Assembly (NCBI RefSeq): GCF_003325355.1
Contig: NZ_CP030850.1
Span: 3,658,001-3,722,000, forward strand
Length of the DNA stretch: 64,000 nucleotides
Direction of reading: 5' to 3'
Origin: Runella rosea
Lineage (GTDB): Bacteria; Bacteroidota; Bacteroidia; Cytophagales; Spirosomataceae
Shown: positions 1 to 64,000 of the stretch, one piece after another
How the letters are laid out: each line of letters begins with the position of its first letter
How positions within the stretch are numbered: the stretch's first letter is position 1
The notes under the pieces: model-generated
The model's input: only the letters and a program-made list of their open reading frames with translations
Database searches by the model: none
Told to the model about the DNA's origin: nothing
Position numbers and translations under genes: made by a program

Positions 1-69
1 AAAGTACCCGTTCTGTGAAATGTTTAAAGTAAAAATGGCATAACTATCTCAATATTGGATAAGGGAAAT

Positions 70-1440
70 TTATTCTACTACCAACGCGCCCCAATACATC
101 AATTCTTTGATGCGGTCTGATACCAATTGCCGAAATTTCTCTTTTTCGGCACTTACTTCTTCGACCTTAAAATAGGGTGCAACCCTTTCAATCGCTTCTT
201 GAATAGAAATAGGTTCTTCTAAAAACGCATCTAACAGTACCATATTGAGGGGGTCTAATCCAATACTCTTTTCCGCGAGGGTATAAATATCAGGCACGAT
301 AAGCGTCTGCTCCAACGTGCCTTCTTGGGTAGTATTTTCTACCAATTGCACCTGTTCCGAAAACTGTAGTTTTTGTGTAAGAAACGGCAGTAAAGGCAAG
401 CTAAACAATTCTTGTACCTTACGATATTGACGTACATCTTGCTCATAATATACACGATACGCCTCTTTGGGGCTGTTGACACCTGAGCCGTTTAATCCGT
501 CAGTCGGTTTTGAACCGACCGACGGATGGGAGACTTGCCCATAATAACGACAATCCAATGCTACACCTGCGGCTTTACACTCCTCAATAATTCTGTAATA
601 ATACTCTGGATAGTCTTGCCGCAGCCGACGTGCCAAGTGCCGGCAGGTTTCGGGCTGACGCTTGAAATCTCCTAAGGCATGGATAAATTTGGTTTGATAA
701 GGCACGCTCTCAAAACGGGCAAAGCCTCGGTATGTGGGGTCAAAATCTTCTTCCCGCTCAATAAGGTACGTTACTGGCACCCCATGCTCTTTGGCCAGGC
801 AATAATACAGGAACTGCTCAAAGCCAATATTAAATGTACGACGGTTTATTTTGGACAGAGCCTCCTGGTTTTTATGAATAAGTTCAAACGACAATTCGGC
901 ATATTTTTTGAAAATATCCATCCGCGTTCCGCCTATTAGTCCAGTATTGCAGGAGCGTACGGGTATTTCGTTCATTTGCCGACGCATACAGTCAGGGATA
1001 TAAGCAAAATGCTGTTGCATCTCGCTTAGTGTTTGGTAATAATACTGAAAATCCACTTCGGGATTTTGGGCAATTAGGGCAGCCTGCTCCAAACGAGCCC
1101 CCAACGCCTCCCATAAATAAATATCCCCATCTACGTGCATAAATGGTTCATTTTGGAGACTATACGTGAAGATTTTCCCCAACGCCCACATATCTTCTGG
1201 ATACCCCTGAAGCCTATCCAAAGCGATACTGCAATGCGAATATGGCAATGCCAGTGTATCTATCAATATTTCTTTGCCCCTGCTGTCTGTAAAAATTTCG
1301 ACCTGTCCGTAGTGCTCACGCAGCGTAAGCACACTTAATGCCCACGACATCCAATGATATTCGGCGGATAACCAGCCCGAAGCGTTGTGAATTTGACGCT
1401 CATATGCTATATTAGACCAGAATGATTGTATAATTTTCAT
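70..1440 (-). CDS. DUF6734-like putative glycosyltransferase with C-terminal winged-helix/RRE-like region
   Basis: 456 residues. The N-terminal ~290 residues look like a GT-A type glycosyltransferase: a DGD (DxD) motif at 104-106 in the context PFMHVDGDIYLW, an NTGLIGG loop at 165-171, and a HALGDFKR segment near 254-261. I recognise it as resembling the DUF6734 family, whose function is not established to my knowledge. The last ~80 residues (about 380-456) have a strand followed by helices and end in IKELMYWGALVV, which resembles a PqqD-like RiPP recognition element or a winged helix; this is inference. Residues 305-316 are encoded by a palindromic repeat, so this stretch is probably a recent insertion. 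The gene is transcribed divergently from the double-glycine precursor at 1664. I infer a role in modifying that peptide, possibly glycosylation. It could instead act on cell-surface glycans. Confidence 0.7.
   Translation of the reverse strand: MKIIQSFWSNIAYERQIHNASGWLSAEYHWMSWALSVLTLREHYGQVEIFTDSRGKEILIDTLALPYSHCSIALDRLQGYPEDMWALGKIFTYSLQNEPFMHVDGDIYLWEALGARLEQAALIAQNPEVDFQYYYQTLSEMQQHFAYIPDCMRRQMNEIPVRSCNTGLIGGTRMDIFKKYAELSFELIHKNQEALSKINRRTFNIGFEQFLYYCLAKEHGVPVTYLIEREEDFDPTYRGFARFESVPYQTKFIHALGDFKRQPETCRHLARRLRQDYPEYYYRIIEECKAAGVALDCRYYGQVSHPSVGSKPTDGLNGSGVNSPKEAYRVYYEQDVRQYRKVQELFSLPLLPFLTQKLQFSEQVQLVENTTQEGTLEQTLIVPDIYTLAEKSIGLDPLNMVLLDAFLEEPISIQEAIERVAPYFKVEEVSAEKEKFRQLVSDRIKELMYWGALVVE
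495..527. repeat. Palindromic element, copy 1, inside a coding gene
   Basis: Near-perfect hairpin: ATCCGTC, then A, then GTCGGTT, a three-base loop, AACCGAC, then C, then GACGGAT. The single mismatch is an A opposite C on the plus strand. In RNA made from the minus strand, the direction of the host gene, this becomes a G-U wobble. The 33 bases are a multiple of three and keep the reading frame of the glycosyltransferase-like gene, adding about 11-12 residues (around HPSVGSKPTDG). Two related hairpins lie at 45335-45365 and 53544-53582. Confidence 0.8.
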
Positions 1441-1663
1441 TTGAACATTTTTTATGTTTTTTTTCTAAAAATCAACAGGTATATATTTGTAAAAATCAGG
1501 TATATATAAAAAATAACCCTTTAAGGATAAAAAATTTTTATGATAAACTATTTTCAACAAAACAGCATAAAAAATTTGATTTTTCGTTTTTTTTACGTGT
1601 TTTCCGAGGTCGAAACAAGCCGTTGCATGGTGCAGCAGCCCTAACCCTTCGACAACAATACGC

Positions 1664-1879
1664 ATGAAATCAAAATTTGCAGGTCTCAACTTCGACTCAG
1701 TAGAAGTACTAACGCAGGAAGAAAAAAAGAAAGTGAAAGGTGGGTATGGAGAAATTACCAAGCCCAAAGGTCGTTGGGCTTGTAACCACATTTCATTATC
1801 AAGCTTTGACTCGTATTCGAGTTGTGTAAGCGCTTGTGGCCCTCAAGTTTTCACTATCAACAACTGCTATTACGTTTAA
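1664..1879 (+). CDS. Double-glycine leader peptide precursor with four-cysteine core (putative RiPP/bacteriocin)
   Basis: 71 residues. The leader (1-27) ends in the typical pattern LTQEEKKKVKGG, with Gly-Gly at 26-27, the cleavage site of C39 peptidases. The predicted 44-residue core begins YGEITKPKG and has cysteines at 40, 54, 58 and 68 with a Ser-rich stretch (SLSSFDSYSSC) between the first two. Four cysteines suit two disulfides, matching the VKOR-thioredoxin protein encoded downstream. The genes for a C39 ABC exporter and an HlyD adaptor follow on the same strand. Ser-rich loop, paired cysteines and a neighbouring glycosyltransferase-like gene recall glycocins, but no sequence identity to a known one is claimed. 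The 223-base upstream gap (1441-1663) is AT-rich. A TATATTTG box at 1482-1489 lies rather far away to be a confident promoter. Confidence 0.85.
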   Translation: MKSKFAGLNFDSVEVLTQEEKKKVKGGYGEITKPKGRWACNHISLSSFDSYSSCVSACGPQVFTINNCYYV

Positions 1880-1937
1880 CTATTTTCGGGGTAATTTTTC
1901 AATTTACCCCATTCTTTATTTTTAGACCTTACCAATA

Positions 1938-2414
1938 ATGAAACAAATAATAAGCTTATTATTAATAAGTACATTAAATTCTTGCTATACGTCTCAAAAT
2001 ATTTCAAAGAAAAAGATACAATCTCAGCTTGTTGATTTTTTCAATAACGCCAACCATCTAAACATTGAGGCTTGCCAACCAATGCTTTATCTCCAATGTG
2101 CCACTGAAAAAGAAGCAAAAGACAACAATGTTTTTCGAGAAATTTTAAAAAGGTTAACTCAGGAAAGGAATTTTAAATCTTTAAAAATAACAGCAATAGA
2201 ATGGAAGTCTGACACTGCTTTTCTAACTACAAAAGTTTATTTTAACAATAACAAACCAATTGTAATTTATAAAGCAGATGAAAGAACTGAAGTTGATGAT
2301 AATCAAATACTTATTATGGACAAAAGGATTCTTTGTGGGAAAAATTCTCAAACACATTTTTTTATATTTCCCGAATGTAGCCTGAGTCAAAAAATGAGAA
2401 TAATAAAAAAGTAA
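1938..2414 (+). CDS. Small putative lipoprotein of unknown function
   Basis: 158 residues with a short hydrophobic N-terminus (IISLLLISTLNSC) whose Cys16 could be the lipidated residue after signal peptidase II cleavage; the lipobox LNSC is acceptable but not ideal. The remainder is a small mixed alpha/beta domain of NTF2-like length that I do not recognise. The gene is distinctly AT-rich compared with the genes after 8 kb, suggesting recent acquisition. It sits 58 bases after the precursor gene and points the same way, so it may be an immunity or accessory protein of the peptide locus. That role is only inferred from position; the sequence itself shows no functional motif. Confidence 0.65.
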   Translation: MKQIISLLLISTLNSCYTSQNISKKKIQSQLVDFFNNANHLNIEACQPMLYLQCATEKEAKDNNVFREILKRLTQERNFKSLKITAIEWKSDTAFLTTKVYFNNNKPIVIYKADERTEVDDNQILIMDKRILCGKNSQTHFFIFPECSLSQKMRIIKK

Positions 2415-2445
2415 GAATAAAGTTTATTTTTATATAAATCTATTT

Positions 2446-2943
2446 TTGACACAAGGAAATCAATGGACAGTTGCCGATGCGAAGGATACTACAATTAAAA
2501 TTGAAAACGGAAGCTATTCTGTCTTGACACGAGTACCTGTAAAATGTCCTTTCAAAGTCAACCTACAAGAAAATTTTGAAATTGAGTTTGATTTCAAAAT
2601 TGTTCCCAGTCCTGAAAACAGGGGACTTTCTTTTTTCTATTGGGGCAACTTTCTTACCAATAAAGGAGTCAATGCTATAATCTATTTTGATAACAAGGGT
2701 AATAGCCTCCGTTTTCCACAGTTTAATGTTATTCCAATAAACATCTATACCGCCAACATCAGTAGTGTAGAATATAATAAATTCACTATCAGGAAGATAG
2801 AAAATAGATATTATTACTACCTCAACGAACGACCTTTTTACTACTTTGATGAAGTCAATATAGATACAGATACCCCTCTTTGGTTTGGATGTTTGGCTTC
2901 CATGCAATTTGATAATGTGACTTATTCGTCAATCTTAAAATAA
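2446..2943 (+). CDS. Jelly-roll (LamG/DUF1080-like) domain protein, possibly 5'-truncated
   Basis: 165 residues beginning at a TTG codon; no ATG lies at the expected N-terminus. The pattern (NQWTVADAKDTTIKIENGSY, then FEIEFDFKIVP, then LSFFYWGNF, then FTIRKIENRYYYYLNERPF) is that of a concanavalin-like beta-sandwich as found in LamG or 3-keto-disaccharide hydrolase type domains. In such proteins the domain usually begins a few residues earlier with a DDFS-like segment, missing here. The open frame continues upstream into the preceding gene without a start. It is therefore either TTG-initiated or the remnant of a longer, fused gene. There is no signal peptide. Base composition is AT-rich like the gene before it. 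No catalytic residues can be assigned. Confidence 0.5.
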   Translation: MTQGNQWTVADAKDTTIKIENGSYSVLTRVPVKCPFKVNLQENFEIEFDFKIVPSPENRGLSFFYWGNFLTNKGVNAIIYFDNKGNSLRFPQFNVIPINIYTANISSVEYNKFTIRKIENRYYYYLNERPFYYFDEVNIDTDTPLWFGCLASMQFDNVTYSSILK

Positions 2944-2979
2944 AAAAATTAAAAGTTGAAAATCATAATTTAGTATCCA

Positions 2980-4413
2980 ATGGAAAAATGGTTAGATCAA
3001 GTACTAAGGGAATTAAAAATAAATTATACATCTTCAACTATAAAAAATGCTATAAATAGATGGTCACTTTTAAATATTAGGGATTTAACTCATTTTTTTG
3101 ATTTTTTTAAAATCCCCAATCTAACCATTCGCCTAAAACCAGACCAACTCTCCGAGATCTCCCTCCCCGCAATAGCCCATTGTCAAACAAATGATAATTC
3201 CTTTTTTGTATTGCTCCAACGCTTGCAAAACAATCAAATCAGCTACTATCGTGAAAGTAAGGGAGAAATAACTGAAACCATAGAAGCCTTTTCGGAGAAA
3301 TGGAGCGGTACGGTGATGCTGCTCGCTCCGGATGAACACTCCGGAGAGCCCAACTACGAGGGAAACAGACAAAAAGAACAAAGAACAAAACTCGAAAAAG
3401 GGTTGATGTGGGGGGCACTTAGAGTTGTTGTTTTGGTCGGCATCTTCCTTCAAACCCACCTCTATTTGTCGGGCATTTTTTTGCTTTACGGTATCGGAAC
3501 TGTAGTCTCCGTTTTACTACTACAAAGCGAGTATGGCAAACGGATAGAATGGGTAGAAAAATTATGTCATTTGGGAACCCCTCCCTCAGAGGGACAGGGG
3601 TGCAATGCAGTCACACAATCTTCGAGCAGTAAGATTTTTGGATTTAGTTGGGCAGAAATTGGGTTAGTGTATTTTGGAGGTAGTGCAATTTCATTCATCA
3701 TTGAACAATTAACATTGAAACAGGTTTCACCACTTTCTCTGTTACATATGTTTACACTTCCCTATGTCATCTATTCGCTTTATTATCAAGCATTTGTAGT
3801 ACGGGCATGGTGTATGTTGTGCCTGATAGTACAGGGCGTTTTGATAATGATTGCGGTAGCGTGGCTTGGACATTATGATTGGCACTTACGGGATGTCTCA
3901 GGAATGAACGTAGTAGCCTCTCTGCTAACAACAGCCAGTTTTGCACTTATGGTAGCTTTATGGCTTTTCTTTAAGCAGGTATGGCAACGAGAACGGCAGT
4001 TAGTACCTACCAAACGTGCGTTGAATCAGTGGCAAAACGACAGTGATTTGTTTTTATCGCATTTATATGCTCAACCTATCACCGAAATAGGGGTACTTCC
4101 CAATGAAACCCAAATAGGAAATATTGATGCTCCCATTGTTGTGACAATGGTAAGCAATCCGCATTGCAATCCGTGTAAAGAAGCCTTCAAGGAGCTAACA
4201 GGCTGGGTGAAGTATTTTGAGGACGAAATGCAATTGAGAATCAGGCATATCAATAGCAGTGAAGTACACTATCAGGAGCATGAAAAATGGGCAAAAGAAA
4301 TTGGGATAGAATTTACACCTACCTTGTTTATCAACGGGTATCAACTTCGTTCGCCTTACTCCTATAAAGATATATGGAAGCATGTACGGATACTGGCAGA
4401 AAAAGTTTCTTAG
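2980..4413 (+). CDS. VKOR-thioredoxin fusion with degenerate C39-like N-terminal domain
   Basis: 477 residues. Residues ~1-115 resemble a C39 peptidase fold (SLPAIAHCQTNDNSFFVLL) but lack an N-terminal catalytic Cys, and Ser74 sits where the active His would be, so this is probably a C39-like substrate-binding domain. Residues ~143-335 form a VKOR membrane domain: loop cysteines C196 and C208, the FGFSWAEIG segment, and the active WCMLC motif (C278, C281) in a membrane helix. Residues ~380-477 are a thioredoxin domain with C396-N-P-C399 and cis-proline P447. Together these would oxidise cysteines and pass disulfides to the exported peptide. A hairpin at 3577-3601 is inserted in-frame between the two VKOR loop cysteines. 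Another, weaker one (3326-3346, CTCCGG/CCGGAG) lies in the linker before the membrane domain. Confidence 0.88.
   Translation: MEKWLDQVLRELKINYTSSTIKNAINRWSLLNIRDLTHFFDFFKIPNLTIRLKPDQLSEISLPAIAHCQTNDNSFFVLLQRLQNNQISYYRESKGEITETIEAFSEKWSGTVMLLAPDEHSGEPNYEGNRQKEQRTKLEKGLMWGALRVVVLVGIFLQTHLYLSGIFLLYGIGTVVSVLLLQSEYGKRIEWVEKLCHLGTPPSEGQGCNAVTQSSSSKIFGFSWAEIGLVYFGGSAISFIIEQLTLKQVSPLSLLHMFTLPYVIYSLYYQAFVVRAWCMLCLIVQGVLIMIAVAWLGHYDWHLRDVSGMNVVASLLTTASFALMVALWLFFKQVWQRERQLVPTKRALNQWQNDSDLFLSHLYAQPITEIGVLPNETQIGNIDAPIVVTMVSNPHCNPCKEAFKELTGWVKYFEDEMQLRIRHINSSEVHYQEHEKWAKEIGIEFTPTLFINGYQLRSPYSYKDIWKHVRILAEKVS
3577..3601. repeat. In-frame hairpin within the VKOR cysteine loop
   Basis: Inverted repeat with arms ACCCC-TCCCTC and GAGGGA-(CA)-GGGGT around a single A. 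It gives 11 base pairs with a two-base bulge. It encodes residues ~200-208 (TPPSEGQGC), widening the spacing between the loop cysteines C196 and C208. VKOR homologues as I know them have a shorter spacing here. The sequence looks like a mobile palindrome that happened to keep the frame. Confidence 0.65.
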
Positions 4414-4462
4414 GCCATCTCAAACAGTTTCGCCATCTTATAATTAGGGTTTTGTATAAGTG

Positions 4463-4525
4463 ATGGCAAAATTCCCTTTTTATAAACAACTCGACGCGAT
4501 GGCCCGAAGCGTCGGCCCGGTGTGA
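4463..4525 (+). pseudogene. Duplicated, truncated 5' end of the C39 exporter gene
   Basis: The frame ATG GCA AAA TTC CCT TTT TAT... encodes MAKFPFYKQLDAM and then diverges, ending at TGA after 20 residues. It closely copies the start of the exporter gene 95 bases downstream (MRQFPFYRQLDVMDCGPT). The match stops just before the catalytic Cys codon, where a GC-rich stretch containing GTCGG/CCGAC arms begins (4511-4531). It looks like the relic of a duplicated or replaced exporter gene disrupted by a small repeat. A regulatory leader peptide is a less likely alternative. Confidence 0.6.
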
Positions 4526-4557
4526 CCCGACTTGCCTCCGGATGAAAACTAACAACC

Positions 4558-6837
4558 ATGAGACAATTCCCTTTTTATAGGCAACTCGACGTGATGGATT
4601 GCGGGCCTACCTGCTTGCGTATGGTGGCAAAGTATTACGGTCGGAACTATTCAGCGCAAGAATTACGAGAATTGACACAAATAGGAAAAGACGGAGTGAA
4701 TTTGTTGGGGATTTCGGAAGCGGCTGAGGCAATCGGATTTCGAACGTTGGCTATCAAACTACCTTTACATAAACTTCTTTCTGATGCTCCTTTTCCCTGT
4801 ATTGTTCACTGGGGACATAATCATTTTGTGGTAGTACAGCCCGCGCGGCGTACCGTCCCAAACCCCCAATGGGGGCTTTTTAATTCCCTTTCTCTTACAA
4901 GGACAAAGGGTCGAAACGGGACGTCTCGTGGAATAGAGGTAGCTGACCCAGCACAAGGGCTTATTACTTACACCCGTGAAGAATTTGAAAAGCAATGGGC
5001 AACAACAACATCTGGCAATGAGAAAGTAGGAATCGTGTTGCTGCTTGAGCCTACACCTGCGTTTTATGAAGAAAACGTTTTAACAAATCTTAAAGAAGGG
5101 AAAGAGCAGAATCATATTTGGTCTGCCCGAATCGGGGGGTATCTCTGGCAACATCGTCGTTTGGTAGGTCAATTGGCTGTTGGTTTAGTGGTAGCAAGCT
5201 TATTACAGCTAATTTTTCCATTTCTTACCCAATCGGTGGTGGATGTAGGCGTACAAACGCGCAACCCCTCTTTTATTTTGTTGGTATTGTTGGCACAGTT
5301 GGCACTTACAGTAGGCCGTACCTCTGTCGAGTTTATTCGGTCGTGGTTATTGATGCACTTGAGTACCCGGCTTAATTTGTCCCTGCTTTCCGATTTCCTC
5401 ATCAAACTCACTCGTTTACCCTTGTCGTTTTTTGATTCTAAGCAGTTTGGCGACATCATGCAACGTATAGGTGACCACCATCGCATTGAGCAGTTTCTGA
5501 CGGGTCAAACGCTCAATACTCTATTTTCACTCTTCAATCTGGTCATATTTGGAGCAGTTTTAGCCTTTTATAATCTTACAATTTTTGGGGTTTTGATGAT
5601 AGCCGCTGTATTATATGCAAGTTGGGTTATGCTCTTTCTGAAATTTAGGCGTAAGTTAGATTACCAACGGTTTGGTATTGCAGCCAAAAGCAATGGTTCG
5701 TTGGTTCAACTTATTCAAGGAATGCACGATATTCGACTGGCGGGTGCCGAAACGCCCATGCGTTGGGAGTGGGAACAATTGCAAACTCAGTCGTTTAAAT
5801 TGGGAATGAAAGGGCTGTCGGTGTCTCAATGGCAACAGGCAGGGGCATTATTGATTAATGAAAGCAAAAGTATTTTTATTACTTTCTTATCGGCACAAGC
5901 TGTAATGAATGGCCAACTTACTTTAGGCGGTATGTTAGCAGTTCAGTATATCATCGGGCAAGTGAACGGTCCTATTGAACACTTGATCGGGTTACTACAA
6001 TCAGGGCAGGATGCCAAAATTAGCTTGGAACGCCTGAATGAAATCTATGAATTGGAAGATGAAGAGAACAACGATTTGTTGCGCGGACTTTCAAAGGACA
6101 AGTATCTCTATTTGAAAGACATTACTTTTACCTACACGGGCGCAGGCAATTTACCTGTCTTTAAAAACCTCAGTTTATTTATTCCTCAAGGCAAAACTAC
6201 CGCCATTGTTGGTACAAGCGGTAGTGGTAAGACGACGCTACTTAAACTACTATTGCGATTTTATGAGCCTACACAAGGACAGATTCGGGTAGGAGATACC
6301 GCCCTTACACAGCTATCCCACAAATATTGGCGCAGTCAATGCGGTGTAGTGATGCAGGAAGGGTTTATCTTCTCCGATACCATCGCCCGTAACATTGCCA
6401 TAGGCGTAGAAGGTATAGACCGTGCCAAACTCTATCATGCGGCCAAAACAGCCAATATTCTGGAGTTTGTCGAATCTCTGCCAATGGGTTTCCATACCAA
6501 AATCGGGGCAGAGGGAAATGGCATCAGCCAAGGGCAAAAACAACGAATTTTGATTGCCAGAGCCGTTTATAAAGACCCTCAGTACATTTTTTTCGACGAA
6601 GCTACGAATGCTTTAGATGCTCATAATGAATCTATCATCATTGATAACCTTAACGCTTTTTTCAAAAACCGTACCGTAGTGGTAGTTGCTCACCGATTAA
6701 GTACAGTCAAAAATGCGGATCAAATTGTAGTCATGGACAAAGGCGTAATTACAGAAATTGGAACACACAACGAATTGGCCTTGCAACGAGGAGCTTATTA
6801 TGAACTGGTGAAAAATCAACTGGAACTGGATAATTAA
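4558..6837 (+). CDS. C39 peptidase-containing ABC exporter (PCAT/SunT/LagD type)
   Basis: 759 residues. The N-terminal C39 peptidase has Cys15 (MDCGPTC), His89 (HNHFVVV) and Asp130 (ADPAQG), and would cleave the double-glycine leader of the neighbouring precursor during export. A six-helix ABC membrane domain spans ~200-480, followed by the nucleotide-binding domain: Walker A GTSGSGKT near 552, signature ISQGQKQR near 656, Walker B IFFDEAT near 677 and the switch His in VVAHRLS near 710. The domain order and length fit peptidase-containing transporters. About 32 residues (96-127) between the catalytic His and Asp are extra compared with the usual short loop; they are encoded by a repeat-like insertion. 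The HlyD adaptor gene starts six bases after the stop. Confidence 0.93.
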   Translation: MRQFPFYRQLDVMDCGPTCLRMVAKYYGRNYSAQELRELTQIGKDGVNLLGISEAAEAIGFRTLAIKLPLHKLLSDAPFPCIVHWGHNHFVVVQPARRTVPNPQWGLFNSLSLTRTKGRNGTSRGIEVADPAQGLITYTREEFEKQWATTTSGNEKVGIVLLLEPTPAFYEENVLTNLKEGKEQNHIWSARIGGYLWQHRRLVGQLAVGLVVASLLQLIFPFLTQSVVDVGVQTRNPSFILLVLLAQLALTVGRTSVEFIRSWLLMHLSTRLNLSLLSDFLIKLTRLPLSFFDSKQFGDIMQRIGDHHRIEQFLTGQTLNTLFSLFNLVIFGAVLAFYNLTIFGVLMIAAVLYASWVMLFLKFRRKLDYQRFGIAAKSNGSLVQLIQGMHDIRLAGAETPMRWEWEQLQTQSFKLGMKGLSVSQWQQAGALLINESKSIFITFLSAQAVMNGQLTLGGMLAVQYIIGQVNGPIEHLIGLLQSGQDAKISLERLNEIYELEDEENNDLLRGLSKDKYLYLKDITFTYTGAGNLPVFKNLSLFIPQGKTTAIVGTSGSGKTTLLKLLLRFYEPTQGQIRVGDTALTQLSHKYWRSQCGVVMQEGFIFSDTIARNIAIGVEGIDRAKLYHAAKTANILEFVESLPMGFHTKIGAEGNGISQGQKQRILIARAVYKDPQYIFFDEATNALDAHNESIIIDNLNAFFKNRTVVVVAHRLSTVKNADQIVVMDKGVITEIGTHNELALQRGAYYELVKNQLELDN
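4843..4938. repeat. In-frame 96-base repeat-like insertion in the C39 peptidase domain
   Basis: Encodes roughly residues 96-127 (starting ARRTVPNPQWGLFNS), which interrupts what is normally a short His-to-Asp loop in C39 peptidases. The DNA contains a CCCCC-AAT-GGGGG palindrome flanked by related ends (CGTACCGTCCC and GGGACGTCTCG), a structure typical of an intergenic repeat. The boundaries are approximate, judged from the protein family pattern rather than an alignment. Confidence 0.6.
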
Positions 6838-6843
6838 ATTAAA

Positions 6844-8160
6844 ATGGAAGAGGCTTATTTGACAGATAGACCAGAAGGGGCAGCTTTCTTTGAAGAACTA
6901 CGGAGTGAGGAGATTCAAGAAGTATTGAGTAATAAACCACCCTGGGCTGTTCGTTGGGGGAATACGGTGTTTTTAGTGATTTTATTGTCGATTTTAGGGC
7001 TTAGTTGGCTGATTAAATATCCCGAAATCATTGTTGTACCTTTCCGTCTTACTTCAGATGATGTTCCCAAACCTGTTGTTGCTAAGGCAAACGGGCGGCT
7101 TGTAAAACTATGGGTCAAAGAAAATCAGTATGTTGAAAAAGGAAAAGTATTGGCTTATATTGAGAGTACAGCATCACATTCAGAAGTTTTAGCACTTCAA
7201 AATTCTTTAGATAGTTTGGCTGTACTTATTGAGACAGGTCATTTTGAAGATATTTCGTCTTTTCGGGCAGGAAGTTTTCAACATTTGGGCGAGTTGCAAA
7301 GCGATTACCAGACATTTATGCAGCAATTTTCTGAAACGGCTGCGCTTTTCACTCAAGGTTATTTAGCAAAGAAGAAAGATTTTCTACGCTATGAAATTTC
7401 AGATTTAGAACAAAATCATGAACAGCTTTTAGAACAGTATGACATTCAAAATCAAGATTTTAGATTGGCCGAGAAAGAATTTGGAATGCACAAAAAATTG
7501 TATGAACAAAAAGTAATTGCTTGGGTAGAGTACAATAGGGAAGAGCGCAATTTTTTGGCAAAAAAAATGCCATTGAAGCAATTGGAGATGAGTATTACTA
7601 ACAATCAGACCGCTCAAACTCAAAAACAACGGGAATTGGCAGAATTAGAAAAACAGGCCAATGCTCAAAAAATACAATTTAGTCAATCTATTAATTCATT
7701 GCGGGCTAATGTAGCTTCATGGAAAGCTCGCTATATTCCTACCGCTCCTCGGTCGGGTCAAGTATATTTTACAGCACTTTGGCAGGAAGAACAAAATGTT
7801 AAAAATGAAGAAGTTTTGTTTTATGTGGGTACTTCACAAAAGGGATATTTTGGCGAACTTAACATCCCGCAAGCCAATGCAGGAAAAATTCAGGTCGGAC
7901 AATGGGTCTTAATAAAGTTTCAAAGCTTCCCATTTGAACAGTTTGGAATGGTAAAGGGACAAATAAAAAGTGTAGCATCTATTCTCTCTACCGATACTAC
8001 ATTTAGGGCAATTGTGACACTTCCAAAAGGTCTTACGACTACTTCACATAAAACGCTTCCTTTCAAAAATAACCTTAACGCTTCTGCCGAAATCATAACG
8101 CAGGATGTGAGCGTCGCTGAACGTATGTTTTATCAACTCAAAAAGTTAATAAACCAATAA
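6844..8160 (+). CDS. HlyD-family membrane fusion protein (export adaptor)
   Basis: 438 residues. One transmembrane helix lies at about 39-57 after a cytoplasmic N-terminus, then a biotinyl-lipoyl-like half domain (PVVAKANGRLVKLWVKENQYVEKG, 77-100), a long charged coiled-coil hairpin (~150-280), the second half of the lipoyl domain (APRSGQVYF) and a beta-barrel region. This is the standard adaptor that joins an inner-membrane ABC exporter to an outer-membrane channel. It lies six bases after the C39 exporter and surely works with it. No TolC-like outer-membrane gene is adjacent, so a channel encoded elsewhere would be used. A terminator-like hairpin follows at 8181, marking the end of the transcription unit. 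Confidence 0.9.
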   Translation: MEEAYLTDRPEGAAFFEELRSEEIQEVLSNKPPWAVRWGNTVFLVILLSILGLSWLIKYPEIIVVPFRLTSDDVPKPVVAKANGRLVKLWVKENQYVEKGKVLAYIESTASHSEVLALQNSLDSLAVLIETGHFEDISSFRAGSFQHLGELQSDYQTFMQQFSETAALFTQGYLAKKKDFLRYEISDLEQNHEQLLEQYDIQNQDFRLAEKEFGMHKKLYEQKVIAWVEYNREERNFLAKKMPLKQLEMSITNNQTAQTQKQRELAELEKQANAQKIQFSQSINSLRANVASWKARYIPTAPRSGQVYFTALWQEEQNVKNEEVLFYVGTSQKGYFGELNIPQANAGKIQVGQWVLIKFQSFPFEQFGMVKGQIKSVASILSTDTTFRAIVTLPKGLTTTSHKTLPFKNNLNASAEIITQDVSVAERMFYQLKKLINQ

Positions 8161-8180
8161 ACTGTGAGATTAAGAAGCTA

Positions 8181-8208
8181 AAGGAAGATAACGGAGTCTT
8201 CCTTTTTA
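8181..8208 (+). terminator. Rho-independent terminator after the peptide export operon
   Basis: Stem AAGGAAGA / TCTTCCTT with an eight-base loop, overlapping a run of Ts (8203-8207). It lies 20 bases after the HlyD stop codon. Confidence 0.75.
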
Positions 8209-8372
8209 ATATCCATAACTTGTATTATAGAAATTAATTATTGTAATTTGCCGTCTGGTTAAAGCATTTGTGACAACAAATACTTGGAACAATCCAAAAA
8301 CCGTAGTAGTGAGTGCGTTACAAATTGCGAAAACCAATTAGGTAATTATTCACAAAAACCAATTTTCAACCT

Positions 8373-11300
8373 ATGATGAACAGTTTCCCCTTAGCAGGCC
8401 GGGCTTCTTTAGCTCGACAGAGGGCCTTTGTCAGCAAATTTTTGTTGACAGTCCTAGTCTCAGTAGTATCGTTGGGGGTATGGGCCCAGGACAAACAAGT
8501 GTCCGGTAATGTAAAAGATGCAAGCGGTACCGGTATGCCGGGTGTCAGCATCGCCGTAAAGGGTACCCAGCGAGGTGCCAACACCGACGTAGACGGTAAC
8601 TACAAAATCTCCGTACCCGACAACGCTACGCTCGTGTTCAGTTTCGTAGGCTACAAAACGCAAGAAGTTTCCGTAGGTAACCGTACAACGGTAGATGTTA
8701 GTTTAGCCGAAGACAATCAAGTACTTAATGAAGTGGTAGTGGTAGGGTATGGTACCCAAAAACGCCAAGAAATTTCGGGTACAGTAGCCAGCGTTAACTC
8801 AAAAGATTTCAACGCGGGGGTCGTAGCCAACCCGCTTGCCGCCGTTCAGGGTAAAGTAGCTGGTCTGACCATCAACCAAACGGGTTCTGACCCTAACTCA
8901 CGCCCAACGGTACGTTTGCGCGGGGTAGGTTCATTGGCCGCAGGTTCTGATCCACTGTATGTTGTTGATGGTGTACCGGGTGTACCCATTCAAAACATTG
9001 ACGCCAATGATATTGCTTCTGTAGACGTACTACGTGATGCTTCTTCGGCCGCTATTTATGGGGCGCGTGCTTCTAACGGGGTTATCCTGATCACTACAAA
9101 ACGTGGTAAATCAGGCCGTGCTTCAGTAGATTACAACGCCCAGTTTGGCGTAGACATGGTTGCCAAAGCTCCCGATTACATGAGCGGCTCAGAATACCGC
9201 GATGCCGTGAAAAAATTCGGTTTTACTTTGGTTAACGATCAAGGTGCAAACACCAATTGGTTTAAAGAAATTACGCGTAAGGCTCCGATTACAAGCCACA
9301 ACTTAGCGTTTTCAGGTGGTACCGAAAACTTTAGTTATCGTGCCTCAATTGGTTATTTAAACCAACAGGGTTTGGTGCTGAAATCAGGTTTTGAGCGTGT
9401 AAGTGCCCGTATCAACTTAGACCAGACTGCCTTAAATGGTAAGTTGAAAATCGCTACCAGCTTATCTTTGATTAATGGTAAGCGTGATTATGTAAACTAC
9501 GACGCCTTTACTTATTCAATCACTAACTTGCCTACCGATCCAGTCTACACTAAAGATCCAACTTTCCAAACACCTGGTAGCATATCCGCCGGGACAGGTT
9601 ATTTCGAGCGTTTGGGTGAGTTTGGCGCGTTTAACCCTGTAGCGCTTTTAGAGCAAACTACCAACTACTCTAAGTCGATTGAATATTTGGGAAATATCAA
9701 CCTAAAGTATAGCATTACCAAAGATTTGGTATTTGGAGTAAACGGTGCAATGAAAGGCTCTAAACAAGATGGCTTCTTCTACATATCACGTATCCCTAAA
9801 TCAGCACAAGCTGGCTTAGGTACTGCTAGCCGGTCAACAGGTCCAGTAGACAATGGCCAAAGTGAAGACAATCTGTTAGAATTTACGTTGAACTACAACA
9901 AAACATTTAATGGATTAACATTTGGCGCTTTGGGAGGATATTCATATCAGGATGTAAACTTTGAAGGATTTAACGCGGTAAACAACAATTTTATCACTGA
10001 CGATTTATTGTTTAACAACTTAGCTGCTGGAGCTGGTGTGTCGCTTGGCCAACGGGCAAATGATGCCGTTGGATCTTTCCGTTCAAACTACAAATTGATT
10101 TCTTTCTTTGGTCGTGCTACCGCAGCTTTGAACAATAAGTATTTTGCTACCTTGACGGTTCGTCGCGATGGTTCAACCAAGTTTGGACAAAACAACAAAT
10201 GGGGTCTTTTCCCATCGTTGTCGGTAGGTTGGGCATTGTCTGAAGAAGCATTCCTGAAAGGTAATCCAACCATCAACAACCTGAAACTCCGCGTCAACTA
10301 CGGTCAGACAGGTAACTCTGAGGGTATCGCCCCCTATCGTTCTTTGGCGTTGGTGGGACCAAGCAACAAGTACTACGACAATGGTAACTGGTTGCCTACC
10401 TACAAGCCTTCGCAGAACCCTAACCCTGACTTGAAGTGGGAAGTAAACGAAAACTACGGTGCAGGTGTTGACTTTGCCTTGTGGAACTATCGTGTTACTG
10501 GTTCATTGGATTATTACATCCGTAACACCAAAGACCTATTGTACGAAATTGCCGCTCCGCTTTCTATCAAGCCGTTGTATCCAACCATCCTTGCCAACGT
10601 AGGTTCAATGCGTAATCAAGGATTAGAATTGTCGTTGACTGCAGGTATTGTAGAAAAAGGTGACTTCCGCTATGAAGCAACCGTCGCCGCCGCTACATTG
10701 AAAAATGAGGTAACAGCACTTGCCAAAGGTGAATTTATCGGTTCTGACAAAATCTTCTTGTTCTCAGGTTTAGGGGCTGCCACTCGCGGTACTTCAGCCG
10801 TACCTTTCTCATTGATCAAAGTTGGTTTGCCAGTAGGCGCTTTCTTTGGAGGTATTGTTGAGAAATTGGACGAAAAAGGCCAATTCATTTTTAAAGATAT
10901 TGACGGCGATGGCAAAATCAGCGAAAACGATGCGGATCGCGACTTCCAAGGAAGTCCACTTCCTAAGTTTACGGCGTCTTTGACCAATAACTTCAGCTAC
11001 AAAGCATTCTCGTTGAGCTTCTTATTGAACGGTCAGTTTGGTAACAAAATCTTCAACGCCGAGCGTATGATGTATGCCAACCCAAACAACCGCCTTCCTG
11101 CTGAAAATACCATTCGCGAAGCGTTGACTTCACCCGTGCGTGATACACGTACAGGTGCATTCAGTTACTTCATAGAAGATGGTAGCTTTGTACGTTTGGC
11201 TAACTTCCGTTTGGGCTACCAAATTCCGGGCAAAGGTGTATTGAGCCGTGCTCAGGTATATATTTCAGGAAACAACCTGTTTGTATTGACCAAATTCAAA

Positions 11301-11408
11301 GGTGTTGACCCTGAAATGAACACAGGTTTTGCTACTGCTGGTATCTATACCAAGCAGCAATTCCCTAAAGCACGCGGTTTCCAAGCTGGCTTTAACTTAT
11401 CATTCTAA
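8373..11408 (+). CDS. SusC/RagA-like TonB-linked outer membrane transporter
   Basis: 1011 residues. A signal peptide ends near WAQ at 37-39. A carboxypeptidase D-like repeat (VSGNVKDASGTGMPGVSI) spans ~42-118, then comes the TonB-box region and a plug domain with the SusC motifs LRGVGS, PLYVVDGVPG and SSAAIYGARASNGVILITTK. The C-terminal 750 residues form the 22-strand barrel, ending in a typical aromatic strand (GFQAGFNLSF). An acidic loop DIDGDGKISENDADRD near 845 is common in this family. It imports a ligand captured by the partner SusD encoded 107 bases downstream; the substrate cannot be told from sequence. The preceding 164 bases contain no gene. Confidence 0.95.
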   Translation: MMNSFPLAGRASLARQRAFVSKFLLTVLVSVVSLGVWAQDKQVSGNVKDASGTGMPGVSIAVKGTQRGANTDVDGNYKISVPDNATLVFSFVGYKTQEVSVGNRTTVDVSLAEDNQVLNEVVVVGYGTQKRQEISGTVASVNSKDFNAGVVANPLAAVQGKVAGLTINQTGSDPNSRPTVRLRGVGSLAAGSDPLYVVDGVPGVPIQNIDANDIASVDVLRDASSAAIYGARASNGVILITTKRGKSGRASVDYNAQFGVDMVAKAPDYMSGSEYRDAVKKFGFTLVNDQGANTNWFKEITRKAPITSHNLAFSGGTENFSYRASIGYLNQQGLVLKSGFERVSARINLDQTALNGKLKIATSLSLINGKRDYVNYDAFTYSITNLPTDPVYTKDPTFQTPGSISAGTGYFERLGEFGAFNPVALLEQTTNYSKSIEYLGNINLKYSITKDLVFGVNGAMKGSKQDGFFYISRIPKSAQAGLGTASRSTGPVDNGQSEDNLLEFTLNYNKTFNGLTFGALGGYSYQDVNFEGFNAVNNNFITDDLLFNNLAAGAGVSLGQRANDAVGSFRSNYKLISFFGRATAALNNKYFATLTVRRDGSTKFGQNNKWGLFPSLSVGWALSEEAFLKGNPTINNLKLRVNYGQTGNSEGIAPYRSLALVGPSNKYYDNGNWLPTYKPSQNPNPDLKWEVNENYGAGVDFALWNYRVTGSLDYYIRNTKDLLYEIAAPLSIKPLYPTILANVGSMRNQGLELSLTAGIVEKGDFRYEATVAAATLKNEVTALAKGEFIGSDKIFLFSGLGAATRGTSAVPFSLIKVGLPVGAFFGGIVEKLDEKGQFIFKDIDGDGKISENDADRDFQGSPLPKFTASLTNNFSYKAFSLSFLLNGQFGNKIFNAERMMYANPNNRLPAENTIREALTSPVRDTRTGAFSYFIEDGSFVRLANFRLGYQIPGKGVLSRAQVYISGNNLFVLTKFKGVDPEMNTGFATAGIYTKQQFPKARGFQAGFNLSF

Positions 11409-11515
11409 TTAACACGACTTTAGAGGTATTTGAAAAATCTAAATTTCTCTAAACATCGTACATAAACATACTGTTACACACTCAATTTGTAACATCAAAA
11501 ACTAACTGAATAAAA

Positions 11516-13006
11516 ATGAAAAAAACATTCTCTTACCTTGCATTGGCGGGGGTGCTTACAATAGCCTCTTGTACCAATTTGGATGAGTCAGTGTATGGAG
11601 TTATACCTAAAGAGGGCTTTGGTTCAACTCCCGAGCAGTTGGCCTCGTTATTGGGTCCTGCTTACTCTGGATTACGGGATTATGCATGGAATGCCCACAA
11701 CGCCGAAGTAACCACTGACGTAGGTTTGGTACCTACCCGGGGAAAAGACTGGTATGACGGTGGTAACTGGTTGAACTACAACCGTCACACTTGGACTACC
11801 ACTCACGGCCCTATCAACGACATGTGGGGATGGATTTTTGAAAGCGGTATTAACACCATCAACAACCTGATTCCGCAAGTAGCTGGCAACACAGTGGCTA
11901 TTGCTGAATTAAGAGCGGTTCGCGCTTTCTATTACTTCCTAGCCATGGACTATTTCGGTAACGTTCCGTTGATTACAGAATCTACCTCAGGTACGGTAAG
12001 CACCACTCCACGGGCGCAAATCTATGCGTTTGTAGAGAAAGAATTGACCGAAGCATTGCCTAACCTCTCTGACAACGTTGGTGGTTCTTACTACGGACGT
12101 ATCAATAAATTGACGGCTCAAACATTGTTGGCTAAAATTTATTTGAACGCTGGTGTATACAAAGGAACACCCGAGTGGCAAAAAGCCGTTGACATGTGCG
12201 ACATCGTCATCAAATCAGGTAAGTACAAATTAGAGCCTAACTTCCTTGCCAACTTTGCGGTGAAAAATGAAGGTTCGACCGAAAACATTTGGGCCATTCC
12301 TTTTGACCGTATTCAAGCAGGCGGGATGACCATTACGTACCGCACATTGCACTACCAAAGCCAGAGCACTTATAACTTGAGTGGACAGCCTTGGAACGGA
12401 TTCTGTACCATTGCTGAATTTTATAACTCATTTTCAGATAATGATCTGCGCAAGAAAATGTGGATTTCAGGCGTTCAGTACGGTGCTGATGGCAAAGCGT
12501 TGAAAGACGACAACGGTAAAGATTTGGACTTCAATCCCGTAATGACCAAAGACGAAATGACTTCGGCTGACCCTGAGTTTCAGGGAGCGGGTGTACGTCT
12601 CGGAAAATACGAGATCCAACGCGGTAACACAGTACCTGACCAAGATAACGACTGGGCAATGTTCCGTTTGGCTGATGTTTATATGATGCGTGGAGAAGCG
12701 CTTTTCAGACTTGGAAAAACAGCTGATGCCTTGGCTGACTTCAACATCGTAAGAGCTCGTGCTGGTGTAACAGCATGGACTGCTCCTCAATTGACACTCG
12801 ACAACATTCTTGCCGAACGCGGTCGTGAATTGGCGTGGGAAGCATGGCGTCGCAATGACTTGATTCGCTTTGGTGAATTCAACAAAGTAGGCGGCAAATT
12901 CACCTCAAGATTCATGAAAGAACCAGCGGCCAAAACGTTGTTATTCCCAATTCCACAGCAACGTCGTGACGCCAACCCTGGATTGGCTCAGAACCCTGGC
13001 TACTAA
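11516..13006 (+). CDS. SusD/RagB-like substrate-binding lipoprotein
   Basis: 496 residues. The signal peptide ends in the lipobox TIASC with lipidated Cys19. The body has the SusD layout: an alpha-helical TPR-like half with YFLAMDYFGNVPLI and LTAQTLLAKIYLNAGVY, and a C-terminal segment RGRELAWEAWRRNDLIRFG followed by LLFPIPQQRRDANPGLAQNPGY, which closes almost all family members. It sits on the cell surface and caps the SusC pore encoded just upstream. It is followed by a strong terminator, so SusC and SusD form a two-gene unit. Confidence 0.95.
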   Translation: MKKTFSYLALAGVLTIASCTNLDESVYGVIPKEGFGSTPEQLASLLGPAYSGLRDYAWNAHNAEVTTDVGLVPTRGKDWYDGGNWLNYNRHTWTTTHGPINDMWGWIFESGINTINNLIPQVAGNTVAIAELRAVRAFYYFLAMDYFGNVPLITESTSGTVSTTPRAQIYAFVEKELTEALPNLSDNVGGSYYGRINKLTAQTLLAKIYLNAGVYKGTPEWQKAVDMCDIVIKSGKYKLEPNFLANFAVKNEGSTENIWAIPFDRIQAGGMTITYRTLHYQSQSTYNLSGQPWNGFCTIAEFYNSFSDNDLRKKMWISGVQYGADGKALKDDNGKDLDFNPVMTKDEMTSADPEFQGAGVRLGKYEIQRGNTVPDQDNDWAMFRLADVYMMRGEALFRLGKTADALADFNIVRARAGVTAWTAPQLTLDNILAERGRELAWEAWRRNDLIRFGEFNKVGGKFTSRFMKEPAAKTLLFPIPQQRRDANPGLAQNPGY

Positions 13007-13045
13007 TTTATAACGTTATACGTTAAATCAACTAACTGATACAAA

Positions 13046-13082
13046 GCGAGTGAGTCTAATAGCTCACTCGCTTTTGTTTTTT
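13046..13082 (+). terminator. Rho-independent terminator after susD-like gene
   Basis: Nine-base-pair stem GCGAGTGAG / CTCACTCGC with an eight-base loop, followed by the T-rich tract CTTTTGTTTTTT. Confidence 0.85.
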
Positions 13083-13127
13083 AGTTAATTTTGTGAAAAG
13101 ATTTGCTACAAGTGAGCGCCACAACCT

Positions 13128-16100
13128 ATGATGAGCAAAATAAATTATTCACCCTTTTTAGCCGTTTTATTCCTGTCGGCATTCATATCGAGTTGCAGTA
13201 AAGACGCCGACGAAAATTTGTTCGAATCACTTCCTGCTTCTCAAACGGGGATTAATTTCACCAACCGTTTACTAGATAAAAAGGAACTGAATATTTTCAA
13301 TTATCGTAATTTTTATAACGGCGGGGGCGTCGCCATCGGCGATGTAAACAATGATGGATGGGCCGATATATACGTTACCTCCAATTTTGAAGAAAATCAC
13401 CTTTTCCTTAACAAAGGAAAAAATGCCAACGACCATTGGAAATTTGATGATGTAACCCAAACCTCTGGCGTGGGAGGTACCAAAGCATGGTCAACAGGGG
13501 CTACTTTTGCCGACGTAAACGGCGACGGTCTGATGGATATTTATGTTTGTAACGCGGGCAATATCAAAGGTGACAGTCGGGGCAATGAATTATTCATCAA
13601 TCAGGGAATCGGCCCCGACGGCGTACCGAAGTTTGTGGATAAAGCGGTAGAATACGGCCTGCTCGACGGAGGGTTCTCCACCCACGCGGCTTTTTTTGAC
13701 TATGACCGCGATGGCGATTTAGACATGTATCTGCTCAACAACAGTTTTACGCCCGTTGACAAACTTCAATACCAGAATTTCCGCAAATACCGCGACCCGC
13801 TAGGTGGCCATAAACTGTTTCGGAACGAGACAATCAATACCCTCTCCAATAAACCAACTCTCAAACCTACGGTTAGTGATTCAGCATCCGTGGCAAAACC
13901 TATTTTTACGGATGTAAGTGAAGAAGCGGGAATTTACGGTAGCTTGATTGCCTTTGGGTTAGGAATCACCATCGGCGATGTCAATGAGGACAACTGGCCA
14001 GATATTTATATTTCAAATGACTTCTACGAGCGTGATTACCTCTACATCAACCAGCGCAATGGCACCTTCAAAGAATCATTGGAAGAAAGCATGAACCACA
14101 TCAGCTTGTCGTCGATGGGGGCAGATATTGCCGATATTAATAACGATGGCTTGCTGGATATTTTCGTGACGGATATGCTTCCCCGCGATGATAAACGACT
14201 CAAAACGACCTCCGTTTTTGAAGGATATGAATTGACCGAATTCAAAATAAAGCAGGATTATTGGCACCAGTACATGCGCAATATGCTACATCTGAATCAG
14301 GGGGTCAAAAGTCAGAAATCAGAAATCGGAAGTAAAGAGTCCACCTCTGTTGCTGCCACTTCGTTTACCGAAGTAGGCCAGATGGCGGGGGTGCACGCGA
14401 CCGACTGGAGTTGGGGAGCCTTGATTTTTGACATGGACAATGATGGTCAAAAAGACTTATTTGTAGCTAACGGAATTGTTAAAAACTTAACAGACCAAGA
14501 TTACGTGGCCTTTTTGTCCGACCAAAAAAATATACAGGCGATGATTGAAGGCAGAATGCAGTTTGATTATCGCAAGTTCGTAGACATGATTTCAACGACT
14601 CCTATCTCGAATTTTGCATTTCGAAACAAAGGTCAACTGCAATTTGAGGACAAAGCCATGGCGTGGGGACTTGGTGAGCCCAGTTTCTCAAATGGTGCAG
14701 CCTATGGCGATTTGGACAATGACGGCGACTTGGATTTGGTCGTAAGTAACAATAATGCCCCCTTGGGCGTATTCCGCAACCAGTCGGTCGAAAAACTAAA
14801 GACCCATTTTTTGCGCGTAAAGCTAAAAGGCAACGCTAAAAACCCCCACGCTATTGGGGCCAAAGTTTACATTTATCAAAAAGGACAGACGCAGTATTTA
14901 CAACAAATGCCCAATCGCGGGTTTCAATCCTCCAGCGACCTAAACTTGGTTTTTGGCCTTGGTACCAACCCAGTGATTGATTCGTTGAGGGTGGTGTGGC
15001 CCGATGACAAAATGCAGACGTTCAAAAATCTGAAAGGAGACGTTGAGCTAACCCTGAACCATGCTGATGCAAAAGACTTATGGAAATTACCCGCTCCTTC
15101 AACCATTAAGGCTCCTTTCAACGACATTACAAGCACCTCTGGATTGGACTTTAAACACGAAGAAAACGACTTTGTAGACTATAACCGCGATGGATTGTTG
15201 AAACAAATGTACTCTACGCAAGGCCCAGCCCTAGCCATTGGCGACATCAACGCCGACGGATTGGACGACGCCTACATCGGCGGCGGTTCAGGAAAACGAC
15301 GAGCGTTGTTTATGCAGCAATCCAACGGCAACTTCGTAGAAATTTCAAAATCTACCTTTGCCTCTCCTGCCGTTGCCGATGAAACTGCCGCTGCTTTCTT
15401 TGATGCCGACGGTGACAAAGACCTAGATTTATACGTCGTGACGGGCGGAAATGAATTTATGACGGGCGAAGAAATCTTGGCAGATAAACTCTACCTCAAC
15501 GACGGAAAAGGCAACTTCAGTCTCAGTCAAGGGCTGCCAACCGTTTTTGAAAATGGCTCATGCGTGGCCGTGGCCGATTATGATCGTGATGGTGACTTGG
15601 ATTTATTCGTAGGCTCTCGAATGATTTCTGGTCAATATGGCCTCAGCCCACGCAGCTACCTACTTCAAAACAACGGCAAAGGCAACTTTAAAGACGTAAC
15701 CAAAGAGACCATGTCCAACAACCAACTCGGCATGGTGACGGATGCGCGCTTTGAAGATCTAAACAAAGACGGTTATCCTGAACTCATTGCCGTAGGGGAT
15801 TGGATGCCCATCATGATTTTACAAAATCGAAAAGGGAATTTTCCTCAATCCCAGAATATTCCCGTTAAAAATTCAAACGGTTGGTGGAATGCCCTAGAAG
15901 CGGCTGATGTAGACGGCGATGGCGACCTGGATTTTATCGTGGGAAATTTGGGGCGTAACACAAAGCTCCAATGCTCGGAGACCCAACCTGCAGAGCTTTA
16001 CATCAACGATTTTGACCGTAACGGTAGTGTAGAACAGATTATTACCTGTTATAATCCAGACGGAAAAACGTATCCAATGGTCTTAAAACCCGATTTACAA

Positions 16101-16607
16101 AAAGTATTGCCCGTAATAAAAAAACGATTTGTTCGCCACGAAGAGTACGGCGGCAAGCCTATTGATGCCATTTTTTCGCGTGAACAAATGGAAGGTGTAC
16201 AAAAAAGGGTGGTGTATCAATCCAACAGTTCGTTGCTCATCAACAATGGGAAAGGCGAATTTACCTTGCAATCGTTGCCGCTTGCCGCTCAATACTCCCC
16301 TATTTTCGGTATCGTAACAACCGACTACGATAAAGACGGAAAAACTGACATTCTGTTAACGGGAAATTTCTTCGATGTATTACCTGAAATCGGCCGTTAT
16401 GACGCAAATGATGGATTAGTTCTGCGAGGGTTAGGCAAAGACAAAAACGGTCTGCCGCAGTTTGCCACGGTAAAGCCTGCACAGTCAGGGTTTTTGGTCA
16501 AAGGCCAGGTACGCAAAATGCGCAAAGCACGCGGTGCCAATGGCAAAGAGTTGATTATTTTGGCCAAAAACAAAGACAAAGTTCAAGTAGTAGGGCTGAA
16601 TCAATAG
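13128..16607 (+). CDS. CRTAC1-like FG-GAP/VCBS repeat lipoprotein with ASPIC/UnbV domain
   Basis: 1159 residues. The signal peptide ends in FISSC (Cys23), so it is a lipoprotein, probably on the surface. Many FG-GAP/VCBS repeats carry the calcium-binding pattern DxNxDGxxDxY, for example GDVNNDGWADIY and ADVNGDGLMDIY, suggesting beta-propellers. An ASPIC/UnbV domain lies at ~565-640 (IGAKVYIYQKG ... RVVWPDDKMQTF). A second propeller block follows. It begins 46 bases after the susD terminator and is followed within 40 bases by a paralogue. Residues ~395-402 come from a low-complexity AGTCAGAA-type repeat in-frame. The start may be the second Met at 13131. Function is unknown; such proteins often accompany SusC/SusD loci in Cytophagales. 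Confidence 0.9.
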   Translation: MMSKINYSPFLAVLFLSAFISSCSKDADENLFESLPASQTGINFTNRLLDKKELNIFNYRNFYNGGGVAIGDVNNDGWADIYVTSNFEENHLFLNKGKNANDHWKFDDVTQTSGVGGTKAWSTGATFADVNGDGLMDIYVCNAGNIKGDSRGNELFINQGIGPDGVPKFVDKAVEYGLLDGGFSTHAAFFDYDRDGDLDMYLLNNSFTPVDKLQYQNFRKYRDPLGGHKLFRNETINTLSNKPTLKPTVSDSASVAKPIFTDVSEEAGIYGSLIAFGLGITIGDVNEDNWPDIYISNDFYERDYLYINQRNGTFKESLEESMNHISLSSMGADIADINNDGLLDIFVTDMLPRDDKRLKTTSVFEGYELTEFKIKQDYWHQYMRNMLHLNQGVKSQKSEIGSKESTSVAATSFTEVGQMAGVHATDWSWGALIFDMDNDGQKDLFVANGIVKNLTDQDYVAFLSDQKNIQAMIEGRMQFDYRKFVDMISTTPISNFAFRNKGQLQFEDKAMAWGLGEPSFSNGAAYGDLDNDGDLDLVVSNNNAPLGVFRNQSVEKLKTHFLRVKLKGNAKNPHAIGAKVYIYQKGQTQYLQQMPNRGFQSSSDLNLVFGLGTNPVIDSLRVVWPDDKMQTFKNLKGDVELTLNHADAKDLWKLPAPSTIKAPFNDITSTSGLDFKHEENDFVDYNRDGLLKQMYSTQGPALAIGDINADGLDDAYIGGGSGKRRALFMQQSNGNFVEISKSTFASPAVADETAAAFFDADGDKDLDLYVVTGGNEFMTGEEILADKLYLNDGKGNFSLSQGLPTVFENGSCVAVADYDRDGDLDLFVGSRMISGQYGLSPRSYLLQNNGKGNFKDVTKETMSNNQLGMVTDARFEDLNKDGYPELIAVGDWMPIMILQNRKGNFPQSQNIPVKNSNGWWNALEAADVDGDGDLDFIVGNLGRNTKLQCSETQPAELYINDFDRNGSVEQIITCYNPDGKTYPMVLKPDLQKVLPVIKKRFVRHEEYGGKPIDAIFSREQMEGVQKRVVYQSNSSLLINNGKGEFTLQSLPLAAQYSPIFGIVTTDYDKDGKTDILLTGNFFDVLPEIGRYDANDGLVLRGLGKDKNGLPQFATVKPAQSGFLVKGQVRKMRKARGANGKELIILAKNKDKVQVVGLNQ
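14309..14333. repeat. In-frame AGTCAGAA-type low-complexity repeat
   Basis: The stretch AAGTCAGAAATCAGAAATCG followed by GAAGT encodes KSQKSEIGS and interrupts what is otherwise a standard FG-GAP loop (LNQG ... FTEVGQMAGV). A clearly related stretch occurs in-frame on the minus strand of the pyrD gene (44665-44696) and a variant lies between 28035 and 28105. Confidence 0.55.
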
Positions 16608-16646
16608 CCCTGTGATTAACTCAGTAGTAGTAGAAAAATAAAACCT

Positions 16647-19600
16647 GTGATGAAAAAAATGAAAGGAAACACCTGGGGTGTTTTAATTTTTAGTCTGTTT
16701 TTTCTAACCAATTGTTCCAAAAACTCCAACAATAGCGCGGATGGACCGGCTCTTTTTGAGCAAATCGCCCCCGAAAAAAGCGGCGTAACCTTCGCAAACG
16801 TAGTGCGAGATACCCGAGAACTCAATATTCTGGACTATCTGTATTTTTATAACGGAGGTGGCGTAGCCGTGGGAGATGTTAACAATGATGGGCTTTCAGA
16901 TGTGTTTTTTGTTTCTAACCAACAAAAAAATCACCTTTACCTCAACAAAACGAAGGCTGGAACTGGGATAAAAATGGAAGATGTTTCCGAAAAAGCCAAC
17001 ATCGGCGGAAGCGCCAATTGGAAAACGGGCGTCACCATGGCTGATGTCAACGGGGATGGCTGGTTAGATATTTATGTGTGTGCCGTCAGCAACTACAAAT
17101 CGTTTAAAGGCCATAATGAGCTGTTTATCAATAATCAAGACGGAACTTTCACTGAAAAATCGAAAGAATATGGGTTAGATTTTCAAGGGTTTTCGACCCA
17201 AGCGGCCTTTTTTGACTACGACCACGACGGCGATTTAGACATGTATCTGCTCAACCATGCCGTGCATACATCTATCTCCTACGACCGCGTCAACGTCCGT
17301 GCGCTAGAACGCGATGAGTTGGCGGGGGATTATTTATTCCGCAATGACGGCAAGGCTTTCACCAACGTTAGCATCAAAGCGGGAATTTACGCCGCCCCTC
17401 AAGGCTACGGACTAGGAATTTCGGTGGGTGACTTAAACAACGACGGCTGGGAAGATATTTACGTTGCCAACGACTTTCACGAAGACGACTATTACTACAT
17501 TAATCAGAAAGATGGCACCTTCAAAGAAGCGCTGAGAGAGCACTTTACACACACCAGTAAGTTTTCGATGGGCAACGACATGGCCGACATCAACAACGAT
17601 GGTCTGCTTGATATAGTGACCGTAGACATGTATCCGCAAGACCCCAAAGTCGAAAAATCGTCGATGGGCGAAGACCCGCTAGACGTATATTTGTACAAAC
17701 TACAATTCGGCTACTACAACCAATACACCCGCAATACTCTCCAATTAAACTTGGGGGGCGAGCGCTTTAGCGACATCGGGGCCATGTCGGGCATCTCGGC
17801 TACGGACTGGAGTTGGTCGCCGCTTTTGGCCGATTATGACAACGATGGCATCAAAGACCTCTTTATCAGCAATGGTATTGAGCGCCGCCCCAACGACTTG
17901 GAATACATCAAGTACGTATCCAACCCAATGGTCGAAATCATGTTGGAAAAAGGCAAGAAAAGCGATAAAGAGGCCTTAGACAAAATGCCCAACGGCCGCT
18001 GGCACAACTACCTTTACAAAGGAACCGACAGCCTGCTTTTTGAGGACAAATCACTGGCCTGGGGATTCAAAGAGTTTAACTGCGCCAACGGGGCAGCCTA
18101 CGCCGACTTAGACAATGACGGCGATTTGGAACTCATCACCAATAACCTCAACGCACCCGCTGGAATCTACGAAAACAAAGCGAATGAACTATTTAAGAAC
18201 GCTTTTCTGAAAGTAAAACTTCAAGGACAAAAAGGGAATGGCTTTGGAATTGGAGCAAAAATATACCTTAAAACTAACGGTAAATGGTTGTACCAACACA
18301 ACATGCCCACGCGCGGATTTATGTCGTCGGTGGAACCTTGGTTGACGTTTGGATTGGGAAAAACCGCCACCATTGACTCGCTCGTGGTGGTATGGCCTAC
18401 GCAGAAAACCCAGATCCTGACGAATGTAAAATCAAACCAAACCCTCACGTTACGGCAGGAAGCAGCCACGAGCCAATGGAAATTACCTGCGGGCAAAGCG
18501 CCCATTTTTGAAGATGTAACGCAGCAATACCCCGTTGATTTTGTCCACAAAGAAAACGAATATTACGATTTTACGCGTGAGCCGTTGATGCCCTTTAAGA
18601 TTTCCACTGAAGGTTCAAAAATGGCGGTTGGCGATGTAAACGGCGACGGATTGGATGATTTTTACGTGGGTGGCCCAAAATATCAAGCGGGAAAATTGTT
18701 TGTCCAGCAAACAGACGGGCAATTTGCAGAAAGCAAACAGGGGGCGTTTTTGACGGATACGCTTTGTGAGGACATCGACGCGGCTTTCCTCGATGTCGAC
18801 GGTGATAAAGACCTTGATTTGTACGTAGTAAGCGGCGGCAATGAGTTTTTTGCGCAAGATGAGCCGCTACTCGACCGGCTGTATATCAACGACGGCAAGG
18901 GAAATTTCGCCCGTAACCGAGCCGCTTTGCCCAAACTTTATGGTAACAAATCCTGCGTTAAAGCAGCGGATGTGGACAAAGATGGCGACTTAGATTTATT
19001 TGTCGGCGGCCGCGTAGTGGCGTTTCACTACGGACAAATCCCTGATTCTTATTTATTAATCAACAATGGCAAAGGTATTTTCACGGACCAAACCGACAAA
19101 CTCGCACCCGAACTTCGTAAAGCGGGGATGATTACCGATGCCACTTGGACCGATATTGACAACGACAAAGACGTTGATTTGGTGATTGTGGGAGATTGGA
19201 TGGGCATTACCGTTTTTGAAAACGAGAAGTCTTCGTTGGAGATGAAACATACTTCGTTGGAAGACAAAAAAGGGTTTTGGCAAACCATCAAACCAGCCGA
19301 TTTGGACGGCGACGGTGACGTAGATTTTGTGGTGGGCAACTTGGGAACCAACTCCAAATTCAGACGGCATACCGACGCAAAACTACGCATGTATGCAGGT
19401 GATTTCTTAAAAAGCGGGGCTAAATACGACCAAATTTTGGCTTACGGTGAGGGCGACGAATTTTATCCCGTTGCGTCCAAAGATGAACTCGGGAAAACGT
19501 TGCCATTCTTAAACAAACGTTTTCCCAATAACAAAGATTTTGCAGGAAATACCCTTGGCAAAATCTTCAAATCGGCCGAATTGAAAGCTGCTGAGGAACG

Positions 19601-19988
19601 AGAAGTGAATATATTTGAAAGCGTTTGGGTTGAAAATACGGGCAAAGGTGAATTCACGTTGCATTACCTCCCAAGCGAGGCTCAGGTATCCAAAATCTTT
19701 GCGCTCAACATCGCCGACGTTACCAAAGATGGCAAACCGGATATTTTATTGGGCGGTAATTTTTACAATGTCAGCACCTATCAAGGGCGCTACGACGCAA
19801 GTTATGGCCTGGTATTGGAGAACAACTTTGCCAAAGCCAAAGGGCGATTTACTCCGTTGTTGCCCACAAGCTCTGGATTTTTATTAACTGGTGAAGTACG
19901 TGATATTCAGTCAATTAAAAATGGAAAAGACACACGTTTTTTGGTATCGCGTAGCGGTGCTGGCCTATTGATGTTTAAAACTAAATAA
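16647..19988 (+). CDS. Second CRTAC1-like FG-GAP/ASPIC lipoprotein (paralogue)
   Basis: 1113 residues. The lipoprotein signal ends in FFLTNC (Cys23). FG-GAP/VCBS repeats begin with YFYNGGGVAVGDVNNDG, almost identical in pattern to the preceding gene, so the two arose by duplication. The ASPIC/UnbV domain sits at ~525-598 (FGIGAKIYLKTNGKW ... VVWPTQKTQI). A second set of DxDxDGDxD repeats runs to the C-terminus. It differs from its neighbour mainly by lacking the extra loops around 230-260 and 395. The stop is only five bases before the ATP-grasp gene, so both are probably co-transcribed. Likely a surface, calcium-dependent adhesion or glycan-related protein, but this is not proven by the sequence. 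Confidence 0.9.
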   Translation: MMKKMKGNTWGVLIFSLFFLTNCSKNSNNSADGPALFEQIAPEKSGVTFANVVRDTRELNILDYLYFYNGGGVAVGDVNNDGLSDVFFVSNQQKNHLYLNKTKAGTGIKMEDVSEKANIGGSANWKTGVTMADVNGDGWLDIYVCAVSNYKSFKGHNELFINNQDGTFTEKSKEYGLDFQGFSTQAAFFDYDHDGDLDMYLLNHAVHTSISYDRVNVRALERDELAGDYLFRNDGKAFTNVSIKAGIYAAPQGYGLGISVGDLNNDGWEDIYVANDFHEDDYYYINQKDGTFKEALREHFTHTSKFSMGNDMADINNDGLLDIVTVDMYPQDPKVEKSSMGEDPLDVYLYKLQFGYYNQYTRNTLQLNLGGERFSDIGAMSGISATDWSWSPLLADYDNDGIKDLFISNGIERRPNDLEYIKYVSNPMVEIMLEKGKKSDKEALDKMPNGRWHNYLYKGTDSLLFEDKSLAWGFKEFNCANGAAYADLDNDGDLELITNNLNAPAGIYENKANELFKNAFLKVKLQGQKGNGFGIGAKIYLKTNGKWLYQHNMPTRGFMSSVEPWLTFGLGKTATIDSLVVVWPTQKTQILTNVKSNQTLTLRQEAATSQWKLPAGKAPIFEDVTQQYPVDFVHKENEYYDFTREPLMPFKISTEGSKMAVGDVNGDGLDDFYVGGPKYQAGKLFVQQTDGQFAESKQGAFLTDTLCEDIDAAFLDVDGDKDLDLYVVSGGNEFFAQDEPLLDRLYINDGKGNFARNRAALPKLYGNKSCVKAADVDKDGDLDLFVGGRVVAFHYGQIPDSYLLINNGKGIFTDQTDKLAPELRKAGMITDATWTDIDNDKDVDLVIVGDWMGITVFENEKSSLEMKHTSLEDKKGFWQTIKPADLDGDGDVDFVVGNLGTNSKFRRHTDAKLRMYAGDFLKSGAKYDQILAYGEGDEFYPVASKDELGKTLPFLNKRFPNNKDFAGNTLGKIFKSAELKAAEEREVNIFESVWVENTGKGEFTLHYLPSEAQVSKIFALNIADVTKDGKPDILLGGNFYNVSTYQGRYDASYGLVLENNFAKAKGRFTPLLPTSSGFLLTGEVRDIQSIKNGKDTRFLVSRSGAGLLMFKTK

Positions 19989-19993
19989 TCCTA

Positions 19994-21082
19994 TTGACGC
20001 CGCAAAACATTCTTATTTTGGGGGCACGAGCGCCCATTGCCCTTGAGATGGCGCGGAGCTTTGGCAAGCAAGGCCACCGCGTCATCATGGCAGATTCCTT
20101 GCGGCTTACCTTGGCGCGGTGGAGCAAATACGTGGCGGTTTACTACCATTTACCACCACCCGCTTACGCGTTTGAAGCTTTTCAAGCAAAACTCAGGCAA
20201 ATTATCATCAACGAAAAAATAGACCACTGCCTCCCCACTTGTGAGGAGGCTTTTTTCGTGGCCATGGCCAAAGATTCACTGCCTTGCCACGTCTGGACGG
20301 CTGGCCTTGCATTGATGCACCAACTCCACCGAAAAGATACCTTTATTGAGCTGGCAAAAGGATTTTTTGCCATACCTGAAACGATAAATGCAGCGGATTT
20401 TAACGATTTTGAAAATGCAAATGCCTACGTTTTTAAACCCATATATTCCCGGTTTGCCAATTTTACGCTCCTCCGACCAACGGTTGCTCAGATAAATCAA
20501 ATTCCTGATTCAACAGCGTGGGTAGCCCAACAATTTATCAGCGGCAAAGAAGTCTGCGTTTATTCAATTTGGGCACAAGGAAAACTAAAAGCCCTAACGA
20601 TTTATCATCCTAAATATCGTGTCGGAAAAGGCTCAGGAATTTATTTTGAACCCGTCACTCATCAAGCACTTATCCATTCCATCAAACGATTTGGGGAAGC
20701 GATTAGTTATCACGGCCAATTAAGTTTTGATTTTATTATTCAGCCCGACGGTACGCCCGTGGTGCTGGAATGCAATCCGCGCGGTATCAGCGGCGCGCAT
20801 TTGATGGGCGATGATTTGGCCCGCTGTTTTCTGGACGATACTTTCCAACTTCTTAATCCGAACGAAAAACACATGGCGGTTAAATTTGCCTTCCTGATTA
20901 CGCAGCCGCATCGAATGTTGAATCGGGATTTTTACCAAGCCAACGACGTGATTTTCAACGCTGATGATCCCTTACCGTTGTTTTTACAACCGTTGAGTTT
21001 GGTAGAACTCTTAAAAATCAAGTTCTTGCAAAACAAAACGCTGTTACAGGCTTCTACTCAGGATATTGAGTGGAATGGATAA
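19994..21082 (+). CDS. ATP-grasp family ligase-like protein
   Basis: 362 residues starting at a TTG five bases after the previous stop; no ATG fits. The N-terminal Rossmann-like pre-grasp domain starts NILILGARAPIALEMARSF. The ATP-grasp core follows: FKPIYSRF (nucleotide-binding Lys), AWVAQQFISGKEVCVYSI, and the metal-binding end FDFIIQPDGTPVVLECNPRGISGAHLM near 235-275. The family makes carboxylate-amine or similar bonds through an acyl-phosphate. The closest general resemblance is to carbamoyl-phosphate synthase large-subunit-type ATP-grasp enzymes, with no specific product assignable. It overlaps the next gene by eight bases, pointing to a shared pathway with the GNAT-like and Rieske proteins. 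Confidence 0.85.
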   Translation: MTPQNILILGARAPIALEMARSFGKQGHRVIMADSLRLTLARWSKYVAVYYHLPPPAYAFEAFQAKLRQIIINEKIDHCLPTCEEAFFVAMAKDSLPCHVWTAGLALMHQLHRKDTFIELAKGFFAIPETINAADFNDFENANAYVFKPIYSRFANFTLLRPTVAQINQIPDSTAWVAQQFISGKEVCVYSIWAQGKLKALTIYHPKYRVGKGSGIYFEPVTHQALIHSIKRFGEAISYHGQLSFDFIIQPDGTPVVLECNPRGISGAHLMGDDLARCFLDDTFQLLNPNEKHMAVKFAFLITQPHRMLNRDFYQANDVIFNADDPLPLFLQPLSLVELLKIKFLQNKTLLQASTQDIEWNG

Positions 21083-22202
21083 ATTCATGATAAAGTGGCT
21101 CCTCTCAACGCAAATTCCTAACCCGCAGATACGGGCGTGGGGAGAATTGTTTGAGCAGCATCCGTCCCAACAGCTCATTGAAAACGTTCGTACAGATTTT
21201 CGCCTTTTATCCATCAACGACCGCTGGTTTCTACCCGTCACTATCAACGATACAGAGTTTGATAATTCTTACGTATGCTCACCCTACACCGCTTGCGTAA
21301 CCTACTCGATTGAAGAGCTTGACCGAAATATCCGAAATCCTTTTCTGAATAGATCCTTGAATCTGCTACTAAAAGGAACTTCAAATTGGCTGATTAGCAA
21401 CGAAATCAACAGAACCATTCACGTCAATAATTTTCTACTTTCCACCAACCCTTACCCCGATTGGCACGGCATTTATTTACCACAAATCGTCCGTTTTTTA
21501 ACCGAACAATTCCCGCAACACACCCTCATTTTTAGGTCACTAAACCAAGTTCAACATTCTCTTTTACTACACGAATTTGAACGATACGGATTTCGAACGG
21601 GCGCTAGTCGGCAGGTATATTATTTTCACCCAAACGCCCAAACTTGGTCTAATCACAACAACATCGGCAATGACCGCCGACTAGTGCAAAAATCTGAGCT
21701 AACCTATGTGTCGCCAGCAGAAATGGGTAATTATGTTTCGCAAATCAGAGACCTTTACAATCAATTATACATCCAAAAATACTCCCAACACAATCCCCGC
21801 TTTACGGGCTTGTTTTTCGAGAAAGCATTTTCCAATCAACTTTTTCGGTTTGAAGGATACCGCAACGACGAAGGATTGTTGAAATCGGTGATTGGTTTGT
21901 TGGAATTAAACGGCACTATCACCTCACCCATCGTGGGTTATGACACATCCGAAAGTCCCAAAAAAGGACTCTATATTCAAGCCATTGATTTGATTTTCAG
22001 ACGAATGCACCAAACTAACCAAGTGCTGAATCTAAGTTCGGGGGCGGCATCTTTCAAGCGATTACGCGGCGGACAAGGCCATTTGGAATATTCAGCCATT
22101 TATTTCAACCATTTGCCGCCCGCCCGTCAGCAAATGTGGAAAACGCTGTTATTTTTACTCAACAAAATCGGCATTCCGTTGCTTGAAAAATATGAGTTAT
22201 AG
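21075..22202 (+). CDS. GNAT-like (FemAB/acyltransferase-type) protein of unknown substrate
   Basis: 375 residues from the ATG at 21075, which overlaps the ATP-grasp stop (ATGGATAA); a TTG nine bases earlier is possible. I do not recognise a named family with certainty. The C-terminal half (~215-370) has the look of a GNAT or FemAB fold: LTYVSPAEMGNYVSQIRDLYNQLYIQKYSQHNPRFTG, then FRFEGYRNDEGLLKSVIGLLELNG, then LNLSSGAASFKRLRGG. There is no signal peptide. Tight coupling to the ATP-grasp and Rieske genes suggests it acylates or amino-acylates an intermediate; this is inference from context. Confidence 0.65.
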   Translation: MDKFMIKWLLSTQIPNPQIRAWGELFEQHPSQQLIENVRTDFRLLSINDRWFLPVTINDTEFDNSYVCSPYTACVTYSIEELDRNIRNPFLNRSLNLLLKGTSNWLISNEINRTIHVNNFLLSTNPYPDWHGIYLPQIVRFLTEQFPQHTLIFRSLNQVQHSLLLHEFERYGFRTGASRQVYYFHPNAQTWSNHNNIGNDRRLVQKSELTYVSPAEMGNYVSQIRDLYNQLYIQKYSQHNPRFTGLFFEKAFSNQLFRFEGYRNDEGLLKSVIGLLELNGTITSPIVGYDTSESPKKGLYIQAIDLIFRRMHQTNQVLNLSSGAASFKRLRGGQGHLEYSAIYFNHLPPARQQMWKTLLFLLNKIGIPLLEKYEL

Positions 22203-23166
22203 CGAAAACACCTGGTGGCCGCTGGGGTTTGAGCGTGATTTCAAGGCCAATCAGCCCCATCCTGCTTCAACACCTTTTGGTGCGTTGGTTATTTACAAAA
22301 CCAATAACCATTGGGCGGGATTTAAGGATATTTGTCCGCACCGTGGTGCGCCGTTGTCGCAGGGGTGGGTGCAAAACGGCGAATTGGTGTGCCCTTACCA
22401 CGGTTGGTGTTTTAACAATAAAGGCAAAAATACATTTGTACCCGTCATCAACAAGGCCACCGATGCTGCCTTAGAATGTATTTCGCTTCGCGTAGAGGGT
22501 GGTATTGTGTGGGCAACCGCGTTTGAAACTGCGCCATTCCCTGCCATAGCAGCCTTAAAACACGATGTAACGCTGGTAGGAAACACCACCGCAAACTTGC
22601 TCAATACGTTAGAGAATTTTCTAGAAGGCAGCCACACACACTACGTACACAACGGCTTTATTCGTTCAGAAAACACAAAACGAACTCCTCTCAAAGCACG
22701 TCTTTTCCCCCAACCTAATGGTTTTAAGGTGGTGTATGAAGCCGAACCAGCGAAAGGGCTGCTCACTAAATTATTGCCAAAAAACTACCAACTTCTGACC
22801 CCAACGGCGCATTATATATATCCCAACATCGCTATTTTGGAATACCTCACCCAAGACCAACAGCCGCTGATTAGAATTGAAGCCTGCCTCAATGAATCCA
22901 AGGCGGGATGTACTTACGCAGCGCGGGTATTTCTGCTGCGCCCTTGGCTGCGTTTTTTGGGCAAATGGGTGGTAAAAAAGCTATTCGGAGTCATTATCCA
23001 GCAAGACAAGCGCATCCTAGAAATACAGAAAAACAACCTAGAGAGCTTCCCCCAACGTAGTTTTGTGTCTACATCGGCCGATACCGTGGGCAAGGAGTTG
23101 TACTTTTGGTTATATCAACCCGAGCAGAAAGCGTCGAAAACTATTGATTTTGAGGTGTATTGGTAA
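22192..23166 (+). CDS. Rieske non-haem iron oxygenase, large subunit type
   Basis: 324 residues from the ATG at 22192, overlapping the previous gene by 11 bases. The Rieske [2Fe-2S] motif is complete: C48-P-H50-R and C67-P-Y-H70-GW. The catalytic iron site is suggested by NTLENFLEGSHTHYVH with H148 and H153 in the HxxxxH arrangement; the bridging acidic residue of the family is probably E141 or E145. These enzymes hydroxylate or otherwise oxidise small molecules and need a reductase, which is not encoded nearby. The family includes aromatic-ring oxygenases, but also enzymes of natural-product and sterol metabolism. It ends the three-gene unit and is convergent with the next gene. Confidence 0.9.
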   Translation: MSYSENTWWPLGFERDFKANQPHPASTPFGALVIYKTNNHWAGFKDICPHRGAPLSQGWVQNGELVCPYHGWCFNNKGKNTFVPVINKATDAALECISLRVEGGIVWATAFETAPFPAIAALKHDVTLVGNTTANLLNTLENFLEGSHTHYVHNGFIRSENTKRTPLKARLFPQPNGFKVVYEAEPAKGLLTKLLPKNYQLLTPTAHYIYPNIAILEYLTQDQQPLIRIEACLNESKAGCTYAARVFLLRPWLRFLGKWVVKKLFGVIIQQDKRILEIQKNNLESFPQRSFVSTSADTVGKELYFWLYQPEQKASKTIDFEVYW

Positions 23167-23171
23167 ATAAT

Positions 23172-23840
23172 TTAGTTTAATGACGGATTTTGCGGTGTTT
23201 TCGGAAACGTCGATTTGGAAGCAAAAATCAATACGTGGACCACTAATCCCAACACAATCAGCAAAGACAGTTCAAATCGGTTTTGAGAAGCCGAGCCAAG
23301 AACGATTTGTCGGGAGCTGTTTGCCACTTTTTCCCCTTCTGAAATTTGAATATTGGATAGAAGGTTCAGGTCATTTGACATCACATAAAACGACTTATTC
23401 AACACTTTTTTGGCGTTTACGATGTCTGTCACCCCCTCATTTTGGTAAAAATAACGCTTTTCCAAGCGCAAGTCTTCCGCCACGTGAGATTTAAATTTGT
23501 GGAAAATCACCTCCTCCGCAGGCGTTAGTTTGGTTTTTTCAAATTCATGAATTAGCGCATTAATCGCCTCATTGTGCCGAGAAAGTTGCCCTTTAATCAG
23601 GTTTACATCTTCATACGCCACACAGCCATCAATGACTATCTTTTTATCTGATAAGTGATGATAGAATTTATAAATGTAGCTTTCTGCCAGCAGCCGGTCC
23701 TCATAAACGGTGGAAAACGCCTCTCCTAACTCCGTAAAATTTTGTTTATCAAGCAGATTTTTGACGAATAACAATCCAAAAATAACCGTCAATAGCACGG
23801 CAATTTTTAATTTTTGTTGCAAACTATACGCCCATTTCAT
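23172..23840 (-). CDS. Four-helix-bundle (4HB_MCP-like) membrane protein without output domain
   Basis: 222 residues. Two transmembrane helices (about 12-28 and 192-208) flank a ~160-residue helical region (KNLLDKQNFTELGEAFSTVYEDRLLAESYIYKFYHHL ...), the layout of the periplasmic four-helix sensor of chemoreceptors and histidine kinases. No HAMP, kinase or methyl-accepting domain follows, only a short basic tail. It could be a stand-alone membrane sensor partner or a structural protein. It is convergent with the Rieske gene, separated by five bases. Confidence 0.7.
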   Translation of the reverse strand: MKWAYSLQQKLKIAVLLTVIFGLLFVKNLLDKQNFTELGEAFSTVYEDRLLAESYIYKFYHHLSDKKIVIDGCVAYEDVNLIKGQLSRHNEAINALIHEFEKTKLTPAEEVIFHKFKSHVAEDLRLEKRYFYQNEGVTDIVNAKKVLNKSFYVMSNDLNLLSNIQISEGEKVANSSRQIVLGSASQNRFELSLLIVLGLVVHVLIFASKSTFPKTPQNPSLN

Positions 23841-23944
23841 AGTGAGGGAGGTTAAAAAGTGCGACGAATCAATTACAGGAGCTATTTTTCAAAGATACAA
23901 AATCTGTATTAAACCCCGGGAAAACGTTTTGGATAAAATCACCG

Positions 23945-23952
23945 TATATTTG
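23945..23952 (+). promoter_or_regulatory. Bacteroidota-type -7 promoter box
   Basis: TATATTTG matches the TAnnTTTG -7 consensus, 26 bases before the ATG of the lipoprotein gene at 23979. No clear -33 TTG at the ideal distance. Confidence 0.45.
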
Positions 23953-23978
23953 TAAAAACCATTATCTATATCGGGGAG

Positions 23979-24977
23979 ATGAAACAGTGGCTAAAAGTAG
24001 GAATGTGGCTGAGCATTGCCGCCCTGACGGGATGCGATTTGATATTGCCCAAAGCCGAGAGAACAAATGACAATCAGGCAACAACGGGAAAATGTCTGCC
24101 CGACCAACCAGTTTCTTTTTTGGAAGAAACCAACACCGAGCGGGGATTTTATAACCCTAAAGACAGCCTTTACTACGGCACCATCGTTTACGGCGTTTTT
24201 TACCGGGGCGGAATTACCAACCCGTGTGAATTGGTAAAACGCCCATTTTCCTATAAAAATGTTATTTCACGGAAGTTCAAAATCGTTTGGGAAGGTCCCA
24301 AAGGCGCCACTTCCGACCGTCAGGCTACTCGGGCGTTGATTCGTTTTACGGACAAAGGCTATCAGGATGACGTAGATCGGGACTTACCGAAACCCGATAC
24401 GCTTTATCCTTTTCCGTACGAAATCACCGTCAAAGAAGACTCTAGCTATGTGACCTTGCCCACCGCCCGCGAGTACAAATTAGCTCTTCGCAAAGGTTAC
24501 TCTGGTTTACTTAACGAAGTTAAGTGCGCCGAAGTAAGTCTTTCAACAACGCCTGCTTTTGATACACAGCGCGTTATTCTGGAAAATAGTAATTCATCGA
24601 GTTGGTCACCACGAACGATTTTCAAAGCTGCTGATTTTGCCCCTAACGTTGAATACATCGTTGTGCGTGAAAAAGAGTGCGCTACCTGCGACGTTCCCAC
24701 GCCTACCCTTAGTGCTTCTACCACCACGGTTGGAAAAGGGGAGGAAACAATTCTCTATTTTTCAGGATGTCCCGTGGTAGATGGGGCACAAGGCCCTTTG
24801 GAATGGTTTTCACAAACCGATGGAAATTCAAAAGAATTAGTCCAACGCTTCAGCTATTCGGCCCGCAATGAGCGCCGATTTTATCCCCAAGTGACCACCA
24901 CTTACTACCTACGCTGCCAAGGAGATTGGTTTTGTAAACCCCAAAAAGAAGTAAGTATTCGGATAGAAGTAAAATAG
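23979..24977 (+). CDS. Hypothetical lipoprotein with C-terminal Ig-like region
   Basis: 332 residues. The signal peptide ends in AALTGC (Cys19), a good lipobox. The central part has no family I recognise; it contains several further cysteines, including a CATC pair near 229-232. The C-terminal ~100 residues (TPTLSASTTTVGKGEETILYFSGCP ... TTYYLRCQGDWFCKP) have the rhythm of the Ig-like modules seen in Bacteroidota surface proteins, in which glycan or protein ligands are bound. It is a single-gene unit with its own promoter box, convergent with rnr. Function unknown. Confidence 0.75.
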   Translation: MKQWLKVGMWLSIAALTGCDLILPKAERTNDNQATTGKCLPDQPVSFLEETNTERGFYNPKDSLYYGTIVYGVFYRGGITNPCELVKRPFSYKNVISRKFKIVWEGPKGATSDRQATRALIRFTDKGYQDDVDRDLPKPDTLYPFPYEITVKEDSSYVTLPTAREYKLALRKGYSGLLNEVKCAEVSLSTTPAFDTQRVILENSNSSSWSPRTIFKAADFAPNVEYIVVREKECATCDVPTPTLSASTTTVGKGEETILYFSGCPVVDGAQGPLEWFSQTDGNSKELVQRFSYSARNERRFYPQVTTTYYLRCQGDWFCKPQKEVSIRIEVK

Positions 24978-25011
24978 TCGGAAACCATTGGTTATCAATA
25001 GCCTCCGACTA
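24975..25011. terminator. Hairpin between convergent lipoprotein and rnr genes
   Basis: Eight-base arms TAGTCGGA (starting in the stop codon) and TCCGACTA separated by 21 bases. There is no strong T tract, so it is a weak bidirectional terminator candidate. Confidence 0.4.
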
Positions 25012-25015
25012 CTTG

Positions 25016-27382
25016 TTATCTGCGTTTTCGGCGGGCGCCTTTATCTTTGGGCGATGACCCAGCGCTGCGTTGACGACTCCGTTCAGTGGTATTTTTAAAC
25101 GACGAAGTACTGCGCGTTGGATTGGCATCGGCCAACACTAAATCCATGCTTCTGCGCGAAATATTGGTTTCTTTAACCTTTACTTTTACGGCATCACCAA
25201 AGGTGTAGAATTTTTTGGTGCGCTGCCCTACCAAGCGATAGTTTTCTTTATCGAGTTCGTAATAATCGTCGTTAAGGTCATTCATCCTCACTAATCCTTC
25301 AGACGCGGTGTCGGTGATTTCCACAAAAATGCCGAATTCCGTCACGCCCGTAATGATACCATTCCAAACACGGTCTGGCTCCATCGAAGCCATAAACTCC
25401 ACTTGTTTGTATTTGATACTGGCGCGCTCTGCGTTGGCAGCCAATTGCTCCCGCGCCGAGGAATGCTTGCAGCCAGGCTCAAGTTCGGCGCGGTCGGGTG
25501 AGGGCTTTCCATCCAGATAATGTTGCAATAAACGGTGCGCCATCATATCGGGATAGCGTCGGATGGGCGACGTAAAGTGCGAATATCGTTTAAACGCCAG
25601 CCCAAAGTGGCCTGCGTCTTCGGTGCCATAACGGGCCTTGGCCATGGTCCGAATCGCTAACTGTTCGAGCGCGTTTTGTTCGGGCTTACCTTCGAGGTCT
25701 TCCATCAACTGGTTCAGCGACTGGGCGGCAAGTTTCTCATTCTCAAATTTCATTTTATACCCCAAACGCCCCGCGAAAGCGGCAAATATGCGCAGTTTTT
25801 CCATATCAGGCTCTTCGTGAACCCGATACACCATGGTGTTTGGATGGCCTTTGTCTTTTGATTTTTGATAAATGAATTCCGGTACCCGTCGATTGGCCAA
25901 AAGCATAAACTCTTCGATGAGTTTGTGCGCATCTTTGCGCACTTTGGTATAAATTCCAAGCGGTTTTCCTGCTTCATCCAATCGAAATTTCACTTCGACA
26001 GTTTCAAAATTAACCGCTCCTTTGGCAAATCGCTCCGCCCGGAGTTTATGCGCCAGTGTATTCAATAGCGTCAATTCCTTGGCATACGGCAACGGCGCAG
26101 AAAGGTCAACGAATCCCTCTTCTGTGGCGGCTTTATCGGCGGCGGCCTGCATTTCTAAGATTTCCTGCGCTTCTTCGTACGAGAATCGTTTGTCGGAGTG
26201 AATCACCGTACGCCCAAACCACTCGTGTTTGATTTTAGCGTCGGGCGTCATTTCGACCACCACCGAAAACGTGAGTTTATCTTCGTTGGGCCGCAGGGAG
26301 CAAAGATTATTGGAAAGTTTTTCGGGTAACATCGGCACGGTTCTATCCACGAGATAGACCGACGTGGCGCGGGCGTAGGCCTCCTGTTCCAAGGCCGTTC
26401 CAGGGCGCACATAATGCGTCACGTCGGCAATGTGGATGCCGATTTCGTAGTTTCCGTTGTCTAAAAAACGCACCGAAAGCGCATCGTCAAAGTCTTTGGC
26501 GTCGGCAGGGTCAATGGTGAAGGTCGTTATATCGCGCATGTCGCGGCGACGTCCTATTTCTTCGGCAGAAATGGTATCGGGAATGGCGTTGGCTTCAGCT
26601 TCGAGCTCTTCGGTGAAGCGAATCGGCAAGCCAAATTCCGCCAAAATGGCGTGCATTTCGGTTTCGTGCGAGCCAGCTTTTCCGAGCACTTCCACTACCT
26701 CGCCTTCCATGCGGCGCGAGCGTGTCGCGTATTGGGTCAGGCGAATGAGTACTTTATCACCATCCTGCGCACCTTTGAGTTTATTTTCAGGGATGTACAC
26801 ATCTTCATACATCCGGCGATTGTCCAAAGCCACAATGCCGTACTTCGGCCACAGTTCGATTTCACCCACAAATTCGGTTTTTCCACGTGCAATGACCTCC
26901 TCTACGCGCCCTTCACGGCGGCGACCGCTGCGGTAATCACTAAACAGCGTAATGCGCACTGTATCGCCATCAATGGCTCCGCGCAAATCATCGGAGTCAA
27001 CCCACACGTCGGCATTTTCCGAAAGTTTGGAGCCTTCGGGCAACGGCGAATCCATGACAATAAACGCGTAGTTTTTGTTGACATGTTCTACTTTTCCAAT
27101 CAGCACATTGGCACTTATGTTGGCAATATACAAACCTTCTGGCGTACGTTTGATGCGTCCTTCTTCAATAAGTTCATCGAGTAACCCATTCAGAATCAAC
27201 TGCATTTTATGGTCATCGGCGTCAAAATGGTCGTGAAGCTGTTGCAGTTCAAATGGCTGTTCGTTGTTGATTTCAAAAAAAGCGGCAATCTCTGATTTGA
27301 ATTCATCCAAAAAAGTAACAATCTTTTTTTGGGAGCGAGTTTTTTTGTTTTTTACCTCGCTTGTTTTTTTTCTTTTATTCAT
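25016..27382 (-). CDS. rnr: Ribonuclease R (3'-5' exoribonuclease)
   Basis: 788 residues. The order is that of RNase R: lysine-rich N-terminus, winged-helix region (~25-85, with EGRIKRTPEGLYIAN), two cold-shock domains (~85-245), the RNB catalytic domain (~280-610) with the metal-binding aspartates in FTIDPADAKDFDDALS, the HIADVTHYV segment, and a C-terminal S1 domain (~670-750, VWNGIITGVTEFGIFVEI). The last ~30 residues are basic and disordered. It degrades structured RNA. RNase II would lack the N-terminal helix and the basic tail. It stands alone with a ~311-base divergent upstream region. Confidence 0.96.
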   Translation of the reverse strand: MNKRKKTSEVKNKKTRSQKKIVTFLDEFKSEIAAFFEINNEQPFELQQLHDHFDADDHKMQLILNGLLDELIEEGRIKRTPEGLYIANISANVLIGKVEHVNKNYAFIVMDSPLPEGSKLSENADVWVDSDDLRGAIDGDTVRITLFSDYRSGRRREGRVEEVIARGKTEFVGEIELWPKYGIVALDNRRMYEDVYIPENKLKGAQDGDKVLIRLTQYATRSRRMEGEVVEVLGKAGSHETEMHAILAEFGLPIRFTEELEAEANAIPDTISAEEIGRRRDMRDITTFTIDPADAKDFDDALSVRFLDNGNYEIGIHIADVTHYVRPGTALEQEAYARATSVYLVDRTVPMLPEKLSNNLCSLRPNEDKLTFSVVVEMTPDAKIKHEWFGRTVIHSDKRFSYEEAQEILEMQAAADKAATEEGFVDLSAPLPYAKELTLLNTLAHKLRAERFAKGAVNFETVEVKFRLDEAGKPLGIYTKVRKDAHKLIEEFMLLANRRVPEFIYQKSKDKGHPNTMVYRVHEEPDMEKLRIFAAFAGRLGYKMKFENEKLAAQSLNQLMEDLEGKPEQNALEQLAIRTMAKARYGTEDAGHFGLAFKRYSHFTSPIRRYPDMMAHRLLQHYLDGKPSPDRAELEPGCKHSSAREQLAANAERASIKYKQVEFMASMEPDRVWNGIITGVTEFGIFVEITDTASEGLVRMNDLNDDYYELDKENYRLVGQRTKKFYTFGDAVKVKVKETNISRRSMDLVLADANPTRSTSSFKNTTERSRQRSAGSSPKDKGARRKRR

Positions 27383-27693
27383 ACTTAAAATTACTTCTGC
27401 TTAAATAACCATTTTTTACGGAAAAACATTACATAATACGCTCATTGATTCCCGTCGGTCCGTCATGTTGCTTGCTTTGCTACCCTTTCGAGCTTACTTA
27501 TGACAGGTGACAAAAAGCTACATTTCAGCGTCTCTATCCGTATCTTTTTTACCCCATTAAAAGACAAAACCCTACGAAAGATAGTTATAAATACAAACAC
27601 ACCGCCGCGACCGTCTTAAATTTATGTACAACGGTCCAAATCTAACATTGCTATATTTACGTAATTATAGATAACCATAAACATTATCGCTTT
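27383..27693. other. Divergent intergenic region, rnr / AhpD-like gene
   Basis: 311 bases without a convincing gene. A TATATTTA sequence at 27652-27659 is one base off the TAnnTTTG -7 box and lies 34 bases before the AhpD-like start, so it may be its promoter. The rnr promoter must lie in the other half but no clear box stands out. No hairpin or repeat was seen. Confidence 0.5.
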
Positions 27694-28029
27694 ATGTCGA
27701 CGTATTACAATTCCGAAGACCTCAAGAAATTTGGTAGCATTGGGGCCTTTGGCGCAAAAAACTTAGCCGACGATTTTTTTAAATACTACGGCGACGTATT
27801 TGCCGAAGGTGCGCTCTCGTCACGTGAGAAATCTCTTATTGCGCTGGCGGTGGCTCACGTGCTCAAATGCCCGTATTGCATTGATGCCTACACAACCGAT
27901 ACACTCGAAAAAGGCTGCTCAGAGGATGAAATGATGGAGGCGGTACACGTTGGGGCAGTGATGGCAGCGGGAATTACCCTGGTACACAGTACCCAAATGA
28001 TCAATAAAGCAAAAGAATTAACAATGTAA
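27694..28029 (+). CDS. AhpD-like (carboxymuconolactone decarboxylase family) protein associated with arsenosugar synthesis
   Basis: 111 residues, all-helical, with the AhpD-type redox motif CPYC in VLKCPYCIDAYTTDTLEKGCSEDEMMEAVHV (positions ~54-85). It has the typical single-domain length. The family is often found directly before the radical SAM enzyme ArsS, as here (86 bases upstream), where it is called the arsenosugar biosynthesis-associated peroxidase-like protein. Its exact reaction is not established; a thiol-peroxidase or disulfide-reducing role is inferred from the CxxC. Cytoplasmic, no signal peptide. Confidence 0.85.
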   Translation: MSTYYNSEDLKKFGSIGAFGAKNLADDFFKYYGDVFAEGALSSREKSLIALAVAHVLKCPYCIDAYTTDTLEKGCSEDEMMEAVHVGAVMAAGITLVHSTQMINKAKELTM

Positions 28030-28034
28030 AATGA

Positions 28035-28105
28035 GGAGTCAGAAGTGAGGAGTCAGGAGCGGGTTTTAATTTTATTCTCACTTCTCACTTCTCACTCCTG
28101 ACTCC
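28035..28105. repeat. Imperfect inverted repeat of AGTCAGAA/GGAGTCAGG type
   Basis: Outer arms GGAGTCAG (28035-28042) and CTGACTCC (28098-28105), then a mismatch and inner arms AGTGAG / CTCACT. The whole gap between the AhpD-like gene and arsS consists of this GAGTCAGAAGTGAG low-complexity material. It may form a long hairpin in the transcript and affect expression of arsS. Related stretches lie inside two genes (14309, 44665). Confidence 0.6.
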
Positions 28106-28115
28106 TGCCCACAAT

Positions 28116-29180
28116 ATGAATCCTGTTAAATCACTGAAAGCCCGAAAGCATGAATTGGGCGAATCTGCTTTTCAATTGGAGGTGTTAAACGACCGCCTTA
28201 CTTTGGGGAAACACCTTCCGCTTTTTCGTGAGAAGCTGGCCCCAATTGATCTTTTTCCGCTGAAACCTACCGAAATTGACATCTTTCAGGTCAACGTAGG
28301 TAAAATGTGCAATCAGGTGTGCAAGCACTGCCACGTAGATGCCGGGCCGGACCGCAAAGAGATCATGACGCAGGAAACCATGCAGTTGTGTCTGGATGTC
28401 CTGAAAAAACATAAGTTCAGAACCATCGACCTTACGGGCGGAGCACCTGAGATGAATCCGCATTTTCGGTGGTTCATTGAGCAGATCAGGGCCATCGACA
28501 ACGACATCAACATCATCGTTCGGTGTAATCTGACCATTATTTTGGCCAATAAGAAGTACCACGACTTGCCAGAGTTTTTTAAGCAACACCGTATTGAAGT
28601 GGCTTCTTCGCTGCCGTTTTATACCGCCACCCGCACCGATTCACAGCGCGGTGACGGCGTCTTTGAAGATTCCATTAAAGCCCTCCAAATGCTTAACGCC
28701 GTTGGCTACGGACAGGAAGGCAGCGGGCTTATCCTTAATTTGGTCTACAACCCAGCAGGTGCTTTTCTACCGAGCGGACAGGCAGGTATGGAAAAAGAAT
28801 TCAAGCGGGCGTTGAAAGCAAAATACGGCATTGAATTCAATCATTTGTTTTGCATCACCAACATTCCTATCAGTCGGTTTTTGGATTATCTGTTGGTGAG
28901 CGGCAATTACAGCGAATACATGGAAAAACTCGTCAACTCCTTCAATCCGACGGCGGCGGCCAACGTAATGTGCCGCACGACGCTGTCGATCGGTTGGGAT
29001 GGATACTTATACGATTGCGATTTTAATCAAATGCTGGACCTGAAAGTGGCAGGTAAAGCCAAGCACCTGCGAGATTTTGACATGGAAGCCTTGACCCAAC
29101 GCTCCATCATCATCAACCAGCATTGTTATGGATGTACGGCGGGAGCCGGCAGTTCGTGTGGCGGAGAAGTAGCCAAATAA
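28116..29180 (+). CDS. arsS: Arsenosugar biosynthesis radical SAM protein ArsS
   Basis: 354 residues. The radical SAM cluster motif is MCNQVCKHC (CxxxCxxC) near residues 69-77, in the characteristic context FQVNVGKMCNQVCKHCHVDAGP. A TGGAPEMNPHF segment follows for SAM binding. The C-terminal Cys-rich domain (DUF3641 type) contains LYDCDFNQML and ends CYGCTAGAGSSCGG. This combination identifies ArsS, which attaches the 5'-deoxyadenosyl group of SAM to methylated arsenic on the way to arsenosugars. The usual partner methyltransferase ArsM is not in this window. The paired AhpD-like gene lies just upstream; a strong terminator follows. Confidence 0.93.
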   Translation: MNPVKSLKARKHELGESAFQLEVLNDRLTLGKHLPLFREKLAPIDLFPLKPTEIDIFQVNVGKMCNQVCKHCHVDAGPDRKEIMTQETMQLCLDVLKKHKFRTIDLTGGAPEMNPHFRWFIEQIRAIDNDINIIVRCNLTIILANKKYHDLPEFFKQHRIEVASSLPFYTATRTDSQRGDGVFEDSIKALQMLNAVGYGQEGSGLILNLVYNPAGAFLPSGQAGMEKEFKRALKAKYGIEFNHLFCITNIPISRFLDYLLVSGNYSEYMEKLVNSFNPTAAANVMCRTTLSIGWDGYLYDCDFNQMLDLKVAGKAKHLRDFDMEALTQRSIIINQHCYGCTAGAGSSCGGEVAK

Positions 29181-29201
29181 GTTGTTTGCAGCTTGACCGA
29201 C

Positions 29202-29238
29202 AAATCGGTATCGAATGGCTTCGGTACCGATTTTTTTA
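29202..29238 (+). terminator. Rho-independent terminator after arsS
   Basis: Nine-base stem AAATCGGTA / TACCGATTT with a 14-base loop, running into TTTTTTT. Confidence 0.8.
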
Positions 29239-29266
29239 TGTTCTAAAGTGACAGTATTTTTTCAAC

Positions 29267-29395
29267 CACGGAGTCGCACGGAGTCATAAAACACGGAGGT
29301 GCACGGGGTTTTCAATTCATTTTAAAAAGTGCCATATATTGCACTATTAGACCGTACAACTCATCGAATACAAGAAAATTACATTGAATAGTGCA
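29267..29395. repeat. CACGGAG direct repeats and a TGCACTATT inverted repeat
   Basis: CACGGAG occurs at 29267, 29277 and 29292, with a CACGGGG variant at 29302; the same heptamer recurs at 29613 and 29628 on the other side of a small open frame. Between them, TGCACTATT (29340-29348) is repeated inverted as AATAGTGCA (29387-29395). The 471-base stretch between arsS and the next large gene thus holds a terminator, these repeats and a 59-residue frame. Confidence 0.5.
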
Positions 29396-29420
29396 TTAAA
29401 TTGCTCTTTTTGATGTAATT

Positions 29421-29600
29421 ATGTTTTCAGCAGCATACGCCGGCATCGGTGAAACCCTCTTTAACAATCTGCTTACCACCTTGTTATACCGCTCCGAAAC
29501 GGTTGAAAAAATGGTTGCCGCCTCTTTCCTCAATGAAGCCACCAAAAGAAATTATTGGCAGGCGTATCAGGGGCGGTTGAAGCAATTGGAGAAAGAGTGA
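29421..29600 (+). CDS. Small helical protein of 59 residues, uncertain
   Basis: Starts MFSAAYAGIGETLFNN and ends RLKQLEKE. The sequence is amphipathic and helical, with third-position base use similar to neighbouring genes, so it may be a true small protein. I do not recognise it. It sits between two groups of CACGGAG repeats and 26 bases after an inverted repeat, which could be a binding site or the boundary of a small mobile unit. It points the same way as the AT-rich gene at 29652. A remnant of a longer gene is equally possible. Confidence 0.4.
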   Translation: MFSAAYAGIGETLFNNLLTTLLYRSETVEKMVAASFLNEATKRNYWQAYQGRLKQLEKE

Positions 29601-29651
29601 GAATGTTCGGAACACGGAGAAAGGAAACACGGAGAATTTTTCTATATACAG

Positions 29652-30728
29652 ATGAAAATAAATAAAATTCACGAAGTAACATTTAATACTGACGAGACAA
29701 TCATCTCGGCAACTGTATCGAATCGAGAAGAGTTGGTTTTGTTAATGAGCTCAGCTGGAGTGATTAGGTACAAAATCAATGAGAAAAACGAGCAATATCT
29801 GTTTTCAGTAAAAAGTGATCTTTATAGTGATGGCGGCTTCGATATAACAGCGCAATCAACTATCTACACATTAGGTACAATCGTAGTTGTGGTTAATGAC
29901 TATAAAAGGCATGGCTATATCCACTACCCCGAAAAATACCACGTACTTCATTTATGGCGAGAAGACTATTATGCCGATATTTCCTGTTACCCAATTGCTC
30001 TGTTTAAAAATGAAACAGGAGTTCCTCATATTATTTATGGAGTTGCCTGGAATCATGTTCAAATAATGAACCTTGATACACGACAGATTCTTACAGCGGC
30101 TAAGTCGCTAATTGAAGAAAATGCAGAAGAAAAACATATTGAGTTTTATAAGGCGTTCAGCGTAGATGATGAAGAGCCATGGCCTCGTCCGTACGACTAT
30201 TTTTTCGGCAAATTGCATGTCTCGCCGGACAAGAGGAAATTTTTAAGTGCCGGTTGGGCTTGGGGTTCTTGTGACGCCTATACTGTTTATGATATTGAGC
30301 ATTTTATCAACAGCAATAGAATAGCCGATGTTAAAATAGGCGCTTGGAACCATGAAAATAGAGCGGTTTGCTGGATAGATGGTGAAACGGTGGCAATTGC
30401 ATACAATCCATTTACCGAAGAAGATGAAAATTCAACAGCAGATTCGCCATGTGAAATCCATTTTTACAAAATTGATGGAGACAATGCTGTATTGGAAAAG
30501 CAAATACCGATTATTGGATTAGACATTTCAGATTTGAAGATTTATTACAATAAAAATCTGAACTCAATAATTGCTCTTTCAGGCAAAATAGGTATAGCAA
30601 TAATCGAATTGGATGGACAAATTATATTTCAAGACACCAATTTAAAGGTTGATGAATACTTTATTGAAACAAGTTTGTTCATTCAGAAATCAGACAAAAC
30701 TATATTAGTTTATGAGATTAACGAATAA
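29652..30728 (+). CDS. AT-rich orphan gene, beta-propeller-like protein of unknown function
   Basis: 358 residues, no signal peptide. Successive short beta segments (VLLMSSAGVIRYKI, TLGTIVVVVNDY, KLHVSPDKRKFLSAGWAWG, AVCWIDGETVAIAYNPF, IIALSGKIGIAIIELDG) suggest a WD40- or beta-propeller-like fold, but no repeat is canonical. The base composition is visibly lower in GC than arsS before it or the phosphoesterase after it, and repeats lie upstream, consistent with recent transfer. It separates arsS from the convergent transporter operon, with a 13-base gap to the next stop. Immunity proteins and stand-alone sensors can look like this, but no function is assigned. Confidence 0.65.
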   Translation: MKINKIHEVTFNTDETIISATVSNREELVLLMSSAGVIRYKINEKNEQYLFSVKSDLYSDGGFDITAQSTIYTLGTIVVVVNDYKRHGYIHYPEKYHVLHLWREDYYADISCYPIALFKNETGVPHIIYGVAWNHVQIMNLDTRQILTAAKSLIEENAEEKHIEFYKAFSVDDEEPWPRPYDYFFGKLHVSPDKRKFLSAGWAWGSCDAYTVYDIEHFINSNRIADVKIGAWNHENRAVCWIDGETVAIAYNPFTEEDENSTADSPCEIHFYKIDGDNAVLEKQIPIIGLDISDLKIYYNKNLNSIIALSGKIGIAIIELDGQIIFQDTNLKVDEYFIETSLFIQKSDKTILVYEINE

Positions 30729-30741
30729 AAAACAACTACTT

Positions 30742-31569
30742 CTACAACTCAATAGCCACGCCCTGCAACGCTGTTTCTTCGTCTGGGAGGATGTCGCAGT
30801 TGTCCCAGAGGCCAGTTAGGAGGGTTTCGGAATAAGAATAGGGCAGGCCGTTTTCCATCATGAGTTGGTTGGCCTCGCCGGCATCGTACTCAAAACTTCT
30901 GAATTCGTACGAAAAGATGTCGTTGGCATCGTCCAACATGACGTACCACACGCGGGGTGTGCCGTCGTTGGCGGGCATTCCGATCACGCCGGCGTTGAGC
31001 CACAATTTATCTTCCCGGGCATCTGCAAACGGCAACCCACAGTGACCCGCCAAGATGATGTCTGCGTTTGCCGCTTCAAAATTGGCCGCTTTGATGGCCC
31101 ACGGCGTGGATTTAAACACAAATTCCGAGATATTCTGCATGGAGCCGTGTAACACCTTTACGCGTTTTTGGGCGTAGTCAAAATCAAGGAAAAGCGGCAG
31201 TTTGGCAAGGTAGTTTAAATTGCGGCGGGTCATCCGAACGGCGGTGTAGGGAAACCACTGTTTGGCAAAAAAATCACAACGGCTGCCTTCGGAAAAATTG
31301 CAGCCGCAGTCGTCGGTGCCATTGAGCAGATTTTGTTCTACGTTGCCCTGAATCGCCCGAATGCCCCAGTCTTCCAGAAAATCCAGACATTCGACAGGCG
31401 AGGCGCAGTAGCCAGCAATATCGCCAGTGCAGATGATGTTTTGCGCGGAAATATTTTCCTTCATTGCCAACTGATACAACTCTTCCAACGCCTGATAATT
31501 GGAGTAAACACCCCCAAAGATCAGGACTTTTCCGCGCAGGGTACCGATATGTTGCGTTTCAGGCGTCAC
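30742..31569 (-). CDS. Metallophosphoesterase-superfamily protein with altered metal motifs
   Basis: 275 residues from a GTG start that overlaps the preceding symporter stop (GTGA). The calcineurin-like order is visible: KVLIFGGVYSNYQAL in place of the usual DxHGN start, TGDIAGYCASPVECL (GDxxGY), IRAIQGNVEQ for GNxD/GNHE, KVLHGS and LAGHCGLPF for GHTH, then LWLNAGVIGMP. The first Asp and His and the last His of the metal site appear replaced, so the metal content or activity may be unusual. A calcineurin-like protein is a known companion of ArsS-type enzymes, which would tie this operon to the adjacent arsenosugar pair; I infer this from context. Confidence 0.75.
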   Translation of the reverse strand: MTPETQHIGTLRGKVLIFGGVYSNYQALEELYQLAMKENISAQNIICTGDIAGYCASPVECLDFLEDWGIRAIQGNVEQNLLNGTDDCGCNFSEGSRCDFFAKQWFPYTAVRMTRRNLNYLAKLPLFLDFDYAQKRVKVLHGSMQNISEFVFKSTPWAIKAANFEAANADIILAGHCGLPFADAREDKLWLNAGVIGMPANDGTPRVWYVMLDDANDIFSYEFRSFEYDAGEANQLMMENGLPYSYSETLLTGLWDNCDILPDEETALQGVAIEL

Positions 31570-32909
31570 TTTCTTTTAAACAGAATAGGTATAAAAAACA
31601 GCGTAAAGCACCCTATTGTTCCCACGACGTTGATGCTGAGCAGGTCGGCGTATTTGCCGTCGGAGAATTGAATCCAGTGAACATCCTTCACAAAAATGGT
31701 GGTCAGTCCGCACGCGATGCCAAACAGGACCGAGCCGTAGAAAGACCATTTCGGGGCTTTTATCCACCAAAACAGAAAAATCGGGGCCAGTCCCAGCACC
31801 ATCGTACCGCTGATGGTCGTGGCCGAAAGAATTTCAGGATTCAGAAATACGGGCAATGTTCCAAACAAAGCACACAGCACCATGGTAATGCGTCCTTTAC
31901 GCACACTGATTCCTTTTTCTTTGAGCAAATCCAAATGAATGAGTTTGGTAGAAGAAGAAAAAGTGGAATCAATCGTAGAGGCCGCCGAGGTCACCATGAT
32001 GGAATTCATCATCAGCATCATGGGCAAGCCGAACAGTTTGGCCACTTCCACCGTCGCGGGCGCGGGCAAGCCCTTCATGGAGCCAAAAATCCCGACAAAA
32101 CTGAACAGGATGATGCACGACATCCCGATTACCGTCGCCATTACAAAAGACACCAACGTAGTGCGCGGCGGCGCAATAAAACCCCGGTCGGTCATGATGG
32201 GGTCGTGGAAAGGATAACTCAGGGACTGCAAAACCGCCACGCACAATAAATTGACACCCTGACTCATTTTCCATTCGCCTTTGCTCACCAGCGCCGTAAT
32301 GCCGCCGGGCGTTTGCGGAATCAGCACGGCCAAAATGAACACCAAAAGCACCATAAACAGCACCAAGTGAATCATATCGGTAAAGATCGAACTCCGCATC
32401 CCGCCTTTGAGCGTGTAGGCCAGCGTCAAAATGGTAAACACCGCGATGGAAGAAAAATAGGGCACGCTCCCCTGCTCGCCGAAATACGTCCCGATAATGA
32501 TGGTATTGGACCAAATCTCGTTGATGAGTCGAAAACCGATCAGCAACGAAAACAGCCCCACTGCCACTTCCCCGTAGCGTGTTTCCAGAAAATGGTGGAT
32601 ACTGCGAAACTTTCCTTTGATCCGCATTTGGTAAATCAGCACGCCAGCTACCATAAACGAAAGGTAATAGCCCGCGTAGGCCACGCCGCCCACGAATCCG
32701 AAGGCATAACCCAAATCGGCGGCGTTGGTAATGGATTTGGCAAAGAGCCACGAAATGACCAAACTGCTCGTCAGCCACAGGGAATTGGGCGGTACGTTGT
32801 CTTTGCTTCCCTTAAAAAAATCGTTGGTTTTACTCGTCAGCGGTGAGACCACAAACAACAGGAGACTCGACCCGATCATGATCACCCATTGCCACGTAAT
32901 TGCATCCAT
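31566..32909 (-). CDS. Sodium:solute symporter (SSS family)
   Basis: 447 residues with about 12-13 transmembrane helices. Family features include the conserved early helix SLVISWLFAKSITNAADLGYAFG, the DMIHLVLFMVLL segment and the sodium-site helix NSIMVTSAASTIDSTFSSSTKL. It imports an organic solute with sodium across the inner membrane. It starts six bases after the SusD-like stop and its own stop overlaps the phosphoesterase start by four bases. The operon thus offers outer-membrane binding and import (SusC/SusD), inner-membrane uptake and a hydrolase-like protein. The substrate is unknown. Confidence 0.9.
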   Translation of the reverse strand: MDAITWQWVIMIGSSLLLFVVSPLTSKTNDFFKGSKDNVPPNSLWLTSSLVISWLFAKSITNAADLGYAFGFVGGVAYAGYYLSFMVAGVLIYQMRIKGKFRSIHHFLETRYGEVAVGLFSLLIGFRLINEIWSNTIIIGTYFGEQGSVPYFSSIAVFTILTLAYTLKGGMRSSIFTDMIHLVLFMVLLVFILAVLIPQTPGGITALVSKGEWKMSQGVNLLCVAVLQSLSYPFHDPIMTDRGFIAPPRTTLVSFVMATVIGMSCIILFSFVGIFGSMKGLPAPATVEVAKLFGLPMMLMMNSIMVTSAASTIDSTFSSSTKLIHLDLLKEKGISVRKGRITMVLCALFGTLPVFLNPEILSATTISGTMVLGLAPIFLFWWIKAPKWSFYGSVLFGIACGLTTIFVKDVHWIQFSDGKYADLLSINVVGTIGCFTLFFIPILFKRK

Positions 32910-32915
32910 ACAAAA

Positions 32916-34358
32916 TTATTTATCCCACCAAACGGGCGAATTTACACTGTTGTTATTGGTTTTGGACGCAGCCGCTCTAAAATTAGCATTATTCAGCGCA
33001 TCTTCGGTCGTTGGGTAGGGCATTCTGACCGGTATCAGGTTTTGATTTAAACTGGCCGAGATGCTTTTCAGTTTCGGGAAACCCGTCCGTCGGTACTCGA
33101 TCCAGCCTTCGTAGCCGTTGATGATATTGGCCAGCCATTTTTGCGTAATGATCTGCTCTACGGGATTGGCCCCGTTCAGTTCATAGGCCGCCGGGGCGGT
33201 TTTGAGGTAAGTATCGGGCAAGGTGGCTCCCCAATAATCAAACGCCTGCGTTACGCCCGTTTCGTAGAGTTGTTTGGCATCGGCGTTGATGAAGCCTTTT
33301 TCGGCGGCTTCGGCCATCAGGAAATTAACTTCAAAACTCGTCAGAAAATTGGCTTTCAATTTTCCAGCCTCTTCGCGAAAGATCCGTCCAGCAAAGGAAT
33401 AATTTCCGACCGATATGGAAAGTTTGGACGCATCCGGCCCGTTGAGTAAGCCTTTGTAGACGTTGGCATTATTGGCCGTGGGCCGAAAGAAAATCTGCCT
33501 GCGCGGATCATTTAGTTTGGTCAATATCTCTTCGACTGTTTCCGACATGATGAAAAGGTTAAAGTCGCCAACGCGCGCGGTGGCCATGCGGAAGTTATTG
33601 GGCTGCGAAGCCGTAAATTGGTACACCGCGTTTTCGGAAGGCAACTTGATATAGTCTCCGGCGGTGTAGATCTTTGCCAGCTCAGCGGCTACATTTTCCT
33701 GCGCCGACACCCGCATCAAGTATTTGAATTTTAGTGAATTGGCCAACTTACGCCACGCCGACAGATTGCCCCCGAAAATAATATCGCCCTGCAATGCCTG
33801 CGCGCCTTTATAAGCCGTAATGATACTCACGGCTTTCGTGAGGTTGTCAATAATGCCGTCTTTGCCCAAATAAATATCCCGCTGCGCATCGTACACCGGC
33901 GCTACATTTCCTTCTTTTCCTTTCAACGACTGACTGTAAGGCACATCGCCGTACAAATCCGTCAGTACGCCCGTCAGGTACGCTTTGTAGATCAGGGCCG
34001 GCCCTTCGTACACGGCATACGCCGGATTGGAGCGGGACTTGGCGAGCAAAATTTCATTGTCGCGAAGATTTTCGTACAGAAAAGACCAGGGATTTCCGCC
34101 GTATTGCGCTTCGGTAAGGCTGTGACGGTCAAATAGATTGAAGTCAATGGCGGTGAATAATTGTCCCAGCAGATTGCCCGCTACGAAGCCTTCGTACGAC
34201 ATTTGGTCGGCGTAATCAAACAGCACTTTACGGAACAACAACTCCGGCTGCACGTCTACCGGTGCCACGGGATTGACGTTGATCTTTTCAAAATCATTGG
34301 TACAGCTTCCTAAGCCCACCAACGTGACGACCAAAAAACAGGAAATATATTTTTTCAT
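32916..34358 (-). CDS. SusD-like surface lipoprotein (SusD/RagB family, second type)
   Basis: 480 residues from the ATG at 34358, chosen because it gives a clean lipoprotein signal MKKYISCFLVVTLVGLGSC (Cys19); an in-frame ATG four codons upstream is less likely. Family features: NLLGQLFTAIDFNLFDRHSL, LTGVLTDLYGDVPYSQSLKG, FGGNLSAWRKLANSLKFKYLMRVS, FLMAEAAEKGFI and EQIITQKWLANIINGYEGWIEYRRTGFP. This is the SusD-like_2 layout. It pairs with the SusC-like receptor 36 bases upstream and is followed by the symporter gene. Confidence 0.92.
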   Translation of the reverse strand: MKKYISCFLVVTLVGLGSCTNDFEKINVNPVAPVDVQPELLFRKVLFDYADQMSYEGFVAGNLLGQLFTAIDFNLFDRHSLTEAQYGGNPWSFLYENLRDNEILLAKSRSNPAYAVYEGPALIYKAYLTGVLTDLYGDVPYSQSLKGKEGNVAPVYDAQRDIYLGKDGIIDNLTKAVSIITAYKGAQALQGDIIFGGNLSAWRKLANSLKFKYLMRVSAQENVAAELAKIYTAGDYIKLPSENAVYQFTASQPNNFRMATARVGDFNLFIMSETVEEILTKLNDPRRQIFFRPTANNANVYKGLLNGPDASKLSISVGNYSFAGRIFREEAGKLKANFLTSFEVNFLMAEAAEKGFINADAKQLYETGVTQAFDYWGATLPDTYLKTAPAAYELNGANPVEQIITQKWLANIINGYEGWIEYRRTGFPKLKSISASLNQNLIPVRMPYPTTEDALNNANFRAAASKTNNNSVNSPVWWDK

Positions 34359-34394
34359 GATTGAATGCATTTGAACAACAAAAACGCCGATGAT

Positions 34395-37300
34395 TTAGAA
34401 AGTCAAACTCAATTTAACGCCCAAACTGCGCGAGGTTGGATAACTCATATCTTCCACGCCCGACAAAAATTTTTGTCCCTGAAAGGCCGTTTGCTCGGGG
34501 TCAAAATGACGCATGTCGCTGAGGGCAAGCACATTCCGCGCTACCAATGAAACACTGATGGATTGAAGGTATTTCCCCAACACAGATGCGGGCAGTTGGT
34601 AGCCTATCTGTACTTCCCGGAGTTTGACGTACGACGCATTGTAGGTATTATTTTCTTCGTGGTTGCGGTCATAGTACTGACGATAATACGTCTCGGCCGA
34701 CACCGCCACGGTATTGGGCTGATAGACGGGGCTTTCGGCGGTTCCGGTATTCACCACACCTTTGGCCACAATGCCCGCCTCGGGACGGTCGGCAGTTTCG
34801 ATCAACTGTCCGCCCACGGCCGCCAGCGCCAGCGTGCGCGACACCAAAATCCCGCCCTGACGCCAATCGACCAGAAACGCGGCGTTGATGTTTTTGTAGG
34901 TAAAGTTGTTATTGAAACCCACCATAAAATCGGGATTGTAGTTACCCAACTTTTTCAGGGTATTATCCGCAATGTACCCACCTGTTTTGTTGATAATAAA
35001 GTCACCGTTGGCATTTTTAAGATAGCCTGTTCCCCACATATCGCCCATTCGGCCGCCTTCCTGCACCTGATACCAAACCGTTTGATTGACAATGTCATAC
35101 ACGCGATTGTAGGCCAACGTAATGGTTTTGGCTTGGTCGGGCAACGACTCCACGCGGTTGCGGTAAGCCGTAAAATTGATCAACGTATTCCATTTAAAAC
35201 GACGCTGTTGCACGGGACTAACATCTACGATTACTTCCAAGCCTTTACTCCGAATAGCGCCGCCGTTGACATTTTGCTGCACATAGCCCGACGACACCGC
35301 AATCGGCAATGAGATGATCTGATTCTTATTCAGCGAGTTAAAATAAGTTATATCCAATTTCAGGCGGTCATTGAAAAACCGTACATCAGTTCCAAATTCC
35401 ACGGAGGTGATGCTCTCAGGCTTGAGATTGGCATTGGGAATAAAATTTTGGTCACTGAAACTCGGCAACCCACCCACGGGCGTACGTGAGGTAAACGTAC
35501 CGTTGGTTTGGAACGGATTGGTATCATTGCCCACCTGCGCGTAACTCGCCCGGACTTTCAGGAAAGAAATGAGTTCGGGCAATTTGATGGCGTTGGAAAC
35601 CACAAACCCCGCCGAAACCGACGGATAGAAAAACGACGTATTGGCTACCGACGTGGCCGTAGCCAACGCACTCGACCAATCATTACGGCCCGTAATATCC
35701 ACAAACAGCATATTCTTAAAGCCAAATTTGGCAATCCCGTACAGGCTATTAATGCGTTTGTTATCGGCGTTTTGAAAGTATTCCAACGGCGATGAGGCAT
35801 TCGCCAATGAATACACGCCCGGTTGCGCCAGCGACAGGGTCTGTATCTGCTCCAAGTTGGCTTTACGGTTCATTTGATTGCCTCCCAAGGATACATCTAC
35901 TGAAAAGTCGCTGAGTGTTTTGGAATAATTCGCCAGAAAATCGGAGTTTATTTCCCGATAAAAAACGCTTTGCTCGGCATACGCTCCCGTTTTGAAACGA
36001 TTGGAACTGAACGCTCTTCTGAACGTCCGGTCTTCGTTTTGGTAATCCATACCCGTCCGTACCGTCAGCGACAGTTCTTTGGTGAAGTCGTATTTCAACG
36101 ACACATTACCAAACAACCGATCGCGGTTGAACGCGTTGCGGTTTTCGAGTAACGTAAAATAAGGGTTGTCAAAAAACGTGTAGTTGTACGAATATTGTTG
36201 CACATTTTCCAATCCCGGCTGCCAGTAATCTTTCAATGAATTTATATCCGTAGACCTTCCCAACCACCCAACCATAGCGTAGTTGGTGTTTTCGGAGCCG
36301 TATTTGGTCGCAGGACGGTTGTTGCTGCTGGTATTCACGTAATTGAGGGTCGACAGAATTTTCAGCGACGAAGTCGGGCTGAAGGTAAAAGCCGCCGAAA
36401 CGGTTTTGCGCTTCAGATCTACGCCCGGAATGATGGATTGGCTGGCTAAATCAGTTAATGAGAGGCGCGCATTGTTTTTATCATTTCCTGCCGTAAAGGC
36501 CAGATTATTGATGCGTGTATAGCCTGTTTGATAAAAATCTTTGACGTTGTTGGGGTGAGAAACAAACGGCGTCGGCGTAATGGGTTGCCCGCCGTGAATC
36601 GCCAAATCACCCCCGCGCACCACACGTCCATCGGGCAAGGTAACGGGGCTGTCAAACTGCGGAATCAAAAGTCCGGCGTCGAGTTTCGGGCCGTAACTGT
36701 ACGTAATATTATCATTGACACCACCGCCGAGTCCGTCTTTGAACGCAAATTTGCCACTGTTGCCCACGCCATACCCATTTTGAAAAACAGGCAGTTTGAA
36801 GGCCGTTTCGGCATAGTTGGTCGAGTTGAACGACACGCCGATACCTTTCTGAGCTCCTCCCGTTTTGGTTTTGATGATAATGACCCCGTTGGACGCCCGC
36901 GTTCCGTACAGAGCGGCGGCGGCCGGGCCTTTGAGCACCGTTACTTTATCAATATCATCGGGGTTGATGTCCATCGCACCGTTTCCAAAATCCACTTCCT
37001 GAAAGCCGGCAGCATCGTCATTGACGTTATTTACGATGGTGTTATTGTTAATGGGAATCCCGTCCACCACAAACAAAGGGTTGGCATTGGTAAACGAAGA
37101 CTCGCCCCGAATGGTGATCTTGGTCGAAGAGCCCACGCCTGTGGTTCCGGCAGTAATGTTGACCCCCGCCACCCGTCCGGCCAAGTTATCCAGAAAATTG
37201 GTGGATTTGACCTTGCTGATTTCCCGGGCATCCACTTGTTGCACCGCAAAACCCAAGTTCTTCGATTCACGCTCCACGCCCAAGGCAGTGATGATGACCT

Positions 37301-37634
37301 CGTCTAATAATTTACCTGCTTTCAGATAAACCGTCACGTTGGTTTTGTTGACGACGCTCACTTCTGTGGTCTGAAAACCCACAAAGGAAATTTTCACTTT
37401 CTGGTTGCTTTCCGAAATAAGCAACGTAAAAACACCATTAATATCGGTTATTACCCCCTCATTTGGCCCCACATTGACGGATGCACCGACCAATGGTTGA
37501 GCAGTTTCGGCATCTAAAACCGTCCCTGTCAATTTTTTGAGATTTTGAGCCATAACAGTGTATGAACCTACGCAAAACAGCAGCACTAACAGGCTAAAAA
37601 TTTGAATGGGTTTTCGTAAGTACAATAGCTTCAT
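34395..37634 (-). CDS. SusC/RagA-like TonB-dependent outer membrane receptor
   Basis: 1079 residues. The signal peptide ends at about VMAQ (30). A carboxypeptidase D-like repeat (~36-110, LTGTVLDAETAQPLVGASV) and a plug domain with TIRGESS, PLFVVDGIPINN and AAALYGTRASNGVIIIKTKTG follow, then the barrel ending GVKLSLTF. First gene of the four-gene operon SusC-SusD-SSS-phosphoesterase. It belongs to a different subgroup than the SusC at 8373 (the plug is longer and the barrel differs in sequence throughout), so the ligands probably differ. The 176-base upstream gap is shared with the divergent fatty acid hydroxylase gene. Confidence 0.95.
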   Translation of the reverse strand: MKLLYLRKPIQIFSLLVLLFCVGSYTVMAQNLKKLTGTVLDAETAQPLVGASVNVGPNEGVITDINGVFTLLISESNQKVKISFVGFQTTEVSVVNKTNVTVYLKAGKLLDEVIITALGVERESKNLGFAVQQVDAREISKVKSTNFLDNLAGRVAGVNITAGTTGVGSSTKITIRGESSFTNANPLFVVDGIPINNNTIVNNVNDDAAGFQEVDFGNGAMDINPDDIDKVTVLKGPAAAALYGTRASNGVIIIKTKTGGAQKGIGVSFNSTNYAETAFKLPVFQNGYGVGNSGKFAFKDGLGGGVNDNITYSYGPKLDAGLLIPQFDSPVTLPDGRVVRGGDLAIHGGQPITPTPFVSHPNNVKDFYQTGYTRINNLAFTAGNDKNNARLSLTDLASQSIIPGVDLKRKTVSAAFTFSPTSSLKILSTLNYVNTSSNNRPATKYGSENTNYAMVGWLGRSTDINSLKDYWQPGLENVQQYSYNYTFFDNPYFTLLENRNAFNRDRLFGNVSLKYDFTKELSLTVRTGMDYQNEDRTFRRAFSSNRFKTGAYAEQSVFYREINSDFLANYSKTLSDFSVDVSLGGNQMNRKANLEQIQTLSLAQPGVYSLANASSPLEYFQNADNKRINSLYGIAKFGFKNMLFVDITGRNDWSSALATATSVANTSFFYPSVSAGFVVSNAIKLPELISFLKVRASYAQVGNDTNPFQTNGTFTSRTPVGGLPSFSDQNFIPNANLKPESITSVEFGTDVRFFNDRLKLDITYFNSLNKNQIISLPIAVSSGYVQQNVNGGAIRSKGLEVIVDVSPVQQRRFKWNTLINFTAYRNRVESLPDQAKTITLAYNRVYDIVNQTVWYQVQEGGRMGDMWGTGYLKNANGDFIINKTGGYIADNTLKKLGNYNPDFMVGFNNNFTYKNINAAFLVDWRQGGILVSRTLALAAVGGQLIETADRPEAGIVAKGVVNTGTAESPVYQPNTVAVSAETYYRQYYDRNHEENNTYNASYVKLREVQIGYQLPASVLGKYLQSISVSLVARNVLALSDMRHFDPEQTAFQGQKFLSGVEDMSYPTSRSLGVKLSLTF

Positions 37635-37755
37635 CGTGAAAAAATATACGTTTTAATAATATACGGTAAAACACTATAAAGAGTTTTGACTTTTGTGTAC
37701 TAAGGTATTTATCCATGAATAGCACAACCAATTACCGATAAAATTAAATTATTTT

Positions 37756-37763
37756 TACCTTTG
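37756..37763 (+). promoter_or_regulatory. Bacteroidota-type -7 promoter box
   Basis: TACCTTTG matches TAnnTTTG exactly, 47 bases before the fatty acid hydroxylase ATG. Confidence 0.5.
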
Positions 37764-37810
37764 TGTTGTACAAAATAGTATGCTTGCATAAGACCTGTTG
37801 AAATTAACCA

Positions 37811-39094
37811 ATGGAAACCTACGGAAAAATTCTGCTCATAGCCATGCCCATCTTTTTGGGATTGGTCTTACTGGAAAAACTCTACGGCTGGGCGGTCAAA
37901 AAACAGCCTTTTCGTACCATGGATATGCTTTCGAGCATGAGTTCTGGCTATACTAATATCATCAAGGATGTGTTGGGACTGAGTGTTTCTATCTTAACTT
38001 ATGGTTGGATGGTCGAACACTGGGCCATTTATACCATTCAATCCACCATTGCCACCTACGCCGTGGCGTTCATCGCGCTTGATTTTTCGGGCTATTGGGT
38101 CCACCGCATGAGTCATGAAATCAACTTTTTTTGGAACAAACACGCCATCCATCACAGCAGCGAAGAGTTTGATCTGGCCTGTGCACTTCGGCAGAGCATC
38201 TCGTCGTTTGTCAGTTTGTTTACCATTTTCCTGCTTCCGGCTGCGTTATTAGGCGTTTCGTCCACGGTCATTGCCGTAGTAGCTCCTTTGCATCTTTTTG
38301 CCCAATTCTGGTATCATACCATTTACATTGGCAAAATGGGGATTTTAGAACACATCATCGTAACGCCTTCGCACCACCGCGTGCATCATGCCATCAATCC
38401 CGAATATTTGGATAAAAACCATGGGCAAATCTTTATCATTTGGGATAAACTTTTTGGGACATTTCAGGAAGAACTTCCTCACGTTCCACCTGTTTACGGC
38501 ATTACGCGACCCGCCCAAACGTGGAATCCTATTAAAATCAATTTCCAACATTTGTGGCTACTCATTCGAGATGCTTATCGTACAAAGAGCTGGCGCGATA
38601 AACTGCGCATTTGGTTTATGCCCACAGGCTGGCGTCCAGCCGATGTAGAAGAAAAGTATCCCGTTTCTAAAATTGATGATCCCTACCATTTTGAAAAATA
38701 CGCCACCAAAGCCTCCACTGCACTTTTGGTTTGGACGTGGTTTCAGTTTTTATTTACGTTTGCCCTCATCAATTATTTCTTTTTGAACATTGCCAAAATA
38801 GGCACGCCCAATATTTTTGTATACGGCGGCTTTATCTTCCTGAGCGTGTTTGCGTATACCGAACTCATGGACCGTAACCCCTACGCCTTAGCGTGGGAAG
38901 GGCTCAAAAACAGCATCGGGCTTTGGCTAATCTACTCAACTGATTGGTTTGGCATCGGTCAGTCACTGCCGTGGATTACGCTCGTGCTCAGTACGTATTT
39001 TGTTCTTGCTACCCTTACTACTGGGCTGTTTGTTTGGTTTGACATTCGCAAAGATTCCGCTCCTCAACCTGAAAAAAAATGGGCAACTGCCTGA
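37811..39094 (+). CDS. Fatty acid hydroxylase / sterol desaturase superfamily membrane enzyme
   Basis: 427 residues with several membrane helices. The di-iron histidine clusters are present: HRMSHE, HAIHHSSEEFD and, after a helix pair, HHRVHHAINPEYLDKNHGQ. The spacing resembles alkylglycerol monooxygenase-like members. The ~120 C-terminal residues add four more hydrophobic helices, longer than minimal family members. It hydroxylates or cleaves a lipid substrate in the membrane using oxygen and iron. Monocistronic as far as can be seen, with its own promoter box. Substrate not assignable. Confidence 0.88.
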   Translation: METYGKILLIAMPIFLGLVLLEKLYGWAVKKQPFRTMDMLSSMSSGYTNIIKDVLGLSVSILTYGWMVEHWAIYTIQSTIATYAVAFIALDFSGYWVHRMSHEINFFWNKHAIHHSSEEFDLACALRQSISSFVSLFTIFLLPAALLGVSSTVIAVVAPLHLFAQFWYHTIYIGKMGILEHIIVTPSHHRVHHAINPEYLDKNHGQIFIIWDKLFGTFQEELPHVPPVYGITRPAQTWNPIKINFQHLWLLIRDAYRTKSWRDKLRIWFMPTGWRPADVEEKYPVSKIDDPYHFEKYATKASTALLVWTWFQFLFTFALINYFFLNIAKIGTPNIFVYGGFIFLSVFAYTELMDRNPYALAWEGLKNSIGLWLIYSTDWFGIGQSLPWITLVLSTYFVLATLTTGLFVWFDIRKDSAPQPEKKWATA

Positions 39095-39202
39095 TAATCT
39101 TTGGCCCGGGCATGATTTTTTGGTGAACTGATTAGTAAAACCGCTTGTTGTTATCAGTTCACTAATCGGTTTGCCTCACTTTGCGGCAAATACTTTACAA
39201 TT

Positions 39203-39976
39203 ATGAATCGTTTACGGGTTGAAAATTCGGGGTTTGTTCCCTACCGATATATATGCCTTTTAGAAATTTTTCGCGTCGACTTTGAAGGAAACCCTCTGCC
39301 TTACGTCAGTCGCTCGACGGGCTTTTTGGTTGACAAAAATGTCATTGTTACGGCGGGACATTCACTGAATCAAACAGAATCGCGCATCAGTCATTTTAAG
39401 GTGTATCCTTTCATCAATGCGGTATTACCACCGCATATCTATTGGGTAGACATTCCCCCTTTCACGTTTAAAATCCACTCAATTCCTGACTATAAAAACC
39501 CCAACTGTTACGTTAAAGACGATTTTGGCGTCATACTGCTTGATACTGACGCCGTTTATCAGCAGATGGGAGGGCACTTTGATTGGAACGAAAACTACTT
39601 GGTAGCCGAAAACTTAACCGAAAACAGCCCCATTCACATCGCAGGCTATCCCATCGACAAGGCTGATTTTGAGATGTGGCGAGAAGAAGGCCGAGTTATT
39701 GAGGTTACGAAACACTGTCTTATCCATTCATTTACCACTACCCAACGAAACAGCGGCTCACCGATATGGATTGAGCACCAAGGCAGATTCATGGTCGTTG
39801 GTATTCACGTATCGGGCAACGCCGCCTCCTGCGGATACCGGCCCGAAAACCGTAAATTCGGAAGCGCCGTGTTGCTCACAAAGCACGTATATGATACTAT
39901 TTCGGGATGGATAACGTCTCGCAATCAAACTTTTTCGCAGCAGTCTTTTAAACACTCTTCGTACACATTTGGTTAA
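39203..39976 (+). CDS. Trypsin-like serine protease (V8/S1 type), no signal peptide
   Basis: 257 residues. The catalytic triad is visible in order: His in VIVTAGHSL (~53), Asp in YVKDDFGVILL (~110) and Ser in TQRNSGSPIWI (~188). GIHVSGN follows as the usual strand lining the pocket. It resembles glutamyl endopeptidase/V8-like peptidases. No signal peptide, propeptide or membrane helix is apparent, which is unusual for this fold; the true start may be further upstream or the enzyme may be cytoplasmic. The next gene (SDR) starts 21 bases after its stop, so they may be co-transcribed. Confidence 0.85.
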   Translation: MNRLRVENSGFVPYRYICLLEIFRVDFEGNPLPYVSRSTGFLVDKNVIVTAGHSLNQTESRISHFKVYPFINAVLPPHIYWVDIPPFTFKIHSIPDYKNPNCYVKDDFGVILLDTDAVYQQMGGHFDWNENYLVAENLTENSPIHIAGYPIDKADFEMWREEGRVIEVTKHCLIHSFTTTQRNSGSPIWIEHQGRFMVVGIHVSGNAASCGYRPENRKFGSAVLLTKHVYDTISGWITSRNQTFSQQSFKHSSYTFG

Positions 39977-39997
39977 AATGACAAACGTAAACTTACT

Positions 39998-40702
39998 ATG
40001 TCATTTCAGGGAAAGAATATTTTGATTGTCGGGGCAAGTTCAGGCATTGGATACGCGCTTGCCAAAACATTGGAAACCGAAGGAGCGGTGCTTTTTACCG
40101 CTTCGCGAACAGCCCCCGAAAATCTAAAAAGTCAACACATTACTTGGGACGTAACCCAACCAGCCACGGGTATTTTTGATGTCTTGCCAGATATACTCCA
40201 CGGCATTGTGTATGCTCCGGGCACGATTTCGCTCAAGCCCTTTCAACGCTTTTCGACTGCCGATTTTCAAGCCGATTTCCAAATCAATGTGTTGGGAGCA
40301 GTGGCTGTTTTGCAAGCCAATTTGGGCCGATTACGTAAAGCAAACGGCGCATCTATTGTGCTTTTCAGCACGGTAGCAGTACAGACAGGTATGGGATTTC
40401 ACGCATCAATCGCTACCTCCAAAGGGGCCCTTGAAGGGCTCACACGTTCGTTAGCGGCAGAATTTGCAACGGCCAAAATTCGCTGCAATGCCTTAGCTCC
40501 TTCACTTACCGATACGCCTTTGGCGAGTAGTTTGCTTTCGAGCGATGAAAAACGGGAAGCTTCGGCCAAGCGGCATCCACTCGGACGCGTTGGCACCCCT
40601 GACGACATCGCATCGGCCGCTAAGTGGCTGCTTTCTGACGAATCAAGCTGGGTAACGGGGCAGATAATTGGCGTAGACGGAGGCATCGGGAAGTTGAAAT
40701 AA
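39998..40702 (+). CDS. Short-chain dehydrogenase/reductase with substituted catalytic tyrosine
   Basis: 234 residues. A classical SDR by fold: cofactor loop GASSGIGYALA (10-20), a proximal VYAPG (NAG-like), a catalytic-region Ser in VLFSTVAVQTG and Lys in IATSKGALEGLTRSLAAE. The residue four before the Lys, where Tyr is expected (YxxxK), is Ile. The C-terminal RHPLGRVGTPDDIASAAKWLLSDESSWVTGQIIGVDGG is typical. Such members either use another residue or are non-catalytic; I believe a Bacteroidota subgroup shares this change, but cannot confirm it. A hairpin terminator covers its stop. Confidence 0.88.
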   Translation: MSFQGKNILIVGASSGIGYALAKTLETEGAVLFTASRTAPENLKSQHITWDVTQPATGIFDVLPDILHGIVYAPGTISLKPFQRFSTADFQADFQINVLGAVAVLQANLGRLRKANGASIVLFSTVAVQTGMGFHASIATSKGALEGLTRSLAAEFATAKIRCNALAPSLTDTPLASSLLSSDEKREASAKRHPLGRVGTPDDIASAAKWLLSDESSWVTGQIIGVDGGIGKLK

Positions 40703-40721
40703 CTCCCCGATGTTATTTTTA
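40684..40721 (+). terminator. Terminator at the end of the SDR gene
   Basis: Arms CATCGGG-A-AGTT and AACT-C-CCCGATG around GAAAT, followed by TTATTTTTA. The left arm lies within the last codons of the SDR gene. It may also serve the convergent lolA-like gene. Confidence 0.65.
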
Positions 40722-40747
40722 TAAGAAGTAATTTTGACTTTAGATAC

Positions 40748-41377
40748 TTATCGAAGATCAATTACCTCGACCCCTTTGAATTGGGTAGGGTCAAAAGCGA
40801 AGAATTTATCTTCCACCTTTACATTGGGCGTAAGCTTATCTACTTTGAACGTCAGGCGCTGTCCACTACGCTGGATTACTTTCCAACTTCTGACAGATTT
40901 GTCTTTTTTGTCCACTTTAATTTGAACTTTAGACACCTTGCTTTCTTTCTTCTCGGGCGAGAGTTCTACTACTTCATACACGCGTCCGCTTTCGGTGACT
41001 TCTTCAATAAACACGTATTTGTAGCCTTTTTTGTAGATGGTATATACTTTTGTAGGGTCAATGTCACCTACTTCTTTGGGGTCGTAGGTATTAATAGTCG
41101 CTTCGTTGCTCTCTTTGATGTAGGTGGTCATCACCTTTCCGTCATTGAAAATTTCTTGGCCAGCCATTTTCAACCGAAACTTCGTTCCTTTTACGGTCGC
41201 GTCTCCTTTCAGGGTTTCTTTGGAGGCTTCATTGGTATACGTGAAGGCAACCTTGAACGAGGTCATTGTTTTGTACTTATTGCTCATCGCGTCTAAAATA
41301 GCGGTGGCGCGTTTGTCATTTTGGGCTTGGAGGAGCGTAGTCGCAAAAAGCGATGCTATAACCAAAAATTTTCTCAT
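40748..41377 (-). CDS. lolA: LolA-like outer-membrane lipoprotein carrier protein
   Basis: 209 residues with a cleavable signal peptide (MRKFLVIASLFATTLLQAQ). The mature part has the LolA half-barrel pattern: LDAMSNKYKTMTSFKVAFTYTNEASKE near 30-55, GTKFRLKMAGQEIFNDGKVMTTYIKESNEATINTYDP, and a C-terminal VKLTP/EDKFFAFDP segment. LolA chaperones lipoproteins across the periplasm to the outer membrane. It follows ftsK on the same strand with a ~180-base gap, a neighbourhood common in Bacteroidota. No lolB is present, as usual in this phylum. Confidence 0.88.
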   Translation of the reverse strand: MRKFLVIASLFATTLLQAQNDKRATAILDAMSNKYKTMTSFKVAFTYTNEASKETLKGDATVKGTKFRLKMAGQEIFNDGKVMTTYIKESNEATINTYDPKEVGDIDPTKVYTIYKKGYKYVFIEEVTESGRVYEVVELSPEKKESKVSKVQIKVDKKDKSVRSWKVIQRSGQRLTFKVDKLTPNVKVEDKFFAFDPTQFKGVEVIDLR

Positions 41378-41558
41378 TGTCGTAGGTTTAATTGCTCTTT
41401 TTAGACAGTTTTTCCGTTTGAAGGTTTAAAAACTGTACCGTATTAACGAAATATACGTTGCAAAGTTACCACAAGTCCGTTAACAAGCGACAAAACCTTT
41501 ACAAACAGCTACGTGGCGTTCGATGAAATCGTCAAAAGCAGGCTTATTCTTTCGTTAA

Positions 41559-44087
41559 TTAAAAGTTTTTGAGCATTTGCTCCAACGACGCAATATCAGT
41601 AATGAGTACTTCACGCGCTTTGCTTCCTTCAAACGGCCCCACAATACCCGCCGCTTCCAGTTGGTCCATGATGCGCCCTGCGCGGTTGTAGCCCAGCTTA
41701 AGCTTGCGCTGAATCAATGATGTACTTCCCTGCTGACTAATGACGATAACCCGTGCGGCTTCATCAAACATCGAATCACGGTCGGCTAAGTCAACGGCTT
41801 CGCGGTCGGTTTCTTCATCATCTCCGCTGAATTCGGGCAAGTTATAAGCCGACGGATAACCGCGTTGGTTTCCGATAAAATCACACACTTCATCAATTTC
41901 GTCGGTATCGGCAAACGCACATTGTAAGCGAATCATGTCTGAGCCCGACGAAAGTAACATATCTCCCATTCCGACCAGCTGCTCGGCACCACCCGTATCC
42001 AAAATGGTGCGAGAATCTATTTTTGAGGTTACTCTGAACGACAAACGCGCTGGGAAGTTGGCTTTAATCAAACCCGTAATCACGTTGACGGAAGGGCGTT
42101 GCGTCGCAACTACCAAGTGAATTCCGATGGCCCGCGCCAACTGCGCCAAACGCGCAATGGGCTGCTCTACTTCTTTGCCAGCGGTCATCATCAAATCAGC
42201 CAACTCGTCGATGACCAGCACAATATAAGGCAGAAAACAATGCCCGCGCTCGGGGCTCAATTGCCGTTGCGTAAACTTAGCGTTGTATTCTTTGACGTTG
42301 CGAACGCCCGCTTCTTTCAACAAATTGTAGCGATTGTCCATCTCAATACAGAGGGAATTGAGCGTATGAACCACTTTTTTGGTATCCGTAATGATGGCTT
42401 CTTCGCTGTTGGGAAGCTTGGCCAAAAAATGTCGCTCAATTTTATTGAACAAGGTCAATTCCACCTTTTTGGGGTCGACCAATACAAATTTGAGCAACGC
42501 GGGGTGTTTTTTATAAATCAACGAAGCCAACAATACATTCAACCCAACTGATTTTCCCTGCCCCGTAGCACCCGCCATTAATAAGTGAGGCATTTTGGCC
42601 AAATCTGTGATAAAAAACTCGTTTGAAATGGTTTTCCCCAAGGCAACGGGCAAGTCAAACGTACTTTCCTGAAATTTCTTACTCGCCAACACCGACCGAA
42701 TGGAGACCATTTCGCGGTTCTTGTTGGGCACCTCAATTCCGATGGTTCCTTTGCCCGGCATAGGCGCAATGATACGAATCCCCAACGCCGCCAAACTCAA
42801 AGCAATATCATCTTCTAAACTTTTAATTTTGGAAATACGCACTCCTGCTTCTGGAATAATCTCGTATAGCGTAACGGTCGGGCCAATTGTGGCTTTGATG
42901 CTGGCAATGCTGATACCATAGTTACCAAGCGTTTCCACAATCCGGTCTTTGTTGGCTTCCAACTCTTCCGCCGTTACTTTTGAACTGCCTTCACCGCGAT
43001 TATGCAACAAATCAAGCGTTGGGAATTGGTAATTAGGTAAATCAAGCGTTGGGTCATAAGGCCCGTGCTCGGCCACCAAATCGTTGGCTAAGTGGTCAGC
43101 ATTCGCAAAGGGTACTACGGGAATTTTTGTGGTCGTTCCTGAAACGGGTATCTCATCCGCTGGGCTTTTCTCATCTGTCATCTCATCCGCATTTTCAACA
43201 ATCAGCGTCAACCCACCAGAGACCGATTTGGCCGCTGCTTTTCCGTTGGGTAGGTTCCCGTTCAATTCAATCGTTTTAGCTATTTCAGCTTCGACGGTCA
43301 CGGTTTCTTTTTTAGGCAGCGCAACGGCGGGCGCCATTACTTCTTCGTCCTCTTCTTCTAGAATTGGTTCAGGGTATTTATCTTCTTCCGAAACCACTTC
43401 CAAATCAACAGGTCTTGCTCTTCTTTTGATGGGATTCTCAAATCGGTCGGCCAATTCATCAAATGAATTAATGCCATGAAAATACACCAGCACCGTTCCG
43501 AAGCCTCCCAAGACCACAAAGAAGCTACCCCAGCCGATGTAATGGTCCATTAAACTATTGATTTCGTAGCCGATTCCACCGCACAAGAAGCTCATCGAAC
43601 GCACCGAATCCGTTTTTAAAACGAGAAATCCGAAAAACAGACTAAGCAAAAAAATGTACACTAAGGTGAGTTGTGTGGTGCGTTGGAGTGGCAATAATTC
43701 ACGCTTTTGCGCAATTTTAAAACCAATCAAAAACAGCAAAAACGGGAATCCTAAAGCCGCTATCCCAAACCAACGGAAGATAAAAAAGTGGGAAAGCAAC
43801 AGGCCAAAAAAGCCCATTCCGTTTTGAGTTTCTCGGGAAGAGATGCGAAGTTTAGTGGTAAAAGCAGAATCCACCACACTTTGGTCGGCCGCACCCGTAA
43901 ACAGATACCAGACAAAAGCTCCCAGCATGTACAGCGACAAAAACACCAATGCCCAACCCCACATTTTTTGTTTGCGCGGATCTGAAGGCGTTTGCTTAAA
44001 CGGGGCTTTCGGTTGCCCCATGTCGCTGCCAGCAGTGCTTTTTCGCTCACGCTTTTGGGGCGTTGAAGGAATAACATTCTTAGCCAT
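41559..44087 (-). CDS. ftsK: DNA translocase FtsK/SpoIIIE
   Basis: 842 residues. Four to five N-terminal membrane helices (~45-205), then a charged, low-complexity linker (~215-330), the alpha domain, and the RecA-like motor with Walker A GATGQGKSVG (~510) and Walker B VLVIDELADLMM (~627). The DNA-reading gamma winged helix is at the C-terminus (STSLIQRKLKLGYNRAGRIMDQLEAAGIVG). It pumps chromosome DNA through the closing septum and supports dimer resolution. Length and order are normal for Bacteroidota FtsK. Confidence 0.96.
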   Translation of the reverse strand: MAKNVIPSTPQKRERKSTAGSDMGQPKAPFKQTPSDPRKQKMWGWALVFLSLYMLGAFVWYLFTGAADQSVVDSAFTTKLRISSRETQNGMGFFGLLLSHFFIFRWFGIAALGFPFLLFLIGFKIAQKRELLPLQRTTQLTLVYIFLLSLFFGFLVLKTDSVRSMSFLCGGIGYEINSLMDHYIGWGSFFVVLGGFGTVLVYFHGINSFDELADRFENPIKRRARPVDLEVVSEEDKYPEPILEEEDEEVMAPAVALPKKETVTVEAEIAKTIELNGNLPNGKAAAKSVSGGLTLIVENADEMTDEKSPADEIPVSGTTTKIPVVPFANADHLANDLVAEHGPYDPTLDLPNYQFPTLDLLHNRGEGSSKVTAEELEANKDRIVETLGNYGISIASIKATIGPTVTLYEIIPEAGVRISKIKSLEDDIALSLAALGIRIIAPMPGKGTIGIEVPNKNREMVSIRSVLASKKFQESTFDLPVALGKTISNEFFITDLAKMPHLLMAGATGQGKSVGLNVLLASLIYKKHPALLKFVLVDPKKVELTLFNKIERHFLAKLPNSEEAIITDTKKVVHTLNSLCIEMDNRYNLLKEAGVRNVKEYNAKFTQRQLSPERGHCFLPYIVLVIDELADLMMTAGKEVEQPIARLAQLARAIGIHLVVATQRPSVNVITGLIKANFPARLSFRVTSKIDSRTILDTGGAEQLVGMGDMLLSSGSDMIRLQCAFADTDEIDEVCDFIGNQRGYPSAYNLPEFSGDDEETDREAVDLADRDSMFDEAARVIVISQQGSTSLIQRKLKLGYNRAGRIMDQLEAAGIVGPFEGSKAREVLITDIASLEQMLKNF

Positions 44088-44257
44088 CGATGAAAAAAAG
44101 GTTAATGTTTATCTATGAATCGTTAATGAGCGCAACTATCAAAAACCGATCAAAACGAAGACAGCCAGTGCGTACGGATTCCCTGCATCATACGAGATGA
44201 TGTATTCAAGTAGGGGTATTCATGCGCAAGCGCTTTTTATGGGGTAAAATTGAAGCT

Positions 44258-45310
44258 CTATTTCAAGGATTTACAAATCCGCTTGGCCAAGGCCGGTCCT
44301 TCATAAATAAAGCCCGTATAAATCTGCACTAAACTCGCTCCTGCATCCAATTTTTCTCGGGCTTCTTCGGGTGAACCAATTCCTCCTACGCCAATGACGG
44401 GAAAGGAATGATTGGACTTCTGGCAAATATAACGAATAACTTCGGTCGAACGATGTGTCAACGGGGCTCCGCTTAACCCTCCAGCTCCGATTTTTTTTAC
44501 AATTTCGCCATCGGTTGCCAAATCTGCGCGACTGATGGTCGTATTTGTAGCAATGACACCCGCTATTTTTGATGTTGTGACAATCTCGATAATATCGTCT
44601 AATTGGCTATCCGTCAAGTCGGGAGCAATTTTAAGAAGAATGGGTTTAGGTTCCTTTGTAGTAGTTGCTGATTGCCGATTTTCCAGTTTCTGACTTCGTT
44701 TCTTCAAGGCCAACAAAATCTTGGTCAAAGGCTCTTTTTCTTGCAAATCGCGTAGGCCAGGCGTATTGGGCGAGCTTACATTCACCACAAAATAGTCAAC
44801 GGTATCGTAAAGTTCGTCAAAACATTTGAGGTAATCGTCGAGGGCATTTTCGTTGGGCGTCAGCTTATTTTTGCCAATATTTCCCCCAATCAGTATGTTG
44901 GTTTTACGTTGACGAAGTCGCTTAGCCGCCGCTGCCGCTCCCTGATTATTGAACCCCATGCGATTGATGAGCGCCTGGTCGGGCTTCAACCGAAACAGCC
45001 TTGGTTTATCGTTTCCCAGTTGGGCCAAGGGCGTCACGGTCCCGATTTCTACAAAACCAAAGCCCAAACCTGCCATCTCTTCTACCAACTCTGCATTTTT
45101 GTCAAATCCTGCGGCCAAACCTACAGGGTTTTTAAACTTCAAGCCAAACACTTCCCGTTCCAACGAAGGGTCTTCGTAGACAAATAATTGCCTGAACAAA
45201 AACGGAACACCAGGAATTTTAAACAAGAATTGAAGGGTTCCGCACACAAAATGATGCACCTGCTCGGCATCAAAGCGAAACAAAATCGGAAGGATGAGCC
45301 ACTTATACAT
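44258..45310 (-). CDS. pyrD: Dihydroorotate dehydrogenase (quinone)
   Basis: 350 residues from the ATG at 45310 ([21 protein letters not shown]), the usual class 2 N-terminus that binds membrane and quinone. A longer frame reaching 45379 exists only because the upstream palindrome is open; its 23 extra residues are not family-like. FMN and substrate motifs: [41 protein letters not shown], the catalytic-base Ser region [33 protein letters not shown] and [11 protein letters not shown]. It oxidises dihydroorotate to orotate in pyrimidine synthesis. Residues ~206-216 ([11 protein letters not shown]) come from an AGTCAGAA-type repeat inserted in-frame in a loop. Confidence 0.95.
44665..44696. repeat. 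In-frame AGTCAGAA-type low-complexity repeat in pyrD
   Basis: On the minus strand it reads AAGTCAGAAACTGGAAAATC and then GGCAATCAGCAA, closely matching the stretch at 14309-14333. It encodes a Gln/Ser/Asn-rich loop of about 11 residues before the [13 protein letters not shown] strand. Confidence 0.55.
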
Positions 45311-45334
45311 GGCCACAAAAGTAATAAAAAAATA

Positions 45335-45365
45335 ATCGTCAGACGGTTTAAAACCGTCCGACGAT
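45335..45365. repeat. Palindromic element, copy 2, upstream of pyrD
   Basis: ATCGTC, A, GACGGTTT, A, AAACCGTC, C, GACGAT. It has the same architecture and the same A-versus-C mismatch as the copy at 495-527. It lies in the 76-base gap between the Wzi-like gene and pyrD, 25 bases before the pyrD start. In RNA it forms a strong hairpin (G-U wobble at the mismatch) and could influence pyrD expression or attenuate read-through. Confidence 0.75.
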
Positions 45366-45386
45366 TGGATTACGGCCAATTAAGCC

Positions 45387-47159
45387 TTAAAATACCTGTT
45401 GGCGATACGGGATATTTAATCGAATCCCAAACGTAGCCGAGGTTGTACTCAAATTTTGGGATTCTAACGGACTCTCCTGTTGGCGTACCATCAATCGGCC
45501 ATCAATGAAAAAATTATGTTTGAGCATATACGACATCCTCAGGTCGGCAAAAGTGGTGTTAACGGGCGTTCCTTGTCCGATAAAATTGCCTTCGTCCCGC
45601 GCCCGAAAATCGTCATAGGGCCGATAAATATTGCTGCCATAATTCCATGAATCCGAATCTACGCCTCGCTTAGAGTAGGTAAATGTGCCGTAAACCGTCA
45701 AACGACGTGTGGGCTGATAGCGCAGCAAGCCCACTACTTCCCAAAAATTTGCCCCGAGCGGGTGCGCCAATGATTGATCGTAATGCACATAATTATTGAA
45801 TCCATTTTTGTGCGAATACGTAAAGGGGCGTGCTACGTTGTATTCAGCCTGCAAATCTAAGTTCTTGATGCCCAAGGCATCCACATATTTAAGACCCGCC
45901 TGAAATGCATATTTTTTACCCCAAGAACCTTTTTTACCAAAATATTCAGATGTTTTGAACTCGTCTAACATGAATTGGCTGTAAAATCCAAAGTGTTTGA
46001 GAAAATTCCAACGAAAATCCACCCCCAATAACGCATTGTCAGAACTACCCAGATAGGTTTCGAGATAGCGATAAAAGATAATAGGGTTCAGGTAATTGAG
46101 GTCAAACGTATTATTTTCTCTACCAAATACTTCTGCCTCATAAATACCCAAGCTGATGTTTTTGGATAGGTTTATACTGAGGTGGTGAATGGCGGCAAAT
46201 TTTTTATTAATAGGCTCTTCTGGCTTCCTACCCACTTGGTTGTAGAGCATGTTCGCCCAAAGATTGGTATACTGGAATCGGCCCAGCTGCGTCGTCATTT
46301 TTAAAAATAGGTACGGCGAACTCCAATCAGAGAGCAACATAGAGCGGTAGCCACTCCCCATCACGTTTCTATCGTGCCCAAATTGAAGATTGATTTGTTT
46401 GATAGGATTGAAAGTAATGTACCCTCTGGCTGAAATAAAATCTACCCCATACGTGCGGATGCTCTTGACAAAACTTTCACCCGGCAATACATACAGCGGA
46501 TAGCCCAAATAGATTTCCCGTACGTTGAGGGTATAGTCCCGTACATACTTACCAAACATTCCCTGCGTATCGGTAACGTAGGTATAAAAACCCAGTTTTT
46601 TACCAATAACGCCTCGCATCTCAACCCCGCGTGCAGTCAGCCACAGATAATCTTTAGAGCTGTTTTCGCCTCCTAAAATCAAATGCGTGACGGGGCTTAA
46701 ATGCAAATCTAAATCTTTGTTTTGGACGGAATAAAAGTCAGAAGGCCGTTGATAAAAGCGTTTCATAAACCGCTTTTGGCTCATGGGCGTTTTATCAGTG
46801 GACCACTCCCAGTTATCTTGCCGTAAGTATTGAAGATTAAAATAGTCAATATCGTTGAGCGGCATGGTGCGGTCAGCCTCGATGCTATCTAAAAGACTCA
46901 CCACCGCCTTGCGCTGAAAGGGCTTTACCCCAATGTGAAAATCTTCCGATAAGCGGCCCCGACGAATTTCAAAACGGTCGATTAAATGATAGTAGTCATC
47001 GTTGAGTGGTACAAACTGTGATTGGGCCAAAGAAGGTATTTGTAAAATCATCAACAACAAAGAACTGTAGAAGATACCCAGCACAAAACACTGCTTTTTT
47101 CCCGTGCTTCTTCCCTGTGTCTGTAATCTCGTAAGCAGTAGTAATTGTCTAAAACTCAT
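45387..47159 (-). CDS. Outer membrane beta-barrel protein, Wzi/RemB-like
   Basis: 590 residues. A hydrophobic signal-like segment (~25-46, ending SLAQSQ) follows a basic extension, so the start may be further downstream. The rest is rich in amphipathic strands with aromatic ends (YLWLTARGVEMRG, INLQFGHDRNVMGSGYRSMLLSDWSSPYLFLKM, LGVDFRWNFLKHFGFYSQFMLDEF). These are features of the capsule assembly protein Wzi family, into which Bacteroidota gliding-associated RemB-like proteins also fall. It probably acts in surface polysaccharide attachment or adhesion. pyrD lies downstream on the same strand, separated by a palindrome. Confidence 0.75.
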   Translation of the reverse strand: MSFRQLLLLTRLQTQGRSTGKKQCFVLGIFYSSLLLMILQIPSLAQSQFVPLNDDYYHLIDRFEIRRGRLSEDFHIGVKPFQRKAVVSLLDSIEADRTMPLNDIDYFNLQYLRQDNWEWSTDKTPMSQKRFMKRFYQRPSDFYSVQNKDLDLHLSPVTHLILGGENSSKDYLWLTARGVEMRGVIGKKLGFYTYVTDTQGMFGKYVRDYTLNVREIYLGYPLYVLPGESFVKSIRTYGVDFISARGYITFNPIKQINLQFGHDRNVMGSGYRSMLLSDWSSPYLFLKMTTQLGRFQYTNLWANMLYNQVGRKPEEPINKKFAAIHHLSINLSKNISLGIYEAEVFGRENNTFDLNYLNPIIFYRYLETYLGSSDNALLGVDFRWNFLKHFGFYSQFMLDEFKTSEYFGKKGSWGKKYAFQAGLKYVDALGIKNLDLQAEYNVARPFTYSHKNGFNNYVHYDQSLAHPLGANFWEVVGLLRYQPTRRLTVYGTFTYSKRGVDSDSWNYGSNIYRPYDDFRARDEGNFIGQGTPVNTTFADLRMSYMLKHNFFIDGRLMVRQQESPLESQNLSTTSATFGIRLNIPYRQQVF

Positions 47160-47200
47160 ATACGCTGTTAAATTATATCGCTACTTGGCGCAAATTAAGT

Positions 47201-47208
47201 TATTTTTG
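47201..47208 (+). promoter_or_regulatory. Bacteroidota-type -7 promoter box
   Basis: TATTTTTG matches TAnnTTTG, 27 bases before the TTG start of the acyltransferase gene. Confidence 0.45.
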
Positions 47209-47235
47209 TAGCTCTTTAAACAATAGTTTATCCTC

Positions 47236-48390
47236 TTGAGTAAGTCTTCAAATACCGTATATTTCCCAAATCTTAACGGCGTGCGTTTTATTGCTGCCTT
47301 TTCGGTACTCATACACCATATTGAGCAAGTCAAAGAAGTGTTCAAAATTCCGCATTTTTATGATTATCACCTCATAAAAAGTATGGGAAAATTAGGTGTT
47401 GATTTATTTTTCGTACTAAGCGGCTTTTTGATTACCTATCTTTTGCTGCACGAAAAAGGCCGCTTTGGGGCCATCAATACCCGAGACTTCTACATTCGGC
47501 GCATTTTGCGCATTTGGCCACTCTATTTTTTAATTGTCATTTTAGCTTTTTTTATCTTTCCTCATATCCCCTTTTTTGTAGCACCAAACAACGAGATTTC
47601 GTTCATGGCGCACAATTTTTATGAGCGATTGTCCCTTTTTCTGATCGTCTTGCCCAATATTGGCTTTATCCTTTACGGCTCGCCTTACTTATCAGCCCAA
47701 ACCTGGTCTATCGGTGTAGAAGAACAGTTCTATTACCTTTGGCCGTGGATTATCCAACACCTGACTTGGAAACGTCTATTAATCACGCTGACGGTTTTTT
47801 CGCTCGGAACTTTCGGCGTGTTTTACATTTACTACCATTGGGTGGGTAATACGTTCTATGCAAACAACGTGCCTGAAATTATCCGTTTCTTTTTCAGCCA
47901 GTTCCGCATTTTAACCCTCGTCACGGGGGGCGGGTGTGCGATGCTGGTCTACTACCGCAAAGAAAAAATACTCAATGTACTTTTTCGCAAAGACGTCCAA
48001 ATCGTGGTTTATGGCCTGCTGCTTTTTTGTCTCGCCACAGGTGTTCACATCAACCACGTCAATTTAGAGTTTTACGGGCTGTTTTTTGCGTATTTCATTC
48101 TCAACGTTTCGAGCAACCCCCGCTCAATTGTCAACTTAGAATACGGCTGGATTTCGTACCTCGGTAAAATCTCCTACGGACTTTATATCTATCAAACAGC
48201 TTTTATTGTGTTAAGCGTCCACCTCATTCAATGGGCTTTTGGCAAAGACTTACCGCACCTTACCTTCAACCTTATTCTTTATCCTCTGGCTACCTTTCTA
48301 ACCGTCGGCGTATCGGCGTTGTCGTATCACTATTTTGAAAAACCTTTTTTGAAACTGAAAGAACGATTCAGCTCGCACTCAACGACTTGA
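47236..48390 (+). CDS. Acyltransferase 3 family membrane protein (OafA/YrhL-like)
   Basis: 384 residues, TTG start (MSKSSNTVYFPNLNGVRFIAAFSVLIHHIEQ); no ATG precedes the conserved domain. About ten membrane helices. Family motifs: NLNGVRFIAAFSVLIHH with the catalytic His, LGVDLFFVLSGFLITYLLL, FYIRRILRIWPLYFL and SIGVEEQFYYLWP. These enzymes O-acylate sugars of LPS, peptidoglycan or exopolysaccharide using acyl groups from the cytoplasm. It is convergent with, and overlaps by 12 bases, the polysaccharide deacetylase gene. The Wzi-like gene is divergent, so the three may serve the same surface glycan. Confidence 0.92.
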   Translation: MSKSSNTVYFPNLNGVRFIAAFSVLIHHIEQVKEVFKIPHFYDYHLIKSMGKLGVDLFFVLSGFLITYLLLHEKGRFGAINTRDFYIRRILRIWPLYFLIVILAFFIFPHIPFFVAPNNEISFMAHNFYERLSLFLIVLPNIGFILYGSPYLSAQTWSIGVEEQFYYLWPWIIQHLTWKRLLITLTVFSLGTFGVFYIYYHWVGNTFYANNVPEIIRFFFSQFRILTLVTGGGCAMLVYYRKEKILNVLFRKDVQIVVYGLLLFCLATGVHINHVNLEFYGLFFAYFILNVSSNPRSIVNLEYGWISYLGKISYGLYIYQTAFIVLSVHLIQWAFGKDLPHLTFNLILYPLATFLTVGVSALSYHYFEKPFLKLKERFSSHSTT

Positions 48391-49185
48391 CAACTGAATC
48401 AATTCCGCCATCGTGTACGATTTAAGACCCATTCGTTGGGCTTCCGCCAGCATATTCTCCAACCGACTGACCGAAAACGCGTACGGCTCATCTGATGCCT
48501 CAAACAAAGGCCGGTGCCCCAGAAGCATCAGAACCGATTTCGTATTTTTGGCACGAATCAAACCATCTTTCAACTGCGCATCGGTGATGTTTGTGTATTG
48601 GTCAATCAACAGTGAATGTACTTTAGGGTTGCCATCAAAATGGTAGTAAATATCGTCGATGGCAAAAACGGGCTGCCGAAAAGTAAGCCAAGACACCCGC
48701 CGCTCGGTCATGGACACATCACGTAACAAAGTAAAATAATCTTTCAACAGGCGTCGGTCGGTGTACCACGTTTGTTGGCCGCCTACGTGCGCAAATGTAA
48801 TGGGCTTAAAGCCCGCTTTACGCATAGACTGCAGCTCGGCTTCGATTTCATAACGATAAAAATCCTCCAACGCTCCCCCGCCCCGTAGCCAATCCAACAC
48901 CCTAATATGCGCAGCCCCGTGGGCACCGATTTCGTGACCGTCGCGCACCAATTGGTGCAACTGCTCAATTTCTTTGGAGTTAAGACTATCAAACTGCGTG
49001 ACGTAAAAAGTAGCCTTGGCGTTGTATTTCTTTAACAAAGGCCGCAGGCGCATCCATTCTTCTACGTAACGATCATCAAACGAAAGGGCAATGCCCGCAG
49101 GCGGAGTGTTTGTGTCCAGCGTTGAATCTTGGCATCCAAACAGGCCCAAGCCAATGACGGGCAACAGAAGCAGTAGCTTTTTCAT
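48379..49185 (-). CDS. Polysaccharide deacetylase lipoprotein (NodB family)
   Basis: 268 residues. Lipoprotein signal ends GLGLFGC (Cys18). NodB-fold motifs: GIALSFDDRYVEEW (catalytic Asp pair), HEIGAHGAAHIRVL (HxxxH metal ligands near 97-101), and a C-terminal region with SVLMLLGHRP. These fit a metal-dependent carbohydrate esterase family 4-like enzyme that removes N- or O-acetyl groups from a glycan in the envelope. Its 3' end overlaps the convergent acyltransferase gene, which would oppose it chemically on a shared substrate; this link is inference. Confidence 0.85.
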   Translation of the reverse strand: MKKLLLLLPVIGLGLFGCQDSTLDTNTPPAGIALSFDDRYVEEWMRLRPLLKKYNAKATFYVTQFDSLNSKEIEQLHQLVRDGHEIGAHGAAHIRVLDWLRGGGALEDFYRYEIEAELQSMRKAGFKPITFAHVGGQQTWYTDRRLLKDYFTLLRDVSMTERRVSWLTFRQPVFAIDDIYYHFDGNPKVHSLLIDQYTNITDAQLKDGLIRAKNTKSVLMLLGHRPLFEASDEPYAFSVSRLENMLAEAQRMGLKSYTMAELIQLSSR

Positions 49186-49274
49186 GCGTTTTGTGAGCGG
49201 AGATTTGGGTAGATTCTCAACCCTGTTCTATTTCACTTTGTTTTTCCGCGAATGAGTTCGTATTATCGTTGCTA

Positions 49275-49282
49275 CAAATGTA
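49275..49282 (-). promoter_or_regulatory. Bacteroidota-type -7 promoter box on the minus strand
   Basis: TACATTTG (minus strand) matches TAnnTTTG and points towards the deacetylase gene 90 bases away. Confidence 0.35.
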
Positions 49283-49318
49283 ACGCCCCAAAACCAAACC
49301 GCCTATTTCCTCTTCAAT

Positions 49319-49963
49319 ATGTTTGTCCTTACTCAACAACCATCGATTGCCAATCATTTTTTAGCCGAGCTGCGCGATGTCAATATTCAGCAAGACCGGC
49401 TCCGTTTTCGTCGTAACTTAGAGCGGGTAGGTGAACTTTTGGCCTATGAAATCTCCAAGTCGTTGCCATATCGCCAGGCCGATGTTGTTACGCCATTGGG
49501 CAAAGCTTCCACGCGGCTGTTACGACAACCTCCAGTGTTGGCCACCATTTTGCGCGCCAGCTTACCTTTTCACCAAGGTTTTCTGCATTTTTTTGACCAA
49601 GCCGACAACGCGTTTATCGGTGCCTACAGAGGACATCACATCGGCGACGACGAGTTTGAAGTGGAAATGGATTACATTACGGCCCCCGATTTGCAGGATC
49701 GCACGCTGATTTTGATGGACCCGATGCTCGCCACGGGCCGTTCCATTGAGAAAGTGTATCATGCATTATTGCGTTTTGGGATTCCCGCCCAAACCCACAT
49801 TGCTGCCGTCATTGCCAGCCCAGAAGGAGTATCATATCTGCAAAATCGGATGTCCGAATGCCGTCTTTGGGTAGGAGCCATTGACGAAAAACTGGACGCG
49901 CGCTACTACATCGTTCCTGGTTTAGGAGATGCGGGCGACCTCTCGTTTGGCCCTAAACTGTAA
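49319..49963 (+). CDS. upp: Uracil phosphoribosyltransferase
   Basis: 214 residues. The PRPP-binding motif is LILMDPMLATGRSIEKV (~143-159), preceded by the uracil-type segment VLATILRASLPFHQGFLHFF and followed by HIAAVIASPEGVSYLQ. The C-terminal YIVPGLGDAGDLSFGPKL closes the uracil pocket, as in known UPRTs. It salvages uracil to UMP. It differs from the GTP-activated E. coli type in details but has the normal length. The large histidine kinase gene follows 18 bases later, perhaps on the same transcript. Confidence 0.94.
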   Translation: MFVLTQQPSIANHFLAELRDVNIQQDRLRFRRNLERVGELLAYEISKSLPYRQADVVTPLGKASTRLLRQPPVLATILRASLPFHQGFLHFFDQADNAFIGAYRGHHIGDDEFEVEMDYITAPDLQDRTLILMDPMLATGRSIEKVYHALLRFGIPAQTHIAAVIASPEGVSYLQNRMSECRLWVGAIDEKLDARYYIVPGLGDAGDLSFGPKL

Positions 49964-49981
49964 CCTTTCGCTCATCCAACC

Positions 49982-52900
49982 ATGTTTTTGCGGGGCTATC
50001 ATATCAAACTGCTGTTTTTCCTGTGGAGCCTCCCCTTTTCCACATTTGCCCAAATCGGGCAGCAGCTAAACTTTGATAACTACACCCAGCGGGAAGGACT
50101 AGCCTCCGATATTACGGTCGATGCCCTAAAGGATAAACGCGGTTTTCTCTGGATTGTAACCCGCAATGGACTGTGTCGTTATGACGGCCTTCATTTCAAA
50201 AATTACACCTATAACCCAACCGATATTCACGGCATTAGGGGCCGAAGACTCTACGCCATCACCGCCGACTCCACGGGCCGAATCTGGGTTAGTATGGAAA
50301 CTGGCGTGTGTTACTACGACGAAACACACGATAACTTTCAGTACGTTTATTATAAAAAAAACAACGGCAGGTGGGTTTTTATGCCCATCCTTGCCGATGG
50401 CCCAAACATCTGGATAGCCGCCAACGGCGCGGGTCTAATGAAGTACAATTGGGTAAAAAAACGGCTGTTTGCCACAAAGTTAAGCGAGCGCAAAACCAAC
50501 TATTTCTTACGGCTATTTAAAAGCCGTAAAGGAGACATTTGGGTAGGCACAATTCACAGCGGATTGTTTAGATATTTTCCTAAAACCAATACTTACAAAG
50601 AATACGCCCACCAAGACCCAAACACCGAATACAGCGAAAAAAACGAAATCAACAGCATTACGGAAGATGCAGAAGGTAAAATTTGGGTAGGGTCAGAAGG
50701 CGGAGGCGTTCAATCTCTTGAGGTGGAAAGTGGCAAATTTGCGTTGTATTATCCCGAACAGAAAAACCTCAAAAAGCCATTTGCCGTCATAAAAAAGGTA
50801 GCATTTTTGCCTCAACTTACTGGCGATTCTATTTTATGGTGCGGCACCTTCGGCAAAGGGCTATTTATATTTAATATCCATACGCACATTTTTACAAAAG
50901 CATTGATCAATCCTCCCCTTGAAACGAATTTGGTCAGTCCTTTTGTCAATAATTTTTACCTTGACAATCAAAAAAATCTGTGGATAATGACGCAAATGGG
51001 CGTTAGTAAAGTAATTTTTGACGACAATCGAATCCATTCTCTCAAGTTGCCTTTCCTGCAAGAATTGGGAAACCCTTACATCGACAACAGTATTTTTGAG
51101 CTAAAACCCGACCCTCACGATTCAAATATCTTGTGGATGGCTTCGTGGGGCTGTGGAGTGTTGAAATACGATTTTAAGCATCAAAAGCTACTTAAATCTT
51201 ACCTGAATACCGATGCCAACGTAGGGCATCGAAACCTGCGTTCTGTCTACTTTGACCACCAAAATCGGCTTTGGGCCGGAACCGAAGACGGGCTCTTTTG
51301 GTATGACCCCGTTCATGATTCCTTTCAAGAATTTGCGCTTCAACCCTCCCATCAAGGGGCAAAAAAAGTAATTTATGACATCCTTGCCGATGCTTCTAAT
51401 ACGCTTTGGGTGGCTTCGAGCGGGGGCATTCTGCGCATTGACGCCCAAACCCAGCGCGTCCAACAGTTCAGTACGGAAGAGGGCTTGTCTGATTTTGTCG
51501 TCAACCGATTATTACTTGACAAACAACAGAATCTATGGGCTGCAACCCGAAAAGGGCTCAATTATTTTGACACCAAAACGCACAAAATCACCCACTTTAT
51601 TCAACAAAACTCTGCAAACGATGACCTCAATGTGGCTTTAGGAATGGCTTTTGACCAAAAAGGTAAACTTTGGGTTGCCGCGCGAGGCGGCCTTTCGGTA
51701 CTGGATGTTCCACAAAAAACGTTTAGGAATTTTACCGAAAAGGAGGGTTTTAATGCCAGTCAGTGCAATGACTTATTTATTGATTCTGATCAAAATGTGT
51801 GGATAAGTACGCAGGGGAATTTGTACGTTTTTGACCAAAAAAACCAGAATTTTCGTCAATTTACGGTAAAAGACGGCTTATTCGGCAGTTTTACGTACGA
51901 CCGAATCAGCGCCATTAATGGGCAACTTTTCGTTAATTTCATTGGTGCCATTAGCTACTTTCGTCCTTCAAAGCTGCTCCAAAACCCTGCCTCAGCCCCG
52001 TTGGTTTTTACCGGTTTTAAGGTGCTGGATCAGGAAATTCCTTTTAATCAAAACCAAGTAGCCTCCTCGCCTATCAATATTCATTATGACCAAAATATCA
52101 TTACGTTTGAATTTACGGCCTTGGACTTTATTAATCCCCAAAAAGCCGTATTCAGTCATAAACTAGAAGGGTTTGCCAACAACTGGTCAACCCCTCACTC
52201 CAAGCACACAATTACATATACCAACCTGGACGGCGGAGACTACACTTTTTGGGTAAGAACACTCAATGATTCAGGAAAATGGAATGCCCCTATTGCCTTT
52301 AAAATTTCAATTGAGCCGCCTTTTTGGAAAACTTGGTGGTTTCGTGCGCTGACATTAACAGCTCTTTTGGGGATTTTATACTGGTTTTATCGGGCAAAAC
52401 TAATGCAAGAACGCCGAGAAGCAAGCTTTAGACAGCAGCGAGCTGAAGCAGAAAATAAGGCACTACGGGCGCAGATGAACCCCCATTTTGTGTTCAATTG
52501 CATGAATACCATTGAGTATTATATTCTCAGCAATCAGGCAGATAAAGCCTCTGCTTTCCTCCAAAACTTCTCTCTTTTAGTACGAAACATCCTAGAAAAT
52601 TCACAGTATGACCTGATTCAGCTCACGCAGGAACTGGATACACTGAACCTGTACATTGAGCTCGAAAAAGAACGCGCCGAAGGGGCTTTTTCTTACGACA
52701 TAACGGTAGAATCAACCGTGCCTGACAAATGTCAACTACCACCGTTGATTCTCCAACCGTTTGTAGAAAATGCCATTCTGCACGGATTAAGGCACAAAAC
52801 AAATGAAAAAGGACAGCTTTCCGTCCGAATTTGGCAGGCCGATAAAAGCCTTTGGATTGAAATTCAAGACAATGGTGTAGGCAGAAAAGCGGCCGCCGAA

Positions 52901-53068
52901 ATTCATCAAAAACAACAGCGCAAGAAGCAATCGCTCGGCATGAAAGTAACCGCTGATCGAATTTCGGCGCTGCCCACCGCCGAAGGACAGCCGCGAGGGG
53001 CCTTTAAGGTGGAGGATATTTTTCCGACGGGTACGCGGGTTACGATTCAATTACCCCTTTATTTGTAA
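49982..53068 (+). CDS. Two-component sensor: periplasmic propeller, Y_Y_Y domain and LytS-type histidine kinase
   Basis: 1028 residues. A signal peptide (ending FSTFAQ) is followed by two seven-bladed-type propellers built of reg_prop repeats (DKRGFLWIVTRNGLCRYDG, RIWVSMETGVCYYD, KLWVAARGGLSVLD), a Y_Y_Y Ig-like domain (~680-770), one transmembrane helix near 785-800 (WWFRALTLTALLGILYWFYR), and a His_kinase domain with the phosphoacceptor His in MNPHFVFNCMNTIEYY (~835-850) and the ATP N-box QPFVENAILHGLRH. It resembles the glycan-sensing kinases of Bacteroidota. No LytTR response regulator gene is adjacent, so the partner lies elsewhere. Confidence 0.93.
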   Translation: MFLRGYHIKLLFFLWSLPFSTFAQIGQQLNFDNYTQREGLASDITVDALKDKRGFLWIVTRNGLCRYDGLHFKNYTYNPTDIHGIRGRRLYAITADSTGRIWVSMETGVCYYDETHDNFQYVYYKKNNGRWVFMPILADGPNIWIAANGAGLMKYNWVKKRLFATKLSERKTNYFLRLFKSRKGDIWVGTIHSGLFRYFPKTNTYKEYAHQDPNTEYSEKNEINSITEDAEGKIWVGSEGGGVQSLEVESGKFALYYPEQKNLKKPFAVIKKVAFLPQLTGDSILWCGTFGKGLFIFNIHTHIFTKALINPPLETNLVSPFVNNFYLDNQKNLWIMTQMGVSKVIFDDNRIHSLKLPFLQELGNPYIDNSIFELKPDPHDSNILWMASWGCGVLKYDFKHQKLLKSYLNTDANVGHRNLRSVYFDHQNRLWAGTEDGLFWYDPVHDSFQEFALQPSHQGAKKVIYDILADASNTLWVASSGGILRIDAQTQRVQQFSTEEGLSDFVVNRLLLDKQQNLWAATRKGLNYFDTKTHKITHFIQQNSANDDLNVALGMAFDQKGKLWVAARGGLSVLDVPQKTFRNFTEKEGFNASQCNDLFIDSDQNVWISTQGNLYVFDQKNQNFRQFTVKDGLFGSFTYDRISAINGQLFVNFIGAISYFRPSKLLQNPASAPLVFTGFKVLDQEIPFNQNQVASSPINIHYDQNIITFEFTALDFINPQKAVFSHKLEGFANNWSTPHSKHTITYTNLDGGDYTFWVRTLNDSGKWNAPIAFKISIEPPFWKTWWFRALTLTALLGILYWFYRAKLMQERREASFRQQRAEAENKALRAQMNPHFVFNCMNTIEYYILSNQADKASAFLQNFSLLVRNILENSQYDLIQLTQELDTLNLYIELEKERAEGAFSYDITVESTVPDKCQLPPLILQPFVENAILHGLRHKTNEKGQLSVRIWQADKSLWIEIQDNGVGRKAAAEIHQKQQRKKQSLGMKVTADRISALPTAEGQPRGAFKVEDIFPTGTRVTIQLPLYL

Positions 53069-53098
53069 ACAATAGTAAAAATTTCAACTGACTAATTT

Positions 53099-53524
53099 AT
53101 GGCAAACATTATCCTTCTGTCTTCCGAACAGGGCCTTACTAACTTTAAAAATTACAAACTCGCACAAATCGACGGCAATAAATCCCAAACGTTAAGCGAT
53201 TTTTACAACGAAATCGAAAAGGCGCTCAATCTACCTGATTTTGAGCCTGATATGGAGTTATTAGATGGTCTATTGAATGATTTATCATGGATTAGGCAAG
53301 CCAATATCGCCATCTACATCACACATTTTGATGCTTTTCTAGCCCGCGAAAAAGAAAAAAAGATGGTTGAACTGCTCAGTCTGTTGGATGCCACCGCCGA
53401 AGACTGGAAATGGCTCGATGAAGATGATGACATTCCGAAGAAGAACATCAAAATTCTGATTCAACACAGCGAACGGGCAACGGTTATTTTAGAAAAAGAA
53501 GAAATTGCTTTTATCACCATGTAA
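53099..53524 (+). CDS. Barstar-like (ribonuclease inhibitor family) protein
   Basis: 141 residues. Barstar features: KNYKLAQIDGNKSQTLSDFYNEIEKALNLP (the IDG helix start), then ELLDGLLNDLSWIRQANIAIYITHFDAF and a C-terminal strand IKILIQHSE. The fold is small alpha/beta, cytoplasmic. Family members inhibit barnase-type nucleases by binding their active site. No barnase-like or other toxin gene is nearby, so it may be an orphan antitoxin/immunity protein against incoming toxins, or have a house-keeping role. It is convergent with yraN, with a palindromic terminator between them. Confidence 0.75.
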   Translation: MANIILLSSEQGLTNFKNYKLAQIDGNKSQTLSDFYNEIEKALNLPDFEPDMELLDGLLNDLSWIRQANIAIYITHFDAFLAREKEKKMVELLSLLDATAEDWKWLDEDDDIPKKNIKILIQHSERATVILEKEEIAFITM

Positions 53525-53543
53525 AAGGCTTGCTCAATCTAAG

Positions 53544-53590
53544 CGCTACCATCCGACGGTTTTGCACCGTCAGATGGTAGCGGTTTTTTA
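53544..53590 (+). terminator. Palindromic element, copy 3, acting as terminator
   Basis: CGCTACCATC, C, GACGGT, loop, ACCGTC, A, GATGGTAGCG, then GTTTTTTA. A 10-base-pair outer and six-base-pair inner stem with the same conserved mismatch position as the copies at 495 and 45335 (C opposite A here, i.e. the opposite orientation). Placed 19 bases after the barstar-like stop. Confidence 0.8.
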
Positions 53591-53941
53591 ATAAAAGGCG
53601 TCTTCAATGTGCTCAATCCGGGCGGTATGCTGTGTGATAATAACCGAGATTACGTCAAAACGAATATCGCCGTGCCAGTCTGTGTCAAAAATGTACTGCT
53701 CTGCGGCTTTCATAATGAGCCGGCGCTTGGTGGCATCCACAAACTCCTCAGGCATTCCAAAGCTGACGTTGGTGCGGGTTTTTACCTCAATAAACGCCAG
53801 AATTTTGTTCTTTTTGGCAATAATATCAATCTCAGAATGGCGAAAGCGGTAATTACGAACCAAAATTTCGTAGCCTTTATCCTGCAAAAAAGCCGCTGCT
53901 TTGTCTTCACCGAGTTTGCCAGTGTCTAAGTGTTCTGCCAT
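53588..53941 (-). CDS. YraN family protein (UPF0102, endonuclease-like fold)
   Basis: 117 residues. The PD-(D/E)XK-like core is clear: HLDTGKLGEDKAAAFLQDKGYEILVRNYRF, SEIDIIAKKNKILAFIEVKTRT (Glu, Asp, ExK) and the C-terminal IRFDVISVI. Family length is standard. The family is related in fold to Holliday junction resolvases, but its biological role is not settled. It starts 31 bases before the AraC-type stop on the same strand, so it may be the last gene of that operon. Confidence 0.9.
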   Translation of the reverse strand: MAEHLDTGKLGEDKAAAFLQDKGYEILVRNYRFRHSEIDIIAKKNKILAFIEVKTRTNVSFGMPEEFVDATKRRLIMKAAEQYIFDTDWHGDIRFDVISVIITQHTARIEHIEDAFY

Positions 53942-53972
53942 GATTTGCCCGTTACGATTGAGGGTTAATAAT

Positions 53973-54848
53973 TCATTCTCCGCCTCTCATGTACACCTTT
54001 TGGTATTGCAAAGGTGACTTCCCCGTTTGGTTTTTAAACTGGCGGTTGAAATTTGAGACGGTGTTGAACCCGCTTTCGTAACATATTTGGGTAACAGAAT
54101 ATTTTTCTTGCACCAACAACTTACACGCATGACCGATGCGAATCTCGCTCACAAAGTCCGAAAAAGTTTTGTTGGTACGACTTTTAAAGTACCGACAAAA
54201 AGCTGCTTCGGTCATGTTGGCCAGTGCGGCGACTTCGTTCAGGCGAATTTCTTCTTTGAAGTGTTTCATCACGTATTCATACACCCGCTGCATCCGTTCG
54301 GTCTCCGATACTTTGTGGGTATTGACGTACCCAACGCTCGTAATGTACACCACTTCCGAAGAATTTGCCAAGTGATGTAAGGTGGTCAATAATTCTAAAA
54401 TGGTCTCAAAACCTTGATTAGAAGCTATCTTTTTGAGGTTTTCTCTTACCATCTGGCGGGCTGAGCCAGTGATATCCAACCCTCTTTGCCCTTTCTCTAA
54501 CAATTGTTTTAAAACGTGCATTTCGGGTTTATCAAAGAAACCTTCACCCAGAAAATCTTCCGTAAAATACGCCACGATACCGTGGGTTTTCAGTTCTAGA
54601 TTTCCCTCAAAATACGCCCGGTCGCTCCGCCAGAGGTGCGGGATATTGGGTCCTAAAAAAACGGTATCACCCGCCTCAAAGTGCCTGATATCATCGCCAA
54701 TGAAGCGTGTACCAGTTCCTTCTAATACTGTAAAAAGTTGGTAATGTGGATGAAAATGCCAATTGGGGTCAAAATGAGCTTCTTGTAGCTCAATCGTCGT
54801 AAACGACGCCGATGGCAGTTGTAGTTCTTTTCTTACAGGAATACGCAT
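53973..54848 (-). CDS. AraC-family transcriptional regulator with cupin domain
   Basis: 291 residues. The N-terminal cupin (~15-90: FDPNWHFHPHYQLFTVLEGTGTRFIGDD ... FLGPNIPHLWRSD) binds a small effector. Two helix-turn-helix units occupy the C-terminus (~190-288): LNEVAALANMTEAAFCRYFKSRTNKTF and VTQICYESGFNTVSNFNRQFKNQTGKSPLQYQK. It starts one base after the KefC-type antiporter stop, so it is part of that operon and probably controls it, or a sugar/stress gene set. The effector is unknown. Confidence 0.9.
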   Translation of the reverse strand: MRIPVRKELQLPSASFTTIELQEAHFDPNWHFHPHYQLFTVLEGTGTRFIGDDIRHFEAGDTVFLGPNIPHLWRSDRAYFEGNLELKTHGIVAYFTEDFLGEGFFDKPEMHVLKQLLEKGQRGLDITGSARQMVRENLKKIASNQGFETILELLTTLHHLANSSEVVYITSVGYVNTHKVSETERMQRVYEYVMKHFKEEIRLNEVAALANMTEAAFCRYFKSRTNKTFSDFVSEIRIGHACKLLVQEKYSVTQICYESGFNTVSNFNRQFKNQTGKSPLQYQKVYMRGGE

Positions 54849-54849
54849 C

Positions 54850-56733
54850 TCATTTTTTGGGGTCGTTTTGGGTTACTACTTGCCTTAAGTGTTCGCTGTC
54901 CCAGCTTATATCTGTCTCTTCTTTGGCCAGAAATAAGTCGTTTTGCAGGATTTGCTCCTGCCACTGTACTTGCTCACGTACCGATAATGCATATTCTTTC
55001 ACATTATGGCGGTTTTTGGATAGTTTTTCCAATGATTGCTCATCGTACTGAATAAATTTTTGTGCTTGCCGGGTGGCGGTGTATTTTCGGAAGCCCAGCT
55101 TGACCATTGCATCCACCCCTAATCGAACCGCCGTATCAAGCGTTTCGCGGTAGATATGCTCCACGTGCATGTCCATGAGTTCGTAGGCATCATAACGGTT
55201 ACGTGCTCGCGCAAAAATACGGAGATTAGGATATTTTTTCTTGGCGGTTTCAACCAAAAGATGGTTGAGTTCTGGCGGGTCGATGGCCGCAATCAAAATG
55301 GCCGCTTCCGAAGCCCCGGCGGCTTCCAGCAGATCAACGCGGGTAGCGTCGCCAAAGTACACTTCAAAGCCCATTCGTCGAAGTAAATCTACCCGGTCCG
55401 AATCATTATCCAAAATCGTAGCTTTGATTCCATTGGCCCGCAAAAATCGCCCTACGGTACTTCCAAAATGTCCAAACCCTGCGATGATTACTTTGTGTTG
55501 GGTATCAATCGTGTCAGATTCCTCCTGCTCATCGCCCTTGGTTTTTACGCCGAAATAAGGCTCTATCAGTTTTTCATTGAGCAATAAGACCAACGGAGTG
55601 GAGGCCATCGTAATGGCAACCACTGCCATCAGTTTAGCATTCCAAACGGCATCCAACAAATTAATTTGACTGGAAAATGACAACAAAACGAAGGCAAATT
55701 CTCCCACCTGACTAAGTCCAAATGAGAAAATGAGGTTTTGGTCACTGCTCATTTTGAAGAGTTTTCCCGTAATTATTAAAACGATAAATTTGAAAACCAG
55801 TACCAACACCACCAGCAGCGCAATGGTAGCTGGATCGCCCATGATTTGGTCAAAATCAATAGTAGCCCCTACGCTCACAAAAAACAACCCCAGCAGTAAG
55901 CCCTTAAACGGCTCAATGTCACTCTCCAGCTCATGTCTAAACTCAGTATTGGCCAAAACCATTCCTGCCAAAAATGTGCCCAATGCAGGGCTTAATCCTA
56001 CCGCCTGCATCAGCGCCGCTACGCCTACCACGATAAACAACGCCGCTGCCACAAACAACTCGCGCATTTGGCTTTTAGACACAAATCGTAGAAAAGGAAC
56101 AACTAAAAACTTCCCGATTAACAGAATCAATCCTACCACTACAAAGACCGAAATCGCCTGAATCCAAGCGGGTTGTTCCGAAAAAAGCGACGCATGAGTC
56201 TCCGCCCCCGCATGTGGTGTACCCAAAAGCGGCAAAAGTGCCAAGATGGGAATGACGGCAATGTCTTGAAAAAGAAGTACCGAAAACGAGGCTTCCCCGG
56301 CAATGGTTCTTGAGATATTTTTTTCTTTCAATGTTTGCAAGACAATCGCCGTGGAAGACATTGAAAACGCCAATGCCACCGCTAAGGCCATTTCCCATTG
56401 CCATTTCATCAACAGAAAACTGATAAAAAGTAAGACCGTTGTCCCTGCTACCTGAAGTCCTCCCAAACCGAGAATGGCTTTTCGCATTTCCCAAAATTTG
56501 CGGGGATTAAGCTCTAAACCAATCAAAAAAAGCATCATCACCACCCCAAATTCCGAAGCGTGCATGATGTCCTGTCCGTTTTCACCCACAAAACCCAACA
56601 CAAAAGGTCCAATCAATATACCTGCTACCAAATACCCAAGCACGGAACTTAACCCGATTTTTTTGGCAATAGGCACAAGGACAATCGACGCCCCCATAAA
56701 TACTAATGCTTGAAATAAAAATCCTGTGCTCAT
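54850..56733 (-). CDS. CPA2-family potassium/proton antiporter with RCK domain (KefC/KefB-like)
   Basis: 627 residues. About 12-13 membrane helices with CPA2 features (VLGYLVAGILIGPFVLGFV, EFGVVMMLFLIGLELNPRKFW, FSMSSTAIVLQTLKEKN, LGTFLAGMVLANTEFRHELESDIEPFKGLLLGLFFVSVGATID). The C-terminal RCK/TrkA-N domain starts VIIAGFGHFGSTVGRFL (~410). It expels potassium in exchange for protons under electrophile stress. The GTGR-binding details of true KefC cannot be verified. Its start overlaps by four bases (ATGA) the stop of the quinone-oxidoreductase gene upstream, the classical KefG-KefB pairing. Confidence 0.93.
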   Translation of the reverse strand: MSTGFLFQALVFMGASIVLVPIAKKIGLSSVLGYLVAGILIGPFVLGFVGENGQDIMHASEFGVVMMLFLIGLELNPRKFWEMRKAILGLGGLQVAGTTVLLFISFLLMKWQWEMALAVALAFSMSSTAIVLQTLKEKNISRTIAGEASFSVLLFQDIAVIPILALLPLLGTPHAGAETHASLFSEQPAWIQAISVFVVVGLILLIGKFLVVPFLRFVSKSQMRELFVAAALFIVVGVAALMQAVGLSPALGTFLAGMVLANTEFRHELESDIEPFKGLLLGLFFVSVGATIDFDQIMGDPATIALLVVLVLVFKFIVLIITGKLFKMSSDQNLIFSFGLSQVGEFAFVLLSFSSQINLLDAVWNAKLMAVVAITMASTPLVLLLNEKLIEPYFGVKTKGDEQEESDTIDTQHKVIIAGFGHFGSTVGRFLRANGIKATILDNDSDRVDLLRRMGFEVYFGDATRVDLLEAAGASEAAILIAAIDPPELNHLLVETAKKKYPNLRIFARARNRYDAYELMDMHVEHIYRETLDTAVRLGVDAMVKLGFRKYTATRQAQKFIQYDEQSLEKLSKNRHNVKEYALSVREQVQWQEQILQNDLFLAKEETDISWDSEHLRQVVTQNDPKK

Positions 56734-57344
56734 TTTGTGGTCGCTATTTTTTTGAGAAGATCATTAATGTACGTGTGTTGATATAGGTTTGGTTGGTATT
56801 GAATATCCTGCCAATTGTCCAAAAACAGCCCAAGCTCAGCAGCATAGTCCGTAAAACCCTGTTTGTCTAAGCGGTGGGTACCGTGAATCACAAAAGGAGG
56901 GAAATAATTCATCTTGCAGAGATTGGCCGTTTGTTCAAAAGGCCGAAGAAACTCCCTGATAGTAAACCGATTATGACCACTTTCTTGATACGCCTGTACA
57001 CCTCCCCCTACCGTAATGGTCTGTAAAATGGATTTTCCTTCTAAGGCATCTCCACCTGGCCCATACGCCCAACCTACCTCCAGCACCATGTCTATCCATT
57101 GCTTCAACAACGGCGGACAACTATACCAATAAAAAGGATGATGCCAAATAATCATCTCGTGTTGTAAAAGAAGCTCTTTCTCATACTCCACATCAATATT
57201 GAAATCGGGATAGCGTTCATATAAATCATGAAACGTGACATCCTCTCGATCGGAGTACGACTTTAAAATCAAACGATTGGCTCGGGATCTTTCCAAAAGT
57301 GGGTGCGTGAAAAGAACAAGAACCTTATTTTTTTCAGGAAGCAT
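56730..57344 (-). CDS. KefG/KefF-like NAD(P)H quinone oxidoreductase, antiporter ancillary protein
   Basis: 204 residues, flavodoxin-like fold. NQO1-type features: VLVLFTHPLLERSRANRLI at the start, EMIIWHHPFYWYSCPPLLKQWIDMVLEVGWAYG (~75-108), KSILQTITVGG and a C-terminal YFPPFVIHG. In enterobacteria KefF/KefG bind and activate the KefC/KefB antiporter and reduce quinones. The direct translational coupling to the antiporter here supports the same role. First gene of the operon KefG-KefC-AraC. No promoter box is certain in the ~160-base upstream gap. Confidence 0.9.
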   Translation of the reverse strand: MLPEKNKVLVLFTHPLLERSRANRLILKSYSDREDVTFHDLYERYPDFNIDVEYEKELLLQHEMIIWHHPFYWYSCPPLLKQWIDMVLEVGWAYGPGGDALEGKSILQTITVGGGVQAYQESGHNRFTIREFLRPFEQTANLCKMNYFPPFVIHGTHRLDKQGFTDYAAELGLFLDNWQDIQYQPNLYQHTYINDLLKKIATTK

Positions 57345-57467
57345 GATTGAGTATATAAGGTATAATGGGTTGCGTAAAATCGGATGTAAAAGCCGAGGTG
57401 CTGGCTAATACAACACAGTGTTTTTCATCGTTGTTAGCGAATATTGGCATTTTTTGCCACAAAAGAA

Positions 57468-57499
57468 AGAAAAACTCTTTTTTTTAGTTAAAAAAGAGT
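57468..57499 (-). terminator. Terminator of the helicase gene
   Basis: On the minus strand: ACTCTTTTTT, a loop, AAAAAAGAGT, then TTTTTCTTT, directly following the stop at 57507. Confidence 0.6.
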
Positions 57500-57506
57500 C
57501 ATATTT

Positions 57507-59423
57507 CTACATCAATTCCCACGCGCTCTGATACGCGTCGAGGCCTTCGACGTAGGTAATAAAATCAGCGTAAAACGGAAATTGCGCCAAGGTAGCGCTG
57601 TCGCCCACTACGACGAGTTTCTTGCGGGCGCGGGTCATCGCCACGTTCATCCGGCGGATGTCGGCCAAAAAACCAATGATTCCTTCGCTGTTGCTGCGGG
57701 TCATGCTGATATATACCACGTCGCGTTCTTGTCCTTGAAAACTATCCACAGTGTTGACGGCAATGTGAGCCAGATACGGTTGTAGTTCGGGTACATGACT
57801 GAGTTGTTCGGAAAGTACCTGAATCTGCTGTTTGTAAGGGGCAATCACGGCAATGCTCGGAAAAGTTTCACCTGTTTTTTGGGTTTCCCACTCGGCCGTA
57901 AGCATCACGAGGTGTTTCAGAAGCAAGGCGGCTTCTTCAGGGTTGGTACTACTGGTGCCTTCCAATTTTTCTTCAAAGCCACAACCAGCAGTGTCAATAA
58001 ACAACACGGGTTTATCGTCCGCAAAAAGCCGCCGCTGCGCTACTGACGCGTGCGCTTTGAGTTTATTATGATAAAAGATTTGGGAAGAATAACCCATAAT
58101 CTGTTCATTCATTCGGTATTGTTCTTCGAGCAGCGTAACGGCCTCAGGATGCGTATTTACGCACTTTTCGAGCAAGGTAGTATTCAGTCCGTTTTTGGCC
58201 GCAACGTCTGATTTTATCGTGGGAGATAACTGACAATGGTCGCCTGCCAGAATCACTTTTTGGGCTTTCAGCACTGGAATCCAACACGCAGGCTCAAGCG
58301 CCTGTCCCGCCTCATCAATCACGACCGTGTGGTAACGTAACTCCCTGACGGTGTAATGATTGGAACCAACCAATGTAGCCGTAACCACCTGCGCTTTGAC
58401 CAACAAATCATCAATGATGTACTGCTCAGTGTTGCCCACTTCTTTCATAATCTTGTGGGCTTCGTCAAAAAGTAACTTACGTTGGTCACGTTCGGATTTG
58501 CCAAAATTACGTTTGTACTTGTGCGCCATGCCCTTAAACTCCTGCGCCTGTTTTTTTAGGCGCTTCGCTTCTTTCATTTGGGGGTGTTCGGCCATTTTGC
58601 TGTCGAGCGTCAATGCCATCAATCGTTCGGTGACGCGGGCGGGATTGCCAACGCGCAGCACGTTGAGCCCTTCTTCATGCAGTTTTTCACTCAACAAATC
58701 TACCGCCGTATTGCTCGGCGCTACTACGAGCACCTTTTGATTTTCGGCCTTGACCAACGCCTTGATTGCTTGCACCAAGGTCGTGGTTTTTCCCGTCCCT
58801 GGAGGCCCGTGTACGATGGCAAGCTCGTTGGCACTCAAAATTTTATGGACGGCAGATTGCTGCGAAGAATTCAGTTTTGGGGCACTAAAGTAGGGAACCT
58901 GCTCCTGAAAAGTCGGCTTTTTTTCTCCCGTTAAAATATGAACCAACCGCGTAGTAGGTTCGCTCGCACTTTTGTCATACACTGCCGCCGCCTGCTTCAG
59001 TGCGGATTGCATTTCTTCGTAACTGTTATCATCAAAAAGAACGTCAATGCCTAGTTTTCCATCCCGCGACCACTCGGGCAGCTCATCAGTGCGCAGGGTT
59101 ATCTTCAGACGATTGCCATTTTGGTGGGTTACGGTTCCTTCAACGCGGTCGTTTTTGGGGTCGTGGTTGCAAAAAAATACGGCGGGCATCCCAAACCGAA
59201 ATTGATGCGAAATATCTTGGTGCGTGGTGCGTTCGAGTTCAACGGTCAAATAATCTCCCCGGCTCATTTCAGAGCCTCTGATTGCTACCGGATACCACGT
59301 CAGGCCGTTGGCCCGGCGCTCGGCCACGGAAGATTGCTCGGTGAGTTTACGGTACTGATTATGGTCTTCTTCCCGTTCGGTTTTTAATAAATCAAGCAGC
59401 TTTTTAAAATACTCCATGCCCAA
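57507..59423 (-). CDS. UPF1/SMUBP2-like superfamily 1 DNA/RNA helicase
   Basis: 638 residues. Motif I GPPGTGKTTTL (~215), motif II VVIDEAGQALEPA (~370), motif III AGDHCQLSPT, motif V VNTVDSFQGQERDVVYISMTRSN and motif VI RRMNVAMTRARKKLVVVGD. The N-terminal ~150 residues hold a beta-barrel region (VAIRGSEMSRGDYLTVELE) as in IGHMBP2-type helicases. The order and length fit the bacterial AAA_11/AAA_12 family, widespread in Bacteroidota. Probably a 5'-3' nucleic acid helicase; the substrate is not known. Single-gene unit with its own terminator. Confidence 0.93.
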   Translation of the reverse strand: MGMEYFKKLLDLLKTEREEDHNQYRKLTEQSSVAERRANGLTWYPVAIRGSEMSRGDYLTVELERTTHQDISHQFRFGMPAVFFCNHDPKNDRVEGTVTHQNGNRLKITLRTDELPEWSRDGKLGIDVLFDDNSYEEMQSALKQAAAVYDKSASEPTTRLVHILTGEKKPTFQEQVPYFSAPKLNSSQQSAVHKILSANELAIVHGPPGTGKTTTLVQAIKALVKAENQKVLVVAPSNTAVDLLSEKLHEEGLNVLRVGNPARVTERLMALTLDSKMAEHPQMKEAKRLKKQAQEFKGMAHKYKRNFGKSERDQRKLLFDEAHKIMKEVGNTEQYIIDDLLVKAQVVTATLVGSNHYTVRELRYHTVVIDEAGQALEPACWIPVLKAQKVILAGDHCQLSPTIKSDVAAKNGLNTTLLEKCVNTHPEAVTLLEEQYRMNEQIMGYSSQIFYHNKLKAHASVAQRRLFADDKPVLFIDTAGCGFEEKLEGTSSTNPEEAALLLKHLVMLTAEWETQKTGETFPSIAVIAPYKQQIQVLSEQLSHVPELQPYLAHIAVNTVDSFQGQERDVVYISMTRSNSEGIIGFLADIRRMNVAMTRARKKLVVVGDSATLAQFPFYADFITYVEGLDAYQSAWELM

Positions 59424-59647
59424 AGGTACGAGATAGTGGCCTAAATGACGTTTTTAACGCGTTGATTTTTCCATTTATTGGCTTTTTAGGGGCTATTGAA
59501 TTAACTTAATTTTAACAATAATTATATTCATTCATTTATTTTTGGTCAAAATTCAGTCAAAACAAGCAAAAGGAAGGGAAGTTTTTAGCATTATTTTACT
59601 ATTATTTTGTACTTGAAATTTTTTGCCCCTGTCCATTCCTTTTCCGT

Positions 59648-60487
59648 ATGAAATTCAGCATGAATCTGCTCCTATGGGGCACCCAAATTGACGAAAGCCT
59701 TTTCCCAACGCTAGACCTGATTCAGGAGATTGGGTTTGAAGGCGTAGAAGTTCCGATTTTCAATCCCAACCCCGACGCTTGGCATGGCTGGCGCAAAAAA
59801 CTCGATGAACTCGGCCTTCACCGCGAATGTGACACCTTTTGCGGTCCCAACGAAAACCTCATCAGCTCCGATGCTTCCATCCGCGCCAATGCCCTTAACA
59901 ACCTCAAAAGAACCGTCGACTGCGGAGCCGTTTTGGGCGCCACGAAGCTCATGGGGCCGTATCACTCAGCATTGGGTGTTTTTACGGGCCAGCCCGCCAC
60001 GGCCGACGAATGGAAATGGGGCGTGGAAGGTATTCAGCAACTGGCCGAATACGCCCAAAGTCAAGGTATTTTACTCGGATTGGAATACTTAAACCGATTT
60101 GAGTTATACCTCACAAGCTGCGGCGACGAACTCATTCATTTTGTGGACGACGTCAATCACCCCAACTGCAAAATCATGTTTGATACCTTTCACGCCAATA
60201 TTGAAGAGAAAAACATCGGCGATTGTATCCGTAAAATGGGCGACCGCATTGCGTTTATTCAACTTTCCGAAAACGACCGCAGCACTCCAGGCAAAGGTAA
60301 CGTTGACTGGGCGGGGGCTTTTCAGGGTATCAAAGACATCAATTATGACGGTTGGCTGAGCATTGAAGCCTTTAGTCAAAAGCTTCCTGCGGCCAATATT
60401 TGGCGAAAAATGTTTGACTCCGAAGAGCAACTGATGCGAGACGGACTGGCATTTATCCGCAATTCATGCAACAGCATAGGGATATAA
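59648..60487 (+). CDS. Sugar phosphate isomerase/epimerase, xylose isomerase-like TIM barrel
   Basis: 279 residues. Family pattern: MKFSMNLLLWGTQID, LIQEIGFEGVEVPIFNP, GATKLMGPYHS, LLGLEYLNRFELYLTS (metal-binding Glu), MFDTFHANIEEKNIGDC (Asp and His), FIQLSENDRSTPGKGNVDW and GWLSIEAFSQKLP (second Glu). The site matches D-tagatose/psicose 3-epimerase-type enzymes with two catalytic Glu. It begins a cluster with an oxidoreductase (33 bases later) and a ThuA/PVC dehydrogenase, typical of Bacteroidota sugar acid or inositol catabolism. The ~220-base upstream gap contains no gene or clear promoter box. Confidence 0.9.
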   Translation: MKFSMNLLLWGTQIDESLFPTLDLIQEIGFEGVEVPIFNPNPDAWHGWRKKLDELGLHRECDTFCGPNENLISSDASIRANALNNLKRTVDCGAVLGATKLMGPYHSALGVFTGQPATADEWKWGVEGIQQLAEYAQSQGILLGLEYLNRFELYLTSCGDELIHFVDDVNHPNCKIMFDTFHANIEEKNIGDCIRKMGDRIAFIQLSENDRSTPGKGNVDWAGAFQGIKDINYDGWLSIEAFSQKLPAANIWRKMFDSEEQLMRDGLAFIRNSCNSIGI

Positions 60488-60520
60488 AACACATTTTTTG
60501 ATAAAAAATCAAACCATATC

Positions 60521-61642
60521 ATGTCTAAAAAAATCAACATCGCCATCGTAGGACTCGGTTTTGGAGCCGAATTTATCCCTATCTATCAGCGTCACCCAAA
60601 CGCCAATATGTACGCCATTTGTCAGCGGAATGTCGAAAAGCTCAACGCCATCGGCGACGCTTTCAACATTGATGTGCGCTACTCCAATTACGATGAATTA
60701 TTGAAAGACCCCAATATTGACGCCGTTCACATCAATTCTCCCATCCCCAACCACGCCGAGCAAACCTTAAAAGCATTGCGCGCGGGCAAACACGTGGCCT
60801 GTACCGTTCCGATGGCTACCTCGGTAGAAGATTGCATGGAAATCGTAAAAACCTGCAAAGAAACGGGTAAAAAATACATGATGATGGAAACAGTAGTATA
60901 TGCTCGTGAGTTTCTATTTGTGAAAGAGTTGTACGAAAAAGGCGAACTTGGTAAAGTGCAGTTTCTGAAAGCTTCGCATCAGCAAGACATGGACGGCTGG
61001 CCTGACTACTGGCCTGGCTTGCCTCCTATGCACTACGCCACGCACTGCGTGGGTCCAGTAGCAGGCTTGTTGCGGTTGGAAGCAGAATATGTTTCGTGTT
61101 TCGGTTCGGGAACAATTCGGGAAGAATTGGCCAAAATCCACAACTCACCATTTGCCGTAGAATCAGCCCATATCAAGTTTAAAGACAGCGATTTGAGCGC
61201 GTACGTTTACCGTTCGTTGTTTGACGTTGCCCGCCAATACCGCGAAAGCTTTGAGGTATACGGCTCTAAAAAATCATTTGAATGGCCGCTCATAGAAGGT
61301 GAAGAAGCCGTGATTCATACCGCCAAAAAAGAGGAGCACGAGATTCCAGAACGCGTCGCTACGCCCGATTATGCTCATTTGTTACCCGAAGAAATACAGG
61401 CGTTTACTACAAGAGGCGTGTATGACATTGACGAAAACACTCACCTTTCGTTTACGCAGGGAGCAGGGCACGGCGGCTCACACCCTCACTTGGTCCATGA
61501 ATTTTTGACGGCTTTGGTGGAAGACCGTGCCCCATTCCCCAACGCGGCCCAATCGGCCAACTGGACGTCGGTCGGTATTTTGGCGCACGAATCGGCCATG
61601 CAGGGTGGCAAGATTATGTATTTGCCTGATTTTAATGCGTAA
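60521..61642 (+). CDS. Gfo/Idh/MocA-family oxidoreductase
   Basis: 373 residues. The Rossmann NAD(P)-binding start is INIAIVGLGFGAEFIPIYQRHP (6-27), followed by VHINSPIPNHAEQTLKALRAGKHVACTVPMATSVEDC with the nucleotide-binding EKP-like position (here TVPMA instead of EKP), and the C-terminal domain with HYATHCVGPVAGLL (catalytic His region ~178). The family oxidises or reduces sugars and inositols. The altered EKP motif (CTVPMA) is a notable variation. It probably acts with the preceding isomerase on a sugar ring hydroxyl. Confidence 0.92.
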   Translation: MSKKINIAIVGLGFGAEFIPIYQRHPNANMYAICQRNVEKLNAIGDAFNIDVRYSNYDELLKDPNIDAVHINSPIPNHAEQTLKALRAGKHVACTVPMATSVEDCMEIVKTCKETGKKYMMMETVVYAREFLFVKELYEKGELGKVQFLKASHQQDMDGWPDYWPGLPPMHYATHCVGPVAGLLRLEAEYVSCFGSGTIREELAKIHNSPFAVESAHIKFKDSDLSAYVYRSLFDVARQYRESFEVYGSKKSFEWPLIEGEEAVIHTAKKEEHEIPERVATPDYAHLLPEEIQAFTTRGVYDIDENTHLSFTQGAGHGGSHPHLVHEFLTALVEDRAPFPNAAQSANWTSVGILAHESAMQGGKIMYLPDFNA

Positions 61643-61670
61643 CTTCGAAATCATCTGAATGAACCATACA

Positions 61671-64000
61671 ATGAAACGTTTCCTACCCATTGTTTTACTC
61701 GCGATTTTGACATGGCAATGCGCTACGCAAAAACCCGCACAAACGGCCCAATCCAACCAACCCGTAACTCCACGCCGGCTGGAAATTCTGTTTCTGGGCG
61801 ACAATGGCCACCACCGCCCCATCGAGCGTGTGCCCGCCATCATGTCTGCGCTGGGAAGCAAGGGCATCAACTTTACCTATTCTGACCAATTGGACGACCT
61901 CAATCCGACCAATCTGGCCAAGTATGACGGAGTACTGCTGTATGCCAACTGGGATACCATCAGCAAACCTCAGGAGCGTGCATTGGTAGACTACATCGCG
62001 AGTGGCAAAGGGTTTATTCCTGTTCACTGCGCCTCGTATTGTTTTCGCAATTCGGATGAATTGGTAAAAATCATGGGTGGCCAATTCTGGCGGCACACGT
62101 GGGACACCATTCGTCCGGTTTGGACCAATCCCAACCACCCTGCCATCATGGGCGTGAAGCAGTTCAAAACACTGGACGAAACGTATCTGCACAGCAAACT
62201 ACAACCCGACAATCTGGTATTGACCGAGCGCGAGATTCAGCCCGATCAGTACAAAGATAAGCCTAATACTAAAACGGAGCCATACACATGGGTACGCACG
62301 CATGGCAAAGGCCGCATTTTCTACACGGCTTATGGTCACGACGACCGCACTTGGAGCCAGCCCGAGTTTATGAAAATGCTCGAAAAAGGAATTCGTTGGG
62401 CCGTGGGTGACCAAGCTGTCAAAAACCTAGATGCACTTGACCCGCTACCGTTTACGTATAAAGAAGCCAAACTTCCCAACTACGAAAAGCGCCCTGGCCC
62501 GCAATTGCAGCAGAATGCCGTTACACCTGAGCAGTCGATGAAACACATTCAGGTGCCCGCCGATTTTACCTTGGAGTTGTTTGCAGCCGAGCCTAACGTA
62601 ATGCACCCCATTGCCATGAGCTGGGACGAGCGGGGTCGTTTGTACGTTTTGATTACCAAAGATTATCCCAACGAACGCAAAGATACAGGTGGCACTGACT
62701 ATATTCTCATTTGCGAAGACACCGACAAAGACGGTAAAGCCGATAAGTTTACGCGTTTTGCTGAAGGCTTAAGCATTCCAACGGGCATGGTATTTGCCAA
62801 TGGCGGTTTGATTGTGAGTCAGGCACCGCACATGCTTTTCCTGAAAGATACCAACGGTGACGACAAAGCAGACGAAAAGAAAATCCTTTTCTCGGGCTTT
62901 GGTACGGGCGATACCCACGCGGGTCCCAGCAACTTACACTATGGTTTTGACAACTGGATTTGGGGTTGTGTGGGCTATTCTGGATTCGAAGGAAAACTCA
63001 AAGACAACACCGACAGTCTGAAATTCGGACAGGCATTTTTCCGTTTCAAACCCGATGGTTCTAAAATGGAATGGATGACCAGTACTTCTAACAACACGTG
63101 GGGATTTGCTTTCAACGAAGCTGGCGATGTGTTTGGCTCCACGGCCAACAACTCACATGGCTGGTACATGGCCATCCCGCACCGTTATTTTACGGGCAAT
63201 ACAGGCATGGGCCGCGACAACGGTAGCCGAGGTACCGATACCCACAAAGACATGAAGCCCATCACCCCAAGGATTCGTCAAGTAGACGTTTTTGGGGGCT
63301 TTACCGCCGCCGCAGGACATAATTTTTATACCGCACGGGCCTTCCCTAAGAAATACTGGAACCAAATTGCCTTCGTCGCTGAGCCTACCGGTCACGTACT
63401 GCACCAAAACCAAATGGTAAAAAAAGGTACTGATTACGAAGACAAAGAAGCCTTCAACCTCATGGCGGGTGCTGATGAATGGTTTTCTCCCGTTTTTGCC
63501 GAAGTTGGACCCGACGGTGCCGTTTGGGTAGCCGACTGGTACAGCTTTATTATTCAACACAACCCTACTCCACAGGGCTTTGGCAATGGTAAAGGAAATG
63601 CTTACGACACCGATCTTCGCGATTATACCCACGGACGTATTTACCGAGTAGGCTACAAGCAAGCACCTGCCTACACACCAATTTCATTGAGCAAAGACCG
63701 CCCAGCGGAATTGGTAGCGGCCCTGAAAAACTCTAATATGTTTTGGCGAAACCACGCCCAACGTATGTTGGTGGAAAGAGGCAACAAGGACGTTGTACCG
63801 CAACTGATTGCGCTGGTCAATGACTCATCTGTTGACGAAATTGGCCTGAACCCTGCCGCAATTCATGCCCTCTGGGCGCTAGAAGGCTTGGGAGCTATGA
63901 ATGATGAAAGTGTTTTGAAAGCCGTTACTTCTGCTTTAAAACATCCAAGCGCCGCCGTTCGCAAGAATGCCGTCCAAATTCTGCCTCCTACGGCCGCTAC
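61671..64000 (+). CDS. ThuA domain plus PVC-type membrane-bound dehydrogenase, lipoprotein (partial, runs off the window)
   Basis: At least 776 residues, open to the window end. The ATG at 61671 gives a lipoprotein signal MKRFLPIVLLAILTWQC (Cys17); an in-frame ATG at 61659 is possible. A ThuA-like domain lies at ~38-245 (EILFLGDNGHHRPIERVPAIM ... VDYIASGKGFIPVHCASY ... GKGRIFYTAYGHDDRTW). A PVC-type dehydrogenase beta-propeller (~285-660) follows: FTLELFAAEPNVMHPIAMSWDERGRLYVL, DTDKDGKADKF, LSIPTGMVFANGG. HEAT-like repeats begin at ~670. Full-length relatives end in a haem-binding domain, which would lie beyond the edge. Secreted sugar-related oxidoreductase; exact substrate unknown. Confidence 0.9.
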   Translation, partial: MKRFLPIVLLAILTWQCATQKPAQTAQSNQPVTPRRLEILFLGDNGHHRPIERVPAIMSALGSKGINFTYSDQLDDLNPTNLAKYDGVLLYANWDTISKPQERALVDYIASGKGFIPVHCASYCFRNSDELVKIMGGQFWRHTWDTIRPVWTNPNHPAIMGVKQFKTLDETYLHSKLQPDNLVLTEREIQPDQYKDKPNTKTEPYTWVRTHGKGRIFYTAYGHDDRTWSQPEFMKMLEKGIRWAVGDQAVKNLDALDPLPFTYKEAKLPNYEKRPGPQLQQNAVTPEQSMKHIQVPADFTLELFAAEPNVMHPIAMSWDERGRLYVLITKDYPNERKDTGGTDYILICEDTDKDGKADKFTRFAEGLSIPTGMVFANGGLIVSQAPHMLFLKDTNGDDKADEKKILFSGFGTGDTHAGPSNLHYGFDNWIWGCVGYSGFEGKLKDNTDSLKFGQAFFRFKPDGSKMEWMTSTSNNTWGFAFNEAGDVFGSTANNSHGWYMAIPHRYFTGNTGMGRDNGSRGTDTHKDMKPITPRIRQVDVFGGFTAAAGHNFYTARAFPKKYWNQIAFVAEPTGHVLHQNQMVKKGTDYEDKEAFNLMAGADEWFSPVFAEVGPDGAVWVADWYSFIIQHNPTPQGFGNGKGNAYDTDLRDYTHGRIYRVGYKQAPAYTPISLSKDRPAELVAALKNSNMFWRNHAQRMLVERGNKDVVPQLIALVNDSSVDEIGLNPAAIHALWALEGLGAMNDESVLKAVTSALKHPSAAVRKNAVQILPPTAA

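Follow-up and report, generated by a model that had tools for sequence, protein, structure and literature searches.

Related peptide systems

Glycocins such as sublancin and glycocin F are produced from loci that combine a precursor with a double-glycine leader, a C39 exporter, a thiol oxidoreductase and a clustered glycosyltransferase of the SunS type (GT2, PF00535). Their cysteines follow a paired CX6C pattern and form two disulfides, and the oxidoreductases of the Bacillota systems are soluble thioredoxin-like proteins. Glycocin clusters beyond Firmicutes are reportedly the subject of a published study. Ten glycocins have been identified experimentally, in Bacillota (PMC9576775).

Bacteroidetocins possess a 15-16 aa leader with GG at its end, and mature peptides of 42-48 aa with four cysteines (PMC6671954); their four-gene region encodes a five-transmembrane-region protein, and no glycosyltransferase is named in the account of that region (PMC6671954). 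RiPP clusters of Bacteroidales that include a predicted peptide S-glycosyltransferase have been described (PMC10352776), and RRE-Finder revealed a RiPP recognition element (RRE) fused to a putative glycosyltransferase, whose function is predicted only (PMC7470986, PMC12710340).

The Runella rosea locus

The window analyzed here is a stretch of 64,000 nucleotides of the R. rosea genome (contig NZ_CP030850.1). A sequence-only reading of this DNA had singled out five genes, encoding a double-glycine leader precursor with four core cysteines around a Ser-rich stretch, a VKOR-thioredoxin fusion, a C39 ABC exporter, an HlyD adaptor and a divergent protein with a DxD motif. Inspection of the open reading frames and their translations located all five, and Pfam searches confirmed the assignments of the fusion, the exporter and the adaptor. 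The features of the locus are as follows.

70..1440 (-): DUF6734 protein gene, 456 aa (Pfam DUF6734, E 6e-106)
Residues 1 to about 290 of the 70..1440 protein: predicted GT-A glycosyltransferase domain, with D104xD106, N165TG and H254xxGxxK260 (AF2 model, fold searches, motifs)
73..453 (-): C-terminal RRE-like winged-helix domain, putative leader-binding part, residues 330-456 of the DUF6734 protein (AF2 model, PDB matches, PqqD profile comparison)
1441..1663 (no strand): divergent intergenic region between the DUF6734 and precursor genes, 223 bp, with one TAnnTTTG match at 1482 (+)
1664..1879 (+): precursor gene, 71 aa; the leader ends in KGG and is followed by a 44-residue core
1664..1744 (+): precursor leader, type A, 27 aa with a GG end (aligned with six other leaders; genome survey)
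1745..1876 (+): precursor core, 44 aa, with Cys at core positions 13, 27, 31 and 41 (translation)
1938..2414 and 2446..2943: small ORFs between the precursor and VKOR genes (found on the ORF list)
2980..4413 (+): C39-like, VKOR and thioredoxin fusion, putative peptide disulfide-forming enzyme (Pfam VKOR 7e-14, Thioredoxin_4 9.5e-8)
4558..6837 (+): C39 peptidase-ABC exporter (Pfam ABC_tran 9.4e-31, Peptidase_C39 2.5e-30)
6844..8160 (+): HlyD-type membrane fusion adaptor (Pfam HlyD_3 6.9e-10; TIGR01843 below its cut-off)

The DUF6734 gene is transcribed divergently from the precursor gene, and the region between them may serve as a promoter. All three catalytic residues of the exporter peptidase (Cys15, His89 and Asp130) are present, whereas the N-terminal C39-like domain of the VKOR protein lacks the catalytic Cys and His, as judged from the catalytic alignment columns. 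This domain, the C-terminal domain of the DUF6734 protein and the two small ORFs had not been remarked upon in the sequence-only reading; neither small ORF has a Pfam or NCBIfam match. The R. rosea genome encodes two further VKOR-C39 systems, in which the corresponding place is taken by a UDPGT in one case, and by a UDPGT and two GT2 proteins in the other.

The locus resembles those of glycocins in its double-glycine precursor, C39 ABC exporter, thiol-disulfide oxidoreductase and putative glycosyltransferase. However, the DUF6734 protein is not a GT2 enzyme by Pfam and carries an RRE-like domain, the core cysteines are spaced C-X13-C-X3-C-X9-C, a VKOR-thioredoxin fusion stands in place of soluble thioredoxin-like proteins, and the host belongs to Bacteroidota. 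Thus, of the glycocin-like locus proposed earlier, a secreted, probably disulfide-bonded peptide accompanied by a putative glycosyltransferase is retained, while a glycocin in the strict sense is not, given the lack of a GT2 match and the different cysteine spacing.

Bacteroidetocins, likewise from Bacteroidota, share with this locus the double-glycine precursor, a four-Cys peptide (here of 44 aa), the thiol oxidoreductase and the C39 ABC exporter (PMC6671954), but the R. rosea leader is longer (27 aa) and is accompanied by a DUF6734 protein with an RRE-like domain; a separate gene of the five-transmembrane type is not apparent among the ORFs of the locus, judging from the ORF list alone. The published RRE-glycosyltransferase fusions unite the same two kinds of domain as those predicted for DUF6734. 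In their passages on such fusions, PMC12710340 (2025) names PF00535 (GT2) and PMC7470986 (2020) gives no Pfam family, and DUF6734 appears in neither. The Bacteroidales RiPP clusters are similar in host phylum, double-glycine precursors, peptidase-containing exporters and putative glycosyltransferases, but they combine radical SAM and LanC proteins, and the passages on them name neither DUF6734 nor an RRE-fused glycosyltransferase (PMC10352776). The sequence-only reading was aptly cautious about novelty: RRE-glycosyltransferase fusions and predicted Bacteroidales peptide glycosyltransferases are already in print. The DUF6734 family (PF20508) was not found in our literature search, which covered main texts outside subscription journals.

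The N-terminal part of DUF6734

The AF2 model of the DUF6734 protein (pLDDT 83) was compared with known structures, a check that the sequence-only reading had proposed for this protein. Its N-terminal part is predicted to have a GT-A fold, with glycogenin as the leading match (Z 12.8; 215 residues at rmsd 4.1), alongside LgtC (Z 11.9), alpha-1,3-galactosyltransferase (11.5), UGGT (11.5) and the GlcNAc-1-phosphotransferase 7sj2 (11.0). Foldseek returned UGGT, a blood-group GT and LARGE1 (E 4e-5 to 7e-5), as well as the phosphotransferase 8j2n.

DxD, NxG and HxxGxxK are hallmarks of GT8, and DUF6734 has them in the same order as glycogenin and LgtC. The DxD seen earlier lies at residues 104-106. 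All three patterns occur in 40/46 homologues (E < 1e-30, > 270 aa; broken genes and a distant eCIS branch excluded), and D104, D106, H254, E208, G167, G170 and G171 are identical in every one of these 46 aligned sequences. Among five local GT8 proteins, DxD is found in all five, NxG in four and HxxGxxK in one. There is, however, no detectable sequence relation to GT8, and DUF6734 has the additional RRE-like domain: when the 46 DUF6734 domains were compared by hhalign with local GT8-like proteins, taken as two sets, the value was 0.1%, the window protein has no PF01501 match (DUF6734 is its sole Pfam family up to E 0.1), and a PDB profile search with the GT-A domain yielded two matches only, both unrelated (E 0.076 and 0.22). 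GT8 membership, which the fold fits and the sequence profile does not, was therefore rejected, and the assignment is a statement about fold only. The N-terminal part of DUF6734 looks like a putative GT-A-fold glycosyltransferase.

The C-terminal part of DUF6734

The RRE is a three-strand, three-helix winged fold (PMC12710340). The C-terminal 127 residues of the DUF6734 protein, modelled alone (AF2, pLDDT 93), agree with this architecture, with strands at 28-31, 36-41, 47-55 and 60-65, and helices at 68-77, 84-94, 97-102 and 104-120. The best structural match is TbiB1 with its bound leader (Z 9.3, rmsd 2.1 A, 86/88 aligned), and further PDB matches include NisB (Z 9.3), TigE (8.3), MibB (8.3), TbtB (8.2), ThcOx (8.0), MccB (7.8) and the PbtF RRE (7.1). 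Foldseek gave no RRE match at E 0.001 or better, the best being 0.003.

In profile comparisons with PqqD (hhalign), the result depended on the alignment: 79.9% (E 1.4e-5) with 27 rows and 32% (E 4.8e-4) with 18 rows, against values of at most 1.2% for 19 control families, and only 0.7% with nine rows. Pfam PqqD itself matched one of nine members, weakly (E 0.06). An iterated HMM detected the domain in 26 of 32 long homologues, the window excluded and about eight being seeds; short DUF6734 forms lack it. A discrete RRE possibly lies beside a short DUF6734 at locus L056, yet the precursor core there has 13 residues and the genome has no C39 domain, so that the locus may be decayed and was not used as evidence.

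The C-terminal domain thus looks like an RRE and a putative leader binder, which would tie the enzyme to a leader peptide. Together, the two models make DUF6734 look like a leader-gripping glycosyltransferase, and the presence of such a protein beside peptide genes suggests a glycosylated peptide of a type not yet described.

Leader type and DUF6734 across genomes

The 27-residue type-A leader was found in a genome survey at nine further places in eight other genomes, and the precursor is therefore not a chance ORF; the match in genome G049 (E 0.005) better suits another leader type. The N-terminal half of the leader reads MKSKFxxLxFxS, and the second half, LSxxxQxKVxGG, is common to other precursors of the family.

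DUF6734 is present in 25/150 genomes of the bacterial family to which the window belongs and in 16/395 of the phylum. The type-A leader occurs in eight of the 150, all of them among the 25 with DUF6734 and at a distance of 0.1 to 5.9 kb from it (Fisher p 2e-7). The type-A search profile was seeded from six of these eight genomes; without them the pairing holds in 2/2 (p 0.017). Leader type B, which served as a control, was detected in 38/150 genomes, 27 of which have no DUF6734, and none of 30 fetched type-B loci has DUF6734 within 1.5 kb, versus 6/10 type-A loci. Type B shows a mild positive link to DUF6734 (odds 2.9, p 0.025), and at locus L042 DUF6734 is paired with type-B leaders. The 150 genomes of the DUF6734, type-A and type-B counts were treated as one sample, since identifiers and totals agree.

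Leader type also follows the DUF6734 tree. Mapping four leader types onto the GT-domain tree required four changes (minimum 3; mean of shuffled labels 11.3), a value as low as this being reached in 0/200 shuffles. Labels were assigned by eye prior to tree building; the leader-bearing loci L042, L060 and L098 were excluded as of unclear type or type B, L059 and L051 (two leader types each) received one label each, and L048 was labelled from the type-A genome survey. A leader profile found leaders in 21 of 50 surveyed DUF6734 loci, a count that is not independent, as 13 leaders from these loci seeded the profile.

Wider settings of DUF6734

Of 26 DUF6734 places, 13 have a C39 domain no more than 12.5 kb away (p 6e-18, with a chance rate of at most 1.4% per place), the C39-like domains of VKOR fusions being counted too. 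The 26 places derive from 32 DUF6734 rows, after exclusion of four rows at contig ends or on tiny contigs (G124, G128 and two of G086) and merging of two tandem pairs. No C39 was seen over this distance at the other 13; some places are close to contig ends, where a distant C39 is undetectable. Genomes G045, G085, G122, G124 and G135 have no C39 at all. DUF6734 also neighbours LanB, LanC and radical-SAM RiPP genes and other leader types. Five of 50 DUF6734 loci are eCIS loci, the setting of a distant branch of the family, and 14/50 carry none of the markers sought. A link between DUF6734 and double-glycine leader precursors, which the sequence-only reading had made a point on which its proposal would stand or fall, hence does not extend to the whole family, but for the subtype seen in the window the leader is near DUF6734 in 8/8 genomes.

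Proposed pathway and alternative explanations

We propose, with a probability of roughly two in three, that the peptide secreted from this locus is first glycosylated on its core, inside the cytosol, by a leader-guided DUF6734 enzyme, then cut and exported by the C39 exporter and oxidised by the VKOR fusion. This proposal builds on the computed gene set, the GT-A-like and RRE-like models, the conserved metal and sugar motifs, and the co-occurrence and co-phylogeny of leader and DUF6734. In the order of steps that we infer, the RRE-like domain would bind the first half of the type-A leader, and the GT-A domain would take a sugar from a nucleotide-sugar donor and attach it to an acceptor side chain of the core in the cytosol. 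The C39 domain of the exporter would then read the second leader half and cut after GG, and the core would leave through the ABC exporter with its HlyD adaptor. Disulfides would be formed at the membrane by the C39-like/VKOR/thioredoxin fusion, the C39-like part of which is unable to cleave and may hold the leader. The product is, at a guess, most likely a bacteriocin or a signal.

Since fold does not fix chemistry, and 7sj2 and 8j2n are phosphotransferases, DUF6734 might instead be a leader-dependent GT-A-fold enzyme that transfers another group, or a non-catalytic chaperone presenting the precursor to the oxidase and exporter; PMC12710340 describes RRE proteins whose catalytic-family names are misleading. 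We consider this unlikely: the invariance of the DxD, of G167 in the NxG motif and of H254 across the 46 homologues argues against a dead enzyme, and the sister VKOR-C39 systems of R. rosea have ordinary glycosyltransferases. It is quite improbable that the locus simply makes a disulfide-bonded class II-like bacteriocin akin to the bacteroidetocins, with DUF6734 either a chance neighbour or glycosylating another target, e.g. a self-protective surface glycan. The precursor, thiol oxidoreductase and C39 exporter do resemble bacteroidetocin regions (PMC6671954), and DUF6734 is divergently transcribed and occurs elsewhere without C39 genes. However, an RRE-like domain is of no obvious use to a surface-glycan enzyme, DUF6734 occurs and diverges together with the leader type, and the LanB, LanC and radical-SAM neighbours likewise speak against such a role.

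A true glycocin of the sublancin kind, in which the two disulfides are nested and a GT2 enzyme has placed an S- or O-linked sugar on the loop, would account for the double-glycine leader, C39 exporter, thiol oxidoreductase and putative glycosyltransferase. We regard it as very improbable, and it already fails because two defining glycocin features are lacking: the enzyme falls outside the GT2 Pfam family, its best folds being of the glycogenin/LgtC type with an RRE-like domain attached, and the cysteine spacing differs.

On a broader scale we suggest, tentatively and at somewhat less than even odds, that DUF6734 founds an undescribed group of Bacteroidota ribosomal glycopeptides, made by leader-guided glycogenin-like GT-A enzymes with a fused recognition domain, subfamily-specific leaders and a common oxidase-exporter module. 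If the proposed pathway is correct, a Pfam family of unknown function would gain a testable role in the leader-controlled glycosylation of ribosomal peptides. The leader would be divided in two, with one half for the glycosyltransferase and the other for the C39 exporter, so that a leader swap could put sugars on foreign cores and the RRE-fused enzyme could become an addressable tool for peptide glycosylation. The pairing of leader type and glycosyltransferase would also help in the search for more glycopeptides from Bacteroidota, the experimentally identified glycocins listed in PMC9576775 being only from Bacillota.

Composition of the precursor cores

In the window precursor, the stretch SLSSFDSYSS is located between the first and second core cysteines. 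Enrichment in Ser and Thr was considered as a sign of O-glycosylation and rejected, as no difference in Ser+Thr content was seen between type-A and type-B cores (p 0.83). These tests used ten type-A places, including the doubtful one in G049, and excluded two very short cores. Pro content was higher in type-A than in type-B cores (p 0.004), in a comparison of few sequences.

Gene content of the locus

All five genes described in the sequence-only reading were found at the positions it gave, and Pfam searches returned the domains it had named. The window lies on the main contig (3,658,001-3,722,000) of a 7.16 Mb genome, whose single DUF6734 copy is the 70-1440 protein. The locus is read as a ribosomal peptide system, in which an enzyme from an unstudied family is probably a leader-guided glycosyltransferase. 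Its features are as follows:

70-1440 (-), DUF6734 protein, 456 aa
1664-1879 (+), precursor, 27-aa leader and 44-aa core
1759-1782 (-), terminator-like hairpin on the strand opposite to the precursor gene, within the core coding region
1938-2414, small ORF with a lipoprotein-like start
2446-2943, small ORF with a TTG start and no ATG start listed
2980-4413 (+), C39-like/VKOR/thioredoxin fusion
4558-6837 (+), C39 ABC exporter
6844-8160 (+), HlyD adaptor

The two small ORFs, which separate the precursor and VKOR genes, have no match in Pfam or NCBIfam and are candidates for immunity genes, or remnants.

Two domains of the DUF6734 protein

The DUF6734 Pfam match covers residues 1-286 of the 70-1440 protein (E 6e-106). 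PDB searches with a structure predicted from ten input sequences (pLDDT 83, pTM 0.80) supported the GT-A assignment made from the DxD motif: the top VIA-align match was glycogenin (Z 12.8, rmsd 4.1, 215 residues), followed by LgtC (11.9), WbbM (11.6), alpha-1,3-galactosyltransferase (11.5) and UGGT (11.5), while Foldseek retrieved UGGT, blood-group transferases and LARGE1 (E 4e-5 to 7e-5). Residues D104, D106, H254, E208, G167, G170 and G171 are invariant in all 46 aligned DUF6734 homologues, and K260 is present in 45. The motif order DxD - NxG - HxxGxxK is shared with the local GT8 protein L115, although HxxGxxK was found in only one of five GT8 proteins inspected. Since no sequence-level relation to GT8 was found, we describe DUF6734 as a predicted GT-A fold whose metal site looks intact, and do not claim GT8 membership.

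Residues 330-456, modelled separately from nine sequences (pLDDT 93, pTM 0.85), form two helices, then a small beta sheet, then further helices. In the PDB, TbiB1 in complex with its leader peptide matched best (Z 9.3, rmsd 2.1, 86 of 88 residues), level with NisB (Z 9.3); TigE, MibB, TbtB, ThcOx, MccB, the PbtF RiPP recognition element (RRE), TruD and McbBCD scored lower. Matches to the carbamoyltransferase GdmN, JmjC enzymes and 3DEE also fit an RRE, because PMC12710340 reports RRE-like domains for carbamoyltransferases, JmjC proteins and 3DEE. Foldseek E-values were weak (best 0.003, TglHI). The match to the PqqD profile depended on alignment depth (79.9% with 27 rows, 32% with 18, 0.7% with nine); 19 control families gave at most 1.2%. 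By iterated profile, the domain occurs in 26 of 32 DUF6734 proteins of at least 400 aa (about eight of the 26 were profile seeds, and the window's own protein is not counted) and is absent from the short forms of about 280-320 aa. Near LanB/LanC genes in two loci, a short form adjoins a 614-615 aa protein with a C-terminus matching the RRE profile and a remainder that is LanC-like by eye:

L044, 6112-7959, E 1.8e-7, no Pfam match
L046, 6697-8541, E 1.1e-5

Pairing with leader types

The window's leader type (type A) has the consensus MKSKFxxLxFxSVxxLSxxxQxKVxGG, and the control type B MKKxLxxFxxxxLSRxQMKxVKGG. A type A profile search of 150 genomes of the window's family (E <=0.01) matched ten places in nine genomes; one place (genome G049) was fitted far better by type B (8e-12 versus 0.005), leaving nine places in eight genomes. 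DUF6734 is present in 25 of the 150 genomes, including all eight with type A, at 0.1 to 5.9 kb from the leader (Fisher p 2e-7). Six of these eight supplied the profile seeds; both non-seed genomes carry DUF6734 (p 0.017). Of the 38 genomes among the 150 that have type B, 27 lack DUF6734, and the association of type B with DUF6734 over all genomes is mildly positive (p 0.025). DUF6734 lies within 1.5 kb at six of 10 type A loci versus none of 30 type B loci fetched, and UDPGT-type genes at none of 10 versus 10 of 30; neither was found within this distance at 45 control loci. Locus L042, with DUF6734 and type B leaders, is an exception.

When placed on the GT-domain tree, the four leader types can be explained by 4 changes (minimum 3), versus 11.3 for shuffles, none of 200 being as low. 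The link does not simply follow the species tree, because subtype C is common to Allomuricauda, a member of the window's family and a genome from another family in the class.

The window's genome contains two more VKOR-C39 systems with type B precursors, so that all three of its systems include some glycosyltransferase:

L108, 4990-13912, UDPGT-type glycosyltransferase where DUF6734 would be
L109, 6177-12203, UDPGT and two GT2 genes where DUF6734 would be

The VKOR and exporter genes of L109 look broken, and this system appears decayed.

Proposed mechanism

Types A and B have a common C-terminal half beside GG and differ in their N-terminal halves; the exporters of their clusters are homologous, and of the two only type A travels with RRE-fused DUF6734. 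From these sequence comparisons, we suggest a division of labour between the leader halves. In the simplest reading, the N-terminal half would be bound by the RRE and the core modified by the GT-A domain, the C39 exporter would cut at the second half, and the VKOR-thioredoxin protein would close the disulfides. Ser/Thr enrichment of the cores gave no help on the sugar, linkage or acceptor.

At its N-terminus the VKOR protein has a C39-like domain (E 2e-11 in Pfam). In none of 12 homologues, the window's included, do the catalytic columns of this domain hold Cys or His, the Cys column being loosely aligned for several VKOR rows. Of 18 ABC exporters, 17 carry the Cys, His and Asp, the remaining one being a misgrouped ABC protein. 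The C39-like domain, presumably unable to cut, could hold a leader near the oxidase. The closest tested peptides are bacteroidetocins (PMC6671954), whose full activity requires a thiol oxidoreductase; Bacteroides is described there as lacking general disulfide machinery.

The system falls outside the glycocin definition, which weakens the label of glycocin and leaves the reading as a glycosylated, disulfide-bonded peptide unaffected. Both PMC7470986 and PMC12710340 mention fusions of an RRE with a glycosyltransferase, in the latter paper with PF00535, and PMC10352776 has predicted S-glycosyltransferases in RiPP clusters of Bacteroidales. No mention of DUF6734 or PF20508 was found in the openly accessible main texts searched.

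DUF6734 in other neighbourhoods

Among 50 loci whose DUF6734 gene is at least partly intact, 29 have at least one of six markers: double-glycine precursor (21), C39 ABC exporter (16), VKOR (12), LanB (6), LanC (3) or radical SAM (3). Other searches added a precursor at two further loci (L094, L048). At 13 of 26 scorable DUF6734 places, a C39 domain is no more than 12.5 kb away (chance <=1.4%). The co-occurrence of precursor and glycosyltransferase gene holds for type A, found near DUF6734 in all eight of its genomes; over DUF6734 as a whole it holds only in part, 14 of the 50 loci having none of the six markers.

Three loci (L061, L062, L066) combine DUF6734 with radical SAM, a C39 exporter, DUF6625, a Core-2/Branch glycosyltransferase and an outer-membrane beta-barrel protein; no precursor was found in them, and they are possible multi-enzyme peptide glycosylation clusters. 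At L045, L050 and L058, where no precursor was found either, DUF6734 adjoins an RND pump, the pump's HlyD-type adaptor and DUF4221.

Five of the 50 are loci of extracellular contractile injection systems (eCIS). In L103-L107 (from G370, G174, G319, G323 and G393, genomes of one genus) the DUF6734 genes form a distant branch, with Pfam E-values of about 1e-20 to 1e-24. They occur singly or as tandem pairs, e.g. L103:7820-9518, next to eCIS core genes and the gene of a contractile-injection tape-measure protein, and represent a putative glycosyltransferase inside injection-system loci.
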